A stretch of DNA of 64,000 nt, taken from the NCBI RefSeq assembly GCF_019665765.1, contig NZ_CP081150.1:1860001-1924000 (forward strand), given 5' to 3'. Positions within the stretch are counted from its first letter, which is position 1, and every line of letters begins with the position of its first letter. The notes under the pieces were generated by a model that worked only from the letters and a program-made list of their open reading frames with translations, ran no database searches and was not told the origin of the DNA. Source of the stretch: Deefgea tanakiae (GTDB taxonomy: Bacteria; Pseudomonadota; Gammaproteobacteria; Burkholderiales; Chitinibacteraceae). A program made the position numbers and the translations under genes. Below are positions 1 to 64,000 of this stretch, one piece after another.

Positions 1-225
1 GTGGTGTTGGTCGGTGGGATTGGTGCACAACAGGCGAGCATTGATCAGCCCTTTTTCTTATTGGGTGCGGTGGGCTTTTCTTTTGTGTGGTTTTTTTCCT
101 TGGCCTTCGCAGCCAGCCAACTGAGTCCTTGGTTTGCCAAGCCGATGGCGTGGCGAATTTTAGATGGGCTGATTGCGCTGATGATGTTCGCAATTGGCGT
201 GTCTTTATTGCGCTCAATCTATTAA
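1..225 (+). CDS. argO: LysE/ArgO-family amino acid exporter, C-terminal part
   Basis: The reading frame is already open at base 1, so only the last 74 residues are present. They form two hydrophobic segments and contain a WFFSLAFAAS stretch and a WRILDGLIALMMF stretch, typical of the C-terminus of ArgO (LysE superfamily), an inner-membrane exporter of arginine and other basic amino acids. ArgP, the LysR regulator that controls argO in enterobacteria, lies at 3691-4578, which agrees with the assignment. The split between ArgO and another LysE-family exporter cannot be settled from this fragment. Confidence 0.75.
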   Translation: MVLVGGIGAQQASIDQPFFLLGAVGFSFVWFFSLAFAASQLSPWFAKPMAWRILDGLIALMMFAIGVSLLRSIY

Positions 226-281
226 AAATCGCTCAAAATTTAAGCAGACGATTTTTTATCTATCAAATCAGAGCCCTAACG

Positions 282-453
282 AAGTTACCCACAGCTTATG
301 CAGGTGAAACACCTTGCAATTGGGCATAAGTCGAACTATATGGCCTATTTTTTCACATCACCGATGCTACAAGCCTTGATTGCTGCGGGTTCAAGGACTT
401 AGCTAAGTTACCCACAGCTTGACCCGGTTTTTATCCACGCCAATTGGGGATAA
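282..453 (+). repeat. Duplicated intergenic module with DnaA-box-like 9-mers
   Basis: The 346-base gap between argO and the next gene holds no gene that I can support. It holds the 16-mer AAGTTACCCACAGCTT twice in direct orientation (282-297 and 405-420). Each copy is followed after 19-20 bases by CAATTGGGSATAA (317-329 and 441-453). TTACCCACA, TTATCCACG (431-439) and the complement of TTATCCCCA (445-453) resemble the DnaA box TTATCCACA. Whether DnaA binds is inference. Confidence 0.5.
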
Positions 454-571
454 CAAATTGAATACGGCGAAACACGATGCCTCGCCCAAGATTAGCCAGA
501 ATCACTAGCCAGCGGCTACACTAGCTACAATCACTCATCAGCTATCACAACGTATTTGAATAGGATGCATC

Positions 572-955
572 ATGAATTTAGAAAAGGTAATTTTTGGCTT
601 CTTTATTTTGCTGGCATTTACGCTTAATTTTGGTTTTGTGATTGGCGATATTGATGTCGCCCACCAGCATGATGTCAATGAGCTTTTTGCTGCGATTGTG
701 GTCAATTTAATTGCCACGGTGATTAAATTTGGTGACCGCACTCAAGTGGGTGCCTTGCATCTTGCGACCAGTTTAGTGGCCGACTTACAGCTAATCGCGG
801 CCGCTCTAGTCTGGTGGAATGCGCTTTATATTACGCAGTTGGGTTTGACGCCGGGCACCACGACAACCATCGTATCGTTGGCGGCAGGCGCGTTGGCTGC
901 TAATTTGGTATCGGTCATTTTGTTGATTGGCGAAACCTTGCAGCATCGCCGTTAA
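572..955 (+). CDS. Small membrane protein, DUF6394-like
   Basis: A 127-residue, strongly hydrophobic protein with about four membrane segments and few charged residues outside a short GDIDVAHQHDVNE loop and the basic C-terminus. It resembles the conserved DUF6394 membrane proteins; no biochemical role is known to me. It lies 31 bases upstream of a two-TM potassium channel gene on the same strand, so the two may be cotranscribed and it could be an accessory subunit (inference). The family name is from memory of its appearance. Confidence 0.65.
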   Translation: MNLEKVIFGFFILLAFTLNFGFVIGDIDVAHQHDVNELFAAIVVNLIATVIKFGDRTQVGALHLATSLVADLQLIAAALVWWNALYITQLGLTPGTTTTIVSLAAGALAANLVSVILLIGETLQHRR

Positions 956-986
956 GCCGTTCAATCGACAACACTGAGCGATCGCA

Positions 987-2735
987 ATGCCTAATATTTT
1001 TTTCTTGATGCTTCGGCGTTTACGTACGCCCATCATCACGCTCATTTTGATCTACGCAATTTCGGTCATGGGCTTGGTAATGATTCCTGGCGTGGATGAC
1101 CAAGGCCAGCCGTATCGCATGGATTTTTTCCACGCCTTTTATTTCATTAGCTATACCGCAACAACGATTGGCTTTGGTGAAATCCCTTACCCATTTACCA
1201 ATGCGCAGCGCATGTGGGTGGTGATTTGCATTTATTTGGCGGTCGTTGGCTGGACTTATGCACTGGGTTCTATTTTTGCCTTGTCACGCGACCAAGCCTT
1301 TGCCAAAGCGATGCAATACACGCGCTTTATTAATAAAGTTAAAAATTTCACTGAGCCTTTTTATCTCATCTGTGGTTACGGCCAAACTGGCCGTTTACTA
1401 TGCAAAGTACTAGATGAACAAAACATTCGATTTGTCGTCATCGACCTACGGGAAGAACGCATCAATGAAGTCGCGCTCGCAAACTATCATTTTGATGCGC
1501 CTTACCATGCTGGTGATGCAGGCAACCCAGAGCTACTCAAAATTGCAGGTCTGAGCCAACCGTATTGCAAAGGCGTACTCGGGATTACCGGCGATGAAAA
1601 CACTAATCTGGCTATTGCAATTAGTGCCTACGTGTTGCGCCCCAAGCTGCTGTCGATTTGTCGTAGTAAAAATCAAGCGATCAGCGACAATATGGCGTCG
1701 TTTGGCACTAATAAAGTGATTAATATGTTTGAGGCCGTGGGGGCGCAATTTCACTTGGCACTTCATGCGCCCACCGCTTCGCAGTTAAAAACAATTTTGT
1801 CTGACTTTCCCGGCAACCCGATTCCTGAGCCCATCGTGCCGCCCAAAGGCCATTGGGTGATTGTTGGGTATGGTCGATTTGGTCGGGCTGTGCATGCGGC
1901 TTTAAACTTAGAAGCAGAGATTACTGTCCATATCATCGACCCAGAACCGCAGCCCGAGTTGGATCCAAATGTTTTTCATCTGGCACTGGGCGTTGATGCC
2001 GCCTCACTGAAAGCGGCTGGCATCGAGCACGCCGTTGGCTTATTGGTAAGTCATGACCATGATGCTAATAATTTATCGGCAATTGCTACGGCACGCATAC
2101 TCAATCCCAATTTATTCATCGTGGCGCGGCAAAACTTAGCCAGCAATCATTTACTGTTTGAAGCCTTTAAACCTAATTTCACGTCGATTCGCAGTGAAGT
2201 CGTTGCACACGAAGCCCTCCGCGCGATGGCCAGCCCGATGCTGTCTCGCTTTGTGAATCGGCTCGAACATCAAGATGAAGCATGGGCGGCGGCGCTCACA
2301 CGCAAAGTAGAAGCCTTGTGCGAGCATCACATTCCAGATCACTGGAGCATCAAGCTCGACGCCAAAAACATCGCCGCTGTACATGCTTTTTTGGCTCGGC
2401 CAAGCCCTCATCTGCGGCTCAGTCATTTTGCCGATAGCGTACTCGAACACGGAAAGTCACTACGCTGCATCGCCTTGATGCGCCAACATGCCGGTGAAGA
2501 CATTCTTTTACCCAGTGACGACACTGAATTGAGCTTTGGTGATGAAATCCTCTTTATCGGCGATGATGATGCTTGGCAATCGCATGAAGCCATGTGCAGC
2601 GAAATTAGCATGCTTGAATACGCTCGCACCGGAAAAGAGCAACCACAAAGCTGGCTATTCCGCAAAATCGCCACATGGCGAGAAGTACGCGCCATGGGGC
2701 AAAGCATCAGCACCGAGACGATAAGCTCAGACTAA
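987..2735 (+). CDS. Two-TM potassium channel with two RCK/TrkA-N domains
   Basis: 582 residues. Membrane segments at about 13-33 and 75-97 flank a pore loop with the selectivity-filter-like sequence TTIGFGE (59-65). A first Rossmann/RCK domain begins at LICGYGQTGR (127-136) and a second at VIVGYGRFGR (about 293-301). A TrkA-C-like region lies near the end. This is the layout of an inner-membrane ligand-gated K+ channel in which nucleotide binding to the cytoplasmic RCK domains gates the pore. The filter is GFG, not GYG, a variation seen in some prokaryotic channels. The 3' end overlaps the convergent dehydrogenase gene by 9 bases. Confidence 0.85.
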   Translation: MPNIFFLMLRRLRTPIITLILIYAISVMGLVMIPGVDDQGQPYRMDFFHAFYFISYTATTIGFGEIPYPFTNAQRMWVVICIYLAVVGWTYALGSIFALSRDQAFAKAMQYTRFINKVKNFTEPFYLICGYGQTGRLLCKVLDEQNIRFVVIDLREERINEVALANYHFDAPYHAGDAGNPELLKIAGLSQPYCKGVLGITGDENTNLAIAISAYVLRPKLLSICRSKNQAISDNMASFGTNKVINMFEAVGAQFHLALHAPTASQLKTILSDFPGNPIPEPIVPPKGHWVIVGYGRFGRAVHAALNLEAEITVHIIDPEPQPELDPNVFHLALGVDAASLKAAGIEHAVGLLVSHDHDANNLSAIATARILNPNLFIVARQNLASNHLLFEAFKPNFTSIRSEVVAHEALRAMASPMLSRFVNRLEHQDEAWAAALTRKVEALCEHHIPDHWSIKLDAKNIAAVHAFLARPSPHLRLSHFADSVLEHGKSLRCIALMRQHAGEDILLPSDDTELSFGDEILFIGDDDAWQSHEAMCSEISMLEYARTGKEQPQSWLFRKIATWREVRAMGQSISTETISSD

Positions 2736-3677
2736 ATGCCGTGGCTGCCCGCGCAAGAAAGCATCGACATTACCAATCAATTGATCGGCCAGCGTTTGCA
2801 TAGTTTCGACACTGGCCCACGCCACATGCGGGGTGACAATGAAATTAGGCAACTGCACGTCAAGTAATACATTACCTGCGCGCGGCGGCTCAGTCACCAA
2901 CACATCAATCCCCGCCCCCGCAATCTGCCCTGCTTGCAAGGCAACCAATAATGCCGCTTCGTCGACCAAACCACCGCGAGCGGTGTTGATTAAAATCGCC
3001 GACTTTTTCATCTGCGCCAATTCAGTCGCGCCAATCAAGTTTTTCGTGCCTTCGGTCAAAGGGCAATGCAAGCTCATCACATCCGCGGTCGCCAAGGCTT
3101 CTTCCCAAGCCAGAAAACCAGGCCGAACCTGCGCTGCGCCTTTGCGCTCAACAAAAACCACCTCCATGCCAAACGCTCGCGCCAAGTTCGCCGTCGCCTG
3201 ACCGAGCGCGCCCGAACCGATGATTGCCATCCGGCTGCCCGCTAAATCATGCAGTGGCTCGGCAAACAGGCAAAATCCAGCCGCATCCTGCCATTCACCC
3301 GCCGCCAATCGTTGGCGATACGCCAAAAGTTGACGCCGCAAAGCCAGTATTAACATTAGGGTATGTTCTGCCACGCCATGAATAGCATAGTCTCGAATAT
3401 TACACACCCCCACCGTATATTCACGCGCCGCAGCAACGTCAATTTGGTTGTAGCCTGTCGCGGCGACCGCAATCAGTTTTAAATCGGGTAATTGCGCCAG
3501 CATGTCTCGCGTGATGGGGACTTTATTGGTGATTACCACCGTAGCGCCTTGCAATCGCTCAACCACGTCACAGGGCGAGGTTTGTGGATATGCAAGCCAG
3601 CGATGCGGCGCACTCACCGTGAGTAGCGGCACCGGCAAAGTCGCGGCGTCGAGAAATACAATTAGAGGTTCAGACAT
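2727..3677 (-). CDS. D-2-hydroxyacid dehydrogenase (glycerate dehydrogenase type)
   Basis: 316 residues, the usual length of the family. It has an N-terminal substrate domain, an NAD-binding motif IIGSGALGQ, and the three catalytic signatures in order: Arg in NTARGGLVDE, Glu in VTEPP and His in TPHVAWAS. The family reduces 2-keto acids to D-2-hydroxyacids with NADH. The nearest well-known relative by overall look is HprA (hydroxypyruvate/glyoxylate reductase), but substrate specificity cannot be read from the sequence. It is 13 bases downstream of argP on the same strand, so readthrough from argP is likely. Confidence 0.85.
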   Translation of the reverse strand: MSEPLIVFLDAATLPVPLLTVSAPHRWLAYPQTSPCDVVERLQGATVVITNKVPITRDMLAQLPDLKLIAVAATGYNQIDVAAAREYTVGVCNIRDYAIHGVAEHTLMLILALRRQLLAYRQRLAAGEWQDAAGFCLFAEPLHDLAGSRMAIIGSGALGQATANLARAFGMEVVFVERKGAAQVRPGFLAWEEALATADVMSLHCPLTEGTKNLIGATELAQMKKSAILINTARGGLVDEAALLVALQAGQIAGAGIDVLVTEPPRAGNVLLDVQLPNFIVTPHVAWASVETMQTLADQLIGNVDAFLRGQPRHLV

Positions 3678-3690
3678 CGTTTCTATTCAC

Positions 3691-4578
3691 TCAATCAGAA
3701 TTAAAATGCGCAGCAGCAAACTGGGCTATGGCTTGCGTGAGCAGCACCGCCGGCCGCGTTTGCCGTGCCCAATGATGCCAATACAGCGGCACGCTAGCGC
3801 TTAATGCGCTCAATGCTTTCATCCGCCCCGCCGCAATATCCGCCTGCGCTTGCGCCCAAGGCACAACGGCATAGGCCAAACCCGCCTGCGCCGCCGCATA
3901 CAGAGCGTGACTTTCAGGTATCACAAAACACGGATATTGCTCTTCGAGCAAAGAAAACTGCTCCCGCAGCATTCGGCGATGCAAACTTTCTTTGCGGCCG
4001 TAGACCGCTGCCGGTGCTGCCGCCAAAGTGGCGGCGTTGATGCCGTCGACAAAATACTGCGCAATGAATTCAGTATTCGCCACGCCAATATATGGCAATT
4101 GACCCAAAGGTATCGAACCGCAGCCAGCAACTGACAATGGCTGCGTACTAATACACCCAAGCACCTCACCCGAGCGCAATAAATCGAGCGTATACGCTTC
4201 GTCATCAATCACGCATTCGAGTAATAATTTGGCCTGCATTAAATTGGGCGCTAGCGCCGCAATCAGCCCAATCGCCAAACTATCCGCGGTAATCCCTACC
4301 CGCAAAGTCGTCAAAGTCGCTGATGCAACTTCATTGTCTTGCGCAAAATCGTTTTCCAATAAACGCACTTGCCGTACATGGGCGAGTAATTTCTCCCCGG
4401 TGGCCGTTGCGCGCAGCGGATTTTCCCGCCGTAGCAAAACCTCACCGTGACGCTCTTCTAATTGGCGAATCCGTTGCGAAATCGCCGATGGCGTCAAATG
4501 CAAGCGTTTGGCCGCCGCATCAAAGCTGCCACAGCGCAAAATCATATCCAGTGCTTCAAGTAGTTTGTAATCAAACAT
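3691..4578 (-). CDS. argP: LysR-type regulator ArgP (IciA)
   Basis: 295 residues from the chosen start (MFDYKLLEAL). An in-frame ATG 30 bases upstream adds ten residues not expected in the family. The N-terminal winged HTH contains DAAAKRLHLTPSAISQRIRQ, followed by an LysR effector domain. ArgP senses arginine and lysine and activates the exporter argO in E. coli. A partial argO-like gene lies about 3.5 kb upstream in this window, so the regulator-target pair is kept nearby. The gene is divergent from pdxJ, with about 150 bases between them that would hold both promoters. Confidence 0.85.
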   Translation of the reverse strand: MFDYKLLEALDMILRCGSFDAAAKRLHLTPSAISQRIRQLEERHGEVLLRRENPLRATATGEKLLAHVRQVRLLENDFAQDNEVASATLTTLRVGITADSLAIGLIAALAPNLMQAKLLLECVIDDEAYTLDLLRSGEVLGCISTQPLSVAGCGSIPLGQLPYIGVANTEFIAQYFVDGINAATLAAAPAAVYGRKESLHRRMLREQFSLLEEQYPCFVIPESHALYAAAQAGLAYAVVPWAQAQADIAAGRMKALSALSASVPLYWHHWARQTRPAVLLTQAIAQFAAAHFNSD

Positions 4579-4735
4579 AGCGTTAAGACCAAAGTGCTCA
4601 CCTGACATTGTGCCTTGCGTGAAAACTTTTGTGCGGCTCCTTAAGCGAAATTAATGGGGGAGCAGAATTTATTGTTTTACCACGATTTAACAATCTGTTT
4701 GAATAGCGAACTTAGATTATCCGCCGAGCATTGCC

Positions 4736-5473
4736 ATGACCATACTGTCGATTAATATCAATAAAATTGCCTTACTGCGCAATTCTCGTGGCCGCAATTA
4801 CCCCGATGTACGCGCTTTTGCTGAGCGTTGCCTCGATTTGGGTGCGGGCGGCATCACGCTGCACCCACGCCCCGACCAACGTCACGCAAGATATTCGGAT
4901 GTCACCGAGCTGGGCGCATTGTGTGAGTCACGCGGTGTTGAGCTCAATGTTGAAGGCTACCCAACGCCTGAATTTTTAGACGTCGTCAAAGCCAATCGCC
5001 CTGCACAATGCACGCTCGTGCCGGATGCGCCCGATCAAGTGACATCTGATCACGGCTGGGATTTACAAAAAGACGGCGATTTTTTACGCCCGATTTTGGC
5101 CGAACTCAAAGCCCTTGGTATTCGAACTAGCTTATTTATCGATTACGACACACAAGACATGGCACTGGCCAAAGCACTCGGCGCCGACCGAGTCGAGCTG
5201 TATACCGAGCCGTATGCCGAGCACTTTGCAACGCCACAAGGCGAAGCGATTTTTGCTGGCTTTATCGCCGCAGCCCAACGCGCCCAAGACGCAGGTTTGG
5301 AAGTGAACGCTGGGCATGATCTGAATCTGCAAAATTTGGCGAAATTTTTAACCATTCCGAATATTGTCGAAGTCTCCATCGGCCATGCGGTGATTGTGGA
5401 ATGCCTTGAATCAGGCATCACTGATGTCCTACGCCAATACGTAGAAATCTGCCGACCAAAAATATCAAATTAA
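4736..5473 (+). CDS. pdxJ: Pyridoxine 5'-phosphate synthase
   Basis: 245 residues, full length for PdxJ. The conserved N-terminal block (INKIALLRNSRG) and the GAGGITLHPRPDQRHA block are present, as are the later TSLFIDYD and ELYTEPYAEHF segments. PdxJ condenses 1-deoxy-D-xylulose 5-phosphate with 3-amino-1-hydroxyacetone 1-phosphate to make pyridoxine 5'-phosphate, the last ring-forming step of DXP-dependent vitamin B6 synthesis, in the cytoplasm. It is followed after 32 bases by a PLP-dependent decarboxylase gene, which may share its transcript. Confidence 0.95.
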   Translation: MTILSININKIALLRNSRGRNYPDVRAFAERCLDLGAGGITLHPRPDQRHARYSDVTELGALCESRGVELNVEGYPTPEFLDVVKANRPAQCTLVPDAPDQVTSDHGWDLQKDGDFLRPILAELKALGIRTSLFIDYDTQDMALAKALGADRVELYTEPYAEHFATPQGEAIFAGFIAAAQRAQDAGLEVNAGHDLNLQNLAKFLTIPNIVEVSIGHAVIVECLESGITDVLRQYVEICRPKISN

Positions 5474-5505
5474 ACAATTATCAAAATAATAAATAGGACA
5501 TCACT

Positions 5506-6738
5506 GTGAAGCCACTTAACGCAGCGCAAACCATTGCCATCGCCCAGCAGTTTGGCACCCCAGTTTGGACTTACGACGCAGCCACAATTCGCGCGCGCAT
5601 TGCTCAGCTCAAAATGTTCGACACGATTCGTTTTGCGCAAAAAGCCAACTCCAACATTCACATTCTCAAATTGATGCGCGAGCAAGGCGTGAAAGTCGAT
5701 TCAGTCTCGCTCGGTGAAATCGAACGCGCAATTGCCGCGGGTTTTGCGACGGGCGCTGACGCAGATGACATCGTATTTACCGCCGACTTACTTGATCGTG
5801 CGACTTTAGCGCGGGTCGTCGAGCTCGATATCCAAGTCAACTGCGGCAGTCCACAAATGCTAGAGCAATTGGGTGAAGCACATCCTGGACACCGCGTTTG
5901 GTTGCGCGTGAATCCAGGTTTTGGTCACGGCCACAGCCAAAAAACCAATACTGGCGGCGAGCAAAGCAAGCATGGGATTTGGCACGAACAAATCCCAGAG
6001 GCATTGGCGTTGATTGAAAAATACAATCTCGATCTGGTTGGCCTGCACATGCACATCGGTTCGGGCGTGGATTACAGCCATTTGCAAGAAGTCTGTGCGG
6101 CGATGGTGGCGCAAGTCAAACAATCGGGGCGTGATATTCGGGCAATTTCAGCGGGAGGCGGTTTGTCGATTCCTTACCGCCTTGGTGGTGAAGCCATCGA
6201 CACAGCGCATTACTTCAATCTGTGGGATGCGGCACGCAATGAAATCGCAGCTCATCTGGGCCATGCTGTTCACCTTGAAATCGAGCCAGGCCGTTTCCTC
6301 GTTGCAGAAAGCGGCAAATTAATTGCTGAAGTTCGTGCCAAGAAAGACGTTGGCAACAATCATTTCGTCTTGGTCGACGCCGGTTTTTCTGATTTGATGC
6401 GCCCAGCGATGTACGGCAGTTACCACGAAATCAGTCTGCTTCGTGCGGATGGCTCAGAGGCTGGCGGAGAAACCCGCCCTACCGTGTTGGCTGGACCACT
6501 GTGCGAATCTGGCGACGTCTTTACACAAGAAGAAGGCGGCGTGGTAACACCACGCGATTTAGCCGCTGCCGAGATCGGCGATTTTGTCGTGCTGCATGAT
6601 ACGGGGGCCTACGGAGCCAGCATGTCGAGCAACTACAATACGCGCCCGCTGATTGCCGAAGTATTACTTGATGGCGAAGCAATCCAACAGATTCGTCGTC
6701 GCCAAACGATAGCCGAATTGTTAGCGCTTGAGTTGTAA
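5506..6738 (+). CDS. lysA: Diaminopimelate decarboxylase (fold type III, PLP)
   Basis: 410 residues from a GTG start preceded by AGGA seven bases upstream. The alanine-racemase-like N-terminal barrel carries the PLP lysine in RFAQKANSN (Lys46) and HMHIGSG. The C-terminal domain has the substrate motifs LCESGDVF and DTGAYGASMSSNYNTRP. It should decarboxylate meso-diaminopimelate to L-lysine, the last step of lysine synthesis. Related decarboxylases acting on other diamino acids share this layout, so the exact substrate is known only by similarity. A good terminator follows. Confidence 0.85.
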   Translation: MKPLNAAQTIAIAQQFGTPVWTYDAATIRARIAQLKMFDTIRFAQKANSNIHILKLMREQGVKVDSVSLGEIERAIAAGFATGADADDIVFTADLLDRATLARVVELDIQVNCGSPQMLEQLGEAHPGHRVWLRVNPGFGHGHSQKTNTGGEQSKHGIWHEQIPEALALIEKYNLDLVGLHMHIGSGVDYSHLQEVCAAMVAQVKQSGRDIRAISAGGGLSIPYRLGGEAIDTAHYFNLWDAARNEIAAHLGHAVHLEIEPGRFLVAESGKLIAEVRAKKDVGNNHFVLVDAGFSDLMRPAMYGSYHEISLLRADGSEAGGETRPTVLAGPLCESGDVFTQEEGGVVTPRDLAAAEIGDFVVLHDTGAYGASMSSNYNTRPLIAEVLLDGEAIQQIRRRQTIAELLALEL

Positions 6739-6778
6739 AGCGGAATAATTAACAAGCACTTTCATTGTAATTACACGC

Positions 6779-6812
6779 AATAGGCGACACAATCTGTGTT
6801 GCCTATTTTTTT
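6779..6812 (+). terminator. Rho-independent terminator after lysA
   Basis: Stem AATAGGCGACACA (6779-6791) pairs with TGTGTTGCCTATT (6795-6807), with one G-U pair and a 3-base loop, followed by a run of T. Confidence 0.85.
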
Positions 6813-6931
6813 AAACGATCAATTTGCCCTCCAAATCAGTGAACAGTTGTCATACGCCAAGCTGGCTATTGCCAGCGCGACAAAAGACACGCCGTGATTA
6901 AAGACTATGGGGCAACTTCCAAGGGAACTGC

Positions 6932-8131
6932 ATGATTACTATCGGCGGATACGGCACGCTTGTCGCGGCCTCACTCGTGCTACTTTTTGGCCGCGTGCTG
7001 GTCGAAAAAACAGCACCACTCAAAGCATTTACTATTCCAGAACCCGTTGCCGGCGGTTTGGTGGTGGCCTTACTCATGTTGCTCGCACAGCAAGTCGCTG
7101 GCTTCACCGTAAAATTTGATACCTCATTGCAAACACCATTGATGCTGGCCTTCTTTGCCACCATTGGTCTATCGGCTAATCTGGCTAGCCTAAAAGCGGG
7201 TGGCAGTGTAATGATCAAATTTCTTGGCGTTGTGCTAGGGCTTTTGATCATGCAAAACGTCATCGGGATTAGTTTAGCCAAACTACTTGGACTCGAAGGC
7301 CATCTAGGCTTGCTAGCGGGTTCAATTACCTTATCAGGCGGTCACGGTACGGGCGCGGCGTGGAGTAGCGTATTTAGCGAACGCTTTGGCATTCAAGGCG
7401 CAACCGAGCTGGCAATGGCCTGTGCCACTTTCGGTCTGGTGCTCGGCGGCTTAATTGGCGGCCCCGTGGCTAAATTTTTAATGCGCAAAGTAAACGCCCC
7501 CGGTGCCTCTCACAATCAAGATCAAGCACCAACGGGATTTGAAGAGCCACAAGCAACGCGCCTAATTACCGTTAATTCATTTATTGAGTCGCTAGCCTTA
7601 ATTGCTCTAAGCTTAGCTGGTGGTCAAATGCTGTCTGAGACCCTAGCAGGCAGCGCATTTGAGCTACCTACCTTTGTCTGCGTACTCTTCATTGGCGTTT
7701 TACTGCGCAATGTTCTAGGGGGCTTAGGCTGGTATCAAGTATTTGAACGTGAAATCTCAGTGCTGGGTAATGTTAGCTTGGCACTATTTCTGGCAATGGC
7801 TTTAATGACTTTACGTCTGTGGGAATTGGCGCACTTGGCCCTACCAATTTTACTCATTCTGAGCGTACAAGCTGTTGCGATGGCTGCTTACGCCATCTTT
7901 GTGACCTTCCGCGTGATGGGCAAAAACTACGATGCCGTCGTGCTTGCGGCCGGTCATTGCGGCTTTGGCCTTGGCGCAACACCAACAGCGATTGCCAATA
8001 TGCAAGCGGTGACCCATCGTTTTGGCCCATCGCACTTGGCCTTTATTGTGGTGCCTATGGTCGGCGCATTCTTTATCGATATCGCCAACGCCATCGTCAT
8101 CAAACTATTTATGGCATTGCCGATTTATTAA
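6932..8131 (+). CDS. gltS: Sodium/glutamate symporter
   Basis: 399 residues, almost entirely hydrophobic with about ten membrane segments, and the two inverted-repeat halves typical of GltS. Family blocks such as SGGHGTGAAWSSVF and CGFGLGATPTAIANMQ (glycine-rich re-entrant segments) are present. GltS imports L-glutamate with Na+ across the inner membrane. Length matches E. coli GltS closely. The gene is preceded by the lysA terminator and appears monocistronic. Confidence 0.93.
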   Translation: MITIGGYGTLVAASLVLLFGRVLVEKTAPLKAFTIPEPVAGGLVVALLMLLAQQVAGFTVKFDTSLQTPLMLAFFATIGLSANLASLKAGGSVMIKFLGVVLGLLIMQNVIGISLAKLLGLEGHLGLLAGSITLSGGHGTGAAWSSVFSERFGIQGATELAMACATFGLVLGGLIGGPVAKFLMRKVNAPGASHNQDQAPTGFEEPQATRLITVNSFIESLALIALSLAGGQMLSETLAGSAFELPTFVCVLFIGVLLRNVLGGLGWYQVFEREISVLGNVSLALFLAMALMTLRLWELAHLALPILLILSVQAVAMAAYAIFVTFRVMGKNYDAVVLAAGHCGFGLGATPTAIANMQAVTHRFGPSHLAFIVVPMVGAFFIDIANAIVIKLFMALPIY

Positions 8132-8353
8132 TTAGATTGGTCAAGCAAACCGCAGCTGCCAGACAAAACACATGGTTTATCTAGCAGCTGCGAAATTCGA
8201 TACAGCCAAAACGATAGGCAAAGCATGTATCTACCTGTAGACATTATTAAATATAACCTTACAAGCAATACCCAAGTACACAGCAAATCGGACTGAAGTC
8301 GCGGCCTGCAATGATATAATGAGTGCATTCAATCTATTACCGTGCAGCTCATC

Positions 8354-9337
8354 ATGTCCAACACCACTTCGATCCCCGACCTTAGCCAAGCCCTCACACT
8401 ATTGCGTGCCGGTGAACTAGTCGGCATCCCTACCGAAACTGTGTATGGACTCGCTGCCGATGCCAGCCAACCCGCAGCTGTAGCCAAAATATTCGCCGCC
8501 AAAGGCCGCCCTAATGATCATCCGGTGATCGTGCACATCGCGGGTGTTGAGCAGCTAACAGACTGGGCACAAAACATCCCCGATTCAGCCTATCAGCTCG
8601 CCGAAGCATTTTGGCCAGGCCCGCTCACGCTGATTTTGGAGCGACAAGCCCATGTTAGCGATTCGGTAACTGGCGGACAAAATACTGTCGGCCTGCGCGC
8701 GCCAGCACACCCGATCACGCATGAGTTGTTGCGCCAATTTGGTGGCGGCCTAGCGGCCCCCAGCGCGAACCAATTCGGCCACGTTAGCCCTACGACGGCA
8801 GAGCATGTTCGCCACGAATTTACGGATGATCAACTAAAACTCATTTTAGATGGCGGCGCCTGCCACGTTGGCGTTGAATCAACGATTGTTAGTTTGGTCG
8901 GCGGCGTTGCCAAGCTCTTACGCCCTGGCGGCATTTCACGTGCCGCGATTGAAACAGTGCTCGGCACCGCAATTGAGCATCACACCGACCAAGCCAGTGC
9001 CCAGCAGCGCGTATCAGGATTGCTTGATTCGCACTACGCACCTCGTACACCATTGCTGCTCGGTTCTCTGTCAGCGCTGTTACAAGTGGCCAGCCGAGAG
9101 CATTCAAATGGCAAAAAAGTGGTATTACTCACACAAGAGGAAAATACAACGATTGCATATCCGCAGCACAAAATGCCCAATAACCCAACCGCCTACGCCC
9201 AAGAAATTTACGCAACTTTACGTCGACTAGACCAAGAGCAATTTGATCTCTTACTCCTAGAAACACCGCCGCAAGGCGCGGAATGGCTCGCAATTCATGA
9301 TCGAATCAATCGTGCAGCGCAGCAAAAACTAAATTAA
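8354..9337 (+). CDS. L-threonylcarbamoyladenylate synthase, Sua5 type
   Basis: About 327 residues. The N-terminal YrdC domain has the motifs GIPTETVYGLAADA, KGRPNDHPVIVH and SANQFGHVSPT. A C-terminal Sua5 domain follows, so this is the two-domain form and not the short TsaC. The enzyme makes threonylcarbamoyl-AMP from threonine, bicarbonate and ATP for the t6A modification of ANN-decoding tRNAs. I prefer the ATG at 8354; a GTG at 8342 in frame would add four residues. Confidence 0.92.
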   Translation: MSNTTSIPDLSQALTLLRAGELVGIPTETVYGLAADASQPAAVAKIFAAKGRPNDHPVIVHIAGVEQLTDWAQNIPDSAYQLAEAFWPGPLTLILERQAHVSDSVTGGQNTVGLRAPAHPITHELLRQFGGGLAAPSANQFGHVSPTTAEHVRHEFTDDQLKLILDGGACHVGVESTIVSLVGGVAKLLRPGGISRAAIETVLGTAIEHHTDQASAQQRVSGLLDSHYAPRTPLLLGSLSALLQVASREHSNGKKVVLLTQEENTTIAYPQHKMPNNPTAYAQEIYATLRRLDQEQFDLLLLETPPQGAEWLAIHDRINRAAQQKLN

Positions 9338-9491
9338 TTTTGCGACAACAGTGCGTACTGTCACACTTCCTTACCGCTCATCCTGTCAGCAAGACCGCTC
9401 CTCTTTCCTTCACCAAGTGGTCTTGCTCGCAGTAAGTAAATACCTTTACTATCCCAACTAAACATACCAAACACCCAGCACAGGCTCGCCC

Positions 9492-9950
9492 ATGAACCGC
9501 AAGCAAACCGGCTTTACCCTCATTGAAATGATGATCGTCGTCGCCATCATTGGCATCTTGGCTGCGATTGCGATACCAAACTATCAAGACTATGTGCGAA
9601 AAAGCCGACGCACTGATGGAGTAACAGCAATTTCAACTGTGCAACAAGCCCAAGAGAAATGGCGTGCGAATAACGTAAGTTACAGTGAGAATTTTGGAAC
9701 TGCAGGCTTAAATTTAGTAACCACGGGAGGGGCAACAGTTACGACGTTTCCAAGCTCCGAAAATTTTTATGATTTGGTGGTTACTACTGGCACGGCAACT
9801 GGAACTGGCTACACTCTAGTCGCAACAGCAAAAGGCAAACAAACTTCGGACACTAACTGTCAAAAATTAATTTTGACAGTTACCAATGGTAATGCTGTAC
9901 GCACATCCCAAAACGCCTCAGGCACAACTGCGACTTCCGGATGCTGGTAA
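9492..9950 (+). CDS. Type IV pilin (PilE/PilA-like)
   Basis: 152 residues with a type III (prepilin) signal: short basic leader ending in Gly, then [20 protein letters not shown] with Glu5, cleaved and N-methylated by PilD. The body contains [13 protein letters not shown] and a C-terminal pair of cysteines (one in NCQKL, one at the extreme end in SGCW) that would close a D-region loop. The TGT-rich middle is of low complexity. It opens a same-strand cluster of pseudopilins, so it may be a minor PilE-type subunit and not the major pilin. Confidence 0.88.
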
Positions 9951-9952
9951 AA

Positions 9953-10501
9953 ATGAAACAGCCATCGCCAAAACACACCCACGGCTTTACGCTGATTGAA
10001 CTATTAATCACCATCGCAATTCTTGGCATTGTATTAGCGATTGCGGTTCCTAATTTTTCGCAGTGGTATCAACGCAAACAGCTAGAAGGCATCGCGAATG
10101 AATTTCTTTCATTAGTGAATTACGCACGCAATGATGCGATTAAGCGAAATAAAATAACTTATCTTTTTACAGAAAGAACTGCTGATAATGATTGGAACTT
10201 AAGAGCAACAACGACAAACCCATGCACAGCAGGAACTACAACATGCGAAATTCGTAGCTTAGATGCTGCGCTTAATACAAAAATTAAAGTAAAAGCCATC
10301 AGTACAGCATTTCTCGCAGGTCCTACAAAAATAAATCCGATCGACAATTTATTTAAATTTGATAGTGGAACAACGGCTCAATCGATTACTTTTGGGACTG
10401 GGCAATATCAACTTCAAGCTAATATCACCACGACGGGTGTAGCCAGCCTATGCACACCTTCCACTCAACCTGCGATGCCAGGGTTTAATACATGTCCATA
10501 A
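9953..10501 (+). CDS. fimT: GspH/FimT-family minor pilin (set 1)
   Basis: About 182 residues. The prepilin signal is G-FTLIELLITIAILGIVLAIA, followed by FSQWYQRKQLEG and a NYARNDAIKRN block typical of FimT/GspH. The C-terminal part is a probable beta domain with several cysteines. FimT-type proteins prime or cap the type IV pilus and in some species bind DNA. An in-frame ATG at 9941 overlaps the pilin stop; neither start has a strong ribosome site, so the start is uncertain. The 3' end overlaps pilW by 10 bases, suggesting translational coupling. Confidence 0.85.
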   Translation: MKQPSPKHTHGFTLIELLITIAILGIVLAIAVPNFSQWYQRKQLEGIANEFLSLVNYARNDAIKRNKITYLFTERTADNDWNLRATTTNPCTAGTTTCEIRSLDAALNTKIKVKAISTAFLAGPTKINPIDNLFKFDSGTTAQSITFGTGQYQLQANITTTGVASLCTPSTQPAMPGFNTCP

Positions 10502-11169
10502 AATCAATTAAGCGTCAGACTGGTATCTCTCTGATTGAGATTCTCGTTTCTACTGCTGTTGGCCTGTTATTACTTTCCGCAGCTGCATCTGTTGCTATTT
10601 CAAGTTTATCCAGCAACAAAAATAGTCTTATCAATGGCAAAGCTGCTGAAGACTTGCAAACCATGATGAATACCATTACTAGGGACGTGCGCAGAGCTGG
10701 ATATAATTTTAACGCCGAACTGGGTACAGAAACCGACAATCAACGTTTTCGCAAAATTTGGTTCTTTAACGAAACAGCCACTGGTAGCGGTCAATTCAAA
10801 TGCATGGTATTTCGATATGATCGCTATCCAGAAAGTAGCAACCTAGTTCAACCAGGAAATGGCACTGTCGACACAGGCGATGTCCGTGGCTTGCGTCTGA
10901 ATGCAAACCAGCTTGAAACCTTGATCACGACCACAACCGTAGTACCAACAACGTGCCCAACTACGGGCTGGGCAGCCATTTCAAGTAGCGCAAATTTAAA
11001 ACTATCCGGTACTAGCGCCCTCACGTTTGAACCCAAACAAGTCATGCTGATGGATGGTAGTTTTGTGGTCGATAGTCTCATCATCACCTTAACGGGTAAC
11101 GCGGCGAACGCGAATCCAATCACTATCAGTGAAACGATTCAGTTACGTAATCGCCCCATAAAACAGTAA
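10492..11169 (+). CDS. pilW: PilW-type minor pilin (set 1)
   Basis: 225 residues. The prepilin leader ends G-ISLIEILVSTAVGLLLL, and the TRDVRRAGYNF block about 60 residues later is characteristic of PilW/PilJ-type minor pilins. It would join the initiating tip complex of the type IV pilus. AGGG stands eight bases before the ATG, which lies inside the end of fimT. Confidence 0.88.
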   Translation: MSIKSIKRQTGISLIEILVSTAVGLLLLSAAASVAISSLSSNKNSLINGKAAEDLQTMMNTITRDVRRAGYNFNAELGTETDNQRFRKIWFFNETATGSGQFKCMVFRYDRYPESSNLVQPGNGTVDTGDVRGLRLNANQLETLITTTTVVPTTCPTTGWAAISSSANLKLSGTSALTFEPKQVMLMDGSFVVDSLIITLTGNAANANPITISETIQLRNRPIKQ

Positions 11170-11188
11170 GCTTTAGGATAGTTTCAAT

Positions 11189-12550
11189 ATGCAATCGACA
11201 TCTTGCAAGCACAGATCAATATCCTACCAACGTGGTGTAGCCGCCCTGATTGTCACGATTATGCTGGGTTTAATTGCGACTTTGGGTGCTTTTTATGCGC
11301 AGCGCAGTAGCGACTTGACACAAAAATCATCAAGCAACTCCTATCAAAACGTAGCTGCACTGCAAGCCGCTGAGTCAGGCGCTGATGCCTTCATCCAACT
11401 GATACAGGCTGATTTAGCGACCTTAGCAACAGCCGCCCCCCCACCAGCCACACAACCTGCTACTAACATTTTAGTTAAAACATGGGGGGCAGGTGGTGCA
11501 ACAACGAGCTGCGCACTGAGCGGAGGTACATTGAACGTACCTTATGAATTCAAAGCGAGCCTGAAAGGAACAGACCCGAAAGAGTTTGATTCTGCAAAAT
11601 ACGTACAAAACATTGTCGCGCCCGTTGCAACAATCTCTGGCGTAGCACAGGGGATAGGCTGGCGTGCTCAGGCTAAAATTGCCAACGGCTATCTTTATAT
11701 TAAATCGGAAGGTTGTGTGGGTAACACAGGAACCGTGGGGGACGGCAATGTTTGCGCAGATACATCGCTAGCAACAGCAGTAGTTCGCCGCAGCATTAAA
11801 ATGAATGGCTCGATTGCTCCGAGCAACAATGCATTAACGATACGCAAGCATATTGATACCCGCACAACTTTAAACATCAGCAAAAAATCCACATCAGTAG
11901 CACCAGCTTGCGGTGTAATGTATGGCGACGGCGGCGCTGGAGGAACTTGCAACCCAGCAACTGATGCTAAAGGCTGCCTAAGCTTATTGGCGTTTCCATC
12001 ATTTACTGATGTTGGGAAAAAAGCTGAATTAGATGCAACAGTAATGGCATTAAATGATGAAAATTACTTCAAATCTTTCTCTGGAAATTTATCCACAGCT
12101 GAATTTAAAGCAATGAGTGGTACACCAGTAACTAATTGCACTCAAGCGGCGGCAGTTCCTGCGTCACAAAAGTTTATTTGGTGGGAGGGCAACCTTAGTG
12201 CTGTTTGTACATTTCCAGTTGGCAAATTTATTGTCATAAATGGCGACGTAACCAGCCCGATGACCGCACAAGGGGAATCGTTTGTATATGTTACGGGCAA
12301 TGTCTATCAAAACGGGGCTATGACCATCGAAGGCTCAGCAGCCGTCGCAGGTATATGGGATGTGGGTCCCTTAGGCGTAGACCCGGCTATTTCGGGACAC
12401 CCTGGTCTAAATGGCAAAACCGATGCACTTGGTGCTCTTGCGCATACGCATACCTCAGCAGGCTCGCTCACCATTAGCTATGTCAAAACCAGCTTCGACC
12501 TCCCTACGAGCAGCGTAACCACCACCACTGGCTCATGGATTGACTTTTAA
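11189..12550 (+). CDS. pilX: PilX-type minor pilin, long form (set 1)
   Basis: 453 residues. A basic N-terminus (QRGVAALIVTIML) leads into one membrane helix, then NVAALQAAESGADAFIQ, the PilX N-terminal signature. The protein lacks a GFTLIE-type site, as is usual for PilX. It is more than twice the length of the classic PilX. The C-terminal half (FIVINGDVTS, VYVTGNVYQNGAMTIEGSAAVAG) looks like a repetitive beta-solenoid. A long C-terminus suggests a surface-exposed domain at the pilus tip (inference). Confidence 0.82.
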   Translation: MQSTSCKHRSISYQRGVAALIVTIMLGLIATLGAFYAQRSSDLTQKSSSNSYQNVAALQAAESGADAFIQLIQADLATLATAAPPPATQPATNILVKTWGAGGATTSCALSGGTLNVPYEFKASLKGTDPKEFDSAKYVQNIVAPVATISGVAQGIGWRAQAKIANGYLYIKSEGCVGNTGTVGDGNVCADTSLATAVVRRSIKMNGSIAPSNNALTIRKHIDTRTTLNISKKSTSVAPACGVMYGDGGAGGTCNPATDAKGCLSLLAFPSFTDVGKKAELDATVMALNDENYFKSFSGNLSTAEFKAMSGTPVTNCTQAAAVPASQKFIWWEGNLSAVCTFPVGKFIVINGDVTSPMTAQGESFVYVTGNVYQNGAMTIEGSAAVAGIWDVGPLGVDPAISGHPGLNGKTDALGALAHTHTSAGSLTISYVKTSFDLPTSSVTTTTGSWIDF

Positions 12551-12562
12551 AAGGGCAACACA

Positions 12563-13264
12563 ATGAATAAGCATTCTGGATTTAGCCTGATTGAAATCTT
12601 GATTTCGGTGATTTTGTTAGGCGTCACGGCGTTGGGATTAGCCAAGTTCAATGCAATCCAAACCCTTGGCACTACCGTTGCCAAGGACCAACAATATGCA
12701 ACACGTCTTGCGGAAGGTCTGCTTGAGGAAGTTAAACAATCAGCGCGGATTCGCCAAGCCCCCGTTAGTCCATTAAACGGAGTGGCATTAAGCACCGTGA
12801 GCGGGACTGAATTTACAGGAAGCAAGTCCAACAGTACTTCAACATTTAACGTCAACGTAAAATATAGCGTAGCACCAGACTGGATTGATGATGCCGCCAC
12901 AACAGATGATACGATTGCATTTAAAGCTCAAGTGCATGTCAATTGGGTCAGTGCAGACGGGAAAACTCAAAATGTAGTACTTGTGAACGATATCAATTAT
13001 GTTAAGTCAGCGGATACAGCTGCGCCTGCAATGCCAAGCTCTGTATGTCGTTGGGATAACGCCCAAGCACTTTACCCACAAGGCTCATGGACGATTAAAG
13101 GGACTGAAGTTTTCTTCTGCTACAAAGCAGGCGGTTGCGCTAAAGGCGCTCACAACCATCCGAATGCCAAACCAGACGAATGGAAAGCAATGACAGGCAA
13201 CCCCACTCCGGCCCAAGGGGGAGTCTGCAACCCACCAAATCCTGATGGCTCGCCTAGACCATAA
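12563..13264 (+). CDS. pilV: PilV-type minor pilin with cysteine- and tryptophan-rich C-terminus (set 1)
   Basis: 233 residues. The prepilin signal is SGFSLIEILISVILLG, followed by a PilV-like helix. After a beta-rich middle, the last 60 residues form a distinct unit: VCRWDNAQALYPQGS, GTEVFFCYKAGGCAK and PDEWKAM, with four or five cysteines. The spacing of W, Y-x-x-G, V, aromatic-C and a late W resembles CBM5/12 chitin-binding modules of the secreted chitinase in this window. That likeness is seen by eye only. An AGGG ribosome site precedes the ATG. Confidence 0.8.
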   Translation: MNKHSGFSLIEILISVILLGVTALGLAKFNAIQTLGTTVAKDQQYATRLAEGLLEEVKQSARIRQAPVSPLNGVALSTVSGTEFTGSKSNSTSTFNVNVKYSVAPDWIDDAATTDDTIAFKAQVHVNWVSADGKTQNVVLVNDINYVKSADTAAPAMPSSVCRWDNAQALYPQGSWTIKGTEVFFCYKAGGCAKGAHNHPNAKPDEWKAMTGNPTPAQGGVCNPPNPDGSPRP

Positions 13265-13274
13265 AAGCAGCACA

Positions 13275-13307
13275 TAGGGTGGAATAAGCGACGCTTATTC
13301 CACCCTA
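13275..13307. terminator. Perfect 16-bp hairpin after minor-pilin set 1
   Basis: TAGGGTGGAATAAGCG (13275-13290) and its exact complement (13292-13307) form a very stable hairpin between the two pilin sets. It lacks a T run. Similar GGTGGAATAA-type palindromes are common dispersed repeats in proteobacteria, so it may be a repeat element that also ends transcription. Confidence 0.6.
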
Positions 13308-13442
13308 CTCTCACCAGACTTTCTGTCATTTATTCCACACCCAGCACCACCCCTCCCCCAAAAAATACCGTTTAACGAAAACTTGTCAGCTAAGCCCTCA
13401 TTTCTGTAACAATGCGTATCTTTTGCCAAAACTTACAAGTCG

Positions 13443-13979
13443 ATGCCTGCTCGTTCCCTTGGTTTTACCCTCATTGAGCTGATGATTACCATCGTGATTT
13501 TGGGGGTTGCGCTCGCAATTGCGGTGCCGGATTTAATGCGTTTTGTAAATCAAAGTCGAGTCAAAGGTGTGGCCGAAAATTTTGCGCAAGATTTGGTTTT
13601 TGCGCGCACTGAAGCGGTTCGCCTAGGAAAACCAGTACGCCTCAATGTGGCGAGTACTTGTTATGGCATCACCAGTGAAAATACCCCTTGTGACTGCACC
13701 AAGACCAACCCTAGCGACACCCTATTTTGCAAACTCAAACGCGATGGCGATTGGCGTAATATCACCCTCAATAGAGGAACACACTTTGATGGTATCGTTT
13801 TCGATGGCATCCGCGGTTTACCAAATGATTCATCGATGGCCATCCTAACTGGGACACAAACCGCAGAGATCAGTCAAAATGATATTGGCGCAGTCAACGT
13901 GTCGATGTCGGTCACCGGCAGCGTATGCATTAGCTCACCTGCGAGCAAAAAAATAGCGGGGTATCCTAATGCATGCTAA
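13443..13979 (+). CDS. GspH/FimT-family minor pilin (set 2)
   Basis: 178 residues. The prepilin signal is LGFTLIELMITIVILGVALA, followed by DLMRFVNQSRVKG and a FARTEAVRLGKPVRL block that mirrors the FimT of set 1. A cysteine-rich patch (CYGITSENTPCDC) is absent from set 1. It starts a second minor-pilin set in the same order as the first, 178 bases after pilV of set 1. The 3' end overlaps the next gene by 11 bases. Confidence 0.85.
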   Translation: MPARSLGFTLIELMITIVILGVALAIAVPDLMRFVNQSRVKGVAENFAQDLVFARTEAVRLGKPVRLNVASTCYGITSENTPCDCTKTNPSDTLFCKLKRDGDWRNITLNRGTHFDGIVFDGIRGLPNDSSMAILTGTQTAEISQNDIGAVNVSMSVTGSVCISSPASKKIAGYPNAC

Positions 13980-14604
13980 TTATTCTAATAAAAAGACAGC
14001 AATACCCAACCAACAAGGTTTTACACTGATTGAAGTATTGGTCGCAATGGCTTTAGGGCTGATTATTATCGGTGGGGCTTTTTCGTACTTTCTCAGCACA
14101 CTCAAAACCAGCAAAGCCATGCTGTCACAAAGTAAATTGCAACAAGAAATTCGCGCCAGCGCCGATTTAATGCAAAGAGACTTACGCCGCGCGGGGTATA
14201 AACCCAATGGCAGCACAGCAAATGTGGGCACGATTTATTTAGGTAAAACCGATGCCGCACTTAGCGCGAACAACTGTGTGTTATATAGCTATGTCAACGA
14301 GCAAAATGTACTTCGGGTGAGTGGTTTTTTATTACATAACAATAAACTCTATATGTACACCCAATCGGGTACAGCCACGAATGACTGCCCAAGCTCAGCC
14401 GATACCAACACAGCTTGGTCGCCAATGACTTTAGGTAGCAATAATAAAATTACGCTATTTAATCCAACCATTGATGACAACGGTAGTCGACCACTATTAC
14501 GCCTCGCGATAAAAGGCGAGCTGAGTCATGATGCCCAAGCCGTTTTTGAACTTTCACAACAAATCACCCTACACAATGCCCCTGCCACTGGCAGTGCAAT
14601 CTAA
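13969..14604 (+). CDS. PilW-type minor pilin (set 2)
   Basis: 211 residues. The signal is QGFTLIEVLVAMALGLIIIG, and MQRDLRRAGYKPN is the PilW signature block. It has the same role and position as PilW of set 1 but a divergent C-terminal domain. The start codon lies inside the end of the preceding fimT-like gene. Confidence 0.85.
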   Translation: MHANYSNKKTAIPNQQGFTLIEVLVAMALGLIIIGGAFSYFLSTLKTSKAMLSQSKLQQEIRASADLMQRDLRRAGYKPNGSTANVGTIYLGKTDAALSANNCVLYSYVNEQNVLRVSGFLLHNNKLYMYTQSGTATNDCPSSADTNTAWSPMTLGSNNKITLFNPTIDDNGSRPLLRLAIKGELSHDAQAVFELSQQITLHNAPATGSAI

Positions 14605-14611
14605 ATTCGCG

Positions 14612-15934
14612 ATGATCAATCTACAAAACACCCCACTCAAACAACAACGTGGAATCGCCACTTTACTCATCACCGTCATGATGCTGATTGTGCTGGGCAT
14701 TATGGCGCTTTACACGAATCGCTCGATTTTCATCGAGCAAAAAACCACCACCAATACCTATAAACATGCGCTCGCTTTAGAATCAGCACAGTCTGGCTTA
14801 GAGCACTTTATAGGTGAAATATCTGCGGCAGATAAAACTGTCGGAACCGAAACTAATTACAAAAAATATTTTGACCCGCCAGCAGGTACTGCAACAGAAT
14901 GGACGCTCAAAGCCGGATACGATAACAAAGAAAAAATTAATAACAAAGGTTATCTGAATGCAGCAACAGGAGCGACCACGCATGATTTTTTACAGACAGG
15001 CTTAAAACTTGCCAAAAGCTTTACCCTTCCCTTAGCCAAGGATGCAGCTGGAGCGGATATCAGCGGTCAAGCCCAAACATATCAGGTTTTTTTATATTCA
15101 ATTGCCCCCGCATCAGCCAGCGACAAAACACGCTTTGTATTGATAAGCCAAGGTTGCTCGGATGAATGCGCATACGCACAAGCCTTTGTGGTGACTGAGT
15201 TTACGATAGGCGAATCTAAAGTATGTCCACTCGATATCAATGGTAAATTGCAAACCATTGATGGTCCAAGTATCAACGCCTACACCCAAGGTCATTCTGA
15301 ATATAACTGCGGGCTTAGCCTAGGCAGTACGCCAATCAATACTGGCACGGGTAACACCAATGACATTAAAGGCTGTATTACAGACTGTAATACCAGCCCA
15401 TATACGCCGCCCTATAGCGTTCAAACCGATCCCAATATCGACAATCACTTTAAAAAATACTTCAAAGAAGATTTTGGAACAGTAAAAAATAAAGCTTCAA
15501 CTTGCAAACTCGTCGGCAATAAAACGCAAGCGGATCTAGATGCTACGGCATTAAGCGCCGCATGCGGCACCAGCAAAACTATTCTGATCACCGGCGACCT
15601 TAGCATCGCACCAGGTTCATTTAGCATTCCTTACAATACAACACTTTATCCCAAAGGAATTACCCTAATTGTTGAAAAAAATCTCTATATCCCTGAAGCC
15701 GGATCAACCGTTGGGGCTAGTGTGTCATTCGATGGATTCCTATATGTCAGGGGTGACTCCATAGGAGGCACCAATGTAGCAGGGTCATTAAATATAAATG
15801 GTGGAGCCGCATTTGCTGGTGATGTAACAGGAAAATTAGCTTTTGCTGTATATGCTGACCCCACTAAAGCCAAAGTGCCTGGCTTAGGTGGACTCACTGC
15901 TAATTTCCGCAGTGGTTCATGGAGGGATTTCTAA
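14612..15934 (+). CDS. PilX-type minor pilin, long form (set 2)
   Basis: 440 residues from ATG 14612, seven bases after the pilW stop. A longer frame from 14528 would overlap pilW by 77 bases and is not preferred. The N-terminus reads QQRGIATLLITVMMLIVLG, then HALALESAQSGLEHFIG, the PilX signature. The C-terminal half (TLIVEKNLYIPEAGS, VAGSLNINGGAAFAGDVTG) is a beta-solenoid-like repeat as in set 1, and both proteins end in a serine-aromatic-rich SGSWRDF / GSWIDF motif. This shared end supports descent from a duplicated operon. Confidence 0.82.
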   Translation: MINLQNTPLKQQRGIATLLITVMMLIVLGIMALYTNRSIFIEQKTTTNTYKHALALESAQSGLEHFIGEISAADKTVGTETNYKKYFDPPAGTATEWTLKAGYDNKEKINNKGYLNAATGATTHDFLQTGLKLAKSFTLPLAKDAAGADISGQAQTYQVFLYSIAPASASDKTRFVLISQGCSDECAYAQAFVVTEFTIGESKVCPLDINGKLQTIDGPSINAYTQGHSEYNCGLSLGSTPINTGTGNTNDIKGCITDCNTSPYTPPYSVQTDPNIDNHFKKYFKEDFGTVKNKASTCKLVGNKTQADLDATALSAACGTSKTILITGDLSIAPGSFSIPYNTTLYPKGITLIVEKNLYIPEAGSTVGASVSFDGFLYVRGDSIGGTNVAGSLNINGGAAFAGDVTGKLAFAVYADPTKAKVPGLGGLTANFRSGSWRDF

Positions 15935-16554
15935 TGTCATCCCAACAAAAACAATACGGCATTAGCTTAATTGAAGTGCTGGTTTCAATTGTAATTTTGT
16001 CATTAGGCCTACTCGCTTTGTCTGGATTTACCGGCAATCTTTATCGCAATGTAAACCACGCAGCCGATCGTTCTCGGGGTTTAGCAATGGCACAGCAAAT
16101 CATAGATAACGCACGAACAAAATCAGTCACCGATCTCGTTGACGGGGCCGATGCAACGCCTGCTGATTGCAGCACAAGCAAAATTCGCCGCTACTGGAAA
16201 GTAGTTGATGTGGTTGGTGGCAACGGTGTGAAACATTTATCAGTCAATGCCTGCTGGACCAATGCATTAGGCGAATTGCAAACCGTTGCCACGAGCACTT
16301 TTATTGGCACCAATAGCACGGGGATTGCATTAGGTTCTCCACCCGTTGCGCCGGCAGCCGCGGCATGTAAAGGCATCCCGTATGCCGACAAAAATCCCCC
16401 CTATTCTTCAGGTGTTATCGTCACCCTAGACAGTAAAGACTACACTTGTACCGCTGACGCTTATAACGCTTACTGTGGAGATACAGCCTGGCGACCTGGT
16501 ACAAACAATGGCAAATTACCATGGGGAAATGGTGTCGACTGCACACAACCTTGA
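15934..16554 (+). CDS. PilV-type minor pilin with CBM-like C-terminus (set 2)
   Basis: 206 residues. The start is ATG 15934, which overlaps the pilX stop as TAATG and follows a GGAGGG ribosome site at 15921-15926; the frame open from 15919 is not used. The signal is YGISLIEVLVSIVILSLG. The last 55 residues (YSSGVIVTLDSKDYTC, then AYCGDTAWRPG and PWGNGVDC) show the Y-x-x-G, V, Y-x-C and late W pattern of CBM5/12-type modules. Chitin binding is an inference from pattern and genome context. Confidence 0.8.
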   Translation: MSSQQKQYGISLIEVLVSIVILSLGLLALSGFTGNLYRNVNHAADRSRGLAMAQQIIDNARTKSVTDLVDGADATPADCSTSKIRRYWKVVDVVGGNGVKHLSVNACWTNALGELQTVATSTFIGTNSTGIALGSPPVAPAAAACKGIPYADKNPPYSSGVIVTLDSKDYTCTADAYNAYCGDTAWRPGTNNGKLPWGNGVDCTQP

Positions 16555-16663
16555 TTTATTACCATCATGAATAAATCATCCACTCAAATCTGATCATTGA
16601 TCGCAAATTTAATGCTCGGATTTTGGACAAAATAATATAAAAAAAATATTTCTAGTTTAAACT

Positions 16664-16692
16664 ACGCCCCTGCCCCCAGCTTGGGGCGTTTT
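16664..16692 (+). terminator. Hairpin between minor-pilin set 2 and the decarboxylase gene
   Basis: ACGCCCC (16664-16670) pairs with GGGGCGT (16683-16689) and is followed by TTTT. It probably ends the pilin transcript. Since it stands only 22 bases before the next ATG it could also attenuate a transcript of the decarboxylase gene. Confidence 0.6.
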
Positions 16693-16713
16693 CACTTTTA
16701 GCGAAGGAATCAC

Positions 16714-18978
16714 ATGCGCTTTAACTTTCCCCTCGTCATCATCGACGAAGACTTCCGCACCGAGAACACCAGTGGTTCCGGTATTCGTGAACTGGCTGCG
16801 GCAATTGAGGCCGAGGGCATGGATGTGGTGGGCTATACCAGTTATGGCGACCTGACCTCCTTCGCACAGCAACAAAGCCGTGCTTCTGGTTTTATTTTGT
16901 CGATCGACGACGAAGAATTCGGCGCTGGTTCGAAAGAAGAAACACATGCAGCATTAACTAACCTACGCGATTTCGTCGCCGAAATCCGCCGCCGCAATCC
17001 TGATATTCCAATCTATATCTACGGCGAAACGCGCACTGCACGCCACATTCCAAACGATATCTTGCGCGAATTGCATGGTTTTATTCATATGCATGAGGAC
17101 ACGCCAGAATTCGTCGCGCGGCATATTATCCGCGAAGCGAAATCCTATCTCGATACGCTCGCGCCTCCGTTTTTCCGCGCACTCACGCATTACGCCAATG
17201 ATGGTTCATATTCATGGCATTGCCCTGGTCACTCGGGTGGCGTGGCATTTTTGAAATCACCCGTTGGGCAAATGTTCCACCAATTCTTTGGTGAAAATAT
17301 GCTGCGCGCCGACGTGTGCAATGCGGTGGAAGAACTCGGTCAATTGCTCGACCATACCGGCCCGATTGCAGCGTCTGAGCGCAATGCAGCGCGCATTTTT
17401 AATGCTGACCATCTATTTTTCGTGACCAATGGCACGTCTACGTCGAACAAAATCGTTTGGCATTCTACCGTTGCACCGGGCGATGTGGTCGTCGTCGATC
17501 GCAACTGCCACAAATCGATCCTGCATTCGATCATGATGATGGGCGCGGTGCCGGTATTTTTGATGCCAACGCGCAATCATTACGGGATTATTGGCCCGAT
17601 TCCAAAAAGCGAATTTACGCCAGAAAACATCCGTAAAAAGATGATGGAAAATCCATTTGCGCGTGAAAAATTGCTCGAAAATCCAGACTTCAAACCGCGT
17701 ATTTTGACGATTACACAATCGACTTACGACGGCATTATGTACAACGTCGAAGACATCAAAGGCATGCTCGACGGTGAAATCGATACGCTGCATTTCGATG
17801 AAGCTTGGTTACCGCACGCGGCATTCCACGAGTTTTACGGCGATTATCATGCGATTGGCGAAGATCGTCCGCGTTGTAAAGAATCAATGGTGTTCTCAAC
17901 GCAATCGACGCATAAATTACTCGCGGGTTTGAGCCAAGCTTCGCAAATTTTGGTGCAAGACCCAGAAAATCGCAAACTCGACCGTGATTTATTCAACGAA
18001 GCTTATTTGATGCACACGTCAACCAGCCCACAATATTCAATTATTGCGTCGTGCGATGTTGCGGCAGCGATGATGGAAGCGCCGGGCGGTACGGCTCTGG
18101 TTGAAGAATCGTTGATGGAAGCACTCGATTTCCGCCGCGCAATGCGCAAAGTGGATGAAGAGTACGGTGAAGACTGGTGGTTTAGCGTGTGGGGGCCAGA
18201 TGATTTGACCGATGAAGGTTTAGATCATCGTGATGCTTGGATGCTCAAAGCTGGGGATAATTGGCATGGCTTTGGCGATATCGCCGATGGCTTTAATATG
18301 CTCGACCCGATCAAAGCAACCATCCTCACGCCAGGTTTGGATTTGAACGGTGATTTCGATGCGCAAGGTATTCCAGCGAGTATTGTAACGAAGTATCTGG
18401 CTGAACACGGTGTCGTTGTTGAGAAGTGCGGGCTATACTCCTTCTTTATTATGTTTACTATCGGCATTACTAAAGGCCGTTGGAACACATTGCTGGCGGC
18501 CTTGCAGCAGTTTAAAGACGAATACGATAAAAACGCCCCACTTTGGCGTGTATTGCCAGACTTTATTGCCAAATTCCCACAATACGAACGCCTTGGCTTG
18601 CGCGACCTTTGCCAGCAAATTCATGGTATTTACAAAGAACACGGTGTTGCTCGTCTAACAACCGAGATGTATTTGTCGGACATGGTACCGGCCATGAAGC
18701 CCGCCAAAGCCTTTGCTAAAATGGCACACAAAGAAATCGACCGTGTCGCCATTGATGAACTCGAAGGCCGCGTAACAGCAGTGATGCTTACGCCGTATCC
18801 GCCAGGTATTCCACTGTTGATTCCAGGTGAAGTATTCAACAAAACGATTGTGGATTACCTGAAGTTTGCGCGTGATTTCAACCAGAAATTCCCTGGCTTT
18901 GAAACCTATATTCACGGTCTAGTCGCTGTGACGGAGGCAGGAAAAACCAATTATTTCATGGATTGTGTACGGACTTAA
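16714..18978 (+). CDS. Basic amino acid decarboxylase (Lys/Arg/Orn type, PLP)
   Basis: 754 residues with an AAGGA ribosome site. The layout is that of inducible fold-type I decarboxylases: N-terminal wing domain (ends SIDDEEFG), PLP domain with HCPGHSGG, THYANDGSYSW and the PLP lysine in STQSTHKLLAGLSQAS (about residue 400), and the C-terminal domain. Length is close to arginine decarboxylase AdiA (756). Betaproteobacterial members are annotated variously as lysine, arginine or ornithine decarboxylases, and I cannot fix the substrate. The reaction consumes a proton and gives a polyamine precursor. No cognate antiporter gene is adjacent, unlike adiAC or cadBA. Confidence 0.88.
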   Translation: MRFNFPLVIIDEDFRTENTSGSGIRELAAAIEAEGMDVVGYTSYGDLTSFAQQQSRASGFILSIDDEEFGAGSKEETHAALTNLRDFVAEIRRRNPDIPIYIYGETRTARHIPNDILRELHGFIHMHEDTPEFVARHIIREAKSYLDTLAPPFFRALTHYANDGSYSWHCPGHSGGVAFLKSPVGQMFHQFFGENMLRADVCNAVEELGQLLDHTGPIAASERNAARIFNADHLFFVTNGTSTSNKIVWHSTVAPGDVVVVDRNCHKSILHSIMMMGAVPVFLMPTRNHYGIIGPIPKSEFTPENIRKKMMENPFAREKLLENPDFKPRILTITQSTYDGIMYNVEDIKGMLDGEIDTLHFDEAWLPHAAFHEFYGDYHAIGEDRPRCKESMVFSTQSTHKLLAGLSQASQILVQDPENRKLDRDLFNEAYLMHTSTSPQYSIIASCDVAAAMMEAPGGTALVEESLMEALDFRRAMRKVDEEYGEDWWFSVWGPDDLTDEGLDHRDAWMLKAGDNWHGFGDIADGFNMLDPIKATILTPGLDLNGDFDAQGIPASIVTKYLAEHGVVVEKCGLYSFFIMFTIGITKGRWNTLLAALQQFKDEYDKNAPLWRVLPDFIAKFPQYERLGLRDLCQQIHGIYKEHGVARLTTEMYLSDMVPAMKPAKAFAKMAHKEIDRVAIDELEGRVTAVMLTPYPPGIPLLIPGEVFNKTIVDYLKFARDFNQKFPGFETYIHGLVAVTEAGKTNYFMDCVRT

Positions 18979-19002
18979 TTCCATCCACTTCAAGCCCAAA
19001 TC

Positions 19003-19030
19003 AACCGCCAGCTAGTCTGGCGGTTTTTTA
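19003..19030 (+). terminator. Rho-independent terminator after the decarboxylase
   Basis: AACCGCCAG (19003-19011) pairs with CTGGCGGTT (19017-19025) with a 5-base loop, followed by a T run. Confidence 0.88.
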
Positions 19031-19083
19031 TTTTTTATAAAATTTGCTTACTATACTGCGCTAAAGAAATTTAGAGGCCAAGC

Positions 19084-19230
19084 ATGTTAAGTCGCGAAGC
19101 ATTCGAGCAAGAAATGGCTCGACTCGACCACATCATTCATTTTGGGCAATCTGATCAGGTCATCAGCTCGCTCAAAGCCTTGTTACGTGAACATCGATCA
19201 GCGCCAAATCAAGCCTGCCAAACTCTATGA
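19084..19230 (+). CDS. Small hypothetical protein (48 aa)
   Basis: ATG at 19084 is preceded by GAGG about six bases upstream. The 48-residue product begins MLSREAFEQEMARLDHIIHF and continues as a mostly helical, charged peptide ending in a cysteine-containing tail. I do not recognise it. It lies between the decarboxylase terminator and clpB. The rest of 19231-19335 holds nothing that I can support. Confidence 0.4.
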   Translation: MLSREAFEQEMARLDHIIHFGQSDQVISSLKALLREHRSAPNQACQTL

Positions 19231-19335
19231 GCCCAAACACACTGGGCGCAATAAGTCTGCGGCAAAAGCAGCCCTCATACCTTCCCCACCCTCACTGATA
19301 ATCAGTACTTTCAAATATCTATTTAATTACAATCA

Positions 19336-19364
19336 CTTGAAGAAACTGAAGGCGGCAGCCATGT
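19336..19364 (+). promoter_or_regulatory. Sigma-32-like heat-shock promoter of clpB
   Basis: CTTGAA (19336-19341) matches the -35 element of RpoH promoters. After 15 bases, AGCCATGT (19357-19364) keeps the CCAT-T part of the CCCCATNT -10 element. The site is about 30 bases before the clpB start, as expected for a chaperone gene. Not tested experimentally. Confidence 0.5.
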
Positions 19365-19395
19365 ATTCTTTAACTAAGCAAATTGGAGAAACAAA

Positions 19396-21972
19396 ATGCG
19401 TTTCGATAAACTCACCACCAAGTTTCAACAAGCACTGGCCGATGCGCAAAGCCTCGCCAATATGAATGACAACGCCTATATCGAGCCACAGCACTTATTG
19501 CTTGCTTTGCTCAACGATGCAGATTCGGGCACTGCCGCCCTGCTCGCCCGCGCTGGTGTCAATGTGCAGCCACTGCGCACTGCACTCGATCTTGCTTTAG
19601 CCCGCATTGCAAAAGTATCGGGTAGCGATGCCGATTTAACCGTCGGCAAAGAACTCACCCGCCTACTGAATCAAACCGACAAAGCCGCGATGCAACGCGG
19701 CGATCAGTTTATTTCAAGCGATTTATTTTTAATTTCGCTGTGCGACGACAAAGGCGAAGCAGGCCGTCTTCTCAAAGAAAACGGCGGCAATAAAGCCGCA
19801 CTGCAAGCCGCAGTCGATGCGGTGCGCGGTGGCAACGCGGTGAATAACCCTGAAGCTGACGGGCAACGTGAAGCACTTGAAAAATATTGTCTCGACCTCA
19901 CCGAGCGAGCACGACAAGGCAAGCTCGACCCAGTTATTGGTCGCGACGATGAAATCCGCCGCGCGATTCAAGTTTTGCAACGCCGTACCAAAAATAATCC
20001 GGTGTTGATTGGTGAACCGGGCGTGGGTAAAACTGCGATTGTTGAAGGCTTGGCGCAACGCATTATCAATGGCGAAGTACCAGAGTCACTGAAAGGCAAA
20101 CGGGTATTGTCTCTTGACCTAGCTTCATTGCTGGCTGGCGCTAAATACCGTGGCGATTTTGAAGAGCGTCTGAAAGCGGTACTCAGCGAGCTTGAAAAAG
20201 AAGCCGGCCAAGTCATCGTCTTTATCGATGAACTACATACGCTGGTTGGAGCCGGTAAAGCCGAAGGCGCGATGGACGCAGGCAATATGCTAAAACCAGC
20301 TCTCGCGCGTGGTGAATTGCATTGCTTGGGTGCGACGACACTCGATGAATATCGTAAATACATCGAGAAAGATGCAGCCCTAGAGCGCCGCTTCCAAAAA
20401 GTCATGGTCGACGAGCCAAGCGTTGAAGCAACGATTGCGATTTTGCGTGGCTTGCAAGAAAAATACGAAATCCATCACGGTGTGGAAATCACCGACCCCG
20501 CGATTGTCGCGGCAGCGGAATTATCACACCGCTACATCACAGATCGGTTCTTGCCCGATAAAGCCATCGATTTGATTGACGAGGCAGCGGCTAAAATCAA
20601 AATGGAAATCGACAGCAAGCCCGAAGTGATGGACAAGCTTGATCGCCGGATTATTCAGCTCAAAATCGAACGCGAAGCGGTCAAACGCGAAAAAGACGAA
20701 GCGAGTAAAAAACGCCTCGCCTTGATTGAAGACGAAATCGCCAAACTCGATGTCGAATATTCCGATTTGGACGAAATCTGGAAAGCCGAAAAAGCCAGTG
20801 TGCTGGGCAGCCAAGCGATTCGCGAAGAAATCGAGCAAGTCAAAATGGCGATGGACACCGCGCGCCGCGCTGGTGAATGGGATAAGGCATCCGAGTTGCA
20901 ATACGGCCAATTGCCGCAACTGGAAGCCAAACTCAAAGCGGCCGAGGCCTCCGAAACCACTGGTGGTACGAATAAACTCTTGCGTACGCAAGTGGGTGCC
21001 GAAGAAATCGCCGAAGTGGTTAGCCGCGCCACAGGTATTCCTGTGAGCAAAATGCTACAAGGCGAGCGAGAAAAATTGCTGCACATGGAAGACGTCTTGC
21101 ATCAACGCGTAGTCGGCCAAGATGAAGCCGTTCGTTTGGTATCGGATGCGATTCGCCGCTCGCGCGCAGGCTTGGGTGATCCAAATCGGCCGTATGGCTC
21201 TTTCCTGTTTTTAGGGCCAACGGGCGTCGGTAAAACCGAGCTTTGCAAAACGCTGGCGAACTATTTGTTTGACTCAGAAGACCACATGATTCGCATCGAT
21301 ATGAGCGAATTTATGGAGAAACACTCAGTGGCTCGCTTGATTGGCGCGCCTCCGGGATACGTGGGTTATGAAGAAGGCGGGTATTTGACCGAGTTGGTAC
21401 GCCGTAAACCGTACAGTGTAATTTTGCTGGATGAAGTTGAAAAAGCACATCCGGATGTATTTAATGTGCTGCTGCAAGTGCTCGATGATGGTCGCCTCAC
21501 CGATGGCCAAGGCCGTACAGTCGACTTTAGAAATACCGTGGTCATTATGACGTCGAATCTTGGCAGCGATCACATTCAGCGCTTGGCCGACTCGGACTAC
21601 CAAATCATCAAGCTGGCGGTGATGGCTGAAGTGAAAACGCACTTCCGGCCGGAGTTTATCAACCGGATTGATGAAGTTGTCGTCTTCCACGGTCTGGGCC
21701 AAGAGCAAATTCGCCATATTGCGCGGATTCAATTGGATAAACTGATGAATCGCTTGGCAAGCATGGAAATTGGATTAACGGTTTCTGATGCGGCGCTCGA
21801 TCTGATTGCAGAAGCAGGCTTTGATCCAGTTTATGGCGCACGACCGCTGAAACGTGCGATCCAAAGCGAATTGGAAAATGTGCTGGCAAAACGCCTATTA
21901 GCGGGTGAATTTGCCGCGAAAGACACGATTCACGTCGACGCTAAAGACGGTGCAATGGTGTTTAGTCGCTAA
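19396..21972 (+). CDS. clpB: ATP-dependent disaggregase ClpB
   Basis: 858 residues, the family length. It has an N-terminal double Clp repeat, AAA+ module 1 with Walker A GEPGVGKT (206-213) and Walker [11 protein letters not shown], the long coiled-coil middle domain (about 410-525, rich in E/K) that distinguishes ClpB from ClpA and ClpC, and AAA+ module 2 with Walker A GPTGVGKT (about 606-613). ClpB works with DnaK to pull apart aggregated proteins after heat stress. A GGAG ribosome site precedes the ATG and a heat-shock-type promoter precedes that. Confidence 0.97.
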
Positions 21973-21992
21973 TTTGCGCTACTGCAAAATAA

Positions 21993-22020
21993 AATACGGC
22001 GCATCTGCGCCGTATTTTTT
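21993..22020 (+). terminator. Rho-independent terminator after clpB
   Basis: AATACGGCGC (21993-22002), loop ATCT, GCGCCGTATT (22007-22016) and a T run. Confidence 0.9.
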
Positions 22021-22070
22021 ATGTATATGAATATAGCCTTTAATATATATTGGCTAGAATCAAATACCCA

Positions 22071-22253
22071 CTAAGCTCGCGTATCGATATTCTGCCCAAG
22101 ATTAGGCGGATTCACCGGTGCGGGCTGTGGGATCGCTTGCAACAAACTCAATGCGCCTTGTGCTTGGATATCCAAACTTTTGCGCAGCATCATCAGTGGA
22201 ACAGGATTATTCGCCGATGCACTACTCGCCGCATTCACCATGCTATCGCTCAT
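22071..22253 (-). CDS. YjfB-family putative motility protein
   Basis: 60 residues, MSDSMVNAASSAS at the start, then VPLMMLRKSLDIQAQGALSLLQAIPQ, the conserved centre of YjfB-type proteins (Leu-Lys-Lys/Ser-x-Leu-Asp-Ile-Gln followed by LLQAIPQ). These small proteins are linked to flagellar motility by expression; their function is unknown. AAGGAG stands seven bases before the ATG and a sigma-28-like promoter stands about 32 bases upstream, which independently points to the flagellar regulon. Confidence 0.75.
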   Translation of the reverse strand: MSDSMVNAASSASANNPVPLMMLRKSLDIQAQGALSLLQAIPQPAPVNPPNLGQNIDTRA

Positions 22254-22284
22254 GATTATTCTCCTTCATCGTATTACCGCTTAA

Positions 22285-22311
22285 TTATCGGCCTTTTTTC
22301 CACAAAATGAA
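22285..22311 (-). promoter_or_regulatory. Sigma-28 (FliA)-like promoter of the YjfB gene
   Basis: On the minus strand GCCGATAA (22292-22285) is the exact FliA -10 consensus. Eleven bases upstream, TTCATTTT (22311-22304) matches the -35 consensus TAAAGTTT at five of eight places. Spacing is ideal for FliA. Confidence 0.7.
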
Positions 22312-22344
22312 GGGCGAGCGTTTGAGTAATGATAAAATGCTTAG

Positions 22345-25300
22345 ATGAACGCACCTGCTTATATCCATCTACGCCTCCATTCCGAGTTTTCAGTTTCTGA
22401 CGGCATTGTTCGTTTAGAAGATGCCGTCAAACGCGCCAAAGCCGATAAAATGCCGGCGCTTGGCATGTCGGACTTGATGAATCTTTTTGGTCTGGTCAAA
22501 CATTACAAAGCCTGCCGCAACGCAGGGATTAAGCCGATTATTGGCTTGGATGCGTGGATCGAAAATCCAGATAATCGCGACAAACCGTTCCGTACGCTGC
22601 TGATTTGTAAAAATCGCGATGGTTATGGTCGTTTGTGCGAACTGATTACGATGGCATTTCGCGATAATCAATATCGCGGCCGTGGTGAGCTAAAAAAAGA
22701 ATGGTTTACCGCAGGCGATAATAGCGGCCTGATTGCGCTGTCTGGCGCGGAGCTGGGCGAAATCGGCCAGCAGTTTTTGGCTAATAATTCAGACCTCGCC
22801 ACCACCGCCGCCCAATGGTGGTCGGCGCAGTTCCCTAATAGTTTTTACTTAGAAATTCAGCGCACCGGTACGCAAGCGAGCGAGACCAGCTTGCAGCGCC
22901 AGCTCGATTTGGCGGGTGATCTCAATCTGCCGGTGGTCGCAACGCATCCGATCCAGTTTATGGATCCGGATGATTTTAAAGCGCATGAAGCGCGCACCTG
23001 CATTTCGGCGGGATTTGTCATGAACGACAAACGTCGCCCCAAAGATTTTACCGAAGAGCAATATTTCAAAACCACCGCACAAATGCAGGAATTGTTTGCC
23101 GATCTGCCCGAGGCGCTGGCCAATACGGTAACGATTGCTCAACGCTGCAATATTGAGATTGTGCTCGGCAAAAACGTATTACCACCGTTCCCTACACCCG
23201 AAGGCATGACGCTGGATGATTTCCTGGTGTATGAGGCCAAACGCGGACTAGAAATGCGCCTTGCGCAGCTATACCTCGATGAAGCTGAGCGTGAAGCCGA
23301 GCGCCCTCGTTATTACGAACGACTCAAAATTGAAACCGATACCATTATTAATATGGGCTTCCCCGGTTACTTTTTGATCGTTGCTGACTTTATCGCTTGG
23401 GGCAAAGTCAACGGCTGCCCAGTGGGCCCCGGCCGTGGTTCAGGTGCGGGTTCGCTCGTTGCCTACAGCCTTGGCATTACCGATATTGATCCAACCGCCT
23501 ATGCCCTGCTGTTTGAGCGCTTTTTGAATCCAGAACGCGTTTCAATGCCCGACTTTGATATCGATTTTTGCCAAGAAAATCGCTGGCGCGTCATTGAATA
23601 CGTGCGAGAAAAATACGGCGCTGATGCGGTGAGCCAGATTGCGACTTTCGGTACGATGGCGGCCAAAGCGGTGGTGCGCGACGTCGGCCGTGTGCTGGAT
23701 TTGCCGTATATGTTCTGCGATGGGGTTTCCAAACTGATTCCTGCCGCGCCCGGCAAGCAATATAGTCTGGACGATGCGCTGGAAATGGTGCCAGAACTCG
23801 CTGAGCGCGTTGAGCGCGAAGAAGAACTCAAAGAACTGTGGGAGCTGGCCAAAAAACTCGAAGGCTTAACGCGTAATATCGGTATGCATGCCGGTGGCGT
23901 GTTGATTGCACCGAATAAAATCACTGACTTTTGCCCTGTCTATCAAGCCGCAGGCGACGATGCATCGCCAGTATCGATGCTCGATAAAGACGACGTTGAA
24001 GCCGTTGGCTTGGTGAAATTCGACTTTTTGGGTCTGCGAAATCTAACGATTATTGAACTCGCGCTGCAATACATCAAAACGCAAACGGGCGAATATCTGG
24101 ACTTAATGAGTCTGGGTTTTGGCGATCAAGCTGCGTATCAAGTTTTCCGCGATGCCAATACCACCGGCGTGTTTCAGGTCGAGTCAGATGGTATGAAACG
24201 CTTGCTCGAAAAGCTGGCACCCGACCGTTTTGAGGACATTATTGCGGTATTGGCGCTGTACCGTCCGGGTCCGCTCGGCTCGGGCATGGTCGACACCTTT
24301 ATTAATCGTAAAAAAGGTCTTGAAGCGCCCGACTATTTCCACCCTGACCTTGAAAAATGTTTGGAACCGACTTACGGCGTTATCGTGTATCAAGAGCAGG
24401 TGATGCAGATTTCGCAGATTATCGGTGGCTATACGCTCGGCGGCGCCGATATGTTGCGCCGTGCGATGGGTAAGAAAAAGCCGGAAGAAATGGCCAAGCA
24501 TAGGGAGACGATTGCTGAGGGTGCGGCCAAGCAAGGCTACGATCCAAAACTCGCCGAAACCTTGTTTGACTTGATGACCAAGTTTGCCGAGTACGGTTTT
24601 AATAAATCGCATACCGCGGCGTATGCCGTGGTGTCGTATCACACGGCATGGCTAAAAGCCCATCATACTGCCGCGTTTATGGCGGCGACGATGTCGTCCG
24701 AGCTAGATAATACCGAACAGCTCAAAGTGTTTTATGACGATTGCCTCGACAAAAAGAACAAACTCGTCATCTTGCCACCCGATTTAAATGAAAGTTTTTA
24801 TCGCTTTGTTCCCGTAGGCAAAAAACAAATTCGCTACGCACTCGGCGCGATTAAGGGCGTGGGCGAAAGTGCAGTCAATATGATTGTGGCCGAGCGGGAG
24901 AAAAACGGCCCATTTAAAGACTTGTACGATTTATGCAGCCGAACGGATAAAAAAGAAGTGAATAAACGCGTGGTCGATGCGCTGATTCGCGGCGGTGCTT
25001 TTGATGCGCTTGAGCCCAATCGCGCCAAACTCATGGCCAACGTCGAGCAAGCGATGGCCGTCGCCGAAGCGGAGCTGGCCAATGCCAACCAATGCAGTCT
25101 GTTTGACATGCTCGAGCCGGCTGCCGCGCCGCAAATTGAGCACATTGAAGCCGAGCCGTGGGACGAAAAAATCAAACTCGCTGAAGAAAAAACTGCGATT
25201 GGGTTTTATCTATCCGGTCATCCATTTGACGCGCACGCCAAACCAATCAAAGGTTTAATCCGTACACGACTGGATCGCCTGCAAAATCAACGTGAACCGC

Positions 25301-25788
25301 AATTTATTGCGGGTATCGTCGCTGGCATGCGGATTAAAAATGGCGACCGAGGTCGGATGTGCTTTTTGCAGCTCGACGATGGTCATGCCAAAGTCGAGCT
25401 GACGCTGTATTCGGAATCCTATGAAGCCAATCGCACCAAGCTCAAAGAGGACACGCTGCTGGTCATCGAGGCCAAAGTCTCCGAGGATCGTTTTTCTGGC
25501 GGGCAGCGGATTATTGCCGATCGAGTCTTTGATCTTGCCGAAGCGCGCAGCCATTTCGCGCGTGCCTTGAAAATCAATATGGGCAGTGAAGCCGATGCCG
25601 CGCGACTGAAACAATTACTCGCTCCGCACACCGCAGAGCATGGCTGCGCTGTTGAAATTGATTATCAAAATACCGAAGCACGCTGCCAAATGACTTTGAA
25701 TCACGCTTGGCGGATTTTATTACGCGATGAATTATTAGCCGATTTACGCGATTGGTTAGGCCCACAAGCAGCCGAACCTCGCTTCTAA
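22345..25788 (+). CDS. dnaE: DNA polymerase III alpha subunit
   Basis: 1147 residues, close to E. coli DnaE (1160). It has an N-terminal PHP domain (HLRLHSEFSVSDGIV), the polymerase core with GPGRGSGAGSLVAY and the catalytic aspartates in MPDFDIDFC (about residue 400), fingers with LRRAMGKKKPEEM, and C-terminal helix-hairpin-helix and OB domains (FIAGIVAGMRIKNGDRG). It is the replicative polymerase that works with the beta clamp and epsilon. The divergent YjfB gene lies directly upstream, and a strong hairpin follows the stop. Confidence 0.97.
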   Translation: MNAPAYIHLRLHSEFSVSDGIVRLEDAVKRAKADKMPALGMSDLMNLFGLVKHYKACRNAGIKPIIGLDAWIENPDNRDKPFRTLLICKNRDGYGRLCELITMAFRDNQYRGRGELKKEWFTAGDNSGLIALSGAELGEIGQQFLANNSDLATTAAQWWSAQFPNSFYLEIQRTGTQASETSLQRQLDLAGDLNLPVVATHPIQFMDPDDFKAHEARTCISAGFVMNDKRRPKDFTEEQYFKTTAQMQELFADLPEALANTVTIAQRCNIEIVLGKNVLPPFPTPEGMTLDDFLVYEAKRGLEMRLAQLYLDEAEREAERPRYYERLKIETDTIINMGFPGYFLIVADFIAWGKVNGCPVGPGRGSGAGSLVAYSLGITDIDPTAYALLFERFLNPERVSMPDFDIDFCQENRWRVIEYVREKYGADAVSQIATFGTMAAKAVVRDVGRVLDLPYMFCDGVSKLIPAAPGKQYSLDDALEMVPELAERVEREEELKELWELAKKLEGLTRNIGMHAGGVLIAPNKITDFCPVYQAAGDDASPVSMLDKDDVEAVGLVKFDFLGLRNLTIIELALQYIKTQTGEYLDLMSLGFGDQAAYQVFRDANTTGVFQVESDGMKRLLEKLAPDRFEDIIAVLALYRPGPLGSGMVDTFINRKKGLEAPDYFHPDLEKCLEPTYGVIVYQEQVMQISQIIGGYTLGGADMLRRAMGKKKPEEMAKHRETIAEGAAKQGYDPKLAETLFDLMTKFAEYGFNKSHTAAYAVVSYHTAWLKAHHTAAFMAATMSSELDNTEQLKVFYDDCLDKKNKLVILPPDLNESFYRFVPVGKKQIRYALGAIKGVGESAVNMIVAEREKNGPFKDLYDLCSRTDKKEVNKRVVDALIRGGAFDALEPNRAKLMANVEQAMAVAEAELANANQCSLFDMLEPAAAPQIEHIEAEPWDEKIKLAEEKTAIGFYLSGHPFDAHAKPIKGLIRTRLDRLQNQREPQFIAGIVAGMRIKNGDRGRMCFLQLDDGHAKVELTLYSESYEANRTKLKEDTLLVIEAKVSEDRFSGGQRIIADRVFDLAEARSHFARALKINMGSEADAARLKQLLAPHTAEHGCAVEIDYQNTEARCQMTLNHAWRILLRDELLADLRDWLGPQAAEPRF

Positions 25789-25790
25789 CC

Positions 25791-25835
25791 GTATTGCCCT
25801 CTAAGCCTTTTTATTAAATGCTTAGAGGGCAATAC
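25791..25835. terminator. Perfect 16-bp hairpin after dnaE
   Basis: GTATTGCCCTCTAAGC (25791-25806) is complementary to 25820-25835, with a 13-base loop that contains TTTTT. It starts three bases after the dnaE stop. No T run follows, so termination is probable but not certain. Confidence 0.65.
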
Positions 25836-25898
25836 ATCAACATTTTAATTCCACCGTCCTACTCTTCTTTTTATGCCTCCCCTGCGGCAAACTTCATC

Positions 25899-25912
25899 TT
25901 GATTTTAATCAA
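25899..25912. promoter_or_regulatory. FNR/Anr-type binding site upstream of pflB
   Basis: TTGATTTTAATCAA is an exact match to the palindromic consensus TTGAT-N4-ATCAA. It lies 329 bases before the pflB start in a 450-base gene-free stretch. This would place the oxygen-sensitive pyruvate formate-lyase genes under anaerobic activation with a long leader, as for E. coli pfl. The remaining leader (25913-26220) is AT-rich and shows no further feature that I can support. Confidence 0.7.
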
Positions 25913-26240
25913 TTTCTTACAAGCCTTCTGCCACTTTTCACATTCCATTTCTGCCATTAAAGGCATAAGATATTGTCATGAAAGAGATAAATATCTAAAG
26001 AGTATTGTTTAAGATAGTTTGATTTAGAGCCAGCGTATGTAGTTGAAAATATTCAGTAACATATTCTGGAACATGATGTACATCAACTTTTAGAATGACA
26101 ATATTGTTACGATGATTTAATAAGTATCAAGAAAACACATTGCCCAATCCGGCAATACACTGATGCGCTTTCAATTCACCAATTGAAAGCTTCGGCCCAA
26201 AGATTGTCCAACAGACATCGCCCATAGGAGTCTCACCCAA

Positions 26241-28574
26241 ATGAATGCCCCTCAAGAAAACCTGCAAATCAACGCTTGGCGTAATTTCACTGCAGGCGAA
26301 TGGCAAGAAAAAGTACTAGTTCGCGAATTTATTCAAGCCAACTACACACCGTATTTGGGTGACGATACTTTCCTTGCTGGCCCGACTGAGCGCACTACCC
26401 AATTATGGACAGAATTGTCTGCACTCTTAAAAGAAGAGCGCAAACGTGGTGTTTTAGAAGTATCTACTTCAGTTGGCTCAAGCATCACTGCACACGGCCC
26501 TGGCTACATCAATAAAGATTTGGAAACCATCGTTGGTTTACAAACCGATGCCCCTCTACGCCGTGCGATTATGCCAAACGGCGGTTTGAAAATGGTTGAG
26601 AATGGCCTCAAAGCCTACCATTTTGAAATGAATCCACAGATCAAAGACATCTTTACTAAATATCGTAAAGATCACAACAACGCCGTATTTGATGCCTACA
26701 CGCCAGAAATCATGGCCTGCCGTAGCTCAGGCGTGATTACCGGTTTGCCAGATTCATACGGTCGTGGCCGGATTATCGGTGACTATCGCCGTGTAGCGCT
26801 ATATGGTGTGGATTTCCTGATCGCGGACAAAAAACGCGAAAAAACTGAAATCGACAATGTGCCATTTACTGAAGCCATCATTCGTTTGCGCGAAGAATTG
26901 GCAGAGCAAATCAAAGCGCTATCTGAACTCAAACAAATGGCGAAAAACTACGGCTTTGATATTGGTCGCCCAGCTGCGACAGCACAAGAAGCGGTGCAAT
27001 GGCTGTACTTCGGTTACTTGGCTGCCGTAAAAGAGCAAAATGGCGCGGCGATGTCGATTGGTCGTATCTCGACCTTCCTTGACGTGTACTTCGAGCGCGA
27101 TTTGGCTGAAGGCACGATTAACGAATCACAAGCGCAAGAATTGATCGACCATCTGGTGATGAAATTGCGTATCGTGCGCTTCTTGCGTACCCCAGAATAT
27201 GATGATCTATTCTCAGGCGACCCAACTTGGGTGACTGAATCGATTGGTGGTATGAGTGAAGATGGCCGTACTTTGGTCAGCAAAACCAGCTTCCGTGTAC
27301 TCAATACCCTCTACAACCTTGGCCCAGCACCAGAGCCAAATTTGACTGTTTTGTGGTCGACTTCATTCCCACAAGGCTTTAAAGAATTCTGCGCGAAAGT
27401 ATCGATCGACACCTCGGCGATCCAGTACGAAAACGACGATTTGATGCTGCCAAAATGGGGTGATGATTACGCAATTGCCTGCTGCGTTTCTGCGATGCGC
27501 GTTGGTAAACAAATGCAATTCTTCGGTGCCCGTGTGAACTTGGCTAAAGCCATGCTGTACGCGATCAACGGCGGCGTGGATGAAAAAACGGGCAAAGTCG
27601 TTGCAAAAGGTTTCGAGCCAATCAAGAGCGATATTCTCGAATACGATGAATTGATGCCGAAATTTAATGCCATGCTCGACTGGTTGGCAAAAACGTATGT
27701 TACTGCGCTCAATTCAATCCATTACATGCACGATAAATACTCGTACGAACGCATCGAAATGGCATTGCACGACCGTGACATCTTGCGCACGATGGCCTGC
27801 GGTATCGCTGGTTTGTCAGTGGCTGCCGATTCATTGTCTGCCGTGAAACACGCCAAAGTGCATATCAAACGCAATGAAGCCGGTATTGCAGTGGATTACG
27901 TGATCGAAGGCGAATACCCAGCCTACGGTAATAACGACGACCGTGTTGATGATATCGCTGTGTGGTTGACGACTGAATTCATGAACAAAATCAAAGCGCA
28001 ACCCGTGTTCTACCGTGATTCAATGCCAACACAATCGGTATTGACGATCACTTCGAACGTGGTTTACGGCAAGAAAACCGGTAACACGCCAGACGGCCGC
28101 CGTTCAGGCGCACCATTCTCACCGGGCGCAAACCCGATGAATGGCCGTGATACCAATGGTTTCGTTGCTGCGGGTTTCTCAGTGTCGAAGATTCCGTACG
28201 AATCAGCACTGGATGGTGTGTCTTGGACAGCATCGATGACACCAGACGCACTCGGCCACAACGCAGCAGATCGCGTTAAGACTTTGGCTGCCTCGATTGA
28301 CGGTTTGTTTGGCCCGCACGGCGACGAATGTTCTGTGTGCATGACCTCAGATAAAGTCGACGCAAAATTGGCTGAAATCGAACAAGGTCCAGACCAATTG
28401 TTCCACTTGAACATGAACGTGCTGAATAAAGATACTTTGCTGGATGCCGTTGAACACCCAGAAAACTATCCGCAATTGACGATTCGTGTTTCTGGCTACG
28501 CAGTGAATTTTGTGAAGTTGACTCGCGAACAACAAATGGACGTGATTAACCGTACGTTCCACGCCAAGTGTTAA
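26241..28574 (+). CDS. pflB: Pyruvate formate-lyase (formate C-acetyltransferase)
   Basis: 777 residues (E. coli PflB 760). The PFL domain carries the catalytic cysteine pair in [12 protein letters not shown] (about 414-415). The C-terminal glycyl-radical motif [10 protein letters not shown] (Gly about 752) is present. The enzyme splits pyruvate with CoA into acetyl-CoA and formate under anoxia. The radical glycine is installed by PflA (28992-29792). An AGGAG ribosome site precedes the ATG. A short protein nearly identical to the last 53 residues follows at 28662. An FNR-type box lies upstream. Confidence 0.96.
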
Positions 28575-28661
28575 TTTGACATAGCATGGCAATATCCCAC
28601 AAGGGTATTGCCATGTAGACATTAATTGATAATGCCTACAAGCGTATACCCAAAAGGATAA

Positions 28662-28850
28662 ATGATGGCTCAGCTTTTTCACTTGAACATGAATGTCTTG
28701 AATAAAGAAACACTCGAAGACGCGATGGAAAATCCAGACAAATACCCACAACTCACCGTGCGCGTATCTGGCTATGCCGTGAACTTTGTGAAGCTCACGC
28801 GTGAACAACAGCAAGACGTGATTAATCGCACTTTCCACGAAAAGTGCTAA
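28662..28850 (+). CDS. Mini stand-alone glycyl-radical protein (GrcA-like, 62 aa)
   Basis: 62 residues (or 61 from the second ATG at 28665), with AAAGGA just upstream. It consists only of the glycyl-radical end of Pfl[19 protein letters not shown], then [18 protein letters not shown]. Counted by eye, 44 of 53 residues equal the PflB C-terminus. E. coli GrcA (YfiD, 127 aa) replaces the oxygen-cleaved end of PflB; this protein is about half that length and lacks its N-terminal part. It sits between pflB and pflA. The likely role is repair of oxygen-damaged PflB, by analogy. A decayed duplication is unlikely because frame, start and stop are intact. Confidence 0.8.
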
Positions 28851-28870
28851 TTTAATACGCCTCGCACCAG

Positions 28871-28900
28871 CGGATCGCAGGCATGCCTGCGGTCCGTTTT
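28871..28900 (+). terminator. Rho-independent terminator after the mini glycyl-radical gene
   Basis: CGGATCGCAGGC (28871-28882) folds with ATGCCTGCGGTCCG (to 28896; one G-U or mismatch) and is followed by TTTT. pflA therefore probably has its own promoter or depends on readthrough. Confidence 0.75.
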
Positions 28901-28991
28901 CATATCCAGCGCCAACCTAGCGTCTAAACTGCAATATTACGCGCGGCGTAACAGAGTTCAGTTAAAATCAAAAAAACACACTGGAAATCAC

Positions 28992-29792
28992 ATGCAGATC
29001 AACAAACCCGCAGGTGAAATAGTCCCTGCCGCTTTTGATGCCGATGGCAATCAATATGGCTATGTCCATTCAATTGAAACGGGTGCCGCCGTTGATGGCC
29101 CAGGCATGCGTTTTGCGTTATTTGTGAGCGGCTGTCAGTTCCGCTGCCTTTACTGCCACAATCCTGATACGTGGAAGCTACACAATGGCAAGCAATACAC
29201 GGTCGACAATATCGTGGCTGAGATTGGCAAATACGCCAGCTTCCTACGTATTGCAGGTGGCCTGACCATTTCAGGTGGCGAGCCACTGATGCAAGCGCAT
29301 TTTATTGGCGAGATTTTCCGCCGCGCCAAACACGATCTAAAAATCCATACCGCGCTCGATACCCAAGGCTTCTTGGCCGCGCATTTGCCCGATGAATACT
29401 TCGACAACATCGACTTGGTACTGCTCGACATCAAGCAATTTAATCCCGAAAAATACGAAGCACTCACCAGCAAGCCTTTACAACCGACGCTCGACTTTAC
29501 TGAGCGCCTAATTCGCATGCAAAAGAAAATTTGGCTGCGCTATGTACTGGTGCCTGGCATCAGCGATGACGAAGCCGATGTAGAAGGTTTGGCGCAATAT
29601 TTAGGCGACTTGAACCGCCTAGCACCTGATCTCATTGAGCGAGTGGAAGTGCTGCCCTTCCATAAAATGGGGGAAGACAAATGGGCAGAGCTGGGTATGA
29701 AATACGAACTCACCGACACCCGTCCACCGAGCCAAGAGCTCGTTCACCGCGTGCGAGAGCAATTCCGCGCGCAAGGCCTATTCTGCTGTTAA
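28992..29792 (+). CDS. pflA: Pyruvate formate-lyase activating enzyme (radical SAM)
   Basis: 266 residues. The radical SAM cluster motif is C-QFR-C-LY-C (Cys48, 52, 55), followed by HNPDTWKL and the SAM-binding TISGGEPLMQ. It uses SAM and a [4Fe-4S] cluster to form the glycyl radical on PflB, and probably on the mini protein at 28662. It is slightly longer than E. coli PflA (246), with about 20 extra N-terminal residues before YGYVHSIETG. Confidence 0.95.
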   Translation: MQINKPAGEIVPAAFDADGNQYGYVHSIETGAAVDGPGMRFALFVSGCQFRCLYCHNPDTWKLHNGKQYTVDNIVAEIGKYASFLRIAGGLTISGGEPLMQAHFIGEIFRRAKHDLKIHTALDTQGFLAAHLPDEYFDNIDLVLLDIKQFNPEKYEALTSKPLQPTLDFTERLIRMQKKIWLRYVLVPGISDDEADVEGLAQYLGDLNRLAPDLIERVEVLPFHKMGEDKWAELGMKYELTDTRPPSQELVHRVREQFRAQGLFCC

Positions 29793-29794
29793 TC

Positions 29795-29824
29795 AAAGTG
29801 CCCACTTTCGAAGTGGGCACTTTT
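29795..29824 (+). terminator. Rho-independent terminator after pflA
   Basis: AAAGTGCCCACTT (29795-29807), loop TCG, AAGTGGGCACTTTT (29811-29824). Confidence 0.9.
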
Positions 29825-29899
29825 CATGCCTAGCAATCAAACCATCTGTCATCAATTTTACAAAACACTGTTTAAGCAGCGTCACACTAGGTTTGTCTC

Positions 29900-31549
29900 A
29901 TGAATTGGCCTTCATTTTCATTGCTACTGTGCACCGTACTGACATTGGCGCTCGCCGTGTTGGCGGCAAAGCGCAAAGTGTTTCCTGCGCAATATTATTT
30001 TGTAGCTACCCTCTTAGGCTCGGCGTGGTGGAGTACTGCTGCAGCGATCGAGCTCTTGCTAACTTCGCCCTCCTCCAAAGTGCTGTTCGCGCAACTGGCG
30101 TGGATTGGCATCATGGCCGTCCCGACTTTTTGGGCGATGTTTGTTTGGTCTTATGTGAAAGGCTATTATCAAAAGCCCTCGTGGCGCTGGCAGCTTGGAC
30201 TGTGGCTGATGCCACTCGTTACGGTCGCTATCGCGCTCAGTAATGAGATGCATCACTGGATGTACGTCAGCACCCTCCCCATCAGTGCCGAGGTGGGAGC
30301 CGCGATTGTTTATCAACATGGACCATGGTTTTATATCGCCGCGCTGTTTATGTATGGCTATATGACACTCAGTATGTTGGTGCTACTCAATGCCCTCGCA
30401 CGAGCCAGCCGCTTGCATCGTCGGCATTACATTGGACTCGCTATTGCGATGGCGGTGCCGTGGCTCGCCAATGCTGCGCACCTCACCGGATTAGTGACTC
30501 TGTTTGATTTTGACCCTACGCCGTTTAGTTTTTTACTGATGGGATGTATTTTTTATTGGCTCGTATCACACCGGCAACTGTTTGATTTGCTCCCAATTGC
30601 CCACGATGTATTGCTCGATGCGATGCCTGATGCGGTACTGGTGATTAACGAAGCCAAACAAATTGCGCAACTGAATCAAGCCGCACAGTCACTACCCAAT
30701 ATGCCGCCCAACGCAACAGGCCTGCCTTTGGCGCGCTTAGAATACCTCAATAGCGTTTTGCCATTGCTGTGGGGCAAAGAGTTACCCGTTGAATTTGAAA
30801 TCGAACTAGGTGATACCTACTATGATCTGCGCTCGGTCACTGTTTATTATCAACAGCAAGCGATTGGCTTATTGCTGGTATTGCGTGATATCACTCACCA
30901 AAAACTCATCCAGCACGAACTGAAACAAACTTTAAATATTCTTGAAGATCAAATCGAAGCCAATGCCTTATTACAGCAACAATTACGTGAAGAGGCGATT
31001 CACGACCCACTCACAGGCCTACATAACCGGCGCTTCCTCGATGAAATCGCCCCTAATCTGATCGCAAATGCCTCACGAAAAGAGCAACCTTTATCCGTAG
31101 TCATGCTCGATTTGGATCATTTCAAAACCATTAACGACCAACAAGGCCATGCTGTAGGCGATATCGTACTGCGCCATGTGGCGCAGTTATTACAAACGAA
31201 TTTACGTCAAAGTGATTATATTTTCAGAATTGGCGGTGAAGAATTTCTGATCCTGATGACTGATACACTGTCCGAACAAGCTATCCAACAAACCGAAGTC
31301 TGGCGCGCAGCCTTGCGTCAGCAATTGCCTCAAATTGCGGGGCGAGACTTACCCGTCACCTTCTCTGCCGGCATTGCGCAGCAAAGCGATGAGCAACTTA
31401 ATTTGGCCAATGCGCTCATTCAAGCGGACCAAGCCCTCTATCAAGCCAAAGCCAAGGGGCGTAATCGCAGTGAGCAAGCACCACACCAAGCGCCTTATAT
31501 TAACCAGGCATGTACATCTCCAACTTTGGCGCAGCCACAACAAGCTTAA
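29900..31549 (+). CDS. Membrane diguanylate cyclase with 7TM and PAS-like domains
   Basis: 549 residues. The N-terminal 220 residues form about seven membrane helices of the 'histidine kinase N-terminal 7TM' type. A PAS-like segment (DAMPDAVLVINEAKQIAQLN) follows at about 245-340, then a short coiled coil. The GGDEF domain starts at DPLTGLHNRRFLDE and has the active-site signature GGEEF (445-449). RQSD, five residues before it, is an intact inhibitory I-site. The protein should make c-di-GMP in response to an unknown membrane signal, with product feedback. In this window it could affect pili and motility (inference). Confidence 0.9.
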   Translation: MNWPSFSLLLCTVLTLALAVLAAKRKVFPAQYYFVATLLGSAWWSTAAAIELLLTSPSSKVLFAQLAWIGIMAVPTFWAMFVWSYVKGYYQKPSWRWQLGLWLMPLVTVAIALSNEMHHWMYVSTLPISAEVGAAIVYQHGPWFYIAALFMYGYMTLSMLVLLNALARASRLHRRHYIGLAIAMAVPWLANAAHLTGLVTLFDFDPTPFSFLLMGCIFYWLVSHRQLFDLLPIAHDVLLDAMPDAVLVINEAKQIAQLNQAAQSLPNMPPNATGLPLARLEYLNSVLPLLWGKELPVEFEIELGDTYYDLRSVTVYYQQQAIGLLLVLRDITHQKLIQHELKQTLNILEDQIEANALLQQQLREEAIHDPLTGLHNRRFLDEIAPNLIANASRKEQPLSVVMLDLDHFKTINDQQGHAVGDIVLRHVAQLLQTNLRQSDYIFRIGGEEFLILMTDTLSEQAIQQTEVWRAALRQQLPQIAGRDLPVTFSAGIAQQSDEQLNLANALIQADQALYQAKAKGRNRSEQAPHQAPYINQACTSPTLAQPQQA

Positions 31550-31695
31550 AGCATTAAAAAGTAGAGCCTCGGCACCAGAACAGCTGCCAAATTGCATCGT
31601 TTTTACCGGATTGAACATGCCAATCACGGCACTAACCCTCAGTTCAGGTATATTAATGCCCAAATTACAATGTACTGAATCAATAGGGAGCCAGC

Positions 31696-32664
31696 ATGGC
31701 AGGAACTAGCCTACTTGTATTACTAGACGATATCGCAGCGGTACTCGACGATGTTGCACTGATGACCAAAGTTGCCGCCAAGAAAACTGCAGGCGTACTA
31801 GGCGACGATTTAGCACTCAATGCCCAGCAAGTCTCAGGCGTACGCGCCGAGCGCGAATTGCCCGTGGTATGGGCGGTTGCAAAAGGTTCATTCAAAAATA
31901 AACTCATCCTTGTCCCCGCTGCGCTATTGATCAGCTTTATCGAAGACCAGCTCAAAGCCTTTGGCTACCCAATTCCACTCATTATGCCGCTCTTGATGCT
32001 CGGCGGTTTGTATCTGTGCTTTGAAGGCTTCGAAAAAATTGCCCATCCATTTTTGCACAGCAAAGCAGAAGATGAAGCCGAACACCAAGCCCTCAGCGAA
32101 GCTGCTCAAAACACCGAAATCGATTTGGTCGCTTTTGAAAAAGACAAAATCCAAGGTGCAATACGCACCGACTTTGTCCTCTCAGCCGAAATCATCGTCA
32201 TCACGCTCGGCACCGTGGCCAGCATGGCGTTCATGTCCAAGCTCAGCGTACTGGCTGGAATTTCACTAATTATGACCGTTGGCGTTTATGGCTTGGTCGC
32301 TGCGATTGTCAAAATGGATGATGCCGGTCTGTATCTGAATCAACGCCCCAATAGCAATGCCTTCACGCAAGCCATCGGCCGAGGGCTTTTAGCTGGCGCA
32401 CCGAAATTGATGCGCGTTTTGGCCATTGTCGGCACCTTGGCGATGTTTATGGTCGGTGGTGGCATTCTCACGCACGGAATTGATTACCTACACCACACGA
32501 TCGAGCACATCGGTCACGATGCCGAAACCATCCCTTACGTTGGCCACACACTCGCAATTTTGACGCCATCGTTTTTAAATGCGATCGCCGGGGTGATTGC
32601 GGGTGCCGCATCATTGGCGGTGGTGACAGTCGTTGGAAAAGTAGTTGGTATGTTTAAAAAATAA
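31696..32664 (+). CDS. DUF808 (YedI-like) inner-membrane protein
   Basis: 322 residues. The start [21 protein letters not shown], followed by [21 protein letters not shown], is the DUF808/YedI signature. Several membrane segments follow (about residues 75-110, 170-215, 240-265 and 290-315). The function is unknown; family members are inner-membrane proteins. GGGAG precedes the ATG and a terminator follows, so it is probably monocistronic. Confidence 0.9.
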
Positions 32665-32677
32665 ACACAATAATCAC

Positions 32678-32706
32678 AACGGCCTTCATTGCGAAGGCCG
32701 TTTTTT
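32678..32706 (+). terminator. Rho-independent terminator after the DUF808 gene
   Basis: AACGGCCTTC (32678-32687) pairs with GAAGGCCGTT (32693-32702), followed by TTTTTT. The next 240 bases up to the convergent selO end are AT-rich with no supportable gene. Confidence 0.9.
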
Positions 32707-32950
32707 CGTTTTTAATTTGAATTTTTATCGATGTATTGCCAGTGAGGCTATGTACATAAATATTTCCCAGCAAAAAATAGCCATCAAGGGCCAACCCGCT
32801 TCCTTACTGCTTTTCAAACAAAGTATAAATGGGTATACGCAGCTATCAATCAGTAGAAAGACTCTAAAAACGAATACCCATTAAAAATCAAAGTTCAAAA
32901 AATCTACCTTAAGCCAGATCATAATTATTGCTTGGCTGTTATTTAGCTAT

Positions 32951-34657
32951 TCAAGATGAACAGCTGTAGTGCGATATGCCGCCAGCGTTAAAAAATGCTT
33001 TCGGTTTTAGTTGGTAATATTTTTCTTCAATCGCCTGTTCTTGTTCACTATATGGATCGCTAAACACCTGCTTCAGCTCTTCGATGAGTGAATAGTCGCC
33101 TTGTCTCGCTTGTTCATAAGCGGGGGCAACCAGCCATTCGCGCCAGGTGTATTTTGGATTGGTCAGTAGCATGCTGGCTTTAATCGTCTTTAAATCTTGT
33201 TTTTGATTGGCCAGTAGATCGAGCCATTGTTCTAGCCAATGTTGCCATTGCAGATCTAGCGCAGCAGTCGTGGTCTGATAAAAGCTTTTTTTCAATGCAC
33301 CGATGTCTTGCGGGATATGCGATAGCTCGCGAAAGAAGATGGTGTAATCGACCTTTGTTCGGTGCATTAACTGCACCAATTGAGTAAACAGTTCGGTGTC
33401 AAATTCAATCAGCCCCAATTTCGCGGCCCACATGCTTTGGCAGTGCTGCTGCATCTCGATTTTAAAGCCATGGCGAACTTCATCTAGCTGAACTATTGCC
33501 TCCTTATCTTCCGCGAGCAGCGTCTGTAGGGCCAGCCAAAACATATGAAAATTAGCCTCGGCGGCTTGCGCTTGGTTAAAAAATGCGAAGTGCTGACCAC
33601 CGCCGGTCCACGGCTGAAATTCAGGATCAAAGGCTTCACAGAAACCAAATGGGCCATAATCGAGCGTTAATCCGCCTGCGTGGCAGTTATCACTATTAAA
33701 ATTACCTTGGCAATAGCCAACACGTAACCAATGGGCGATGAGTTTACTTAATCGCATTCTGAAAATTTTAGCCAATTCAATAATCTGTTGGTTAAATTCA
33801 AGATTTGGGTCGATGTCGCTTTGGTATTCGCGCTCAATTAAATGTGCCACGATGTTTTTTAGTTCGGTGCGAGCATTGCCATGGGCTTTTTTACGCACTC
33901 GACGGGCAAACAGCTCAATCTGGCCGACCCGCAAGAATGATGAAGCCACGCGAGTAGAAATCGCAACCGGGTTGCTCACCATGATGTCGGGATCGGCAGT
34001 GTAGGAATTGGGTGAATACCAAGGCCGCGCAGCAGTTTCTGACTTTGATACAAAAAGCGTTAGCGAACGAGAGCTTGGTACGCCTAAGGCATGCATATAC
34101 TCTTGAGCCAGAAATTCACGCACGCTTGATCGCAATACTGCACGCCCATCTCCTCCGCGGCAGTAGGCCGTTGGCCCGCCGCCCTTTAATTGCATTTCGT
34201 AGCGTTGACCGTTGAATAAGCCTTCAAATACAGACATTGCACGACCATCGCCGTAGCCATTACCGGTGCGAAAAGGGCATTGTTGAGTATATTCAGTACC
34301 ATAGATCGCTAATGCATAGCCCGTTGCCCAGCCATAGCGCCGCATCGGTGCCGGGGCTTGGCTTAAATCACCGGAAAAGAGCTGTCTAAAGCCTTTGTCA
34401 TGAGCGAGGGCATCGGCTAATCCCAATTGCGCAAACAAGGCTTGGCTGTGGCTAACATATTCTGCATCGGCTATCGAGGTGGGTTTTACTCGAACATAAT
34501 GACCAGAAAACACCTGCCTCGAATCGTGATCATCACCATCTGATGTGCCAACAGGGTCTGGGGTGAGCTTATCCATCAAAGAGTAATCGACAGCCTTGGC
34601 AAAGGTTGCTAAATCTAAAATGTTAGGCTGCGGGAAAGCGTTTGATGGGGCGGTCAT
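32951..34657 (-). CDS. selO: Protein adenylyltransferase SelO (YdiU/UPF0061)
   Basis: 568 residues from the chosen ATG ([12 protein letters not shown]). An upstream in-frame start at 34732 would add 25 basic residues with no family support. Pseudokinase-fold blocks of SelO are present: [41 protein letters not shown] with [13 protein letters not shown], and [15 protein letters not shown]. SelO transfers AMP to Ser, Thr or Tyr of target proteins and has been linked to redox stress. The C-terminus ends CSS, where many eukaryotic homologues have selenocysteine; here it is an ordinary cysteine. Confidence 0.93.
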
Positions 34658-34824
34658 TGCTGAAATCCTTTGTGATCTTAGTATTAAGTAGGCCACTGAA
34701 ACGCGGCGGATGCGTGCGCTGCGAATATCCATTTAAGCCGCGGCTACTTTAGTTTCTATTCGCTTGGCTGGTGAGTCACTGACAAGAGTTTATATGATGG
34801 CCAGATAACAATCACATAGACTTT

Positions 34825-35148
34825 CTAAAAACAAAATCGATTCATCGCCTGAGACAAAGCCGGATCGGGGTGAAATAGAAAATTGTGATTTTGCCTACCA
34901 TAGCTGAGCGTGCCGCTTTCTACGACGCCTTGCCGCTCTACTTTCAGCAATGCAGCAGGCGTCGGCTGAGTCGCCTCAGGCAAATAGAGCCCCAATAGCA
35001 GACTGTAAAGACGAGAAGCGTCACATAAGTGCCACCAGAAAACCGAGCACCAACACGATGCAATATTGAATCGGAATGAAACAGAACATACGTTCGATAC
35101 CTTTTTAAGCAGCGCAGCGAAAGTCAATCGGATCAACACGTTTTGCAT
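34825..35148 (-). pseudogene. Possible coding remnant between selO and the first integrase remnant
   Basis: A 107-codon minus-strand frame whose last 60 residues (LYSLLLGLYLPEATQPTPAA and on, ending in PDPALSQAMNRFCF) read like a real protein end, while the first 45 residues do not. I do not recognise a family. It may be the end of a gene whose 5' part was lost or frame-shifted when the neighbouring accessory region was rearranged. The interval 34733-35350 otherwise shows no gene. Confidence 0.2.
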
Positions 35149-35354
35149 TGATCAGCTGGGCTTATCCACTGTTGTTGTGGATTATTTGACGAGCAACACT
35201 GACTTGGCTCTCGCCCAACAAGATGCACAAATGCAATCCTTAGCTGCGAGTGAAGTCAAGGGTATTGCTCTAAGAATATTATAAAAAATAGCTCAGAAAT
35301 GCATACCCAGTATTAAACTCGAATAATCAGCGCCGGATATGCGAACAAGTGCTG

Positions 35355-35468
35355 CACGACTACGGGATGCATGGCCAAGCCAGCCAAACCTGCTGCGGCG
35401 AACCGATCTTCCCCTGCACCACCAAGCAGATGGCCCAGCGGGTCGATCGCGAAGTGGTCAAAAAACAG
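35355..35468 (+). pseudogene. Fragment of an unknown gene, copy 1
   Basis: This stretch of about 110 bases is clearly related to 43988-44098: both contain CAAGCCAGCCAAACC and CGAACCGATCTTCCCCTGCA. Copy 2 reads MHGQASQTRSGEPIFPC in one frame. Copy 1 has substitutions and joins directly to the integrase remnant at 35471. Function unknown. Confidence 0.55.
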
Positions 35469-35470
35469 CC

Positions 35471-35671
35471 GTCAGCTCGTGCCTGTGCCTGTGCCTGTGC
35501 GTCTGCCTGAATAATCGCAAATAACTCACCCAATAAGGGGACTGTTTAATGATTGCCAAGTTTTTCTTGTAGGTCTTTGCGATTGCGGTTCAGGATGGTG
35601 CGGTCGGTTTCGTTTAGATCCGCCCAGCGCAGGCCGACGATTTCGCCTTAGCGCATGATATCGGCGATGGG
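35471..35671 (-). pseudogene. Decayed tyrosine integrase fragment, copy 1
   Basis: Homologous to the middle of the intact integrase gene (58731-58930), including the region coding for QGEIVGLRWADLNE. It has in-frame stops, a short GTGCCT-type expansion near 35480-35500, and a 24-base deletion between CGCATG and CGCACG of the intact gene. The same deletion is in copy 2 at 46389-46842, so both remnants come from one already damaged ancestor. Confidence 0.75.
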
Positions 35672-35871
35672 ATATCCCCTTCCAGAGACAGTATGTATTT
35701 AGCTGTAGCTTTTTATCTGCAACGCCTAGCTGGCAATACATCGACTTAAAATCAAACTCGTTGAGCTAGGCGAGATCCCTTGTATTGCGCCGAGCAAGGT
35801 GTGGCGAAGCTTGGCAACTTGTTGACTTAGCGCAGCCCATGACCTTAGGCCAGTATCCGACGAAGTCGGAC
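35471..35871 (+). repeat. Left direct repeat around the chitinase block
   Basis: The integrase remnant and the sequence after it (GGATATCCCCTTCCAGA and CTGGCAATACATCGA, up to about 35751) match 46660-46926 in the same orientation. A second matching patch, TTAGGCCAGTATCCGACGA, occurs at 35844 and at 47020. The repeats enclose about 11 kb. From 35872 to 36043 I see nothing. Confidence 0.7.
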
Positions 35872-36043
35872 ATAGAAACTAGCGCGGCGGTTTAAATCAA
35901 AGCAAATTTTCAACAGTGCTATTGATCAGGAATCAGTACTATTTCCCGCCCTAAAAAGCATTTATTTTTGTGCTGTATCAGCCATCAAACCACTAATTAA
36001 GTTGTCGCGCATTCCAAGTAAGAAACTCCGATGGGCGCAGGCC

Positions 36044-36262
36044 CTATCTGGCTAGTACGCCCTCGTGTAAACGTCGCAACTCTTCAATGCGCCTGCACAT
36101 CCCCCCGCTCAGATTCAGGAACCATGTATCAACGGTTTGCTGAATCACAATCAATGCATCCAGTTCGGGCTGAGTCACTACCTCACGAATAGTTTTTTTG
36201 ATCAGATCTCGCCACGCCAATCGAGCAGGATCAGGCTCTGACAATTCTTGCTTAATTGCCAA
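36044..36262 (-). CDS. Hypothetical protein (72 aa)
   Basis: A 72-residue frame from a TTG start with AGGA nine bases upstream. The product is helical and charged (ARLAWRDLIKKTIREVVTQ, then MCRRIEELRRLHEGVLAR). I do not recognise it. It lies in a region of gene fragments, so it could be a remnant. Confidence 0.35.
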   Translation of the reverse strand: MAIKQELSEPDPARLAWRDLIKKTIREVVTQPELDALIVIQQTVDTWFLNLSGGMCRRIEELRRLHEGVLAR

Positions 36263-36340
36263 GTATTCCTGAGTTGATCGCTATATATGGATATGGCGCC
36301 ATTTATGTAATTAATTGCATGATTACGGCGAAGTTAGAAA

Positions 36341-36366
36341 AACAGCGCCATAATCATGGCGCTGTT
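36341..36366. terminator. Hairpin in the 36.3-kb gap
   Basis: AACAGCGCCAT (36341-36351), loop AATC, ATGGCGCTGTT (36356-36366). No clear T run. The rest of 36263-36621 shows no gene that I can support. Confidence 0.45.
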
Positions 36367-36621
36367 CTATATTCTCGGGCTGACTAAAGTGCGAAAACAC
36401 AAAATCTCAGCACAATTTGTTACGCTCTGCGAAAAGCTAAAATCGGCCAACAATAGACTTTTTGTCCTCACGATTTGGGCTTCATTGAACGTCTGCAGTA
36501 GCAGCTATTGCAGACGCCCAGCCAACCATTCCCGCTTTCACTAGTTCAGCCTTTGCGGATACTTTATGAGCCATTATCGCGATGACGTTGGTCTCAGTAG
36601 GCGTCCGTTTAGAATCATATA

Positions 36622-36990
36622 TTAATCACGGGTTAACTCTGTAAGATGGGATTCAGTCAATTCAGACAAGTATCCACTTTTGCGCAAGATAGACAATATT
36701 GCTTTACGTTTTTCATCTGGAGTGAGTTGATTAACATTAAAGGTCGCCTTTAATACTTCAATATCTGAGCGCGCCTCAGCCAATAATTTCTTCAACAAAC
36801 CATTCTCAACGCCGAGCTCGCAACAACAGATTAAGTCTGTACCAGAAACTTGACCGTATTTTGCGCGCCAAGAGTAAAAGGTAGTATCGGAGAAGTCACC
36901 TTGTCGACAAATATTTTGCACACTTTCGCCAAGCTCTGCTTGCCTGAGAAAACCTAAAATCTGTTCTTTGCTAAATCTACTTTTTCTCAT
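36622..36990 (-). CDS. Orphan IS3-family OrfA-like HTH protein
   Basis: 122 residues. The first 85 match IS3-family (IS407-like) OrfA: MRKSRFSKEQILGFLRQAE, then DTTFYSWRAKYGQ and a leucine-zipper-like LLKKLLAEARSDIEVLK. The last 35 residues (LTPDEKRKAILSILRKSG and on) are not typical of OrfA. No OrfB sequence lies beside it and no terminal repeats are evident. It may be an IS fragment or an HTH protein retained for another use. Confidence 0.6.
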   Translation of the reverse strand: MRKSRFSKEQILGFLRQAELGESVQNICRQGDFSDTTFYSWRAKYGQVSGTDLICCCELGVENGLLKKLLAEARSDIEVLKATFNVNQLTPDEKRKAILSILRKSGYLSELTESHLTELTRD

Positions 36991-37079
36991 ATTGGTGGCC
37001 CTTTAGAGGCATAACCTATTAATTTTAAAAACTCTAGTCAAAAACTATTTAGATCTATTCAACAATAAAATTTAATATT

Positions 37080-37571
37080 TTATTGCTTTGAAATAAGTCG
37101 AGAAAATTCTGCATGATCTAGTAATTGAACATCGTCATCATAATGAATGCTGTCTTGCCGAGTCGCTCTGATGCATGCAATCTCAATGCCATTTATCAAG
37201 TCAGAAAGGAGCTCCTCTGAAAGAAAGGCGCCACTTTCAACAGAGCAGTAGCAATATTGAAGAACAGTTGCAACAATTGACTCTGACATTAACTTGTAAT
37301 AATCATTGCTTAAAAATAGTGTGCTGGTATAGGATTTCCATAAAAATGGAATTCCAAAAATATTTTCACGCCAAGTTAGTGTTTTTAGTAAATACTCGAC
37401 ACAAGAAATAACCCCTTTAATTTCTTGCGCACTCATATTTTTGCGAACAACAGAAAATGTCATCGATGCTATTTGCGTTGCAAATGAAGGTATTTCACAC
37501 TGCTTTTTTTGCTCACCTAAACGAATAAGATCAATCAAACTGGAATCGTACATCATCATTATTCTCACCAA
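37080..37571 (-). CDS. Hypothetical protein (163 aa)
   Basis: An AT-rich gene for a soluble, largely helical protein. An alternative start is the MMMYDSS cluster four to six codons in. Central segments include SAQEIKGVISCVEYLLKTL and SESIVATVLQYCYC. No signal peptide, membrane segment or motif that I recognise. It lies about 90 bases upstream of the orphan OrfA-like gene on the same strand, which may be its cotranscribed partner. Its base composition suggests transfer. Confidence 0.5.
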   Translation of the reverse strand: MVRIMMMYDSSLIDLIRLGEQKKQCEIPSFATQIASMTFSVVRKNMSAQEIKGVISCVEYLLKTLTWRENIFGIPFLWKSYTSTLFLSNDYYKLMSESIVATVLQYCYCSVESGAFLSEELLSDLINGIEIACIRATRQDSIHYDDDVQLLDHAEFSRLISKQ

Positions 37572-37649
37572 TTTTATAATTAGTTTTTAAATATTAACCA
37601 AGTCAATGCTTCCCCTAAAGCCAGGGCATCAGCCCTGGCTCACTTGATC

Positions 37650-39998
37650 TTATTTCAATGAAACTGGACCATTTTGGTAATAACCCTGTGCCTTAACTAG
37701 CCACCAACGATCATCTGTGATGGCGCCGTTGACACCAACAGAATCAGTACTATTTCCAACTCCAGCGCCAAACATCATTGAGATTACGCCTGCTTTCTTA
37801 GCTTCATCCATATGACTCTCCCAAATAACCTGATCACCATTAACTTTAATTTTTGGATCAAGAGAACGATTAGTCTTAAAGTAATCAGCATTAAATACAG
37901 TACTTTTTGGTGTAAATACATCACCGAAATAATATAAAGGCGCAGTATCTTCAAATGATTTATCGACCCCAGTTAGAGGAGCAAATGGCTGATTAGTATA
38001 TGGATTGGTTCCTTGCGTACCATTAACATGGCCTACAGGCAATTGCCATAAGATGATCGGCTTTTGAGTCAGTCGATTTAATTCAGCGGTAAAGAAATTA
38101 TAGTTATTCCAATGATCTGCATTCCAAAGCCAATTGTTCTTCTGAGGAGCCCCCCCATCAAGCCCATATTTATCAATCGAAATAAACTGGGCACCATGGC
38201 TTGCAACACCAGCTGCGAGGTAGTAATCAGCAATTTCTTTTGCTTTCTGTGCAATCACTGCTCGCCCACCAGCAATCCCTTTTGCATCCGTTTCGTGCAT
38301 TAACCCTTCTGCAACAAAGCCATTTGCGCCCCACACATTGAATTGCCAACCATAGAATGCATTATTAGCTCGAGTTTTGAATATATAATTAATCGCCTGC
38401 ACTAACCCTTGGACGGTATTAGGGAAAAGCGGATCTCGCTGTCGATCTAGCAAACCAATTTCATACGCTTGATCTACAAATGCCATGATTTCAGCAGGTT
38501 GCTTACCTGATTGCTGCATCATATAACCAAGGAAGTCTGGTTCTAAAATCCAACCCACCAAATCATCACCCGCCTCACGATTTGCAAGCTCAATTGCAAA
38601 TTTCAGATCGGCAAAATATGTTTTCATATACAGTGGCGTCTGGATATTGGTTAAATCATTGAAATAACTTTCACCACCGGCTGGAATGTTGTACCAAACA
38701 AAGTAGGGTATCTGCCCGAGCTTTTTAGACTCTCGAATATACGTAGAAAGACGTCCACCATCTTCTGGTGTCCATTTTCGCCAGCAGTCACTTATACATG
38801 CGCCGCCATTGATATAAACATAACGAACATCAACTCGCGTATTCTTCCCGGCAGTGCCAAAATTTCGCCATGTATCTTGCGCTGTTTTAGCGTCGTCGGA
38901 CACCGAACCAATCGATACGTAGTCCGGCATTCCAGGCAAGCTACCGTCTGCATTTTTGACTCTCACACCAATATAACGAATAGCACCACTCGCATCAGTA
39001 ATTCGAATACCAGCACGGCCCGCCTTCTTCGCATTTATTTGCAATTTATTGCCACTGATACTGACATCTGCGATGTAAGACGCATTGCTTAAAACAGAAA
39101 GCTGGGCACTACTCACGCCCAAAACGGCAAGATCCACACTGCTACTACCTAGTGGCACCGTAGCTTGCAGTGCTTGGCCATCAGTATCCCAATCGGCAAT
39201 AGTGATCTTACTGGCATCACCCACAATCGCAGTCATTGAGTCTGTCAGAGTAGCGCCTTGCGAGTTAATGAGCTTGACTCTGTAGCGATACAAGCCAGTT
39301 TTTTTATCTCCGATCAAAGTACTTATATTCTGTGGATTCATCCCATTTGGCGCAATGGTGGCTGTTTTAATGAGTTTTTCATTCTCATATAGCTCCCAAC
39401 TGCTTGCACTTTCTCCATACCACTTATTCCAAATTACCGTTAGTTTGTTACCAACTAGATCAAATTGGATTGTTGCTTTCGCCGGTGCGCCAACGACAGG
39501 CACTGGTGTAGTCGGTGCTAATGTAGGCAGAGTGGTCGGCAATGAAGTAGGTATTAACGTTGGCTTCGGGGTTGCGCTAGGAATTGCTGTCGGAGTCGAC
39601 ACGGGCTTGGTCGTCGGTACCGCAGTGGGTGCAGCGCTTGGTTTTGGTGATGATGTTGCTACCGATGTTGGCTTAGGCGTCGAAGTCGGTGTCAGAACAG
39701 GCTTCGCTGTCGGCGCCAACGTAGGAACTAGTGTTGGTGTTGGCGTTACCGATGCAGCAGCGGTTGGCTTAGCACTTGGAGTCGGTGTCGCAGAAGCGAT
39801 CACTTTTTCCCATGCCCCCCATTGGCTTGCTCCTGGAATTTCTCCTTGGCTCCACCATTTTGCTTTAAAAGTAGCCCCTTGATACGTGACCATACTATTA
39901 GCGGGGTATGAATTGCTTGGCGTCCATTCGGCAGCAAAGACACTCGCACTGAGTAGCGCTACAAGCGCTAGAGGGGCAAATCGAACTTTTGTATGCAT
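37650..39998 (-). CDS. Secreted CBM5/12 protein with unassigned TIM-barrel-like catalytic domain
   Basis: 782 residues. A signal peptide ends at about SVFAAE. A CBM5/12 chitin-binding module follows (WTPSNSYPANSMVTYQG, FKAKWWSQGEIP), then a linker of about 100 residues of Pro/Thr/Ser repeats, an FnIII-like domain (about 175-265) and an Ig-like domain (about 265-345). The 430-residue C-terminal domain contains IPYFVWYNIPAGGES, GWILEPDFLGYM (about 483), FISIDKYGLDGG, WQLPVGHVNG and MMFGAGVGNSTDS. I cannot place it in a known glycoside hydrolase family; the acidic motifs at strand ends suggest a hydrolase barrel. Neighbour of a GH18 chitinase with the same modular plan, so polysaccharide turnover is likely. 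Confidence 0.75.
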   Translation of the reverse strand: MHTKVRFAPLALVALLSASVFAAEWTPSNSYPANSMVTYQGATFKAKWWSQGEIPGASQWGAWEKVIASATPTPSAKPTAAASVTPTPTLVPTLAPTAKPVLTPTSTPKPTSVATSSPKPSAAPTAVPTTKPVSTPTAIPSATPKPTLIPTSLPTTLPTLAPTTPVPVVGAPAKATIQFDLVGNKLTVIWNKWYGESASSWELYENEKLIKTATIAPNGMNPQNISTLIGDKKTGLYRYRVKLINSQGATLTDSMTAIVGDASKITIADWDTDGQALQATVPLGSSSVDLAVLGVSSAQLSVLSNASYIADVSISGNKLQINAKKAGRAGIRITDASGAIRYIGVRVKNADGSLPGMPDYVSIGSVSDDAKTAQDTWRNFGTAGKNTRVDVRYVYINGGACISDCWRKWTPEDGGRLSTYIRESKKLGQIPYFVWYNIPAGGESYFNDLTNIQTPLYMKTYFADLKFAIELANREAGDDLVGWILEPDFLGYMMQQSGKQPAEIMAFVDQAYEIGLLDRQRDPLFPNTVQGLVQAINYIFKTRANNAFYGWQFNVWGANGFVAEGLMHETDAKGIAGGRAVIAQKAKEIADYYLAAGVASHGAQFISIDKYGLDGGAPQKNNWLWNADHWNNYNFFTAELNRLTQKPIILWQLPVGHVNGTQGTNPYTNQPFAPLTGVDKSFEDTAPLYYFGDVFTPKSTVFNADYFKTNRSLDPKIKVNGDQVIWESHMDEAKKAGVISMMFGAGVGNSTDSVGVNGAITDDRWWLVKAQGYYQNGPVSLK

Positions 39999-40611
39999 AA
40001 ACTTTCACTCCATTTGAAGGTAAATAACCAATTTCCGCGTAGCGGAGCACTTGCAAAGATCGTATTTACAAGCAGGTATAAGAAATTAATGAGGCAAATC
40101 CAGAATTGTTGCCAACATTTATCGAAAATAAGCATTTGTTACTTTGACACATAAACAATCACAAAAATAAATCATCGCCACTTCGACTTTAATGATCAAT
40201 TCAATGCCGTCATAAATTAACGATGATGATTAGTTGCTTTTCAGATGCAGAACTCCGCTTTAAAAGCTAACAAAGCCCACCTAATTAAATTAAAAATCAT
40301 GTGTAATATTTAGTTAAAAACACTTACCTAAAAAGCAAACAATTAGCCAGCAACCATAAAAATTACCGGAAATACTGATCGGCTAAGCAATAATTAAGCA
40401 CTTCATTCAACAAAACATCCACTTAAGAAAATTAATTAAAGCTTTGACTTAAGTACTGTCGCCTTTATTTTTATCAAGAAACGACAACCCACATTCAAGC
40501 CAAATTGAAAGCTTAATTTCTTTACAAAATGAAATTTATAGTTTTTTTTGACATGAACAAATTACATTCAAGCTTTAATATCAACTCATCTAAAAAGTTG
40601 AAATATAGTTA
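39999..40611. other. AT-rich intergenic region between the two secreted-enzyme genes
   Basis: About 610 bases without a supportable gene. It must hold the promoter of the 37650-39998 gene, whose GGAG ribosome site stands before its start. No operator that I can name was seen. Confidence 0.5.
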
Positions 40612-40652
40612 TTAACCACCCCCTTTTTTGATGGGGAAAAGGGGGTGGTTAA
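40612..40652 (-). terminator. Strong hairpin terminator after the chitinase gene
   Basis: TTAACCACCCCCTTTT (40612-40627) is fully complementary to 40637-40652. The 16-bp stem sits 15 bases beyond the chitinase stop codon. Confidence 0.8.
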
Positions 40653-40666
40653 CACTACCTCATTAC

Positions 40667-42694
40667 TTATTTACGAGCGTTACCCATCGCTTTTGATAAA
40701 GTTGCTGATTTATCATCACCGTCAAGTGCCCAACCAAATACACCACCATTCAAGCCTTTGGCTTTGGCGTAATCGATCTTGATTTGAATCGCTTCTGGTG
40801 TGTCGTATGACCAGAATGTCGAGCCATCAAACTTATAAGATGCTTTAGTAATAGGATGAATGAAGACATTACCAGGGCGATCTTTTAGGATTTTGAAATC
40901 TTCATTGCCTGGTTCATAGATCCCATCTGCTGCACGAGTGGCTTTTTGATATAGACCATTACTAAAGTTACTTACACCCGTCCAGCCTCGGCCATAATAA
41001 GGAATCCCCAGCACCAGTTTTTTGGGATTGACACCAGAGTTGATCAATAGATTGATCGCATCATCCGTGTTGTAATAAGAAACCAAACTGCGATCGCCGT
41101 AACACTTATCTGTTGGCTTACCTGGGCATTTATATTGAGGACTATTTGGATCTGCATATAAATGAGATTGGAAGTCCGTTGGACCTTCCGCACTCCAGCC
41201 GCCGTTATAGTCATAGGTCATGACATTGATCCAATCTAGGTAACGAGAGTAATCACGAGGTGAAGTCATCTCGATTTTGTCTCGGCCAGCACCGATGGCA
41301 ACAGTCAGATAATATTTTTTCCTATTTTGAACGGCCAGCTCATCCAGTTGCTTGCGGAACTCCGCCAATAGCAAGGTGAAGTTTTGCTTGTCTTCAGGAG
41401 CTATCATGTTGTAACCGATGCCTTGAACACCCGGGAATTCCCAGTCGATATCAATGCCATCGAAAATATTTGCAGCCGCACCTGGCCCCCCACGACTTTC
41501 AGCTAATGGCAAATCACCTTTGATGTAAATATCAATACACGATTTAACCATCTGCTTACGCAGTGCATCTGTTTTCGATGCGGCAGAGAACCATTTCGAC
41601 CAAGTCCACCCTCCCAAGGAGATAAACAATTTGGTATCCGGGAATTTCTTCTTATACGCTTTAAATTCGCGGAAATTTCCCGACAAATTATCATCCCAAT
41701 TGACTTGGTCAGTCGGGTCGACCCTGCGATTAGTCTTCCTGCCATAGTCTGAATAAGAGTCACCACCGGTACCTGCTTCAGGTGAATTTGGATTTTTTGC
41801 CGCAGTCTCAAGCTTGTTTACCATTGCGCATTCATACCCACCATTTTTCTGATAAATATTGCCAAATGCATAATTAATAAACGTCAGATTCGCCGCTGCG
41901 CCCGAACTCACAATATCAGCGACTTCGTAATCACGTTCATATACTCCCCACTGAGTGAAATAGGCCCCTACTTGTGGCTGTTGCGGAGGAGTCACTTCTT
42001 CACCTGGCGCCAATGTGGCAGCTGGCTTCGGTGTTGGTTCAGGCATCATTCCAACTGGCGTTGCAGTTGGAGCAGGGCAAGCACCTTCATACTTCCAAGG
42101 GCTCGCAGAGTCTGTTTGAGACGGGGTATTACCCTGAGTCCACCACTTGGCAGAGTACTTGTTGCCGTTGTAGACAACTAAAGCTCCTGTTGAGTATGAC
42201 TTAGTAGTTTCCCACTGCGTTACCTCACTGCAGACACCGATTGGCGAAGAAGTCGGTTTTACTGTAGGCCCAGTTGTCGCAGTGGCGCTTGGCTTAGCTG
42301 TCGGAAAAGTGGTTGGCGCTGGTGTAGGTTTAACAGTTGGTGACGACGTTGGGACTAATGTTGGTTTTACAGTCGGAGTCGTGCTTGGCACAATGACAGG
42401 CGTCGACGTTGGTTTTATCGTTGGAGCCAGAGTCGGTTTTGCAGTAGGCGCTAACGTTGTTGAGGCTGCACCGATGCGGGTCCACAGCGTTGTTGTTGAA
42501 GCTGGATTCCAATTCGCCCCAACGTACGACACATGAGTCACTAAAGCTCGGTAATCACTTCCAGCATAAGTAACGACTGAGCCTGCGTTATAGGTGACAC
42601 CTTCCTTCCACGCATCAGCGGCATAAGACAAACTGGATGCAGCCATTAAGACAGCTGGAATGGCTGCAATAGCAAAACGGTTGAAGTGCGACAT
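40667..42694 (-). CDS. Secreted GH18 chitinase with two CBM5/12 modules
   Basis: 675 residues. Signal peptide to about SSLSYA, a first CBM5/12 (AWKEGVTYNAGSVVTYAG), a Pro/Thr linker, a second CBM5/12 (TQWETTKSYSTGALVVYNG), a short linker, then a GH18 barrel from about residue 240. Barrel marks are FINYAFGN, LFISLGGWTWS and the catalytic DGIDIDWEF (about 408-416), with YDYNGGW and the last-strand GGVFGWALDGD. It hydrolyses chitin beta-1,4 links by substrate-assisted catalysis in the medium. AAGGAG precedes the ATG. The preceding gene on this strand is far away, so it has its own promoter in the AT-rich region upstream. Confidence 0.95.
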   Translation of the reverse strand: MSHFNRFAIAAIPAVLMAASSLSYAADAWKEGVTYNAGSVVTYAGSDYRALVTHVSYVGANWNPASTTTLWTRIGAASTTLAPTAKPTLAPTIKPTSTPVIVPSTTPTVKPTLVPTSSPTVKPTPAPTTFPTAKPSATATTGPTVKPTSSPIGVCSEVTQWETTKSYSTGALVVYNGNKYSAKWWTQGNTPSQTDSASPWKYEGACPAPTATPVGMMPEPTPKPAATLAPGEEVTPPQQPQVGAYFTQWGVYERDYEVADIVSSGAAANLTFINYAFGNIYQKNGGYECAMVNKLETAAKNPNSPEAGTGGDSYSDYGRKTNRRVDPTDQVNWDDNLSGNFREFKAYKKKFPDTKLFISLGGWTWSKWFSAASKTDALRKQMVKSCIDIYIKGDLPLAESRGGPGAAANIFDGIDIDWEFPGVQGIGYNMIAPEDKQNFTLLLAEFRKQLDELAVQNRKKYYLTVAIGAGRDKIEMTSPRDYSRYLDWINVMTYDYNGGWSAEGPTDFQSHLYADPNSPQYKCPGKPTDKCYGDRSLVSYYNTDDAINLLINSGVNPKKLVLGIPYYGRGWTGVSNFSNGLYQKATRAADGIYEPGNEDFKILKDRPGNVFIHPITKASYKFDGSTFWSYDTPEAIQIKIDYAKAKGLNGGVFGWALDGDDKSATLSKAMGNARK

Positions 42695-43371
42695 ATTGAG
42701 TTCTCCTTGTTTTATATGTTGTATTTAACTTTCCGCGAGGCACTGGTATTACCGACCCCAATCAAATGGTAAGCAATAAGACAGTATTCAACACCAAGCC
42801 CTCAGTTCATTCTGAATTTTTTAGTGTTGAATACTATTAATTTGCAAATGGAATATCCTTGTCAAGTACGGGTTTTTCCTATTAACTTACAATTTGTTTT
42901 GCTCTCAGATTTAGTAGTTGCAAAATTACAAACTACACATCAATAGCATTATTTTGCAGGACAACACCTCATCAGAACACCATGAAAAACAAGGGTTAAA
43001 CAAGTGTTTTAGTTTGATGCATCGCAATATTAGGATATTCTAATGTAGTAAAAACACGTATTATTTCCTAATTTAAAATTTACAACTACGTAAAAAATTT
43101 TCGTTTTTTCTAAAAAAGGAAGAGTATTGCTTCTAGCTTCAAAGTTATTTCTTGTGTTTTTTTTCTTTAAAATTTCTACAGATGAAATTTAAAAAAATTT
43201 ACAAAAATATATTTACCTTCGCGCGTGCTTCATCAATAAGGAGGAACTGGTATTAACCAATGCATCTACATGAATGAGTCTCACCCACAAAATACTGCAC
43301 CATGACCAGTGAGATAGCCTGAATTTGGTGGAGACGCCTGTTTGGTAAAATCGAGCCAGCAGGAGGCCGCA
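42695..43371. other. AT-rich upstream region of the chitinase gene
   Basis: About 680 bases with many A and T runs and no supportable gene. The part next to 42694 must hold the chitinase promoter. Near 43319-43375 a stretch with AGGAGG before an ATG (43372) opens only 22 codons; it may be the broken start of a lost gene or insertion sequence. Confidence 0.4.
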
Positions 43372-43405
43372 ATGAGTAAAAAAGAAAATCAACGCTATAC
43401 AACCC

Positions 43406-43609
43406 TTGCTAGAGCAGATGGATGGCTTTATCTCGATTGAACGGTTAGAGAGCCTTATTCAAGCAGGGAAATTATTATCGTTATCCTTTTGGCGAGACGA
43501 GCAGGCCGTCATCAATTGGCGCAATCTTGAACAGCACCGACTGGCACAAAAGCAAGGTATCAGCCGTATCTTTTCCGATTACAGGCTGAGAGTTGAGGTG
43601 TGCTGGTAA
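43406..43609 (+). pseudogene. Antibiotic biosynthesis monooxygenase-like fragment
   Basis: The frame reads MDGFISIERLESLIQAGKLL, then SLSFWRDEQAVINWRNLEQH and IFSDYRLRVEVCW, a clear match to the C-terminal two thirds of small ABM-family (YgiN-like) proteins. The N-terminal strand (about 30 residues) is missing because the upstream sequence is in another frame and soon reaches a stop. It is probably dead. Confidence 0.65.
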
Positions 43610-43642
43610 ATATGGACATTAAAGCTAGGTCTTCGCTCCGAC

Positions 43643-43753
43643 TGACCCATCTGCCAAGATTTGCGTGACCCACGGCATTACGCTGCAAGCTATTAAAGCT
43701 TATTGAAAAAGACAAGTTTTGCTTGGGTCAGTTGAATGTCGGCAGATGGGTCA
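43643..43753. mobile_element. MITE-like element, 111 bp with 30-bp imperfect terminal inverted repeats
   Basis: TGACCCATCTGCC at 43643-43655 has its exact complement at 43741-43753. In both ends, ten bases further in, TGACCCA occurs again, so the ends share a 13+7 base pattern over 30 bases. There is no gene inside and no clear target duplication. It looks like a non-autonomous derivative of an insertion sequence. Confidence 0.5.
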
Positions 43754-44320
43754 AAAAAGCATCGGCGACAACAGGCCTGCTACCAAAAACCACTGATCCC
43801 ACTGGAAACCGTTGGCGCGGATTACCTTGGCCTCGGCAAAGTCAACGAGCAAGCCGCCCGCAACCCCTTCCCCGCCATCCGCCTCACCGACAGCGCCAAA
43901 GCCCCACGCTTCGTACGCATCGAAGACCTCGCCAAAGGATCGACCAACAAGCCGAGCAGGCACAGCTGGCAACGGAGCCTAGTTTGAACGACTACTGGAT
44001 GCACGGCCAAGCCAGCCAAACCCGCAGCGGCGAACCGATCTTCCCCTGCACCGCCAAGCAACTGGCCCAGCTGGTCGATCGCGAAGTGGCAAAAAAACTC
44101 CCCTGCTCACTCACACCCAGCGAAGCCTTTAGCCTGCACGCTGTCCAGCTCCGCCAAATCCACGCCGCTTGGCAAACCCTCGCCCCAGCCCTACGCCAAA
44201 CGAATCCCCCATCCACCGCCGCTACGTCAACGTATTCCAAGACTACAGACTCAAGCTAAAACGAATCGAAACCATCGCCGCCAACCAATACCACCAACGC
44301 AGCCAACCACTAGACCACTA
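43736..44320 (+). pseudogene. Broken gene of unknown function, copy 2 fragment included
   Basis: Coding-like sequence that changes frame. The first part reads ETVGADYLGLGKVNEQAARN and FPAIRLTDSAKAPRFVRI, loosely like an AlpA/excisionase-type DNA-binding protein. The second part reads MHGQASQTRSGEPIFPC and QLAQLVDREVAKKLPCSLTP in another frame. Part of the second section (43988-44098) is duplicated at 35355-35468. The GC-rich coding style contrasts with the AT-rich flanks. No family is certain. Confidence 0.4.
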
Positions 44321-44342
44321 GACAGTGCAAACAACAGACAAG

Positions 44343-44371
44343 AATAAGCCCGCAGGTGCGGGCTTATTTTT
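44343..44371 (+). terminator. Rho-independent terminator after the broken gene
   Basis: AATAAGCCCGC (44343-44353), loop AGGT, GCGGGCTTATT (44358-44368) with a T run. Confidence 0.85.
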
Positions 44372-44482
44372 GATAAGAATAATTTCACCTGAACTACTAT
44401 ACATAACAAGCTGATTCAAATAAAAACATCTAAATGACACGTCTTTAAATATGCATAGCAAACAGTACAAACACAGAACTAT

Positions 44483-46252
44483 TTATTTATTAAAAATAGA
44501 AGCCAACGAAGTATTTTTTATAAAATCAGAGTAAATATAAAAATTAGGATTACTCCTGACTTCAACTTGCACCTTACTCTTTAATAGCCCAATTACTTTT
44601 TTTCCATAACGATATCGAACTTTATCATTTAGATACCTACCTTCAATTTCCTTCATTTTTCCATACGCACCATCACTTTTAGCATTAATTAACTTAAAAT
44701 GATGATCTATCAATCTCCCCAGTGAATCATCTTCTGCCTCATCCGTAGCTTCTTCAATAAATAAAGAAGCTTTATCGATATCAACTCTAGGGTATAAATA
44801 ATTTATGTGTTTTGGACAAATAAACTCACCCTCGACATCAACACCTTTAGGTACATAAAAGTGCAACCCACATGCCACAATTTTAATACGCAGCTTTTCA
44901 ATTTCTTCATCCGTAAGATAATCACGATCACGATGTATAATAATATCTACGTTTGGTTTTTTAGACTTTATATATTTTCCAATAGCAATTGCAGATTTTA
45001 TTTCGCCAACTCCATTGTAAGAAATAAACTCAGTTCGATCTAAATTGCAACCGTGCCCTTTAAAATAAATACTCAGAGCTTCGAAATCTGAATCCTCAGT
45101 CAACACAACAACAGACGTATTATCTTGCAATGCACCTACCTTAACTTCTAAAGCTTCAATTTCTTTTTGCTGACCGTAAATTTTTGTTAAATATGGAGTA
45201 ATTAATGGTAATAAGCCCATAATTTCATGAAGTTCATCTGTTTTATCGTGTGATACTTTTGAAACAAGAGTGCACTTATCATCATTTTGATGAACATAAT
45301 ACATGTTCACTCCATCATTCTCATGCTGATCAAGAGCATAAAACGCAGGGGAATGCGTTGTAACAAAAATTTGAATATCACTGGAGTAGTCTTTGAATTT
45401 CTTGGCTAATTCAAATGCATAACGTAATTCAAGATTATTCTCAGGTTCTTCAAATCCCCAAATCGTATCAGGCTTAACATAACCAGCTCTTGAGATATTT
45501 CGTTCCTGTTCAGACATATACTTCAATATTACTGGGATATGCCTAATTTTTATTCCATCACCACGCTGCTTTAAATGATAAGTGTGCTCATTAACTCGAA
45601 CACCAAAATCTAAATTAGAAAATAATTGTTTAAAATCAGATGGAACCTGAATAGTATTTGATATACCAATCTGTTCATTTAAATCTTTCGTAATATCTTC
45701 AGTTACTTTTCTTATACCACTTATAAAATCCTCACCCTGAGAACTCAATACACTTGAATGCGCTTCATTAAGTACATCATGCAGTTCACCCATCAACGCA
45801 GAAAAGTAACTTTGACCTTTAATTGCTGGAATATATCTATATCTAATTTTATCAAGCCATTTTGATACATTATCTCGTTGAGCAAGCTCTTGTTCACTAC
45901 CAATATATCGGCGCTCTTCAAAAACAGAACCATCTGGCCTCCAATGTTTAGTCCATCTTAATGGTTTAGCATGTTTAAATCTATTTCGTGGCGGCTCTAT
46001 GATTAAATCTATGCGTATTTCATGTTTAGTACCCTTTCCAGTATTGGAATGATAGCAATAATCATCAGAAAATCTAAATCGAATACTTCGATCCGTCTCG
46101 CCATTAAAAAATAGATTTAATGCACGCAAAACATTTGACTTACCTTGGTCATTTTTACCTACAAAAATATTCAAGTCTGTAAAATCAAGCTTGTGCGTCA
46201 ATGATTTTAATGATCTAAATTTTCTTATTTCAACTGACTTAATTATTTCCAT
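44483..46252 (-). CDS. OLD-family ATPase/TOPRIM nuclease
   Basis: 589 residues. The ABC-type ATPase has Walker A GKNDQGKS (32-39), and Walker B with signature context in WGFEEPENNLELRYA followed by FVTTHSPAFYAL. A C-terminal TOPRIM domain carries the acidic motifs TEDSDFEALSIYF and IIIHRDRDYLTDEEIE. OLD proteins are ATP-dependent nucleases; the family includes P2 Old and the GajA subunit of Gabija, and many members act in phage defence. No GajB-like helicase is adjacent, so it resembles a stand-alone class 1 OLD protein. The gene is strikingly AT-rich compared with core genes, a sign of transfer. Confidence 0.85.
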   Translation of the reverse strand: MEIIKSVEIRKFRSLKSLTHKLDFTDLNIFVGKNDQGKSNVLRALNLFFNGETDRSIRFRFSDDYCYHSNTGKGTKHEIRIDLIIEPPRNRFKHAKPLRWTKHWRPDGSVFEERRYIGSEQELAQRDNVSKWLDKIRYRYIPAIKGQSYFSALMGELHDVLNEAHSSVLSSQGEDFISGIRKVTEDITKDLNEQIGISNTIQVPSDFKQLFSNLDFGVRVNEHTYHLKQRGDGIKIRHIPVILKYMSEQERNISRAGYVKPDTIWGFEEPENNLELRYAFELAKKFKDYSSDIQIFVTTHSPAFYALDQHENDGVNMYYVHQNDDKCTLVSKVSHDKTDELHEIMGLLPLITPYLTKIYGQQKEIEALEVKVGALQDNTSVVVLTEDSDFEALSIYFKGHGCNLDRTEFISYNGVGEIKSAIAIGKYIKSKKPNVDIIIHRDRDYLTDEEIEKLRIKIVACGLHFYVPKGVDVEGEFICPKHINYLYPRVDIDKASLFIEEATDEAEDDSLGRLIDHHFKLINAKSDGAYGKMKEIEGRYLNDKVRYRYGKKVIGLLKSKVQVEVRSNPNFYIYSDFIKNTSLASIFNK

Positions 46253-46388
46253 TTACTTTATACCGTGCAATATTTATACTTATAAAAAATGTCACATAGC
46301 CACCAAATTTCACTGAATTAGAAATACATTCCAACACACTGTAAATTTGTAACCATCGAAGTAATTAATTTAGAACTAAATTTTACAG

Positions 46389-46842
46389 CTACCTTCTATC
46401 ACTCCGCCCACTCAGCACCGCAGGCGCAGCCACTTCCCTATGTAAATCCACCGCCCTCAACTGCGTATACCTTGCCAAGTTCTTCCAGCTCTTATGCCCC
46501 GATACCAAGGCCACTTCTTGAATCTGGTAGCCCTTCAAACAAGCCGCTACTCCCTTCATGGCGCAGATCGTGAAAAGTGAGATCGCTAATCCCCGCCAGC
46601 ACACACAGCCGCTCAAAGCGCGCCCTTACACTATCGCCATGATAAGGGAATATCCGTTCGTCAGCTCGTGCTTGTGCCTGAATAATTGCAAATGACTCAC
46701 CCAATAAGGGTACTGTTTGATGATTGCCCAGCTTTTCTTGTGGGTCTTTGCGATCGCGGATCAGGATGGTGCGGTCGGCTTCGTTGAGATCCGCCCAGCG
46801 CAGGCCGACGATTTCGCCTTGGCGCATGATATCGGCGATGGG
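46389..46842 (-). pseudogene. Decayed tyrosine integrase fragment, copy 2
   Basis: Homologous to the catalytic half of the intact integrase (58448-58930). It keeps QGEIVGLRWADLNE, TFHDLRHEG and, in a shifted frame, YQIQEVALVSGHKSWKNLAR. A frameshift lies between the HxxR and GHKSW motifs near 46535. The N-terminal half is missing, and the 24-base deletion described for copy 1 is present. It cannot encode an active recombinase. Confidence 0.85.
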
Positions 46843-47047
46843 ATATCCCCTTCCAGATACGGCATATATGTATTTAGCTACAGCCTTTTATCTGCAATGC
46901 ATAGCTGGCAATACATCGATTTAAAAGGCTTTGTTCAGACTTGGTGTTGATATGTTTGAAAATAAACTGAATTCGCCCCTTCCCCCTTGACGGGGGAAGG
47001 TTGGGATGGGGGTGGAAACTTAGGCCAGTATCCGACGACGCCGGACA
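46660..47047 (+). repeat. Right direct repeat around the chitinase block
   Basis: Partner of 35471-35871 in the same orientation. Similarity runs through the integrase remnant and about 80 bases beyond it, then resumes at TTAGGCCAGTATCCGACGA (47020). The gap between the patches differs in length and sequence in the two copies. Confidence 0.7.
46978..47000. repeat. CCTTCCCCC hairpin
   Basis: CCTTCCCCC (46978-46986) pairs with GGGGGAAGG (46992-47000). It is followed by TTGGGATGGGGGTGG. This type of G-rich palindrome is a common dispersed repeat. The remaining bases to 47194 hold the start region of the next gene. Confidence 0.5.
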
Positions 47048-47194
47048 ATATCTTTCCATCAACTGCCTTATGGGGCTGAGTCAAAACCGTCATCAAGTGG
47101 ATGTAAGGGTTAATCAAAACGTATTAATAGCTCAATCCCTTTGTCACACTAAATGGACAGAATCAGCCCTTTTTATATAAATAGGGGTGAGACA

Positions 47195-48721
47195 GTGAAA
47201 ATAATATCCGCACTATTGGCTGTATTGATGAGCTCGCCACTCTGGGCGGCTTATCCAGATGATCTGAAGGTGAGTAATTGGAATGTGATGCTGCTGCCAA
47301 GCACCGCATTTCCAAATTATGCTCAAAACCAACGCGCAAAATTAATTGCCTCGGCCGATTGGCTCAAATCCCAAGATGTGGTCGCATTTCAGGAGTTGTT
47401 CGATAACGAAGCATCTGAACTGCTCCTTACGCAGTTAAAAACTCAATTTCCTTATCAAACATCGGTACTTGGCCGTAGTCAGTTAGGCTGGGATGCAACA
47501 CAAGGCACATGGCGTAGCGGATTACCCGAGGATGGTGGCGTCGCCGTTGTGAGTAAATGGCCCATCATCGAAAAGACGCAGTATCTTTACAATATCGCCG
47601 GATGTGGTGATGATTTTCCTGCTCTCAAAGGCTTTGTCTACGTCAAGATCAACCGCAATGGCGAGTTTTATCATCTGATTAGCACGCACATGCAATCAGA
47701 GTCATCGTGGGGTTGCAATTCAAATGGCGGGCACGCAGCCATCCGGCAAGCCCAGCTCAAAGAAATCCGTCAGTGGATCGATCAAAAAAATATTCCTAGC
47801 AATGAAATCGTGGTGATTACCGGCGATTTTAATATCAATAAGCTCAACCAAGCTGAGTACCAAGCCATGCTGGCGACATTGCAAGCCAGTGAGCCAAAGT
47901 ATGTCGGTTTGCCCTATACATTTGATACCAAAAATAATGGTTTAGCGCTTGAGCGTTATGGTGCGCGAACTAAAGATCCGGTTGAATATCTTGATTATAT
48001 TTTGGTGGCGCGAACGCACCGGCAACCATCGGTTTGGCAAAATCTAACCATCGATCCTCCTTCGCCACAGTGGCGCGTCACCGATAGTACCCAGTCACGT
48101 AGTTACGCCTATACTGATTATTCTGATCATTACCCCGTGATGGGATTTGCCCGCGCAGATGCGGCCACGCCGACGCAGGCTTTTGTTGCGCAAGACGGCA
48201 GCCATCGGGCGGTGGCATTTCAAAACGCAGCGAATGGGCGTTGGATTCAGTCAGCGAGCAGTAACGATGGTTGGTTGCTGGCCAATGCCAGTCAGAATTT
48301 AACGAGTAAAACGCGTTTTAATCTGTCGAATAATTTCTCAATGCGCGACAACGGCTGCATTCGCTCTGGAGACTATATCCGAGTCGAGCGTAGCGATGCC
48401 CCTGATTGGTTTTGGACTTGGTCGGGTGCACTCACTGGCAACCAGTACTCCTACTACACTCGCCAAGGCGCACTACAAGCCAGTGGCGATTTACGCCTAA
48501 TCAATGTGAGCAATCCAACGGGATGTTTGAAAGATGGCGATACCGTTGCATTCAAAGATTGGGCTCGCGCTGCTGATTATTACATCACGGCGTGGAATGG
48601 CGGCAGCTACAATGATCGCCTCTTTTTATGGACCAATAGCATTGGGCCACGAGAAGAGTTTAAGGTGCAAATGCCAAAGCAATTGCCTGCAATGAGCTGG
48701 CGTGAGCAGTTGATTTACTAA
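47195..48721 (+). CDS. Secreted sphingomyelinase-like phosphodiesterase
   Basis: 508 residues from the GTG at 47195. It has AGGGG upstream and begins directly with a signal peptide (KIISALLAVLMSSPLWAA); the ATG at 47153 would put 14 polar residues before it. The endonuclease/exonuclease/phosphatase fold has SNWNVMLLP, FQELFDNEAS (metal Glu), STHMQSES, TGDFNINK and SDHYPVMGF. This matches bacterial neutral sphingomyelinases (beta-toxin type), which release phosphocholine and ceramide. About 170 extra C-terminal residues look like a beta-rich carbohydrate- or membrane-binding domain. Nuclease activity of the same fold is the alternative. Confidence 0.82.
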   Translation: MKIISALLAVLMSSPLWAAYPDDLKVSNWNVMLLPSTAFPNYAQNQRAKLIASADWLKSQDVVAFQELFDNEASELLLTQLKTQFPYQTSVLGRSQLGWDATQGTWRSGLPEDGGVAVVSKWPIIEKTQYLYNIAGCGDDFPALKGFVYVKINRNGEFYHLISTHMQSESSWGCNSNGGHAAIRQAQLKEIRQWIDQKNIPSNEIVVITGDFNINKLNQAEYQAMLATLQASEPKYVGLPYTFDTKNNGLALERYGARTKDPVEYLDYILVARTHRQPSVWQNLTIDPPSPQWRVTDSTQSRSYAYTDYSDHYPVMGFARADAATPTQAFVAQDGSHRAVAFQNAANGRWIQSASSNDGWLLANASQNLTSKTRFNLSNNFSMRDNGCIRSGDYIRVERSDAPDWFWTWSGALTGNQYSYYTRQGALQASGDLRLINVSNPTGCLKDGDTVAFKDWARAADYYITAWNGGSYNDRLFLWTNSIGPREEFKVQMPKQLPAMSWREQLIY

Positions 48722-48825
48722 TCGACACACTGGGTTCATCAGGCCAGCTTATGTTGGCTTGATGAACCGCAGACTGATACATCGGCGAATACTTCAAAAC
48801 CGATGGTTTTTCTTATGAGTTGTTT

Positions 48826-49782
48826 ATGCCTTGTTTTGAACATGATTATTCATTTGACCCACGTTATGGCTACAGTCTGGCAACGCTATTGCAACAAAAT
48901 CCGGCCGATGAATGCGCCGACTTTAGCGCATTTTGGCAAACAAAATATCAAGCAGCCCGCCAATTGCAGGTGGCTTTAAAACGAAGCCCTTCTGAGATCA
49001 CGCACGCTGAATATTGCGTCGAAAACATTCAGTATGTTTCCAGTCATGGAGTGCTCATTGGTGGCTGGTTGCTGACTCCAAAATCGGGGCCGATTCAGCG
49101 AGGTTTGATTGTGGGCCATGGCTACGGCGGCCGAGATGCGCCTGATTTTAATCTGCCAATCGAAAACGCCGCGATATTGTTTATTTGTTTTCGCGGTTTG
49201 GCGCGCAGTCGCAGCGCTGGCATTTCGGATAATCCCAATTTTCATGTACTGCATGATATCGACGTGCCTGAGCAATACATCTTGGGTGGCTGTGTCGAAG
49301 ATTTATGGTGCGCAGCGACTGCGATGCTGGCGGAGTTTCCCGCATTAGATGGCCATTTGGCCTATATGGGCGAGAGCTTTGGCGGCGGGATCGGCGCGAT
49401 GGCACTGGCTTGGGATCCTCGATTTCAGGCGGCTGCATTAAATGTGCCCACTTTTGGCGATCAGGCCAGTCGATTAGGCTGGGCAACGGTCGGAAGCGGT
49501 GCGGCGGTACAGTCTTATGAGCAGCAACGTGGTCATGTAATGGCAACACTGCAGTATTACGATGCAGCCATCGCTGCGCGGCACATTCAAATCCCCATGC
49601 ATTTGGCCTTGGCCTTGTTTGATCCGGCCGTTGCCCCGCCAGGGCAATTTGCGATTTTTAATGTTTTAGCAGGGCCCAAAACTTTATTTGTATTGTCGGC
49701 TGGGCATTTTGAATATCCTGAGCAAAGCCAGCAGAATGCTCAATTAGACGCTGAATTACGACTATTTTTTAGGGATTTATGA
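48826..49782 (+). CDS. Acetylxylan esterase/CE7-like alpha/beta hydrolase
   Basis: 318 residues from ATG 48826; a TTG two codons earlier is also in frame. The nucleophile elbow is GESFGGG, the acid probably the Asp in ALFDPAVAPP and the base the His in SAGHFEYP, as in CE7 acetylxylan/cephalosporin C deacetylases. The RGLARS segment corresponds to the RGQGxS motif of CE7, with changes. No signal peptide, so it should deacetylate imported sugars in the cytoplasm. The stop overlaps the next start (ATGA), so the two esterases are translationally coupled. Confidence 0.8.
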   Translation: MPCFEHDYSFDPRYGYSLATLLQQNPADECADFSAFWQTKYQAARQLQVALKRSPSEITHAEYCVENIQYVSSHGVLIGGWLLTPKSGPIQRGLIVGHGYGGRDAPDFNLPIENAAILFICFRGLARSRSAGISDNPNFHVLHDIDVPEQYILGGCVEDLWCAATAMLAEFPALDGHLAYMGESFGGGIGAMALAWDPRFQAAALNVPTFGDQASRLGWATVGSGAAVQSYEQQRGHVMATLQYYDAAIAARHIQIPMHLALALFDPAVAPPGQFAIFNVLAGPKTLFVLSAGHFEYPEQSQQNAQLDAELRLFFRDL

Positions 49783-50507
49783 AGCGAGAATATCACTGCT
49801 GGCACAGCCCACGGTTAGGGCGAAATATGGAGCTACTCGTGTTTGGCCATGCAGGGGCCAAAGTCTTGGCGTTTCCGACGCGAGATGGACGATTTTATGA
49901 GTATGAAAACATCGGTTTTATTCAATCGATAGCCCATAAAATTGAGGCCGGGTATTTACAGATTTTTTGCGTGGATAATCTGGCGCTAGAGAGCTTTTAT
50001 TGTTTTTCTCGCCCTCCAGCCGAGCGTATTGTTCGGCACATTCAATATGAAGAATACATCTTGAATGAAGTTTTGCCCTTCATGCACAGCATCAATTCAC
50101 AGCCTCATACCCATGTTTACGGCGCCAGTTTAGGTGCCTATCATGCCGTCAATATTGCATTACGACACCCCCATTTGTTTCAAAAGCTCACAGCGTTTTC
50201 AGGGCGCTACGATTTAACGCTGAGTGTTGAGTCGTTTCAGAACTTACTTAGTGGCTATTATGACGAGAACGTCTATTTCCACACCCCTTGTCACTTCTTA
50301 CCCAATCTACACTGTGATCAGCAATTGCAGCATTTGCGGGCAATGGACATCACGCTCACCATCGGACATCACGATCCATTTTTAGCTAATAATCAAAGCC
50401 TCTCTGCGACCCTGTGGCAAAAAGGCATTAAAAACTCACTGCACATCTGGCAGGGCCGCGCCCATCACGCCAACGCATGGAGAAAAATGGGCACGCTTTA
50501 TCTGTAG
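49779..50507 (+). CDS. Esterase-like alpha/beta hydrolase
   Basis: 242 residues. The nucleophile motif is YGASLGAYHAVN; the acid and base are probably Asp in GHHDPFL and His in GRAHHANAW. It resembles esterase D/PHB depolymerase-like small hydrolases. It lacks a signal peptide. It overlaps the CE7-like gene by four bases and is probably its functional partner. Substrate unknown. Confidence 0.75.
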   Translation: MKREYHCWHSPRLGRNMELLVFGHAGAKVLAFPTRDGRFYEYENIGFIQSIAHKIEAGYLQIFCVDNLALESFYCFSRPPAERIVRHIQYEEYILNEVLPFMHSINSQPHTHVYGASLGAYHAVNIALRHPHLFQKLTAFSGRYDLTLSVESFQNLLSGYYDENVYFHTPCHFLPNLHCDQQLQHLRAMDITLTIGHHDPFLANNQSLSATLWQKGIKNSLHIWQGRAHHANAWRKMGTLYL

Positions 50508-50535
50508 TGAATCACTCTGTGAGGGGTACTGGGAA

Positions 50536-50658
50536 ATATGGATACCAACGTTTGAGACAAAGCCCGTCCTCATATTGAAGCTGGAAAATCCGCTTTGGCC
50601 GATCTGTAGATGCCCAAAGCTGAAAAACGAACGGCCGCAAACCATCAGGTTGCGGCCA
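50536..50658 (+). repeat. Dispersed hairpin repeat, copy A
   Basis: Begins ATATGGATACCAA, runs through GGCCGATCTGTAGATG and ends in the hairpin GGCCGCAA-ACCATCAGG-TTGCGGCC. It matches copies at 52831-52891 and 53825-53948, which are in the opposite orientation. It contains no gene. Confidence 0.65.
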
Positions 50659-50712
50659 TTGTGTCGAGTCGAGTTGCTTCATTTCAACAAATTCGGCATT
50701 TCCTTCAACTCT

Positions 50713-51921
50713 TTACTTAAAGCTAATTTTGGTATTTTCTACTTTCGGCAATAGGCCCGCAACCATACCAAGCAATGGTAAATAGGCCAGCATAAGGTAA
50801 ATGCTGATAATTCCGTAGCTATCGGCTAAACGCCCAATCACCGCTGCACCAATCCCGGCTATGCCGAAAGCAAGACCAAAAAACAGCCCCGACACCATAC
50901 CAACTTTACCCGGCATAAGTTCTTGCACATAAACCAACATTGCCGAAAACGCGGAAGACATAATCAGCCCTACGATAAAGCTCAACGTAATCGTGCCTGT
51001 TAAACCGACATAAGGTAACGCAATTGAGAACGGCGCGGCGCCCAAGATCGAGAACCAGATTACCGTTTTGCGGCCGATGCGATCACCAATCGGGCCGCCA
51101 AGCACCGTGCCCAACGCGACGGCAAACAGAAATACGAACAGCAATAATTGCGCTTGCTGTGGTGCTAGCGAAAAACGCTCAATCAGATAAAACGTGTAAT
51201 AGCTCTGGAAGCTAGCCATATACACAAACTTGGTCATCAATAGTGTCAAAAGCACGCCCATCACCCACAAGGTTTTGCGCGGAGTGAATGGTGCCGTTTT
51301 CGCCTTGCTTTTGTGACCCTGCGATTTTTGTTGGTGTGAATACCACAGACTAATGCGCCACAACACGCCCATCGCCAGCAAGGCAGCGAATGAAAACCAC
51401 GCCAAACTCGGCTGGCCAAGCGGAATCACAATTAGCGCTGCAAGCAGCGGCCCCGTTGCACTGCCCGCATTTCCACCGACCTGAAACAGCGATTGCGCCA
51501 AACCATGCTGTCCGCCCGACGCAAAGCGCGCGATGCGTGATGATTCGGGGTGAAAGATCGATGAACCTGTTCCAACCAAGCCTGCGGCCAGCAATATTAA
51601 GGGAAAGGAATCGGCTTGCGACAAGAGCAATAACCCAACCAAGGTAAAGCCCATACCGACCACCAGCGAGTGCTGTTGCGGGCGTTTATCCGTCATCGCG
51701 CCGATCAGCGGCTGCAATATTGAAGCAGTAATCTGGTAGGTCAGCGTAATCAAACCGAGCTGGGCAAAGCTGAGGTGATAATTGCCCTTCAGCATTGGAT
51801 ACAAAGCCAAAATCAGCGATTGCATCATGTCATTGAGAAAATGGGCACTACTGATAGCCGCCAAAACGCGGTATCGGGTCGATGTGCGCTCGGGCTGGCT
51901 GGTGATCGTCGCGGTATTCAT
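50713..51921 (-). CDS. fsr: MFS transporter of the fosmidomycin-resistance (Fsr) type
   Basis: 402 residues from MNTATITSQPERT; an upstream in-frame start at 51960 adds 13 residues. Twelve membrane segments with Fsr-like blocks: ISSAHFLNDMMQSLILALYP, FQVGGNAGSATGPLLAALI and GSSIFHPESSRIAR. Fsr proteins export fosmidomycin and related drugs by proton antiport. The divergent AraC-type regulator at 52025 probably controls it, since only about 100 bases separate the two starts. Confidence 0.87.
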   Translation of the reverse strand: MNTATITSQPERTSTRYRVLAAISSAHFLNDMMQSLILALYPMLKGNYHLSFAQLGLITLTYQITASILQPLIGAMTDKRPQQHSLVVGMGFTLVGLLLLSQADSFPLILLAAGLVGTGSSIFHPESSRIARFASGGQHGLAQSLFQVGGNAGSATGPLLAALIVIPLGQPSLAWFSFAALLAMGVLWRISLWYSHQQKSQGHKSKAKTAPFTPRKTLWVMGVLLTLLMTKFVYMASFQSYYTFYLIERFSLAPQQAQLLLFVFLFAVALGTVLGGPIGDRIGRKTVIWFSILGAAPFSIALPYVGLTGTITLSFIVGLIMSSAFSAMLVYVQELMPGKVGMVSGLFFGLAFGIAGIGAAVIGRLADSYGIISIYLMLAYLPLLGMVAGLLPKVENTKISFK

Positions 51922-52024
51922 CTGACGCTCCAAGTGAGTCATGGGATAAGTTGAGAACACATCTTATTGACATCACCCCTGCCTGTCCTGCGAGAATAAG
52001 GCAAACACCATAGCGAAAACGACA

Positions 52025-52795
52025 ATGTTGATAGAAAGAGTGGGTCCATTACGCGATATGGCGGGCGCATTGCTCCACGGCAAGGCCGTCGATCATCAGC
52101 CCGGCTCGGCCACGATCCGCCATTGGCACGAAGTTGCCCAGCTACTGTATGCGATCAGCGGCGTGATGCGCTTGATCACGCCGCTCGGGCAATGGATCGT
52201 ACCCCCCAATCGCGGCATTTGGGTGCCCGCAGGCGTGTGGCACGAAGTGTTTATGATCGGCTTAGTCGAGGTGCGGTCGATTTATATTCGCCCCGATGCG
52301 GTACAGGATTTACCTAGCGAATGTTGCGTTCTTGAAATCACCCCGTTGATGCGCGAGCTGATTTTGGCGGCGATCAGCATTGATTATCAGGAACAGCCCA
52401 TCCGGCCGCGCAGCCAGATGATTGCGCAATTGCTGCTCAATGAAGTGAAAACCCTCACCACGCTACCGATGCAATTACCGATGCCCGATGACGGATTGCT
52501 GCGCGGGATTTGTGCTGACATTCTGGCAAACCCCGATGAAAACCGTACGACGGAAGACTGGGCCAGCCAAGCAGGCGTCGATGCGCGTACGCTGCAGCGC
52601 CGATTTAATAAAGTTACCGGTATGACGTTGGGCGAATGGCGGCGACAAGCTCGCTTGCTCAATGCGCTGGAACGACTCGCGCAAGGCGAGCGGGTGATTG
52701 ATGTGGCTTTTGACTGCGGCTACAACAGCCCCAGTGCATTTACCGCGATGTTCAAACGCCAATTTGGTATTTCGCCAAGCAATTTTTTTCAGTAA
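52025..52795 (+). CDS. AraC-family regulator with N-terminal cupin
   Basis: 256 residues. The N-terminal cupin-like sensor has RHWHEVAQLLYAISGV and PAGVWHEVFMIG. The C-terminal double HTH (about 160-256) has AGVDARTLQRRFNKVTG and VAFDCGYNSPSAFTAMFKRQ. It fits the group of AraC regulators that sit divergently to MFS exporters and respond to a small effector. It probably controls the fsr-like gene and itself from the shared intergenic region. Confidence 0.87.
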   Translation: MLIERVGPLRDMAGALLHGKAVDHQPGSATIRHWHEVAQLLYAISGVMRLITPLGQWIVPPNRGIWVPAGVWHEVFMIGLVEVRSIYIRPDAVQDLPSECCVLEITPLMRELILAAISIDYQEQPIRPRSQMIAQLLLNEVKTLTTLPMQLPMPDDGLLRGICADILANPDENRTTEDWASQAGVDARTLQRRFNKVTGMTLGEWRRQARLLNALERLAQGERVIDVAFDCGYNSPSAFTAMFKRQFGISPSNFFQ

Positions 52796-52830
52796 AAAAA
52801 CTTGGGGCTTGTGTGATGACTCGAAAAGAA

Positions 52831-52891
52831 TGACGGCCGCAACCTAGTGATTTGCGTCCTTTCGCGAATCAAGATTAGATATCGACAGATC
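52831..52891 (-). repeat. Dispersed hairpin repeat, copy C (short)
   Basis: On the minus strand it reads GATCTGTCGAT, then CGCGAAAGGACGCAAATC and GGTTGCGGCCGTC, matching the hairpin half of copies A and B. The outer half is absent. Confidence 0.5.
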
Positions 52892-52911
52892 AACCAACCT
52901 GGGAACCCCCT

Positions 52912-53598
52912 CTACATAACAGGAAGCGACTCCACAGGCATAAATAATCGACTAGTTGGTGAAGTGAGATTTGGCTGAAAAATCCCCAGATGCTGAAATA
53001 GAGAATGGGCTAATAAAATGTGTCCATACGCATTTGGATGAATAGCATCTGCCATAAGCCAATTAATATTATCAGCATATTTTGCCCATACTGAAGCATG
53101 ATCAATTAAGGGTACTGCCAGCTCTTGCGCTACTGAGCGTATAGCATCGTTGTATTGTGGCAGGCTCAGCCCCCGCTCTGGAATCAAACCTGGAATGACC
53201 GGCGTGACCGTTTGCAGTAAAACTTCCCCACCCCACGTGCGCACAGCTATCACCATGGCGATCAAATTCTCACGAAATTCTGGTAGCGAAACAAATTGGT
53301 TGTCTTCTTGTTTAGTATTGCAATCATTCATCCCCGCCATCAACACTAATACATCTGGTCGAAAACGAGCCACACGTGATGGAAAATGAGCCAGCAACTG
53401 CTTGGTGTTCAATCCAGAATTAGCATTATTAATAATGACATCATCAGGACGGTTGAGTTCAAAGCGGACGCGCTCAGCAAAGTGCTCACTGAAACAGCGT
53501 GCACCAAAGGTATGCAAAACACCATGAGTAATGCTATCACCGTAAAACATCCAAGTGCGTGGTGTTGAATCATTTAGATAGGCAGCTAGATCGGTCAT
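52912..53598 (-). CDS. SGNH/GDSL hydrolase
   Basis: 228 residues from MTDLAAYLNDS; a frame open from 53622 adds eight residues. Block I is FYGDSITHG (nucleophile Ser), block II has NANSGLNTKQLL, block III is MAGMNDCNT and block V is ADAIHPNAYGH (Asp and His). It acts on an unknown ester or acetyl group, perhaps a carbohydrate acetyl ester. No signal peptide. It sits between two copies of the hairpin repeat. Confidence 0.87.
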   Translation of the reverse strand: MTDLAAYLNDSTPRTWMFYGDSITHGVLHTFGARCFSEHFAERVRFELNRPDDVIINNANSGLNTKQLLAHFPSRVARFRPDVLVLMAGMNDCNTKQEDNQFVSLPEFRENLIAMVIAVRTWGGEVLLQTVTPVIPGLIPERGLSLPQYNDAIRSVAQELAVPLIDHASVWAKYADNINWLMADAIHPNAYGHILLAHSLFQHLGIFQPNLTSPTSRLFMPVESLPVM

Positions 53599-53726
53599 TA
53601 AGAGCTCAGAAAAATAAAGCAAAATCTAATTATAAAAGCATGTCTGGAGCAAAATCAGAAGCTGAGCACATAAATATCATTATTCAAACGTAGGAATTTC
53701 AACTCGCTTCAATTACACCAGTTTAC

Positions 53727-53756
53727 GCCGAAATGCAGCGTGCCGAAATGCAGCGT
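53727..53756. repeat. Tandem 15-mer, two copies
   Basis: GCCGAAATGCAGCGT occurs twice in direct tandem. It lies in the gene-free stretch between the SGNH gene and the IS3 element. Confidence 0.6.
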
Positions 53757-53824
53757 TTTCGAAATGGATTGATGCTCACATGTCGGCTTTGGCCGAGCAG
53801 CCGTGGTGTAACGCCATAATATTG

Positions 53825-53948
53825 AAGGCCGCAACCAAATGGTTCGCGGCCTTTCGTATTTTACATCTTGCCATCAACAGATCGGCCTTGGCGGACATTT
53901 TCAATATGTTTTCCTGATTGGTTTTGTCTTAAGTTTTGGCATCCATAT
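53825..53948 (-). repeat. Dispersed hairpin repeat, copy B
   Basis: Minus-strand copy of the element at 50536-50658. It keeps ATGGATGCCAAAACTTAAGA, GGCCGATCTGTTGATGG and the hairpin GGCCGC-GAACCATTTGGTT-GCGGCC (53851-53827). Similarity covers the full 120 bases with scattered substitutions. Confidence 0.65.
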
Positions 53949-54055
53949 TAAGCGTCTCCCTCACTTCTAAGGGCACTCTGTACCATAGCGAACTGAATCG
54001 CCCCGGGTTTCCTAGACACCTAAAGAGCCTCAAAATGAGGTAATTAGGAGGTCTT

Positions 54056-54337
54056 ATGAGCAAATCTAATCGCTACACCGAAGAGTTCAAAATCGAAGCC
54101 GTCAAGCAAGTGACAGAACGCAACTATCCTGTCGCAGAAGTCGCTGAGCGACTGGGGGTTTCAGGGCATAGCATCTACAGCTGGATTAAGCGCTACGCCA
54201 CGCCTTTACCAGAACAACCGCAAACAACTACTCAGCAGGATGAAATTCGGCAACTAAAAGCTGAACTACGTCGAGTAACTGAAGAGCGTGACATCCTAAA
54301 AAAGGCCGCCGCGTACTTTGCCAAGCTATCCGGGTAA
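54056..54337 (+). CDS. IS3-family transposase OrfA
   Basis: 93 residues with the HTH (RYTEEFKIEAVKQVTERN, then AERLGVSGHSIYSWIKRY) and a leucine-zipper coiled coil (IRQLKAELRRVTEERDILKK). An AGGAGG ribosome site precedes the ATG. Alone it represses or modulates transposition; fused with OrfB by frameshift it makes the transposase. Confidence 0.93.
   Translation: MSKSNRYTEEFKIEAVKQVTERNYPVAEVAERLGVSGHSIYSWIKRYATPLPEQPQTTTQQDEIRQLKAELRRVTEERDILKKAAAYFAKLSG
54298..54304 (+). promoter_or_regulatory. Programmed -1 frameshift site A-AAA-AAG
   Basis: In the orfA frame the heptamer reads A AAA AAG, the classic IS3-family slippery sequence. Slipping by -1 enters the orfB frame, which stays open from here through 55209. 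Confidence 0.8.
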
Positions 54338-54393
54338 GGTACGCCTTCATTCGTGACCATCAAGCACTACATCCAGTTCGACGGCTCTGCCAG

Positions 54394-55209
54394 ATGATGC
54401 AAGTCCATCCCAGCGGCTACTACGCTTGGCTGCAACGACCACAATCATTGCGCACGATTGATGACCAGCGCTTGACTGGCATCATCACTGAAGCGTGGCA
54501 AGAAAGCGGCGGCGTCTATGGTTATCGCAAGATTAATGATGACTTGCGTGATATGGGCGAACAATGTGGCAAGCATCGCGTCGCGCGCTTAATGCGCTTA
54601 GCTGGCCTTCGTTCACAAACAGGCTATCGTCGTCGACGTGGTTTTTATGGTGGCAAGCCCACCGTAACGGCACCAAACCATTTGGCTCGGCAATTCAATG
54701 TCGATACACCTAATCAGGTTTGGGTGACTGACATTACCTATATTCGCACACACGAAGGTTGGCTTTATTTGGCCGCAGTATTGGATTTGTTCTCAAGACA
54801 GGTTGTTGGTTGGTCGATGGGCGCGCGGATGGACCGTGAGTTGGCGATTAAAGCTTTATTAATGGCGGTTTGGCGACGTCAGCCCAAGCAAGAGGTCTTA
54901 GTGCATTCGGACCAAGGCAGCCAATTCAGTAGTTATGATTGGCAGGATCTACTGCGTGTGCATAATTTAAAACCGAGCATGAGTCGGCGTGGCAATTGCC
55001 ATGACAATGCGGTCGCGGAAAGTTTCTTCCAGCTATTGAAGCGGGAACGAATCAAACGACAAACCTACCGTAATCGAGAGGAGGCACGTCGAGATGTGTT
55101 CAATTATATCGAGATGTTTTACAACCCCAAGCGCCGCCATAGTTTCAATAATGGGCTATCACCAGTAGAGTATGAAAAGCAGTATTTCGAAAGGCTCGGC
55201 AGTGTCTAG
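54394..55209 (+). CDS. IS3-family transposase OrfB (DDE integrase core)
   Basis: 271 residues from the first internal ATG; the same frame is open back to the slippery site at 54298, so the natural product is the OrfAB fusion. HTH_21-like region GVYGYRKINDDLR, then the DDE core with Asp in VWVTDITYI, Asp in LVHSDQGSQFSS and Glu in NCHDNAVAESFFQ, ending with FYNPKRRHSFNNGLSPVEYE. All catalytic residues are intact, so the element may still be active. Confidence 0.94.
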   Translation: MMQVHPSGYYAWLQRPQSLRTIDDQRLTGIITEAWQESGGVYGYRKINDDLRDMGEQCGKHRVARLMRLAGLRSQTGYRRRRGFYGGKPTVTAPNHLARQFNVDTPNQVWVTDITYIRTHEGWLYLAAVLDLFSRQVVGWSMGARMDRELAIKALLMAVWRRQPKQEVLVHSDQGSQFSSYDWQDLLRVHNLKPSMSRRGNCHDNAVAESFFQLLKRERIKRQTYRNREEARRDVFNYIEMFYNPKRRHSFNNGLSPVEYEKQYFERLGSV

Positions 55210-55322
55210 AAAACTCGAGGCGATTCATACTTCAGCCAAAGGGTTAAAGTAACTATTCACCGCCAACGAATCAAAAATGTCGACGACCAGAAATTTAATG
55301 GCATCTCTGTTTCAGTGATTAC

Positions 55323-56540
55323 TCAGATTGATGAATAGTTTGGACGAATTTCGTAATGACTTATCAACTTGCCTAGCTCATTGTTTATATCTTCTAGTGC
55401 GTCAATTTCTTTCTTGTTTCTCAAAAAATTAATTAACTCTTTAAGCGAATATAGTTTTGATGAAAACATTTTTCCATCACGAAACTGCTCCAAATATTCA
55501 TTAAGGTTCGCAACTGCCTCTACGTCAAAATTCTTAAAATCCACTGCTACCGACCAAAGGTAAAACTGCCAGTCATCTATCTCTTTTTTGGGTGATTGAG
55601 AAATAACACCCTTAATGAATTTCTTAATTATTTTTCGGATTTTTTCATTCGAAATGTTAAAAACACTGTAAAGCAGAGAGCTGGAAAAATTGCGCTGATC
55701 TTCAATATTGTACCTTTGAAGCTCAAATAGTAATCGACGTACTCTTTCCTTGTCAGTATATTTCTTCTTTGCTACTTGAATATATTCATATAAGTTGCTT
55801 ATAGAATCATGGAGTATCGCGTGATGATCCCAACCATGGGCTTTGTGGAAAGTAATTTTGTCTATTAGAGTGTTTAATATTGCTATGAGAACATCAGTTT
55901 CTATTTTTCGCTGAAATAAATTGTACTGATGAGCTAAAAAATCGTTTATTGCCTCATAAGTTCCAATAGTTGTCGAACTACTGGCAATTAACTGGGAAAA
56001 CTTATTCATGATTTTGTAAATAGAATCATCATTTAAGTCAAGCACAGCAAGTATTCGCACGCAGTTTTCAAATTTAGCTTGATGGTCGTTAGCTAAGTCT
56101 CTATCTTGTATTAATCGATCTGTTAGATTTGATAAGACGGTAGAAACAATCCACTCTGAACATTCATCACTAATACTCAGGCGAAACTGAGTAGTGTCTA
56201 TATTTTTAAAAAATACGCTAAGTTCTGACTTGAGTTCTTTTGATGAATAGAATTGGATAGCTGAGTAAACTTCATACTGATTAAGTCTTACTATATTTTT
56301 TATTGATTGATGGAGTATAGCAATCTTAACAAAGTCCCTCATTACTGCTTTGTAAGGTGGGTATTGATCAATCATTATGTTATTTTTCAAAGCGAAAGTT
56401 AACAGGTTAATGTGCGTGGAGGTTGGTTCATCTGCATTGTTATTAAAACTAATTCCACCCGCCTTTATAGTTTTAACTGCTTTGGTGAGATCAAGTATTT
56501 TTCTTGTACATTCGTATGCTTTCTGATGAACAGAGTGCAA
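55323..56540 (-). CDS. C-terminal half of a split SIR2-family protein
   Basis: 405 residues from a TTG, but the frame is open further upstream through the A8 run at 56573-56566, where it reads NQVLYDFLSLHSVHQKAYEC as a natural continuation of the SIR2 N-terminal half. The region is helical and rich in charged residues, like the C-terminal sensor regions of defence-associated sirtuins. It has no motif that I can name. I judge it to be the 3' part of one gene broken by a one-base frameshift, not a separate gene. The AT-rich composition matches its upstream half. Confidence 0.6.
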   Translation of the reverse strand: MHSVHQKAYECTRKILDLTKAVKTIKAGGISFNNNADEPTSTHINLLTFALKNNIMIDQYPPYKAVMRDFVKIAILHQSIKNIVRLNQYEVYSAIQFYSSKELKSELSVFFKNIDTTQFRLSISDECSEWIVSTVLSNLTDRLIQDRDLANDHQAKFENCVRILAVLDLNDDSIYKIMNKFSQLIASSSTTIGTYEAINDFLAHQYNLFQRKIETDVLIAILNTLIDKITFHKAHGWDHHAILHDSISNLYEYIQVAKKKYTDKERVRRLLFELQRYNIEDQRNFSSSLLYSVFNISNEKIRKIIKKFIKGVISQSPKKEIDDWQFYLWSVAVDFKNFDVEAVANLNEYLEQFRDGKMFSSKLYSLKELINFLRNKKEIDALEDINNELGKLISHYEIRPNYSSI

Positions 56541-58126
56541 GGATAGAAAATCATATAAGACTTGATTTTTTTTATTTCTGATCTTGGAAATTTAAAAAAC
56601 TCATCTTGAAGCTGTACTTCAACTTCCTTTTCAAAGTCACTTCTCTTCTCTGTAGAGAGAGAGTATTTTAGTGCCCACAAAATTAAATTTTTGTTAAATA
56701 GCGCAATTAATAGCATTGAGTATATTCGATGCCTTTTGCAGGCTAGAATAAGCTCGGAGTTTTTTTTAAATGCTAATTCATACTCGCCACACTTATAGCT
56801 ATTATAAGATTCTGATGACAAAGATTTTATGAAGTCATGACTTTTGCATTCCCATGCGGCGAAGGAGATATACTCTCGGTCTTTTTGCTCTAAGCTTTGA
56901 GATGAGTCAATTTTCTCATTCACAAAGTATGTAACTTTTCCGTTTTCATTTGAATCGGATAAGATGATACCCTTGATATTAGCCAGAGATAAGATATAGA
57001 AGATGTCCATGAGGCTGGAGTTTCTTCGATAAAATTTCTCTTTTTCGTCTACGCTGAGTGATTCTATACGAGTAAGAATTTCCAAGAATTTTTCGTGAAT
57101 CAATCTTGTAGTGTCTCTATAGTCAGTGGTCAATACCCCTTTATTTTTGAATAACTCTAAAATACTTAATCCATCGTTGTCGTAACGAAAGCCGCAGTTT
57201 GTTATTGCTCTTTTTAATTGATTGTGACTTATTGCATTTTGTTGCTTTAGGTGCTTTATACGGTCGTATATGAAACTGATAATTTCCTGCTCATCGTTTA
57301 CATACACTGCCCTATCGTCATTAATGATAGATGTTAAAAAAGACTGTGTTAGTGCTGATTTTTCATCTAAATGCTGAAACTCATCAATAGAGTAGCTTTT
57401 ACTGTCTAGCACTAATGTGGTAACCCCATGATTTTTTAAGTAGTTTTCTTGAGGTTTGTCCGTTCTAAAATTTACCAAATACATAGGTGGGACTGAACTG
57501 GAATGGCTTTGTATCCATTTCATTATGTGTTTAAGGTTAATATCGTTGTAGGAATATCCTAAGAACAAAACTGTATGGGTCGAAAATACAGACTTAATGT
57601 AATTCTCTATGAGTGGAAAATCTCTTGAGTAATTGAGATAGTCATCTTCTTTGAAAACTATATTGTGATTTTTGAAGTCGCCATGAATTTTAATAAACTT
57701 GTTTTGACCGGTTGATTTTACTAGGTCTTTATCCGTGCATATCACGTCATATAAGCAACCTTCTTGCTCAATTGCTCTCTCGATAATGCAATCCCAGTTT
57801 GTAGTAATTATTACGCGCGGGTTTAACTTTAAAATTTTCTGGTGCAAGCTCGATGGTGCGATGTCTTCGGGAAAATATTTTCTCAATGTTTGGCTATATT
57901 TCTGCTCTCCAAACTCTAGGTAATGTAGCTGGGCTAATTTCAAATAATCTAGGTCTTCTGTTATTGCCAAATCTGATTTAAGCTCACTTATTAGATCGCC
58001 CCATGAAGGCAAGCTGATATAATCAGTATCAGAGCTTTTTGATACACCTGCACCGACAAATATAGCTAATCTATCCTCTTCATTAGCTTGCTTAATGTTT
58101 TTAATATGAACATTGTGCAGGTACAT
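56465..58126 (-). CDS. SIR2-like NADase domain protein (N-terminal half of a split gene)
   Basis: 553 residues. The N-terminal SIR2 domain has FVGAGVSKS (23-31), VIITTNWDCIIERA (about 104-117), the catalytic-type KIHGD (about 145-149) and FLGYSYND. Such SIR2_2 domains in defence systems (DSR, Thoeris ThsA and others) deplete NAD+ on phage infection. The last 35 residues (after SEIKKIK) lie in the wrong frame behind an A8 run; restoring the frame gives a protein of about 930 residues, in the size range of DSR proteins. Strongly AT-rich, inside the dusA-side island. Confidence 0.75.
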   Translation of the reverse strand: MYLHNVHIKNIKQANEEDRLAIFVGAGVSKSSDTDYISLPSWGDLISELKSDLAITEDLDYLKLAQLHYLEFGEQKYSQTLRKYFPEDIAPSSLHQKILKLNPRVIITTNWDCIIERAIEQEGCLYDVICTDKDLVKSTGQNKFIKIHGDFKNHNIVFKEDDYLNYSRDFPLIENYIKSVFSTHTVLFLGYSYNDINLKHIMKWIQSHSSSVPPMYLVNFRTDKPQENYLKNHGVTTLVLDSKSYSIDEFQHLDEKSALTQSFLTSIINDDRAVYVNDEQEIISFIYDRIKHLKQQNAISHNQLKRAITNCGFRYDNDGLSILELFKNKGVLTTDYRDTTRLIHEKFLEILTRIESLSVDEKEKFYRRNSSLMDIFYILSLANIKGIILSDSNENGKVTYFVNEKIDSSQSLEQKDREYISFAAWECKSHDFIKSLSSESYNSYKCGEYELAFKKNSELILACKRHRIYSMLLIALFNKNLILWALKYSLSTEKRSDFEKEVEVQLQDEFFKFPRSEIKKIKSYMIFYPCTLFIRKHTNVQEKYLISPKQLKL

Positions 58127-58139
58127 TCAAAAATCCTTT

Positions 58140-58447
58140 TGATTCTTGGTGGTTGATTGCCGTCTGAGACCTTAATTTGCGCTTTGAGTTCAGACCGCGT
58201 AGAAACGCGCCTTGTAGTATGATTTTGCCATGACCAAGGGAAAAGTGTTGGCTTTGAAACGCTTTGTCGAAGGCGAGTGCAAAATCCAGACTACCTAATG
58301 CGCCGAACTTTATTTCCGAAGTGAATCCAATACGCGTTGCTAATGTTTTTGTCAATGAACACAAATTGCTAGTTGCACATTAATTTTGACTACGGACTAA
58401 TGGGAATTGATTGCCAGCTTTGGCAGAAAAGCTAAATTGATGAAAAA
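58140..58447. other. Gap between the sirtuin and integrase genes
   Basis: About 310 bases without a supportable gene. An 87-codon minus-strand frame (58101-58364) overlaps the sirtuin start and looks like chance. It must contain the promoter of the SIR2 gene. Confidence 0.4.
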
Positions 58448-59578
58448 TCATCTTTTATCACTTCGTACCGCCATTTCGGCCATAGTTTTCACTAACTTCT
58501 GATCCCGATGCAAATCCACCGCCCTCAGCTGTGTATATCTCGCCAAGTTTTTCCAGCTCTTATGCCCTGATACCAAGGCCACTTCTTGAATCTGGTAGCC
58601 CTGCTCAAACAGCCGGCTAATGCCTTCATGGCGCAGATCGTGAAAAGTTAAGTCGATTATCCCCGCCAGCACACACAGTCGCTCAAAGCGCGCCCTTACA
58701 CTATCGCAATGATAAGGGAATATCCGCTCGTCAGCTCGTGCTTGCGCAAGAATAATTGCAAATGACTCCCCCAATAAGGGAACTGTTTGATGATTGCCAA
58801 GTTTTTCTTGTGGGTCTTTGCGATCGCGGATCAGGATAGTACGGTCGGCTTCGTTCAAATCCGCCCAGCGCAGGCCGACGATTTCGCCTTGACGCATGCC
58901 GGTGGCAATCGCAAAGCGCACGATATCGGCGATGGGGATAAAGCCTTTGTGTGCGGTAGCTTGGGCGGCGGCCAGAAAGGCACCTAGCTCGCCCGGCTGC
59001 AAGCGGCGATCGCGCTCGGCCGATTTGCTCACCAGCCCCAATGAGCGCAGCTGCGCTTTGGCTTGCTCGTATTCAGTGAGATCCACGCTGAGATTAAAAT
59101 AGGGCTTGGCGCATTTGAGCACCCCGCCCAGGTAAATCACATCTTGGTTCACCGTTTGCGGTTTGGTGCCTTGCGCACGCCGATCGCGGCAATGGGCAAT
59201 GATGTGCGCGGTGGAGAGTTCCGCCAGCGGCAGTTCACCCAAGCGCGAGCGCTGCAAGATGCCCAGCACGCTGCGCTTGGAATCACCGAGCGGTTTATCT
59301 TGCTCGACAAACGCGATATAGCGCTCGATCAGCTTGGCGATGGTCACGCCCTTGAGCTTGCGCGAATGCAGCGCGGCTTCGTCCTGCATTTTTTCAGTGA
59401 GCGCCGCCGCCCAATCCTCGGCCAAGCGTTTGGCCAAGGCCTCGGCGCGTGGGCCAGCGCCCTGCACTAAAAAATTTCTACTTTCATTTAAAACGAGTTT
59501 ACCGCCCCGCTTTAGCCTCACCATTGCCTTAAAAGAAACAGAGCCATCTTTGTTTTCTAAGCGTAAAATAGTAGCCAT
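58448..59578 (-). CDS. Tyrosine recombinase/integrase of the dusA-side island
   Basis: 376 residues from MATILRLENKDGSVSFK; GAGGG stands before this ATG, and the frame open to 59731 would run into dusA. N-terminal Arm and SAM-like core-binding domain (about 1-190), then the catalytic domain with Arg in TGMRQGEIVGLRW, HDLRHEG, GHKSW in place of HxxH/W, and the nucleophile Tyr in NLARYTQ. It starts about 100 bases upstream of dusA and reads away from it, the arrangement of dusA-associated integrases. Two damaged relatives occur at 35471 and 46389. Confidence 0.92.
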   Translation of the reverse strand: MATILRLENKDGSVSFKAMVRLKRGGKLVLNESRNFLVQGAGPRAEALAKRLAEDWAAALTEKMQDEAALHSRKLKGVTIAKLIERYIAFVEQDKPLGDSKRSVLGILQRSRLGELPLAELSTAHIIAHCRDRRAQGTKPQTVNQDVIYLGGVLKCAKPYFNLSVDLTEYEQAKAQLRSLGLVSKSAERDRRLQPGELGAFLAAAQATAHKGFIPIADIVRFAIATGMRQGEIVGLRWADLNEADRTILIRDRKDPQEKLGNHQTVPLLGESFAIILAQARADERIFPYHCDSVRARFERLCVLAGIIDLTFHDLRHEGISRLFEQGYQIQEVALVSGHKSWKNLARYTQLRAVDLHRDQKLVKTMAEMAVRSDKR

Positions 59579-59679
59579 AAAGCCCTCGGTGTTCTTTTGA
59601 AAATCTTCACTCCAAAAAGTACACCTAAGGAACACTTTTAGCAACTGAATACCCCTCAAACCCGCATTACAGTGTAGCC

Positions 59680-60735
59680 ATGCCGAATCTAGAAAACCAA
59701 GCACCACAAGCCGAAAACCCAGCAAACCCAACGGTTACACCGTCCCGCCGCTTCTGCATCGCACCGATGCTCGACTGGACCGACCGCTTCTACCGCCGCT
59801 TTGCGCGTGAGTTGAGTCAACATACTTGGCTGTATACCGAAATGGTCAATACGGGGGCAATTATTCATGGTGATCAGATGCGCCATTTGCGCTTTGATCC
59901 GGCGGAAAATCCGATTGCTTTGCAATTGGGTGGTTCGGAGCCTGCTGATTTAGCTAAGTGCGCCAAGATTGCTGAGCAATGGGGTTATAACGAGGTCAAT
60001 TTGAATGTGGGCTGCCCGAGCGAGCGCGTTCAATCAGGCTCGTTTGGCGCGTGCTTGATGCTGGAACCGAACTTGGTTGCTGATGGCGTCAAAGCGATGC
60101 GCGACGCGTGCAATATTGATGTGACAGTGAAACACCGCATCGGCATCGATAAAATTGAAGATTATAGTTTTGTGCGTGATTTTGTGGGTCACGTTGCTGA
60201 AGCTGGTTGCAATACGTTTATCGTTCATGCGCGTAATGCGATTTTAAAAGGCTTAAGCCCGAAAGAAAACCGCGATATTCCGCCGCTGAAATATGATTAT
60301 GCGTATCAACTCAAGCGTGATTTCCCGCAGCTAGAAATCATCATCAATGGCGGCATTACGACGATTGCTGATAGCCAAATCCATTTGCAAAACGTCGATG
60401 GTGTGATGCTCGGCCGCGAGGCCTATCATAATCCGTGGATTTTGACTGACGTCGATGCTGCAATATATGGCACGGCGCATGTTGAGAAGACTCGCCGTCA
60501 GTCGATGGATAATCTGCGTGAGTTTGTCGAAGCGGAACTCAGCTCAGGCACGCCACTGCGCTACGTGGCACGCCATATCTTAGGCTTGTACCAAGGTATT
60601 AACGGCGCGCGGCACTGGCGACGAATGTTGTCAGATGCGTCACTCTTAAAGAACGCCGATTGGCGCTTAATTGAAGAAGCACTTAATATTGTCGAATCCC
60701 GTCAGGAATCGTCCAATGTTCGCGAAAACACTTAA
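59680..60735 (+). CDS. dusA: tRNA-dihydrouridine(20/20a) synthase DusA
   Basis: 351 residues. FMN-barrel motifs of DusA are present: APMLDWTDRFYRR, TEMVNTGAIIHG, NLNVGCPSERVQSG with the catalytic Cys, VKHRIGID, and NGGITTI with DGVMLGREAY. It reduces uridine 20/20a in tRNA D-loops with NADPH. The conserved block starts at about residue 23; the first 22 residues (ENQAPQAENPANPTVTPS) may have been supplied by the island end. The sequence ATGCTCGACTGGACCGACCG (59767-59786) lies in the part of dusA where integrases of this class recombine. Confidence 0.95.
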   Translation: MPNLENQAPQAENPANPTVTPSRRFCIAPMLDWTDRFYRRFARELSQHTWLYTEMVNTGAIIHGDQMRHLRFDPAENPIALQLGGSEPADLAKCAKIAEQWGYNEVNLNVGCPSERVQSGSFGACLMLEPNLVADGVKAMRDACNIDVTVKHRIGIDKIEDYSFVRDFVGHVAEAGCNTFIVHARNAILKGLSPKENRDIPPLKYDYAYQLKRDFPQLEIIINGGITTIADSQIHLQNVDGVMLGREAYHNPWILTDVDAAIYGTAHVEKTRRQSMDNLREFVEAELSSGTPLRYVARHILGLYQGINGARHWRRMLSDASLLKNADWRLIEEALNIVESRQESSNVRENT

Positions 60736-61366
60736 AACTACATTACTCACTTTGCTGCTCACCACTGCTGCGTACGCGGATGACATCACTTTGCTCGCAA
60801 CAATGGGCAGCAAGGCGATTTTCCAAGTCAATGGTCAAAAGAAAACACTGCAAATTGGCCAAATGGTTGGAGGAGCAAAAATCATTTCGATTGCCGCTGA
60901 TTCGGCGGTGATTGAAAACAACAACGGCCGCCAACGTCGACTCGGCTTGGGTGAAGGCTATGTGGCCGAGACGCAAAAACAAAGTGATGGTGACGGTAGT
61001 TTAGTACTGTCACCCAACCCAAGTGGGCATTACCTCGCTGACATTACCATTGCAGGCCAAACCCAACGTGGCATCATCGATACGGGCGCAACGCATCTAT
61101 CGATGTCGAGTAAAACGGCCGAGACACTCAAAATCGACTACCGTAGTGGCAAACCGGCGCTAACACAGACCGCCAATGGCGTAATAAAAGCATGGTTGGT
61201 TAAAGTACCACAGCTCAAATTAGGCACAGTTACGCTGTATAATATCGATCTTGGCGTGCGTGAAAGCAATGATGCGGGGCCGATCTTAATCGGCATGAGC
61301 ACGCTGAATCGCTTTCAAATGAAGCGTGATCAAGATTTAATGATTTTAAGTAAAAAGGCGTACTGA
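60716..61366 (+). CDS. Periplasmic retropepsin-like aspartic protease (TIGR02281 type)
   Basis: 216 residues from ATG 60716, which has AGGA upstream and opens directly with a signal peptide (LKTTLLTLLLTTAAYA). The frame open from 60671 lacks this logic. The protease motif is GIIDTGATHLSMSS (single DTG, so a dimer is needed), followed by the second-strand GPILIGMSTLNRF. Before it, a small SH3-like domain (ATMGSKAIFQVNGQKKTLQI) is typical of this betaproteobacterial clan AA family. Its role is unknown. It overlaps the end of dusA by 20 bases. Confidence 0.85.
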   Translation: MFAKTLKTTLLTLLLTTAAYADDITLLATMGSKAIFQVNGQKKTLQIGQMVGGAKIISIAADSAVIENNNGRQRRLGLGEGYVAETQKQSDGDGSLVLSPNPSGHYLADITIAGQTQRGIIDTGATHLSMSSKTAETLKIDYRSGKPALTQTANGVIKAWLVKVPQLKLGTVTLYNIDLGVRESNDAGPILIGMSTLNRFQMKRDQDLMILSKKAY

Positions 61367-61368
61367 TA

Positions 61369-61992
61369 GTGACTGCGGCAACGGATAAGACGGTGGCAAA
61401 ACAACGCATCGTGCTGGCAAGCAATAATGCCGGTAAAGTAAAAGAATTCAATCACCTATTAGCCCAATTTGATTTTGAAGTCATTCCGCAAGGCGAGTTA
61501 GGCGTTCCCGAATGCCCTGAACCGTTTGCTACCTTTGTTGAAAATGCCTTAGCAAAAGCGCGCCATGCAGCAGAATTCACAGGATTACCCGCATTGGCAG
61601 ATGACTCTGGCCTTTGCGTCCATGCGCTTGGTGGCGCACCGGGCGTACTGTCCGCACGCTTCGCAGGGGAACCCAAATCCGACCTGCGTAATAACGAAAA
61701 ACTACAAACCGAGATGCAGGGCAAAACAGACCGCCGCGCTTGGTACTACGCGGCTTTGGTTTTAGTTCGCTCAGCCAATGACCCACAACCGTTGATTGCC
61801 GATGGGGTATGCACGGGCGAAATTTTGACTTCGCCGCAGGGTGATGGTGGTTTTGGTTACGACCCTTTATTCTGGCGAGCCGACTTTCAAAAATCAGTCG
61901 CACAATTGAGCGCGGCAGAGAAATCAACGATTTCGCATCGCGCCAAAGCATTGCAAAAACTAATCGAACAATTAAAAGAAACAGGCCTGTAA
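61369..61992 (+). CDS. rdgB: XTP/dITP pyrophosphatase (RdgB/HAM1)
   Basis: 207 residues from a GTG start two bases after the previous stop, with AAAAGG upstream. Substrate and metal motifs are LASNNAGKVKEF, FVENALAKARHAA, ALADDSGLCVHALGGAPGV and GGFGYDPLFW. It removes non-canonical ITP and XTP from the nucleotide pool to prevent mutagenic incorporation. It is likely in one transcript with dusA and the protease gene. Confidence 0.95.
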   Translation: MTAATDKTVAKQRIVLASNNAGKVKEFNHLLAQFDFEVIPQGELGVPECPEPFATFVENALAKARHAAEFTGLPALADDSGLCVHALGGAPGVLSARFAGEPKSDLRNNEKLQTEMQGKTDRRAWYYAALVLVRSANDPQPLIADGVCTGEILTSPQGDGGFGYDPLFWRADFQKSVAQLSAAEKSTISHRAKALQKLIEQLKETGL

Positions 61993-62030
61993 GTGCCCTT
62001 TAGCTGGCGCAAGGCCAAAGGAAATACACA

Positions 62031-62252
62031 ATGAGCACCGATGAAAGTCGCTGGGCGCGCTGGGTCAGAGATGATGGCTCAGTCGTCTCTTGCACCGAAA
62101 AAGTCAAAGTGATGAATGAAAACCTCGATGAACTGATGCAAATGGCGCAAGACTTGTTTGAAGATGGATTACTGATGGAAGTTTCAGAAGAACAAATAAG
62201 AAGTGTGCTGGTCAATATGGTCAGCCAGTTGCACAATCCATACCAAAGATAA
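62031..62252 (+). CDS. Small conserved-looking hypothetical protein (73 aa)
   Basis: 73 residues, acidic and helical (WARWVRDDGSVVSCTEKVKV, then LMQMAQDLFEDGLLMEVSEE). AAAGGA precedes the ATG, 38 bases after rdgB. I do not recognise a family; the clean ribosome site and its position in a run of core genes suggest a real cytoplasmic protein. Confidence 0.7.
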   Translation: MSTDESRWARWVRDDGSVVSCTEKVKVMNENLDELMQMAQDLFEDGLLMEVSEEQIRSVLVNMVSQLHNPYQR

Positions 62253-62357
62253 GCTCGATTTATACAACGTCACTTGAAACCGAACCGATAAACTAAACAT
62301 ATTAGCTATTCGGCCGTAATCACACGATCAAACTTAACCACTTTCAGAGCGGACCCC

Positions 62358-62891
62358 ATGTTAAAACAAAGCCTTCTTGCAATCGCACTCATTCTACCGA
62401 TGAGCGTTTATGCCTCTAGTACCAAAAAGCCAGAAGCCGGCTCCCCCTTTACCAAAGCGCGCAACCAAGCTGCAGGTAATTTAAGCACCAATATCGTTAC
62501 TCTGCAAAAAATGGCGAACCTATGCACGAACGATAAAAATGCTGACAAAATTAAAACATCGGTTTCTGATTGGCAAACGCGTAACAAACCATTCTTAAAA
62601 ATGCACTATGGCTATGTCACCGCCCTGATTGAATCAGTACAAGAAAAAGCGACCGAAGAAGAGCTTAAAAAATTCAAAGAAAACTTGGTTAAGGTGAATA
62701 ATGACAATGCCAATACCATTATAAAAACCCTAGTCGACAAAGACGGTAAAGATTTGGCGTGTGAAAAATATTTCACTTATCTTGATGGCGGCGAAATGGA
62801 TATTAAAGCCGGCAAACCAGACTACGCCACGCTAAAAGAAATGCTGGATTTTGCCAATAAGGCCCCTGCAGAGACCAAAGCGAAGAAATAA
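62358..62891 (+). CDS. Hypothetical periplasmic protein (177 aa)
   Basis: 177 residues with a signal peptide (LKQSLLAIALILPMSVYA, cleavage before SSTKK). The mature part is charged and helical, with two cysteines (NLCTN and LACEKY) that could pair in the periplasm. No domain that I recognise. Its start is preceded by GAGCGGA. Confidence 0.7.
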   Translation: MLKQSLLAIALILPMSVYASSTKKPEAGSPFTKARNQAAGNLSTNIVTLQKMANLCTNDKNADKIKTSVSDWQTRNKPFLKMHYGYVTALIESVQEKATEEELKKFKENLVKVNNDNANTIIKTLVDKDGKDLACEKYFTYLDGGEMDIKAGKPDYATLKEMLDFANKAPAETKAKK

Positions 62892-62953
62892 GTCGCCTTA
62901 CTTTTCGCGATAGCAAAGACCCATCTTTGGTACTCGCGTTTATATTTTCTACC

Positions 62954-62980
62954 TTCAAGAGCCCAAGATGGGCTCTTGAA
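62954..62980 (+). terminator. Hairpin between the periplasmic protein gene and hemW
   Basis: TTCAAGAGCCC (62954-62964), loop AAGAT, GGGCTCTTGAA (62970-62980), then CCTTTT. It is 15 bases before the hemW start and may end the upstream transcript. Confidence 0.65.
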
Positions 62981-62995
62981 CCTTTTAGCGACACT

Positions 62996-64000
62996 ATGCA
63001 AACCGTTTCCTTCTCGCAATCAGGCCTCACAGCCCTGCCACCTTTAGCGCTCTATATTCACTTCCCATGGTGTGTGCGCAAATGCCCATATTGCGATTTT
63101 AATTCGCATGCGGTCAAAGACGGCGTGCCAGAAGTCGCCTATATCGACGCGCTGATTGCCGACCTTGAAAGCAATCTACCGCAAGTATGGGGGCGGTCAG
63201 TTTCCAGTATTTTCATGGGCGGCGGCACGCCAAGTCTGTTTTCTGCTGCCAGCATGGATCGCTTGCTCGAAGCGATTCGCGCCCGCATCAAACTCAATCC
63301 CGATGCCGAAATCACGCTAGAAGCCAATCCAGGCACGTTTGAAATCGAGAAATTTGCTGGCTACAAAGCCGCAGGGATCAACCGTCTTTCGATTGGTATT
63401 CAAAGTTTTAACGCCGAACATTTGACCGCGCTGGGGCGAATTCATAACCGCGATGAAGCACTACGCGCGATTGAAATCGCCGCCAAGCATTTTGATAATT
63501 ACAACCTCGACATCATGTACGCGCTGCCCAAGCAAACGCTGCTTGAGGCGGAAGCGGATATCGACCAAGCGATTGCCTGCGGTTCAACGCATTTATCGGC
63601 TTATCATTTAACGCTAGAACCCAATACGCTGTTTCACCGATACCCGCCTGCGCTGCCCGATGACGATCTTGCCGCCGATATGCAAGAAATGATTGAAGCC
63701 AAACTCGCCGCAGCGGGATTTGAGCATTATGAAACCAGTGCATTTGCAAAGTCAGGTCGCCGCAGCCAGCATAATTTGAATTACTGGCAATTTGGCGATT
63801 ACCTCGGCATCGGCGCAGGCGCACATGGCAAAATCAGTTTTCACGATAAAATCATTCGCCAAGCACGCTTTAAGCAGCCAAGCGAATATCTAGCTAAAAT
63901 GGCCGCTGGTTCAGCGATTCAAACTGAAGAAATCATTGAAAAATCAGCACTACCGTTTGAGTTTATGCTCAATACTTTGCGCTTAACGGGCGGCTTTCCG
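62996..64000 (+). CDS. hemW: Radical SAM heme chaperone HemW, truncated by the window end
   Basis: 335 codons from ATG 62996, open at the right edge of the window. The radical SAM motif is C-VRK-C-PY-C (Cys26, 30, 33) in LYIHFPWCVRKCPYCDFN. Then FMGGGTPSLFS, LEANPGTFE, RLSIGIQSFN, DIMYALPKQT, LNYWQFGDYLGIGAGAH. HemW inserts heme into membrane respiratory proteins and lacks the extra N-terminal residues of true HemN coproporphyrinogen dehydrogenase. In many proteobacteria it follows rdgB, as here with two small genes between. Confidence 0.93.
   Translation, partial: MQTVSFSQSGLTALPPLALYIHFPWCVRKCPYCDFNSHAVKDGVPEVAYIDALIADLESNLPQVWGRSVSSIFMGGGTPSLFSAASMDRLLEAIRARIKLNPDAEITLEANPGTFEIEKFAGYKAAGINRLSIGIQSFNAEHLTALGRIHNRDEALRAIEIAAKHFDNYNLDIMYALPKQTLLEAEADIDQAIACGSTHLSAYHLTLEPNTLFHRYPPALPDDDLAADMQEMIEAKLAAAGFEHYETSAFAKSGRRSQHNLNYWQFGDYLGIGAGAHGKISFHDKIIRQARFKQPSEYLAKMAAGSAIQTEEIIEKSALPFEFMLNTLRLTGGFP

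Follow-up and report, generated by a model that had tools for sequence, protein, structure and literature searches.

Between the genes for pyruvate formate-lyase (pflB) and its activating enzyme (pflA) in Deefgea tanakiae lies a short gene whose predicted product resembles only the glycyl-radical end of PflB, and the question raised by this arrangement is what such a fragment does beside an enzyme that is itself complete. The gene was studied within a window of 64 000 nucleotides, the whole stretch of DNA analysed, to which all positions given here refer. The 777 aa PflB encoded upstream (26241..28574; above the TIGR01255 cut-off) has the catalytic pair Cys414–Cys415 and its own radical glycine, Gly752, and the gene downstream (28992..29792; above the TIGR02493 cut-off) encodes PflA, the radical SAM activating enzyme; NCBIfam and Pfam models confirm both flanking genes, and all three genes lie on the + strand. 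The original prediction of a complete open reading frame at 28662..28850 (+) between them was borne out, and the length of 62 codons that it gave holds when counted from the first ATG (28662). The spacing of the Shine–Dalgarno sequence AAGGA (28654–28658, + strand, 6 nt before ATG 28665) and the alignment of relatives nevertheless make the second ATG, one codon later, the likelier start, giving a protein of 61 aa (28665..28850) in which the radical glycine, Gly36, is encoded at 28770–28772 (+). A ribosome-site-like word stands 5–10 nt ahead of the aligned start in 26 of 26 genomes that carry the gene, the start codon is GTG in one relative (G006), and the protein is probably translated.

The small protein matches the Pfam Gly_radical model with 63.4 bits against a cut-off of 22.2, on which ground a chance open reading frame was rejected, and it consists of the bare domain. 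Compared with the radical domain of the window's PflB (residues 722–777; 28404..28571, +), its paralogue, it has 49 of 58 residues identical across the whole shared domain, and the earlier figure of 44 identities over PflB's final 53 residues is exact. At the DNA level the two are 73% identical with an uncorrected pS of 0.85, which indicates an old copy and not a recent one. A Gly_radical search of the whole genome found four places, namely pflB (in two pieces), the small gene and a 749 aa frame at C1:2361791 that is probably nrdD, judging by its length; the search revealed no further small radical-domain gene and no ordinary GrcA, and a second, full-length GrcA was accordingly rejected as a candidate. 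The structural model of the small protein (pLDDT 76.5) superimposes on the NMR structure of Escherichia coli YfiD (6OWR) with TM scores of 0.71/0.72 and an rmsd of 1.5, at 73% identity over 48 columns (Foldseek E 2.8e-3). Structure searching with the model returned E. coli PFL and YfiD (Foldseek E 1e-3 to 3e-3), as did searching with the sequence. The predicted fold is the one that GrcA/YfiD of E. coli adopts in its structured half, and only five residues precede His6, the aligned counterpart of His704 in PFL and His72 in YfiD.

We compared 43 genomes of the family, representing eleven genera. The PflB radical domain is present in 43 of 43, and a second, stand-alone match in 26, all from four genera (g1, 7/7; g4, 6/6; g9, 9/9; g11, 4/4), the other seven genera contributing 0 of 17; these 17 genomes have PflB and lack the small gene. 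The order of genes is the same throughout: in all 26 carriers the small gene stands directly after a complete pflB, and downstream of it comes a pflA-type cysteine motif. In a PflB tree built by a quick method without the radical domain, the carriers and one further genome, G001, form a single clade (27 rows, SH-aLRT 100); in G001 pflB is followed by one hairpin and then by pflA, and the gene was probably lost there, inside the carrier clade. The same arrangement occurs, among the best 80 of 565 loci in a wider locus scan, in two Silvimonas species (L036, L037) and in a metagenome-assembled genome titled Janthinobacterium (L035). No other small form was confirmed in samples of 399 genomes from the order, 369 from the class and 398 from the phylum, these being overlapping draws in which sizes were taken from stop-to-stop frames. 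Twenty stand-alone stretches beyond the family were read, stand-alone frames of 128–141 aa lying outside these 20; 18 were ordinary GrcA, long N-terminal half included, one (G1143) was a 307 aa frame that is the end of a PflB, and one (G762) was a weak match (E 1.8e-4) with no radical-glycine motif. Among phages, hits came from 1533 of 50,697 records, and the three phage proteins that were measured are 119–124 aa long.

The original prediction had held that frame-disrupted copies in relatives would mark the gene as a dying duplication. Such copies were looked for; none of the 26 is broken, and within genera the pN/pS of the small gene is 0.059 (g1), 0.039 (g4), 0.039 (g9) and 0.093 (g11), beside 0.045, 0.022, 0.029 and 0.048, respectively, for the radical domain of PflB (ratios from uncorrected proportions, at mean pS of 0.41–0.68). 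The intact copies and these ratios, which point to strong purifying selection, argue against a dying duplicate, and the possibility of a pseudogene was rejected on the same grounds. Positions 30–46 of the shared domain, which include the RVSGYAV loop, are identical in all 52 rows of the alignment bar one V/I exchange. The consistent differences between the paralogues fall mostly ahead of the radical glycine: at position 20 Asn replaces His (24/26 small proteins versus 1/26 PflBs), at position 22 Asp replaces Glu (25/26 versus 0/26) and at position 23 Lys replaces Asn (20/26 versus 0/26). In the best DNA tree the copies of g9 and three of the four from g11 are nested within the pflB of their own genus, which fits repeated origin or gene conversion; a single clade of all 26 copies is not rejected (AU p = 0.173). 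The copy in G020 (L006) has a long branch in the tree, and similar imperfect repeats, GCGGTACTCGA...AAGCCTCATGTAC, flank this copy on both sides, in the gap after pflB and downstream; they are perhaps a mobile repeat.

As to expression, the ribosome site and terminator that had been claimed for the small gene are both present, the latter as a terminator-like stem-loop with a short T-run at 28870..28900 (+). This feature is absent from a general consensus scan because the scan wants five T in eight bases and the run here is the short TTTTCAT. A stem-loop with a T-run follows the small gene within 95 bases in 25 of 26 carriers, the exception being G020. The 90-base gap after pflB also folds strongly (z −3.96; 0 of 200 shuffles as stable), its stem-loop (28584..28616, +) having no U-tract, and the remaining 25 gaps form stem-loops of varied strength by folding, without shuffle comparison. 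A promoter scan of 25700–29100, the gap and the region upstream of pflB included, gave no promoter-like site on the + strand and fewer sites than in shuffles; this is weak evidence, since none was listed on that strand upstream of pflB either. Just 2 of 26 carriers have an FNR-like box with at most one mismatch within 470 bases downstream of pflB. An own regulated promoter for the small gene is accordingly not supported, if weakly tested, and the suggestion in the original prediction of a regulated second radical carrier finds no separate support. FNR-like boxes do lie upstream of pflB, with a perfect consensus match at 25899..25912 (+) and matches with one mismatch at 26073..26086 (+) and 26117..26130 (+), the consensus used being what we take to be the FNR type. 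Across the whole window 71 matches with at most two mismatches were found versus 47 expected. Upstream of pflB, 19 of 19 regions (that of the window and those of 18 of the other 42 family genomes) contain a match at this level and 17 of 19 one with at most one mismatch. We infer from these sequence features that pflB and the small gene are carried on one anaerobically induced transcript.

Some repeats elsewhere in the window were also recorded. An uptake-sequence repeat was considered for the hairpin words GGCAATA/TATTGCC, which number 24 per window, and was rejected, the longer word GGGTATTGCC occurring but once in the window. The word AGCTGGCAATACATCGA[CT]TTAAAA is found at 35728–35751 and 46903–46926, with part of it also at 32734 on the other strand, and the genome holds five copies at no more than three mismatches and the reversed control none. 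A long inverted repeat, GTATTGCCCTCTAAG...CTTAGAGGGCAATAC (25792–25837), directly follows a 1147 aa open reading frame that ends at 25788, the product of which we take to resemble DNA polymerase III alpha, and is probably its terminator.

The PflB of the carriers is itself unusual immediately before its radical domain, where the window's protein has a hinge of 33 residues (689–721; 28305..28403, +). In an alignment of the 43 family PflBs with E. coli PFL, this hinge measures 26–36 residues in 27 of 27 members of the clade (the 26 carriers and G001), 7 in each of the 16 others and 12 in the E. coli enzyme, and the insertion is the only clade-specific PflB indel of more than two residues (columns occupied in half or more of the clade and in no more than one-tenth of the others, or the reverse). 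The presence of a longer hinge in exactly the carrier clade (27/27 versus 0/16) is, as a finding, new here. One hinge Cys is invariant in all 27 clade proteins and might have a redox role. In the model of the window's PflB (34 sequences, pLDDT 88.4), residues 695–715 are the sole internal stretch with pLDDT below 50, and the hinge is predicted to be flexible. Thirty-three alignment columns carry a residue that is fixed in the clade and missing from the other PflBs, and 12 of them fall in one 60-residue block just before or in the hinge (P ~1e-4 for any block, assuming uniform placement and ignoring uneven conservation). An internal start at the PflB hinge Met was rejected, as eight stretches contained no clear ribosome site and the window's PflB lacks that Met. 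In the numbering of E. coli PFL (Met counted) the insertion falls at about residue 698, beside the published clip and recognition sites: Andorfer et al. (2021; PMC8683613) place proteolysis at 690–695 and propose residues 696–733 of cleaved PFL as a recognition element. That the long hinge is causally tied to the small gene is our proposal from the sequences; the altered hinge is confined to a single clade, which offers no statistical test of the link, and G001 retains the long hinge without the gene.

The scan of genomes that yielded the Silvimonas loci also uncovered a second kind of stand-alone radical domain. In the best 80 of 565 loci there were 83 radical-domain occurrences; 57 were full-length PflBs (three of them from L035–L037), three were small genes of the window's type, four lay in stretches without a PflB body, and 19 came after a body frame that retains the catalytic Cys pair and lacks the radical domain. 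In one of the 19 (L054) the body frame is broken, leaving 18 clear cases (L038–L042, L047–L052, L070, L080, L082, L083, L093, L098 and L110), which we take from their titles to be actinobacterial. In all 18, PflB ends shortly after ...NLV(x)xLDxGF and is followed by an 82–83 aa protein with a conserved N-terminal tail, after which a pflA-like frame mostly comes, and 20 of 21 split or related genomes contain a single match to the 82–83 aa protein. Their length suggests that these proteins are GrcA2, and body and small protein appear, from their sequences, to make up a two-piece PFL. The carriers do not have this layout, PflB keeping its radical domain in the window and in 26 of 26. In one Corynebacterium (L101:1612–4092, +) a single frame spans PflB body, former spacer and small radical protein, an apparent re-fusion of the split enzyme. 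In a candidate division SR1 bacterium (L106) PflB looks broken when read in table 11, presumably because UGA codes for Gly in SR1, and there is no small stand-alone gene.

Our current working hypothesis, which we hold with moderate confidence on the strength of sequence, models and analogy, is that the small gene encodes a minimal spare part of the GrcA type, co-expressed with PflB and swapped in after oxygen cleavage. Oxygen cuts the PflB backbone at the radical glycine; the 61-residue protein, a replaceable unit of strand, glycine loop and C-terminal helix, would displace the damaged domain and take a glycyl radical from PflA, and pyruvate cleavage would be restored. The disordered tail of about 60 residues that is thought to let E. 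coli GrcA/YfiD find cleaved PflB is missing, and its job may fall to co-expression with pflB and to the extended, flexible PflB hinge of this clade, on which the native radical domain could swing out. The reduced repair subunit of the original prediction is in this form the best-supported reading, given the homology to GrcA, the fold match and the reported properties of a truncated YfiD described below. The intact, selected copies next to pflB, the invariant radical loop, the lack of another small GrcA in the genome search, the clade-specific hinge and the separate radical domains of the 18 actinobacterial loci also count in its favour; the 17 family genomes with PflB and no small gene, and a best DNA tree in which the copies do not all group together, count against it.

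Other explanations have to be set against it. The small protein might be a standing second subunit that trades places with the radical domain of an intact PflB, a share of the enzyme then working in two pieces in the absence of oxygen too. The family's only PflBs with the long flexible hinge are those of the carrier clade, actinobacteria apparently run two-piece PFLs, and E. coli GrcA is reported to restore activity to uncleaved PflB G734A in vivo (PMC12338860), all of which would suit such a subunit; we nevertheless think it unlikely, as PflB's own complete radical domain is under at least equally strong selection and, in another report, activation of E. coli YfiD could not be detected unless cleaved PFL was present (PMC8683613). 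Less probable again is that the protein acts as a decoy or brake, competing for PflA or sitting inactive in PflB and so lowering PFL activity. In favour, its RVSGYAV loop is identical to that of PflB and its consistent differences lie mostly before the glycine; against it, all 26 copies preserve the radical loop in full, the glycine among its residues, and a brake would not need the glycine.

The remaining two explanations seem to us very improbable. That the gene is a tandem duplicate of the 3′ end of pflB, decaying or neutral, is suggested by the hinge end M-DQLFHLN of some relatives, which resembles the small-protein start M-AQLFHLN and hints at an origin by tandem duplication, and by the probable loss in G001, yet neither decay nor neutrality agrees with 26 intact copies, each with a ribosome site, and pN/pS below 0.1 at pS of 0.41–0.68. 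Spare parts for other glycyl radical enzymes have been suggested (PMC8683613), and a GrcA-like gene lies beside the anaerobic ribonucleotide reductase gene in two of three phages examined; a repair part for that reductase or another such enzyme would not, however, be expected to have pflB as its neighbour in 26 of 26 genomes or to share 49 of 58 residues with the PflB domain.

Stand-alone radical domains with a strand, an RVSGYAV loop and a C-terminal helix are already known from GrcA/YfiD of E. coli and Y06I of phage T4 (TIGR04365), and spare-part proteins also include those of the NCBI models GrcA2 and GrcA3 (78–80 positions); the small protein is a shorter variant of these. E. coli GrcA has 127 aa with a disordered N-terminal half and is unlinked to pfl (in strain K-12 pflB and pflA are adjacent and grcA lies elsewhere), whereas the small protein has 61 aa, is encoded directly after pflB and lacks that half (about 60 residues), scoring 93.5 bits against TIGR04365, below the cut-off of 170. 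The original prediction took GrcA to be usually unlinked to pfl, which holds for E. coli, but not for the actinobacterial GrcA2 proteins, which follow pflB. GrcA2 (NF008341, 80 positions) is likewise short and is the top-scoring NCBIfam model for the small protein (121.9 bits, over positions 21–79 only, below the cut-off of 145); it differs in an N-terminal tail of about 22 residues, which the small protein does not have, and, in the 18 actinobacterial loci, in a partner PflB without a radical domain, that of the window being complete. GrcA3 (NF038360, 78 positions), compared by model only, is by model length and name another short stand-alone radical domain (101.9 bits, below the cut-off of 158). 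Among open-licence papers we found none on GrcA2, and nothing on point for such small proteins in these bacteria or for a two-piece PFL.

The closest parallel is an artificial one, truncYfiD (YfiD 61–127), which has nearly the same extent and consists of the structured domain only; the small protein, whose alignment with PFL begins at residue 704, is thus close to a natural truncYfiD, a tail-less form whose PflB has a longer hinge. According to Andorfer et al. (2021; PMC8683613), residues 1–60 of YfiD are disordered, and their removal reduced radical installation four-fold and made binding to cleaved PFL not measurable, while activated truncYfiD complexes catalysed at about the wild-type rate. 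The Deefgea protein is in effect a natural version of the fragment whose weak activation prompted the proposal that the tail finds damaged PFL, and a lineage that has the fragment alone, with a PflB altered near the E. coli clip and recognition sites, makes that proposal directly testable. It is tempting to go further and speculate that PflB and the small protein are a co-adapted quick-change system, the built-in radical domain swinging out on the clade's hinge and a co-transcribed, tail-less cartridge being swapped in routinely and not only after damage, a step that we regard as rather doubtful. Were it true, the hinge would take over the recognition job of the disordered tail of GrcA, and the enzyme would be intermediate between the one-chain plan of E. 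coli, whose tailed spare is unlinked, and the two-piece PFL of actinobacteria. Together, the small protein and the apparent two-piece enzymes of actinobacteria suggest that the radical domain of PFL is an exchangeable cartridge.
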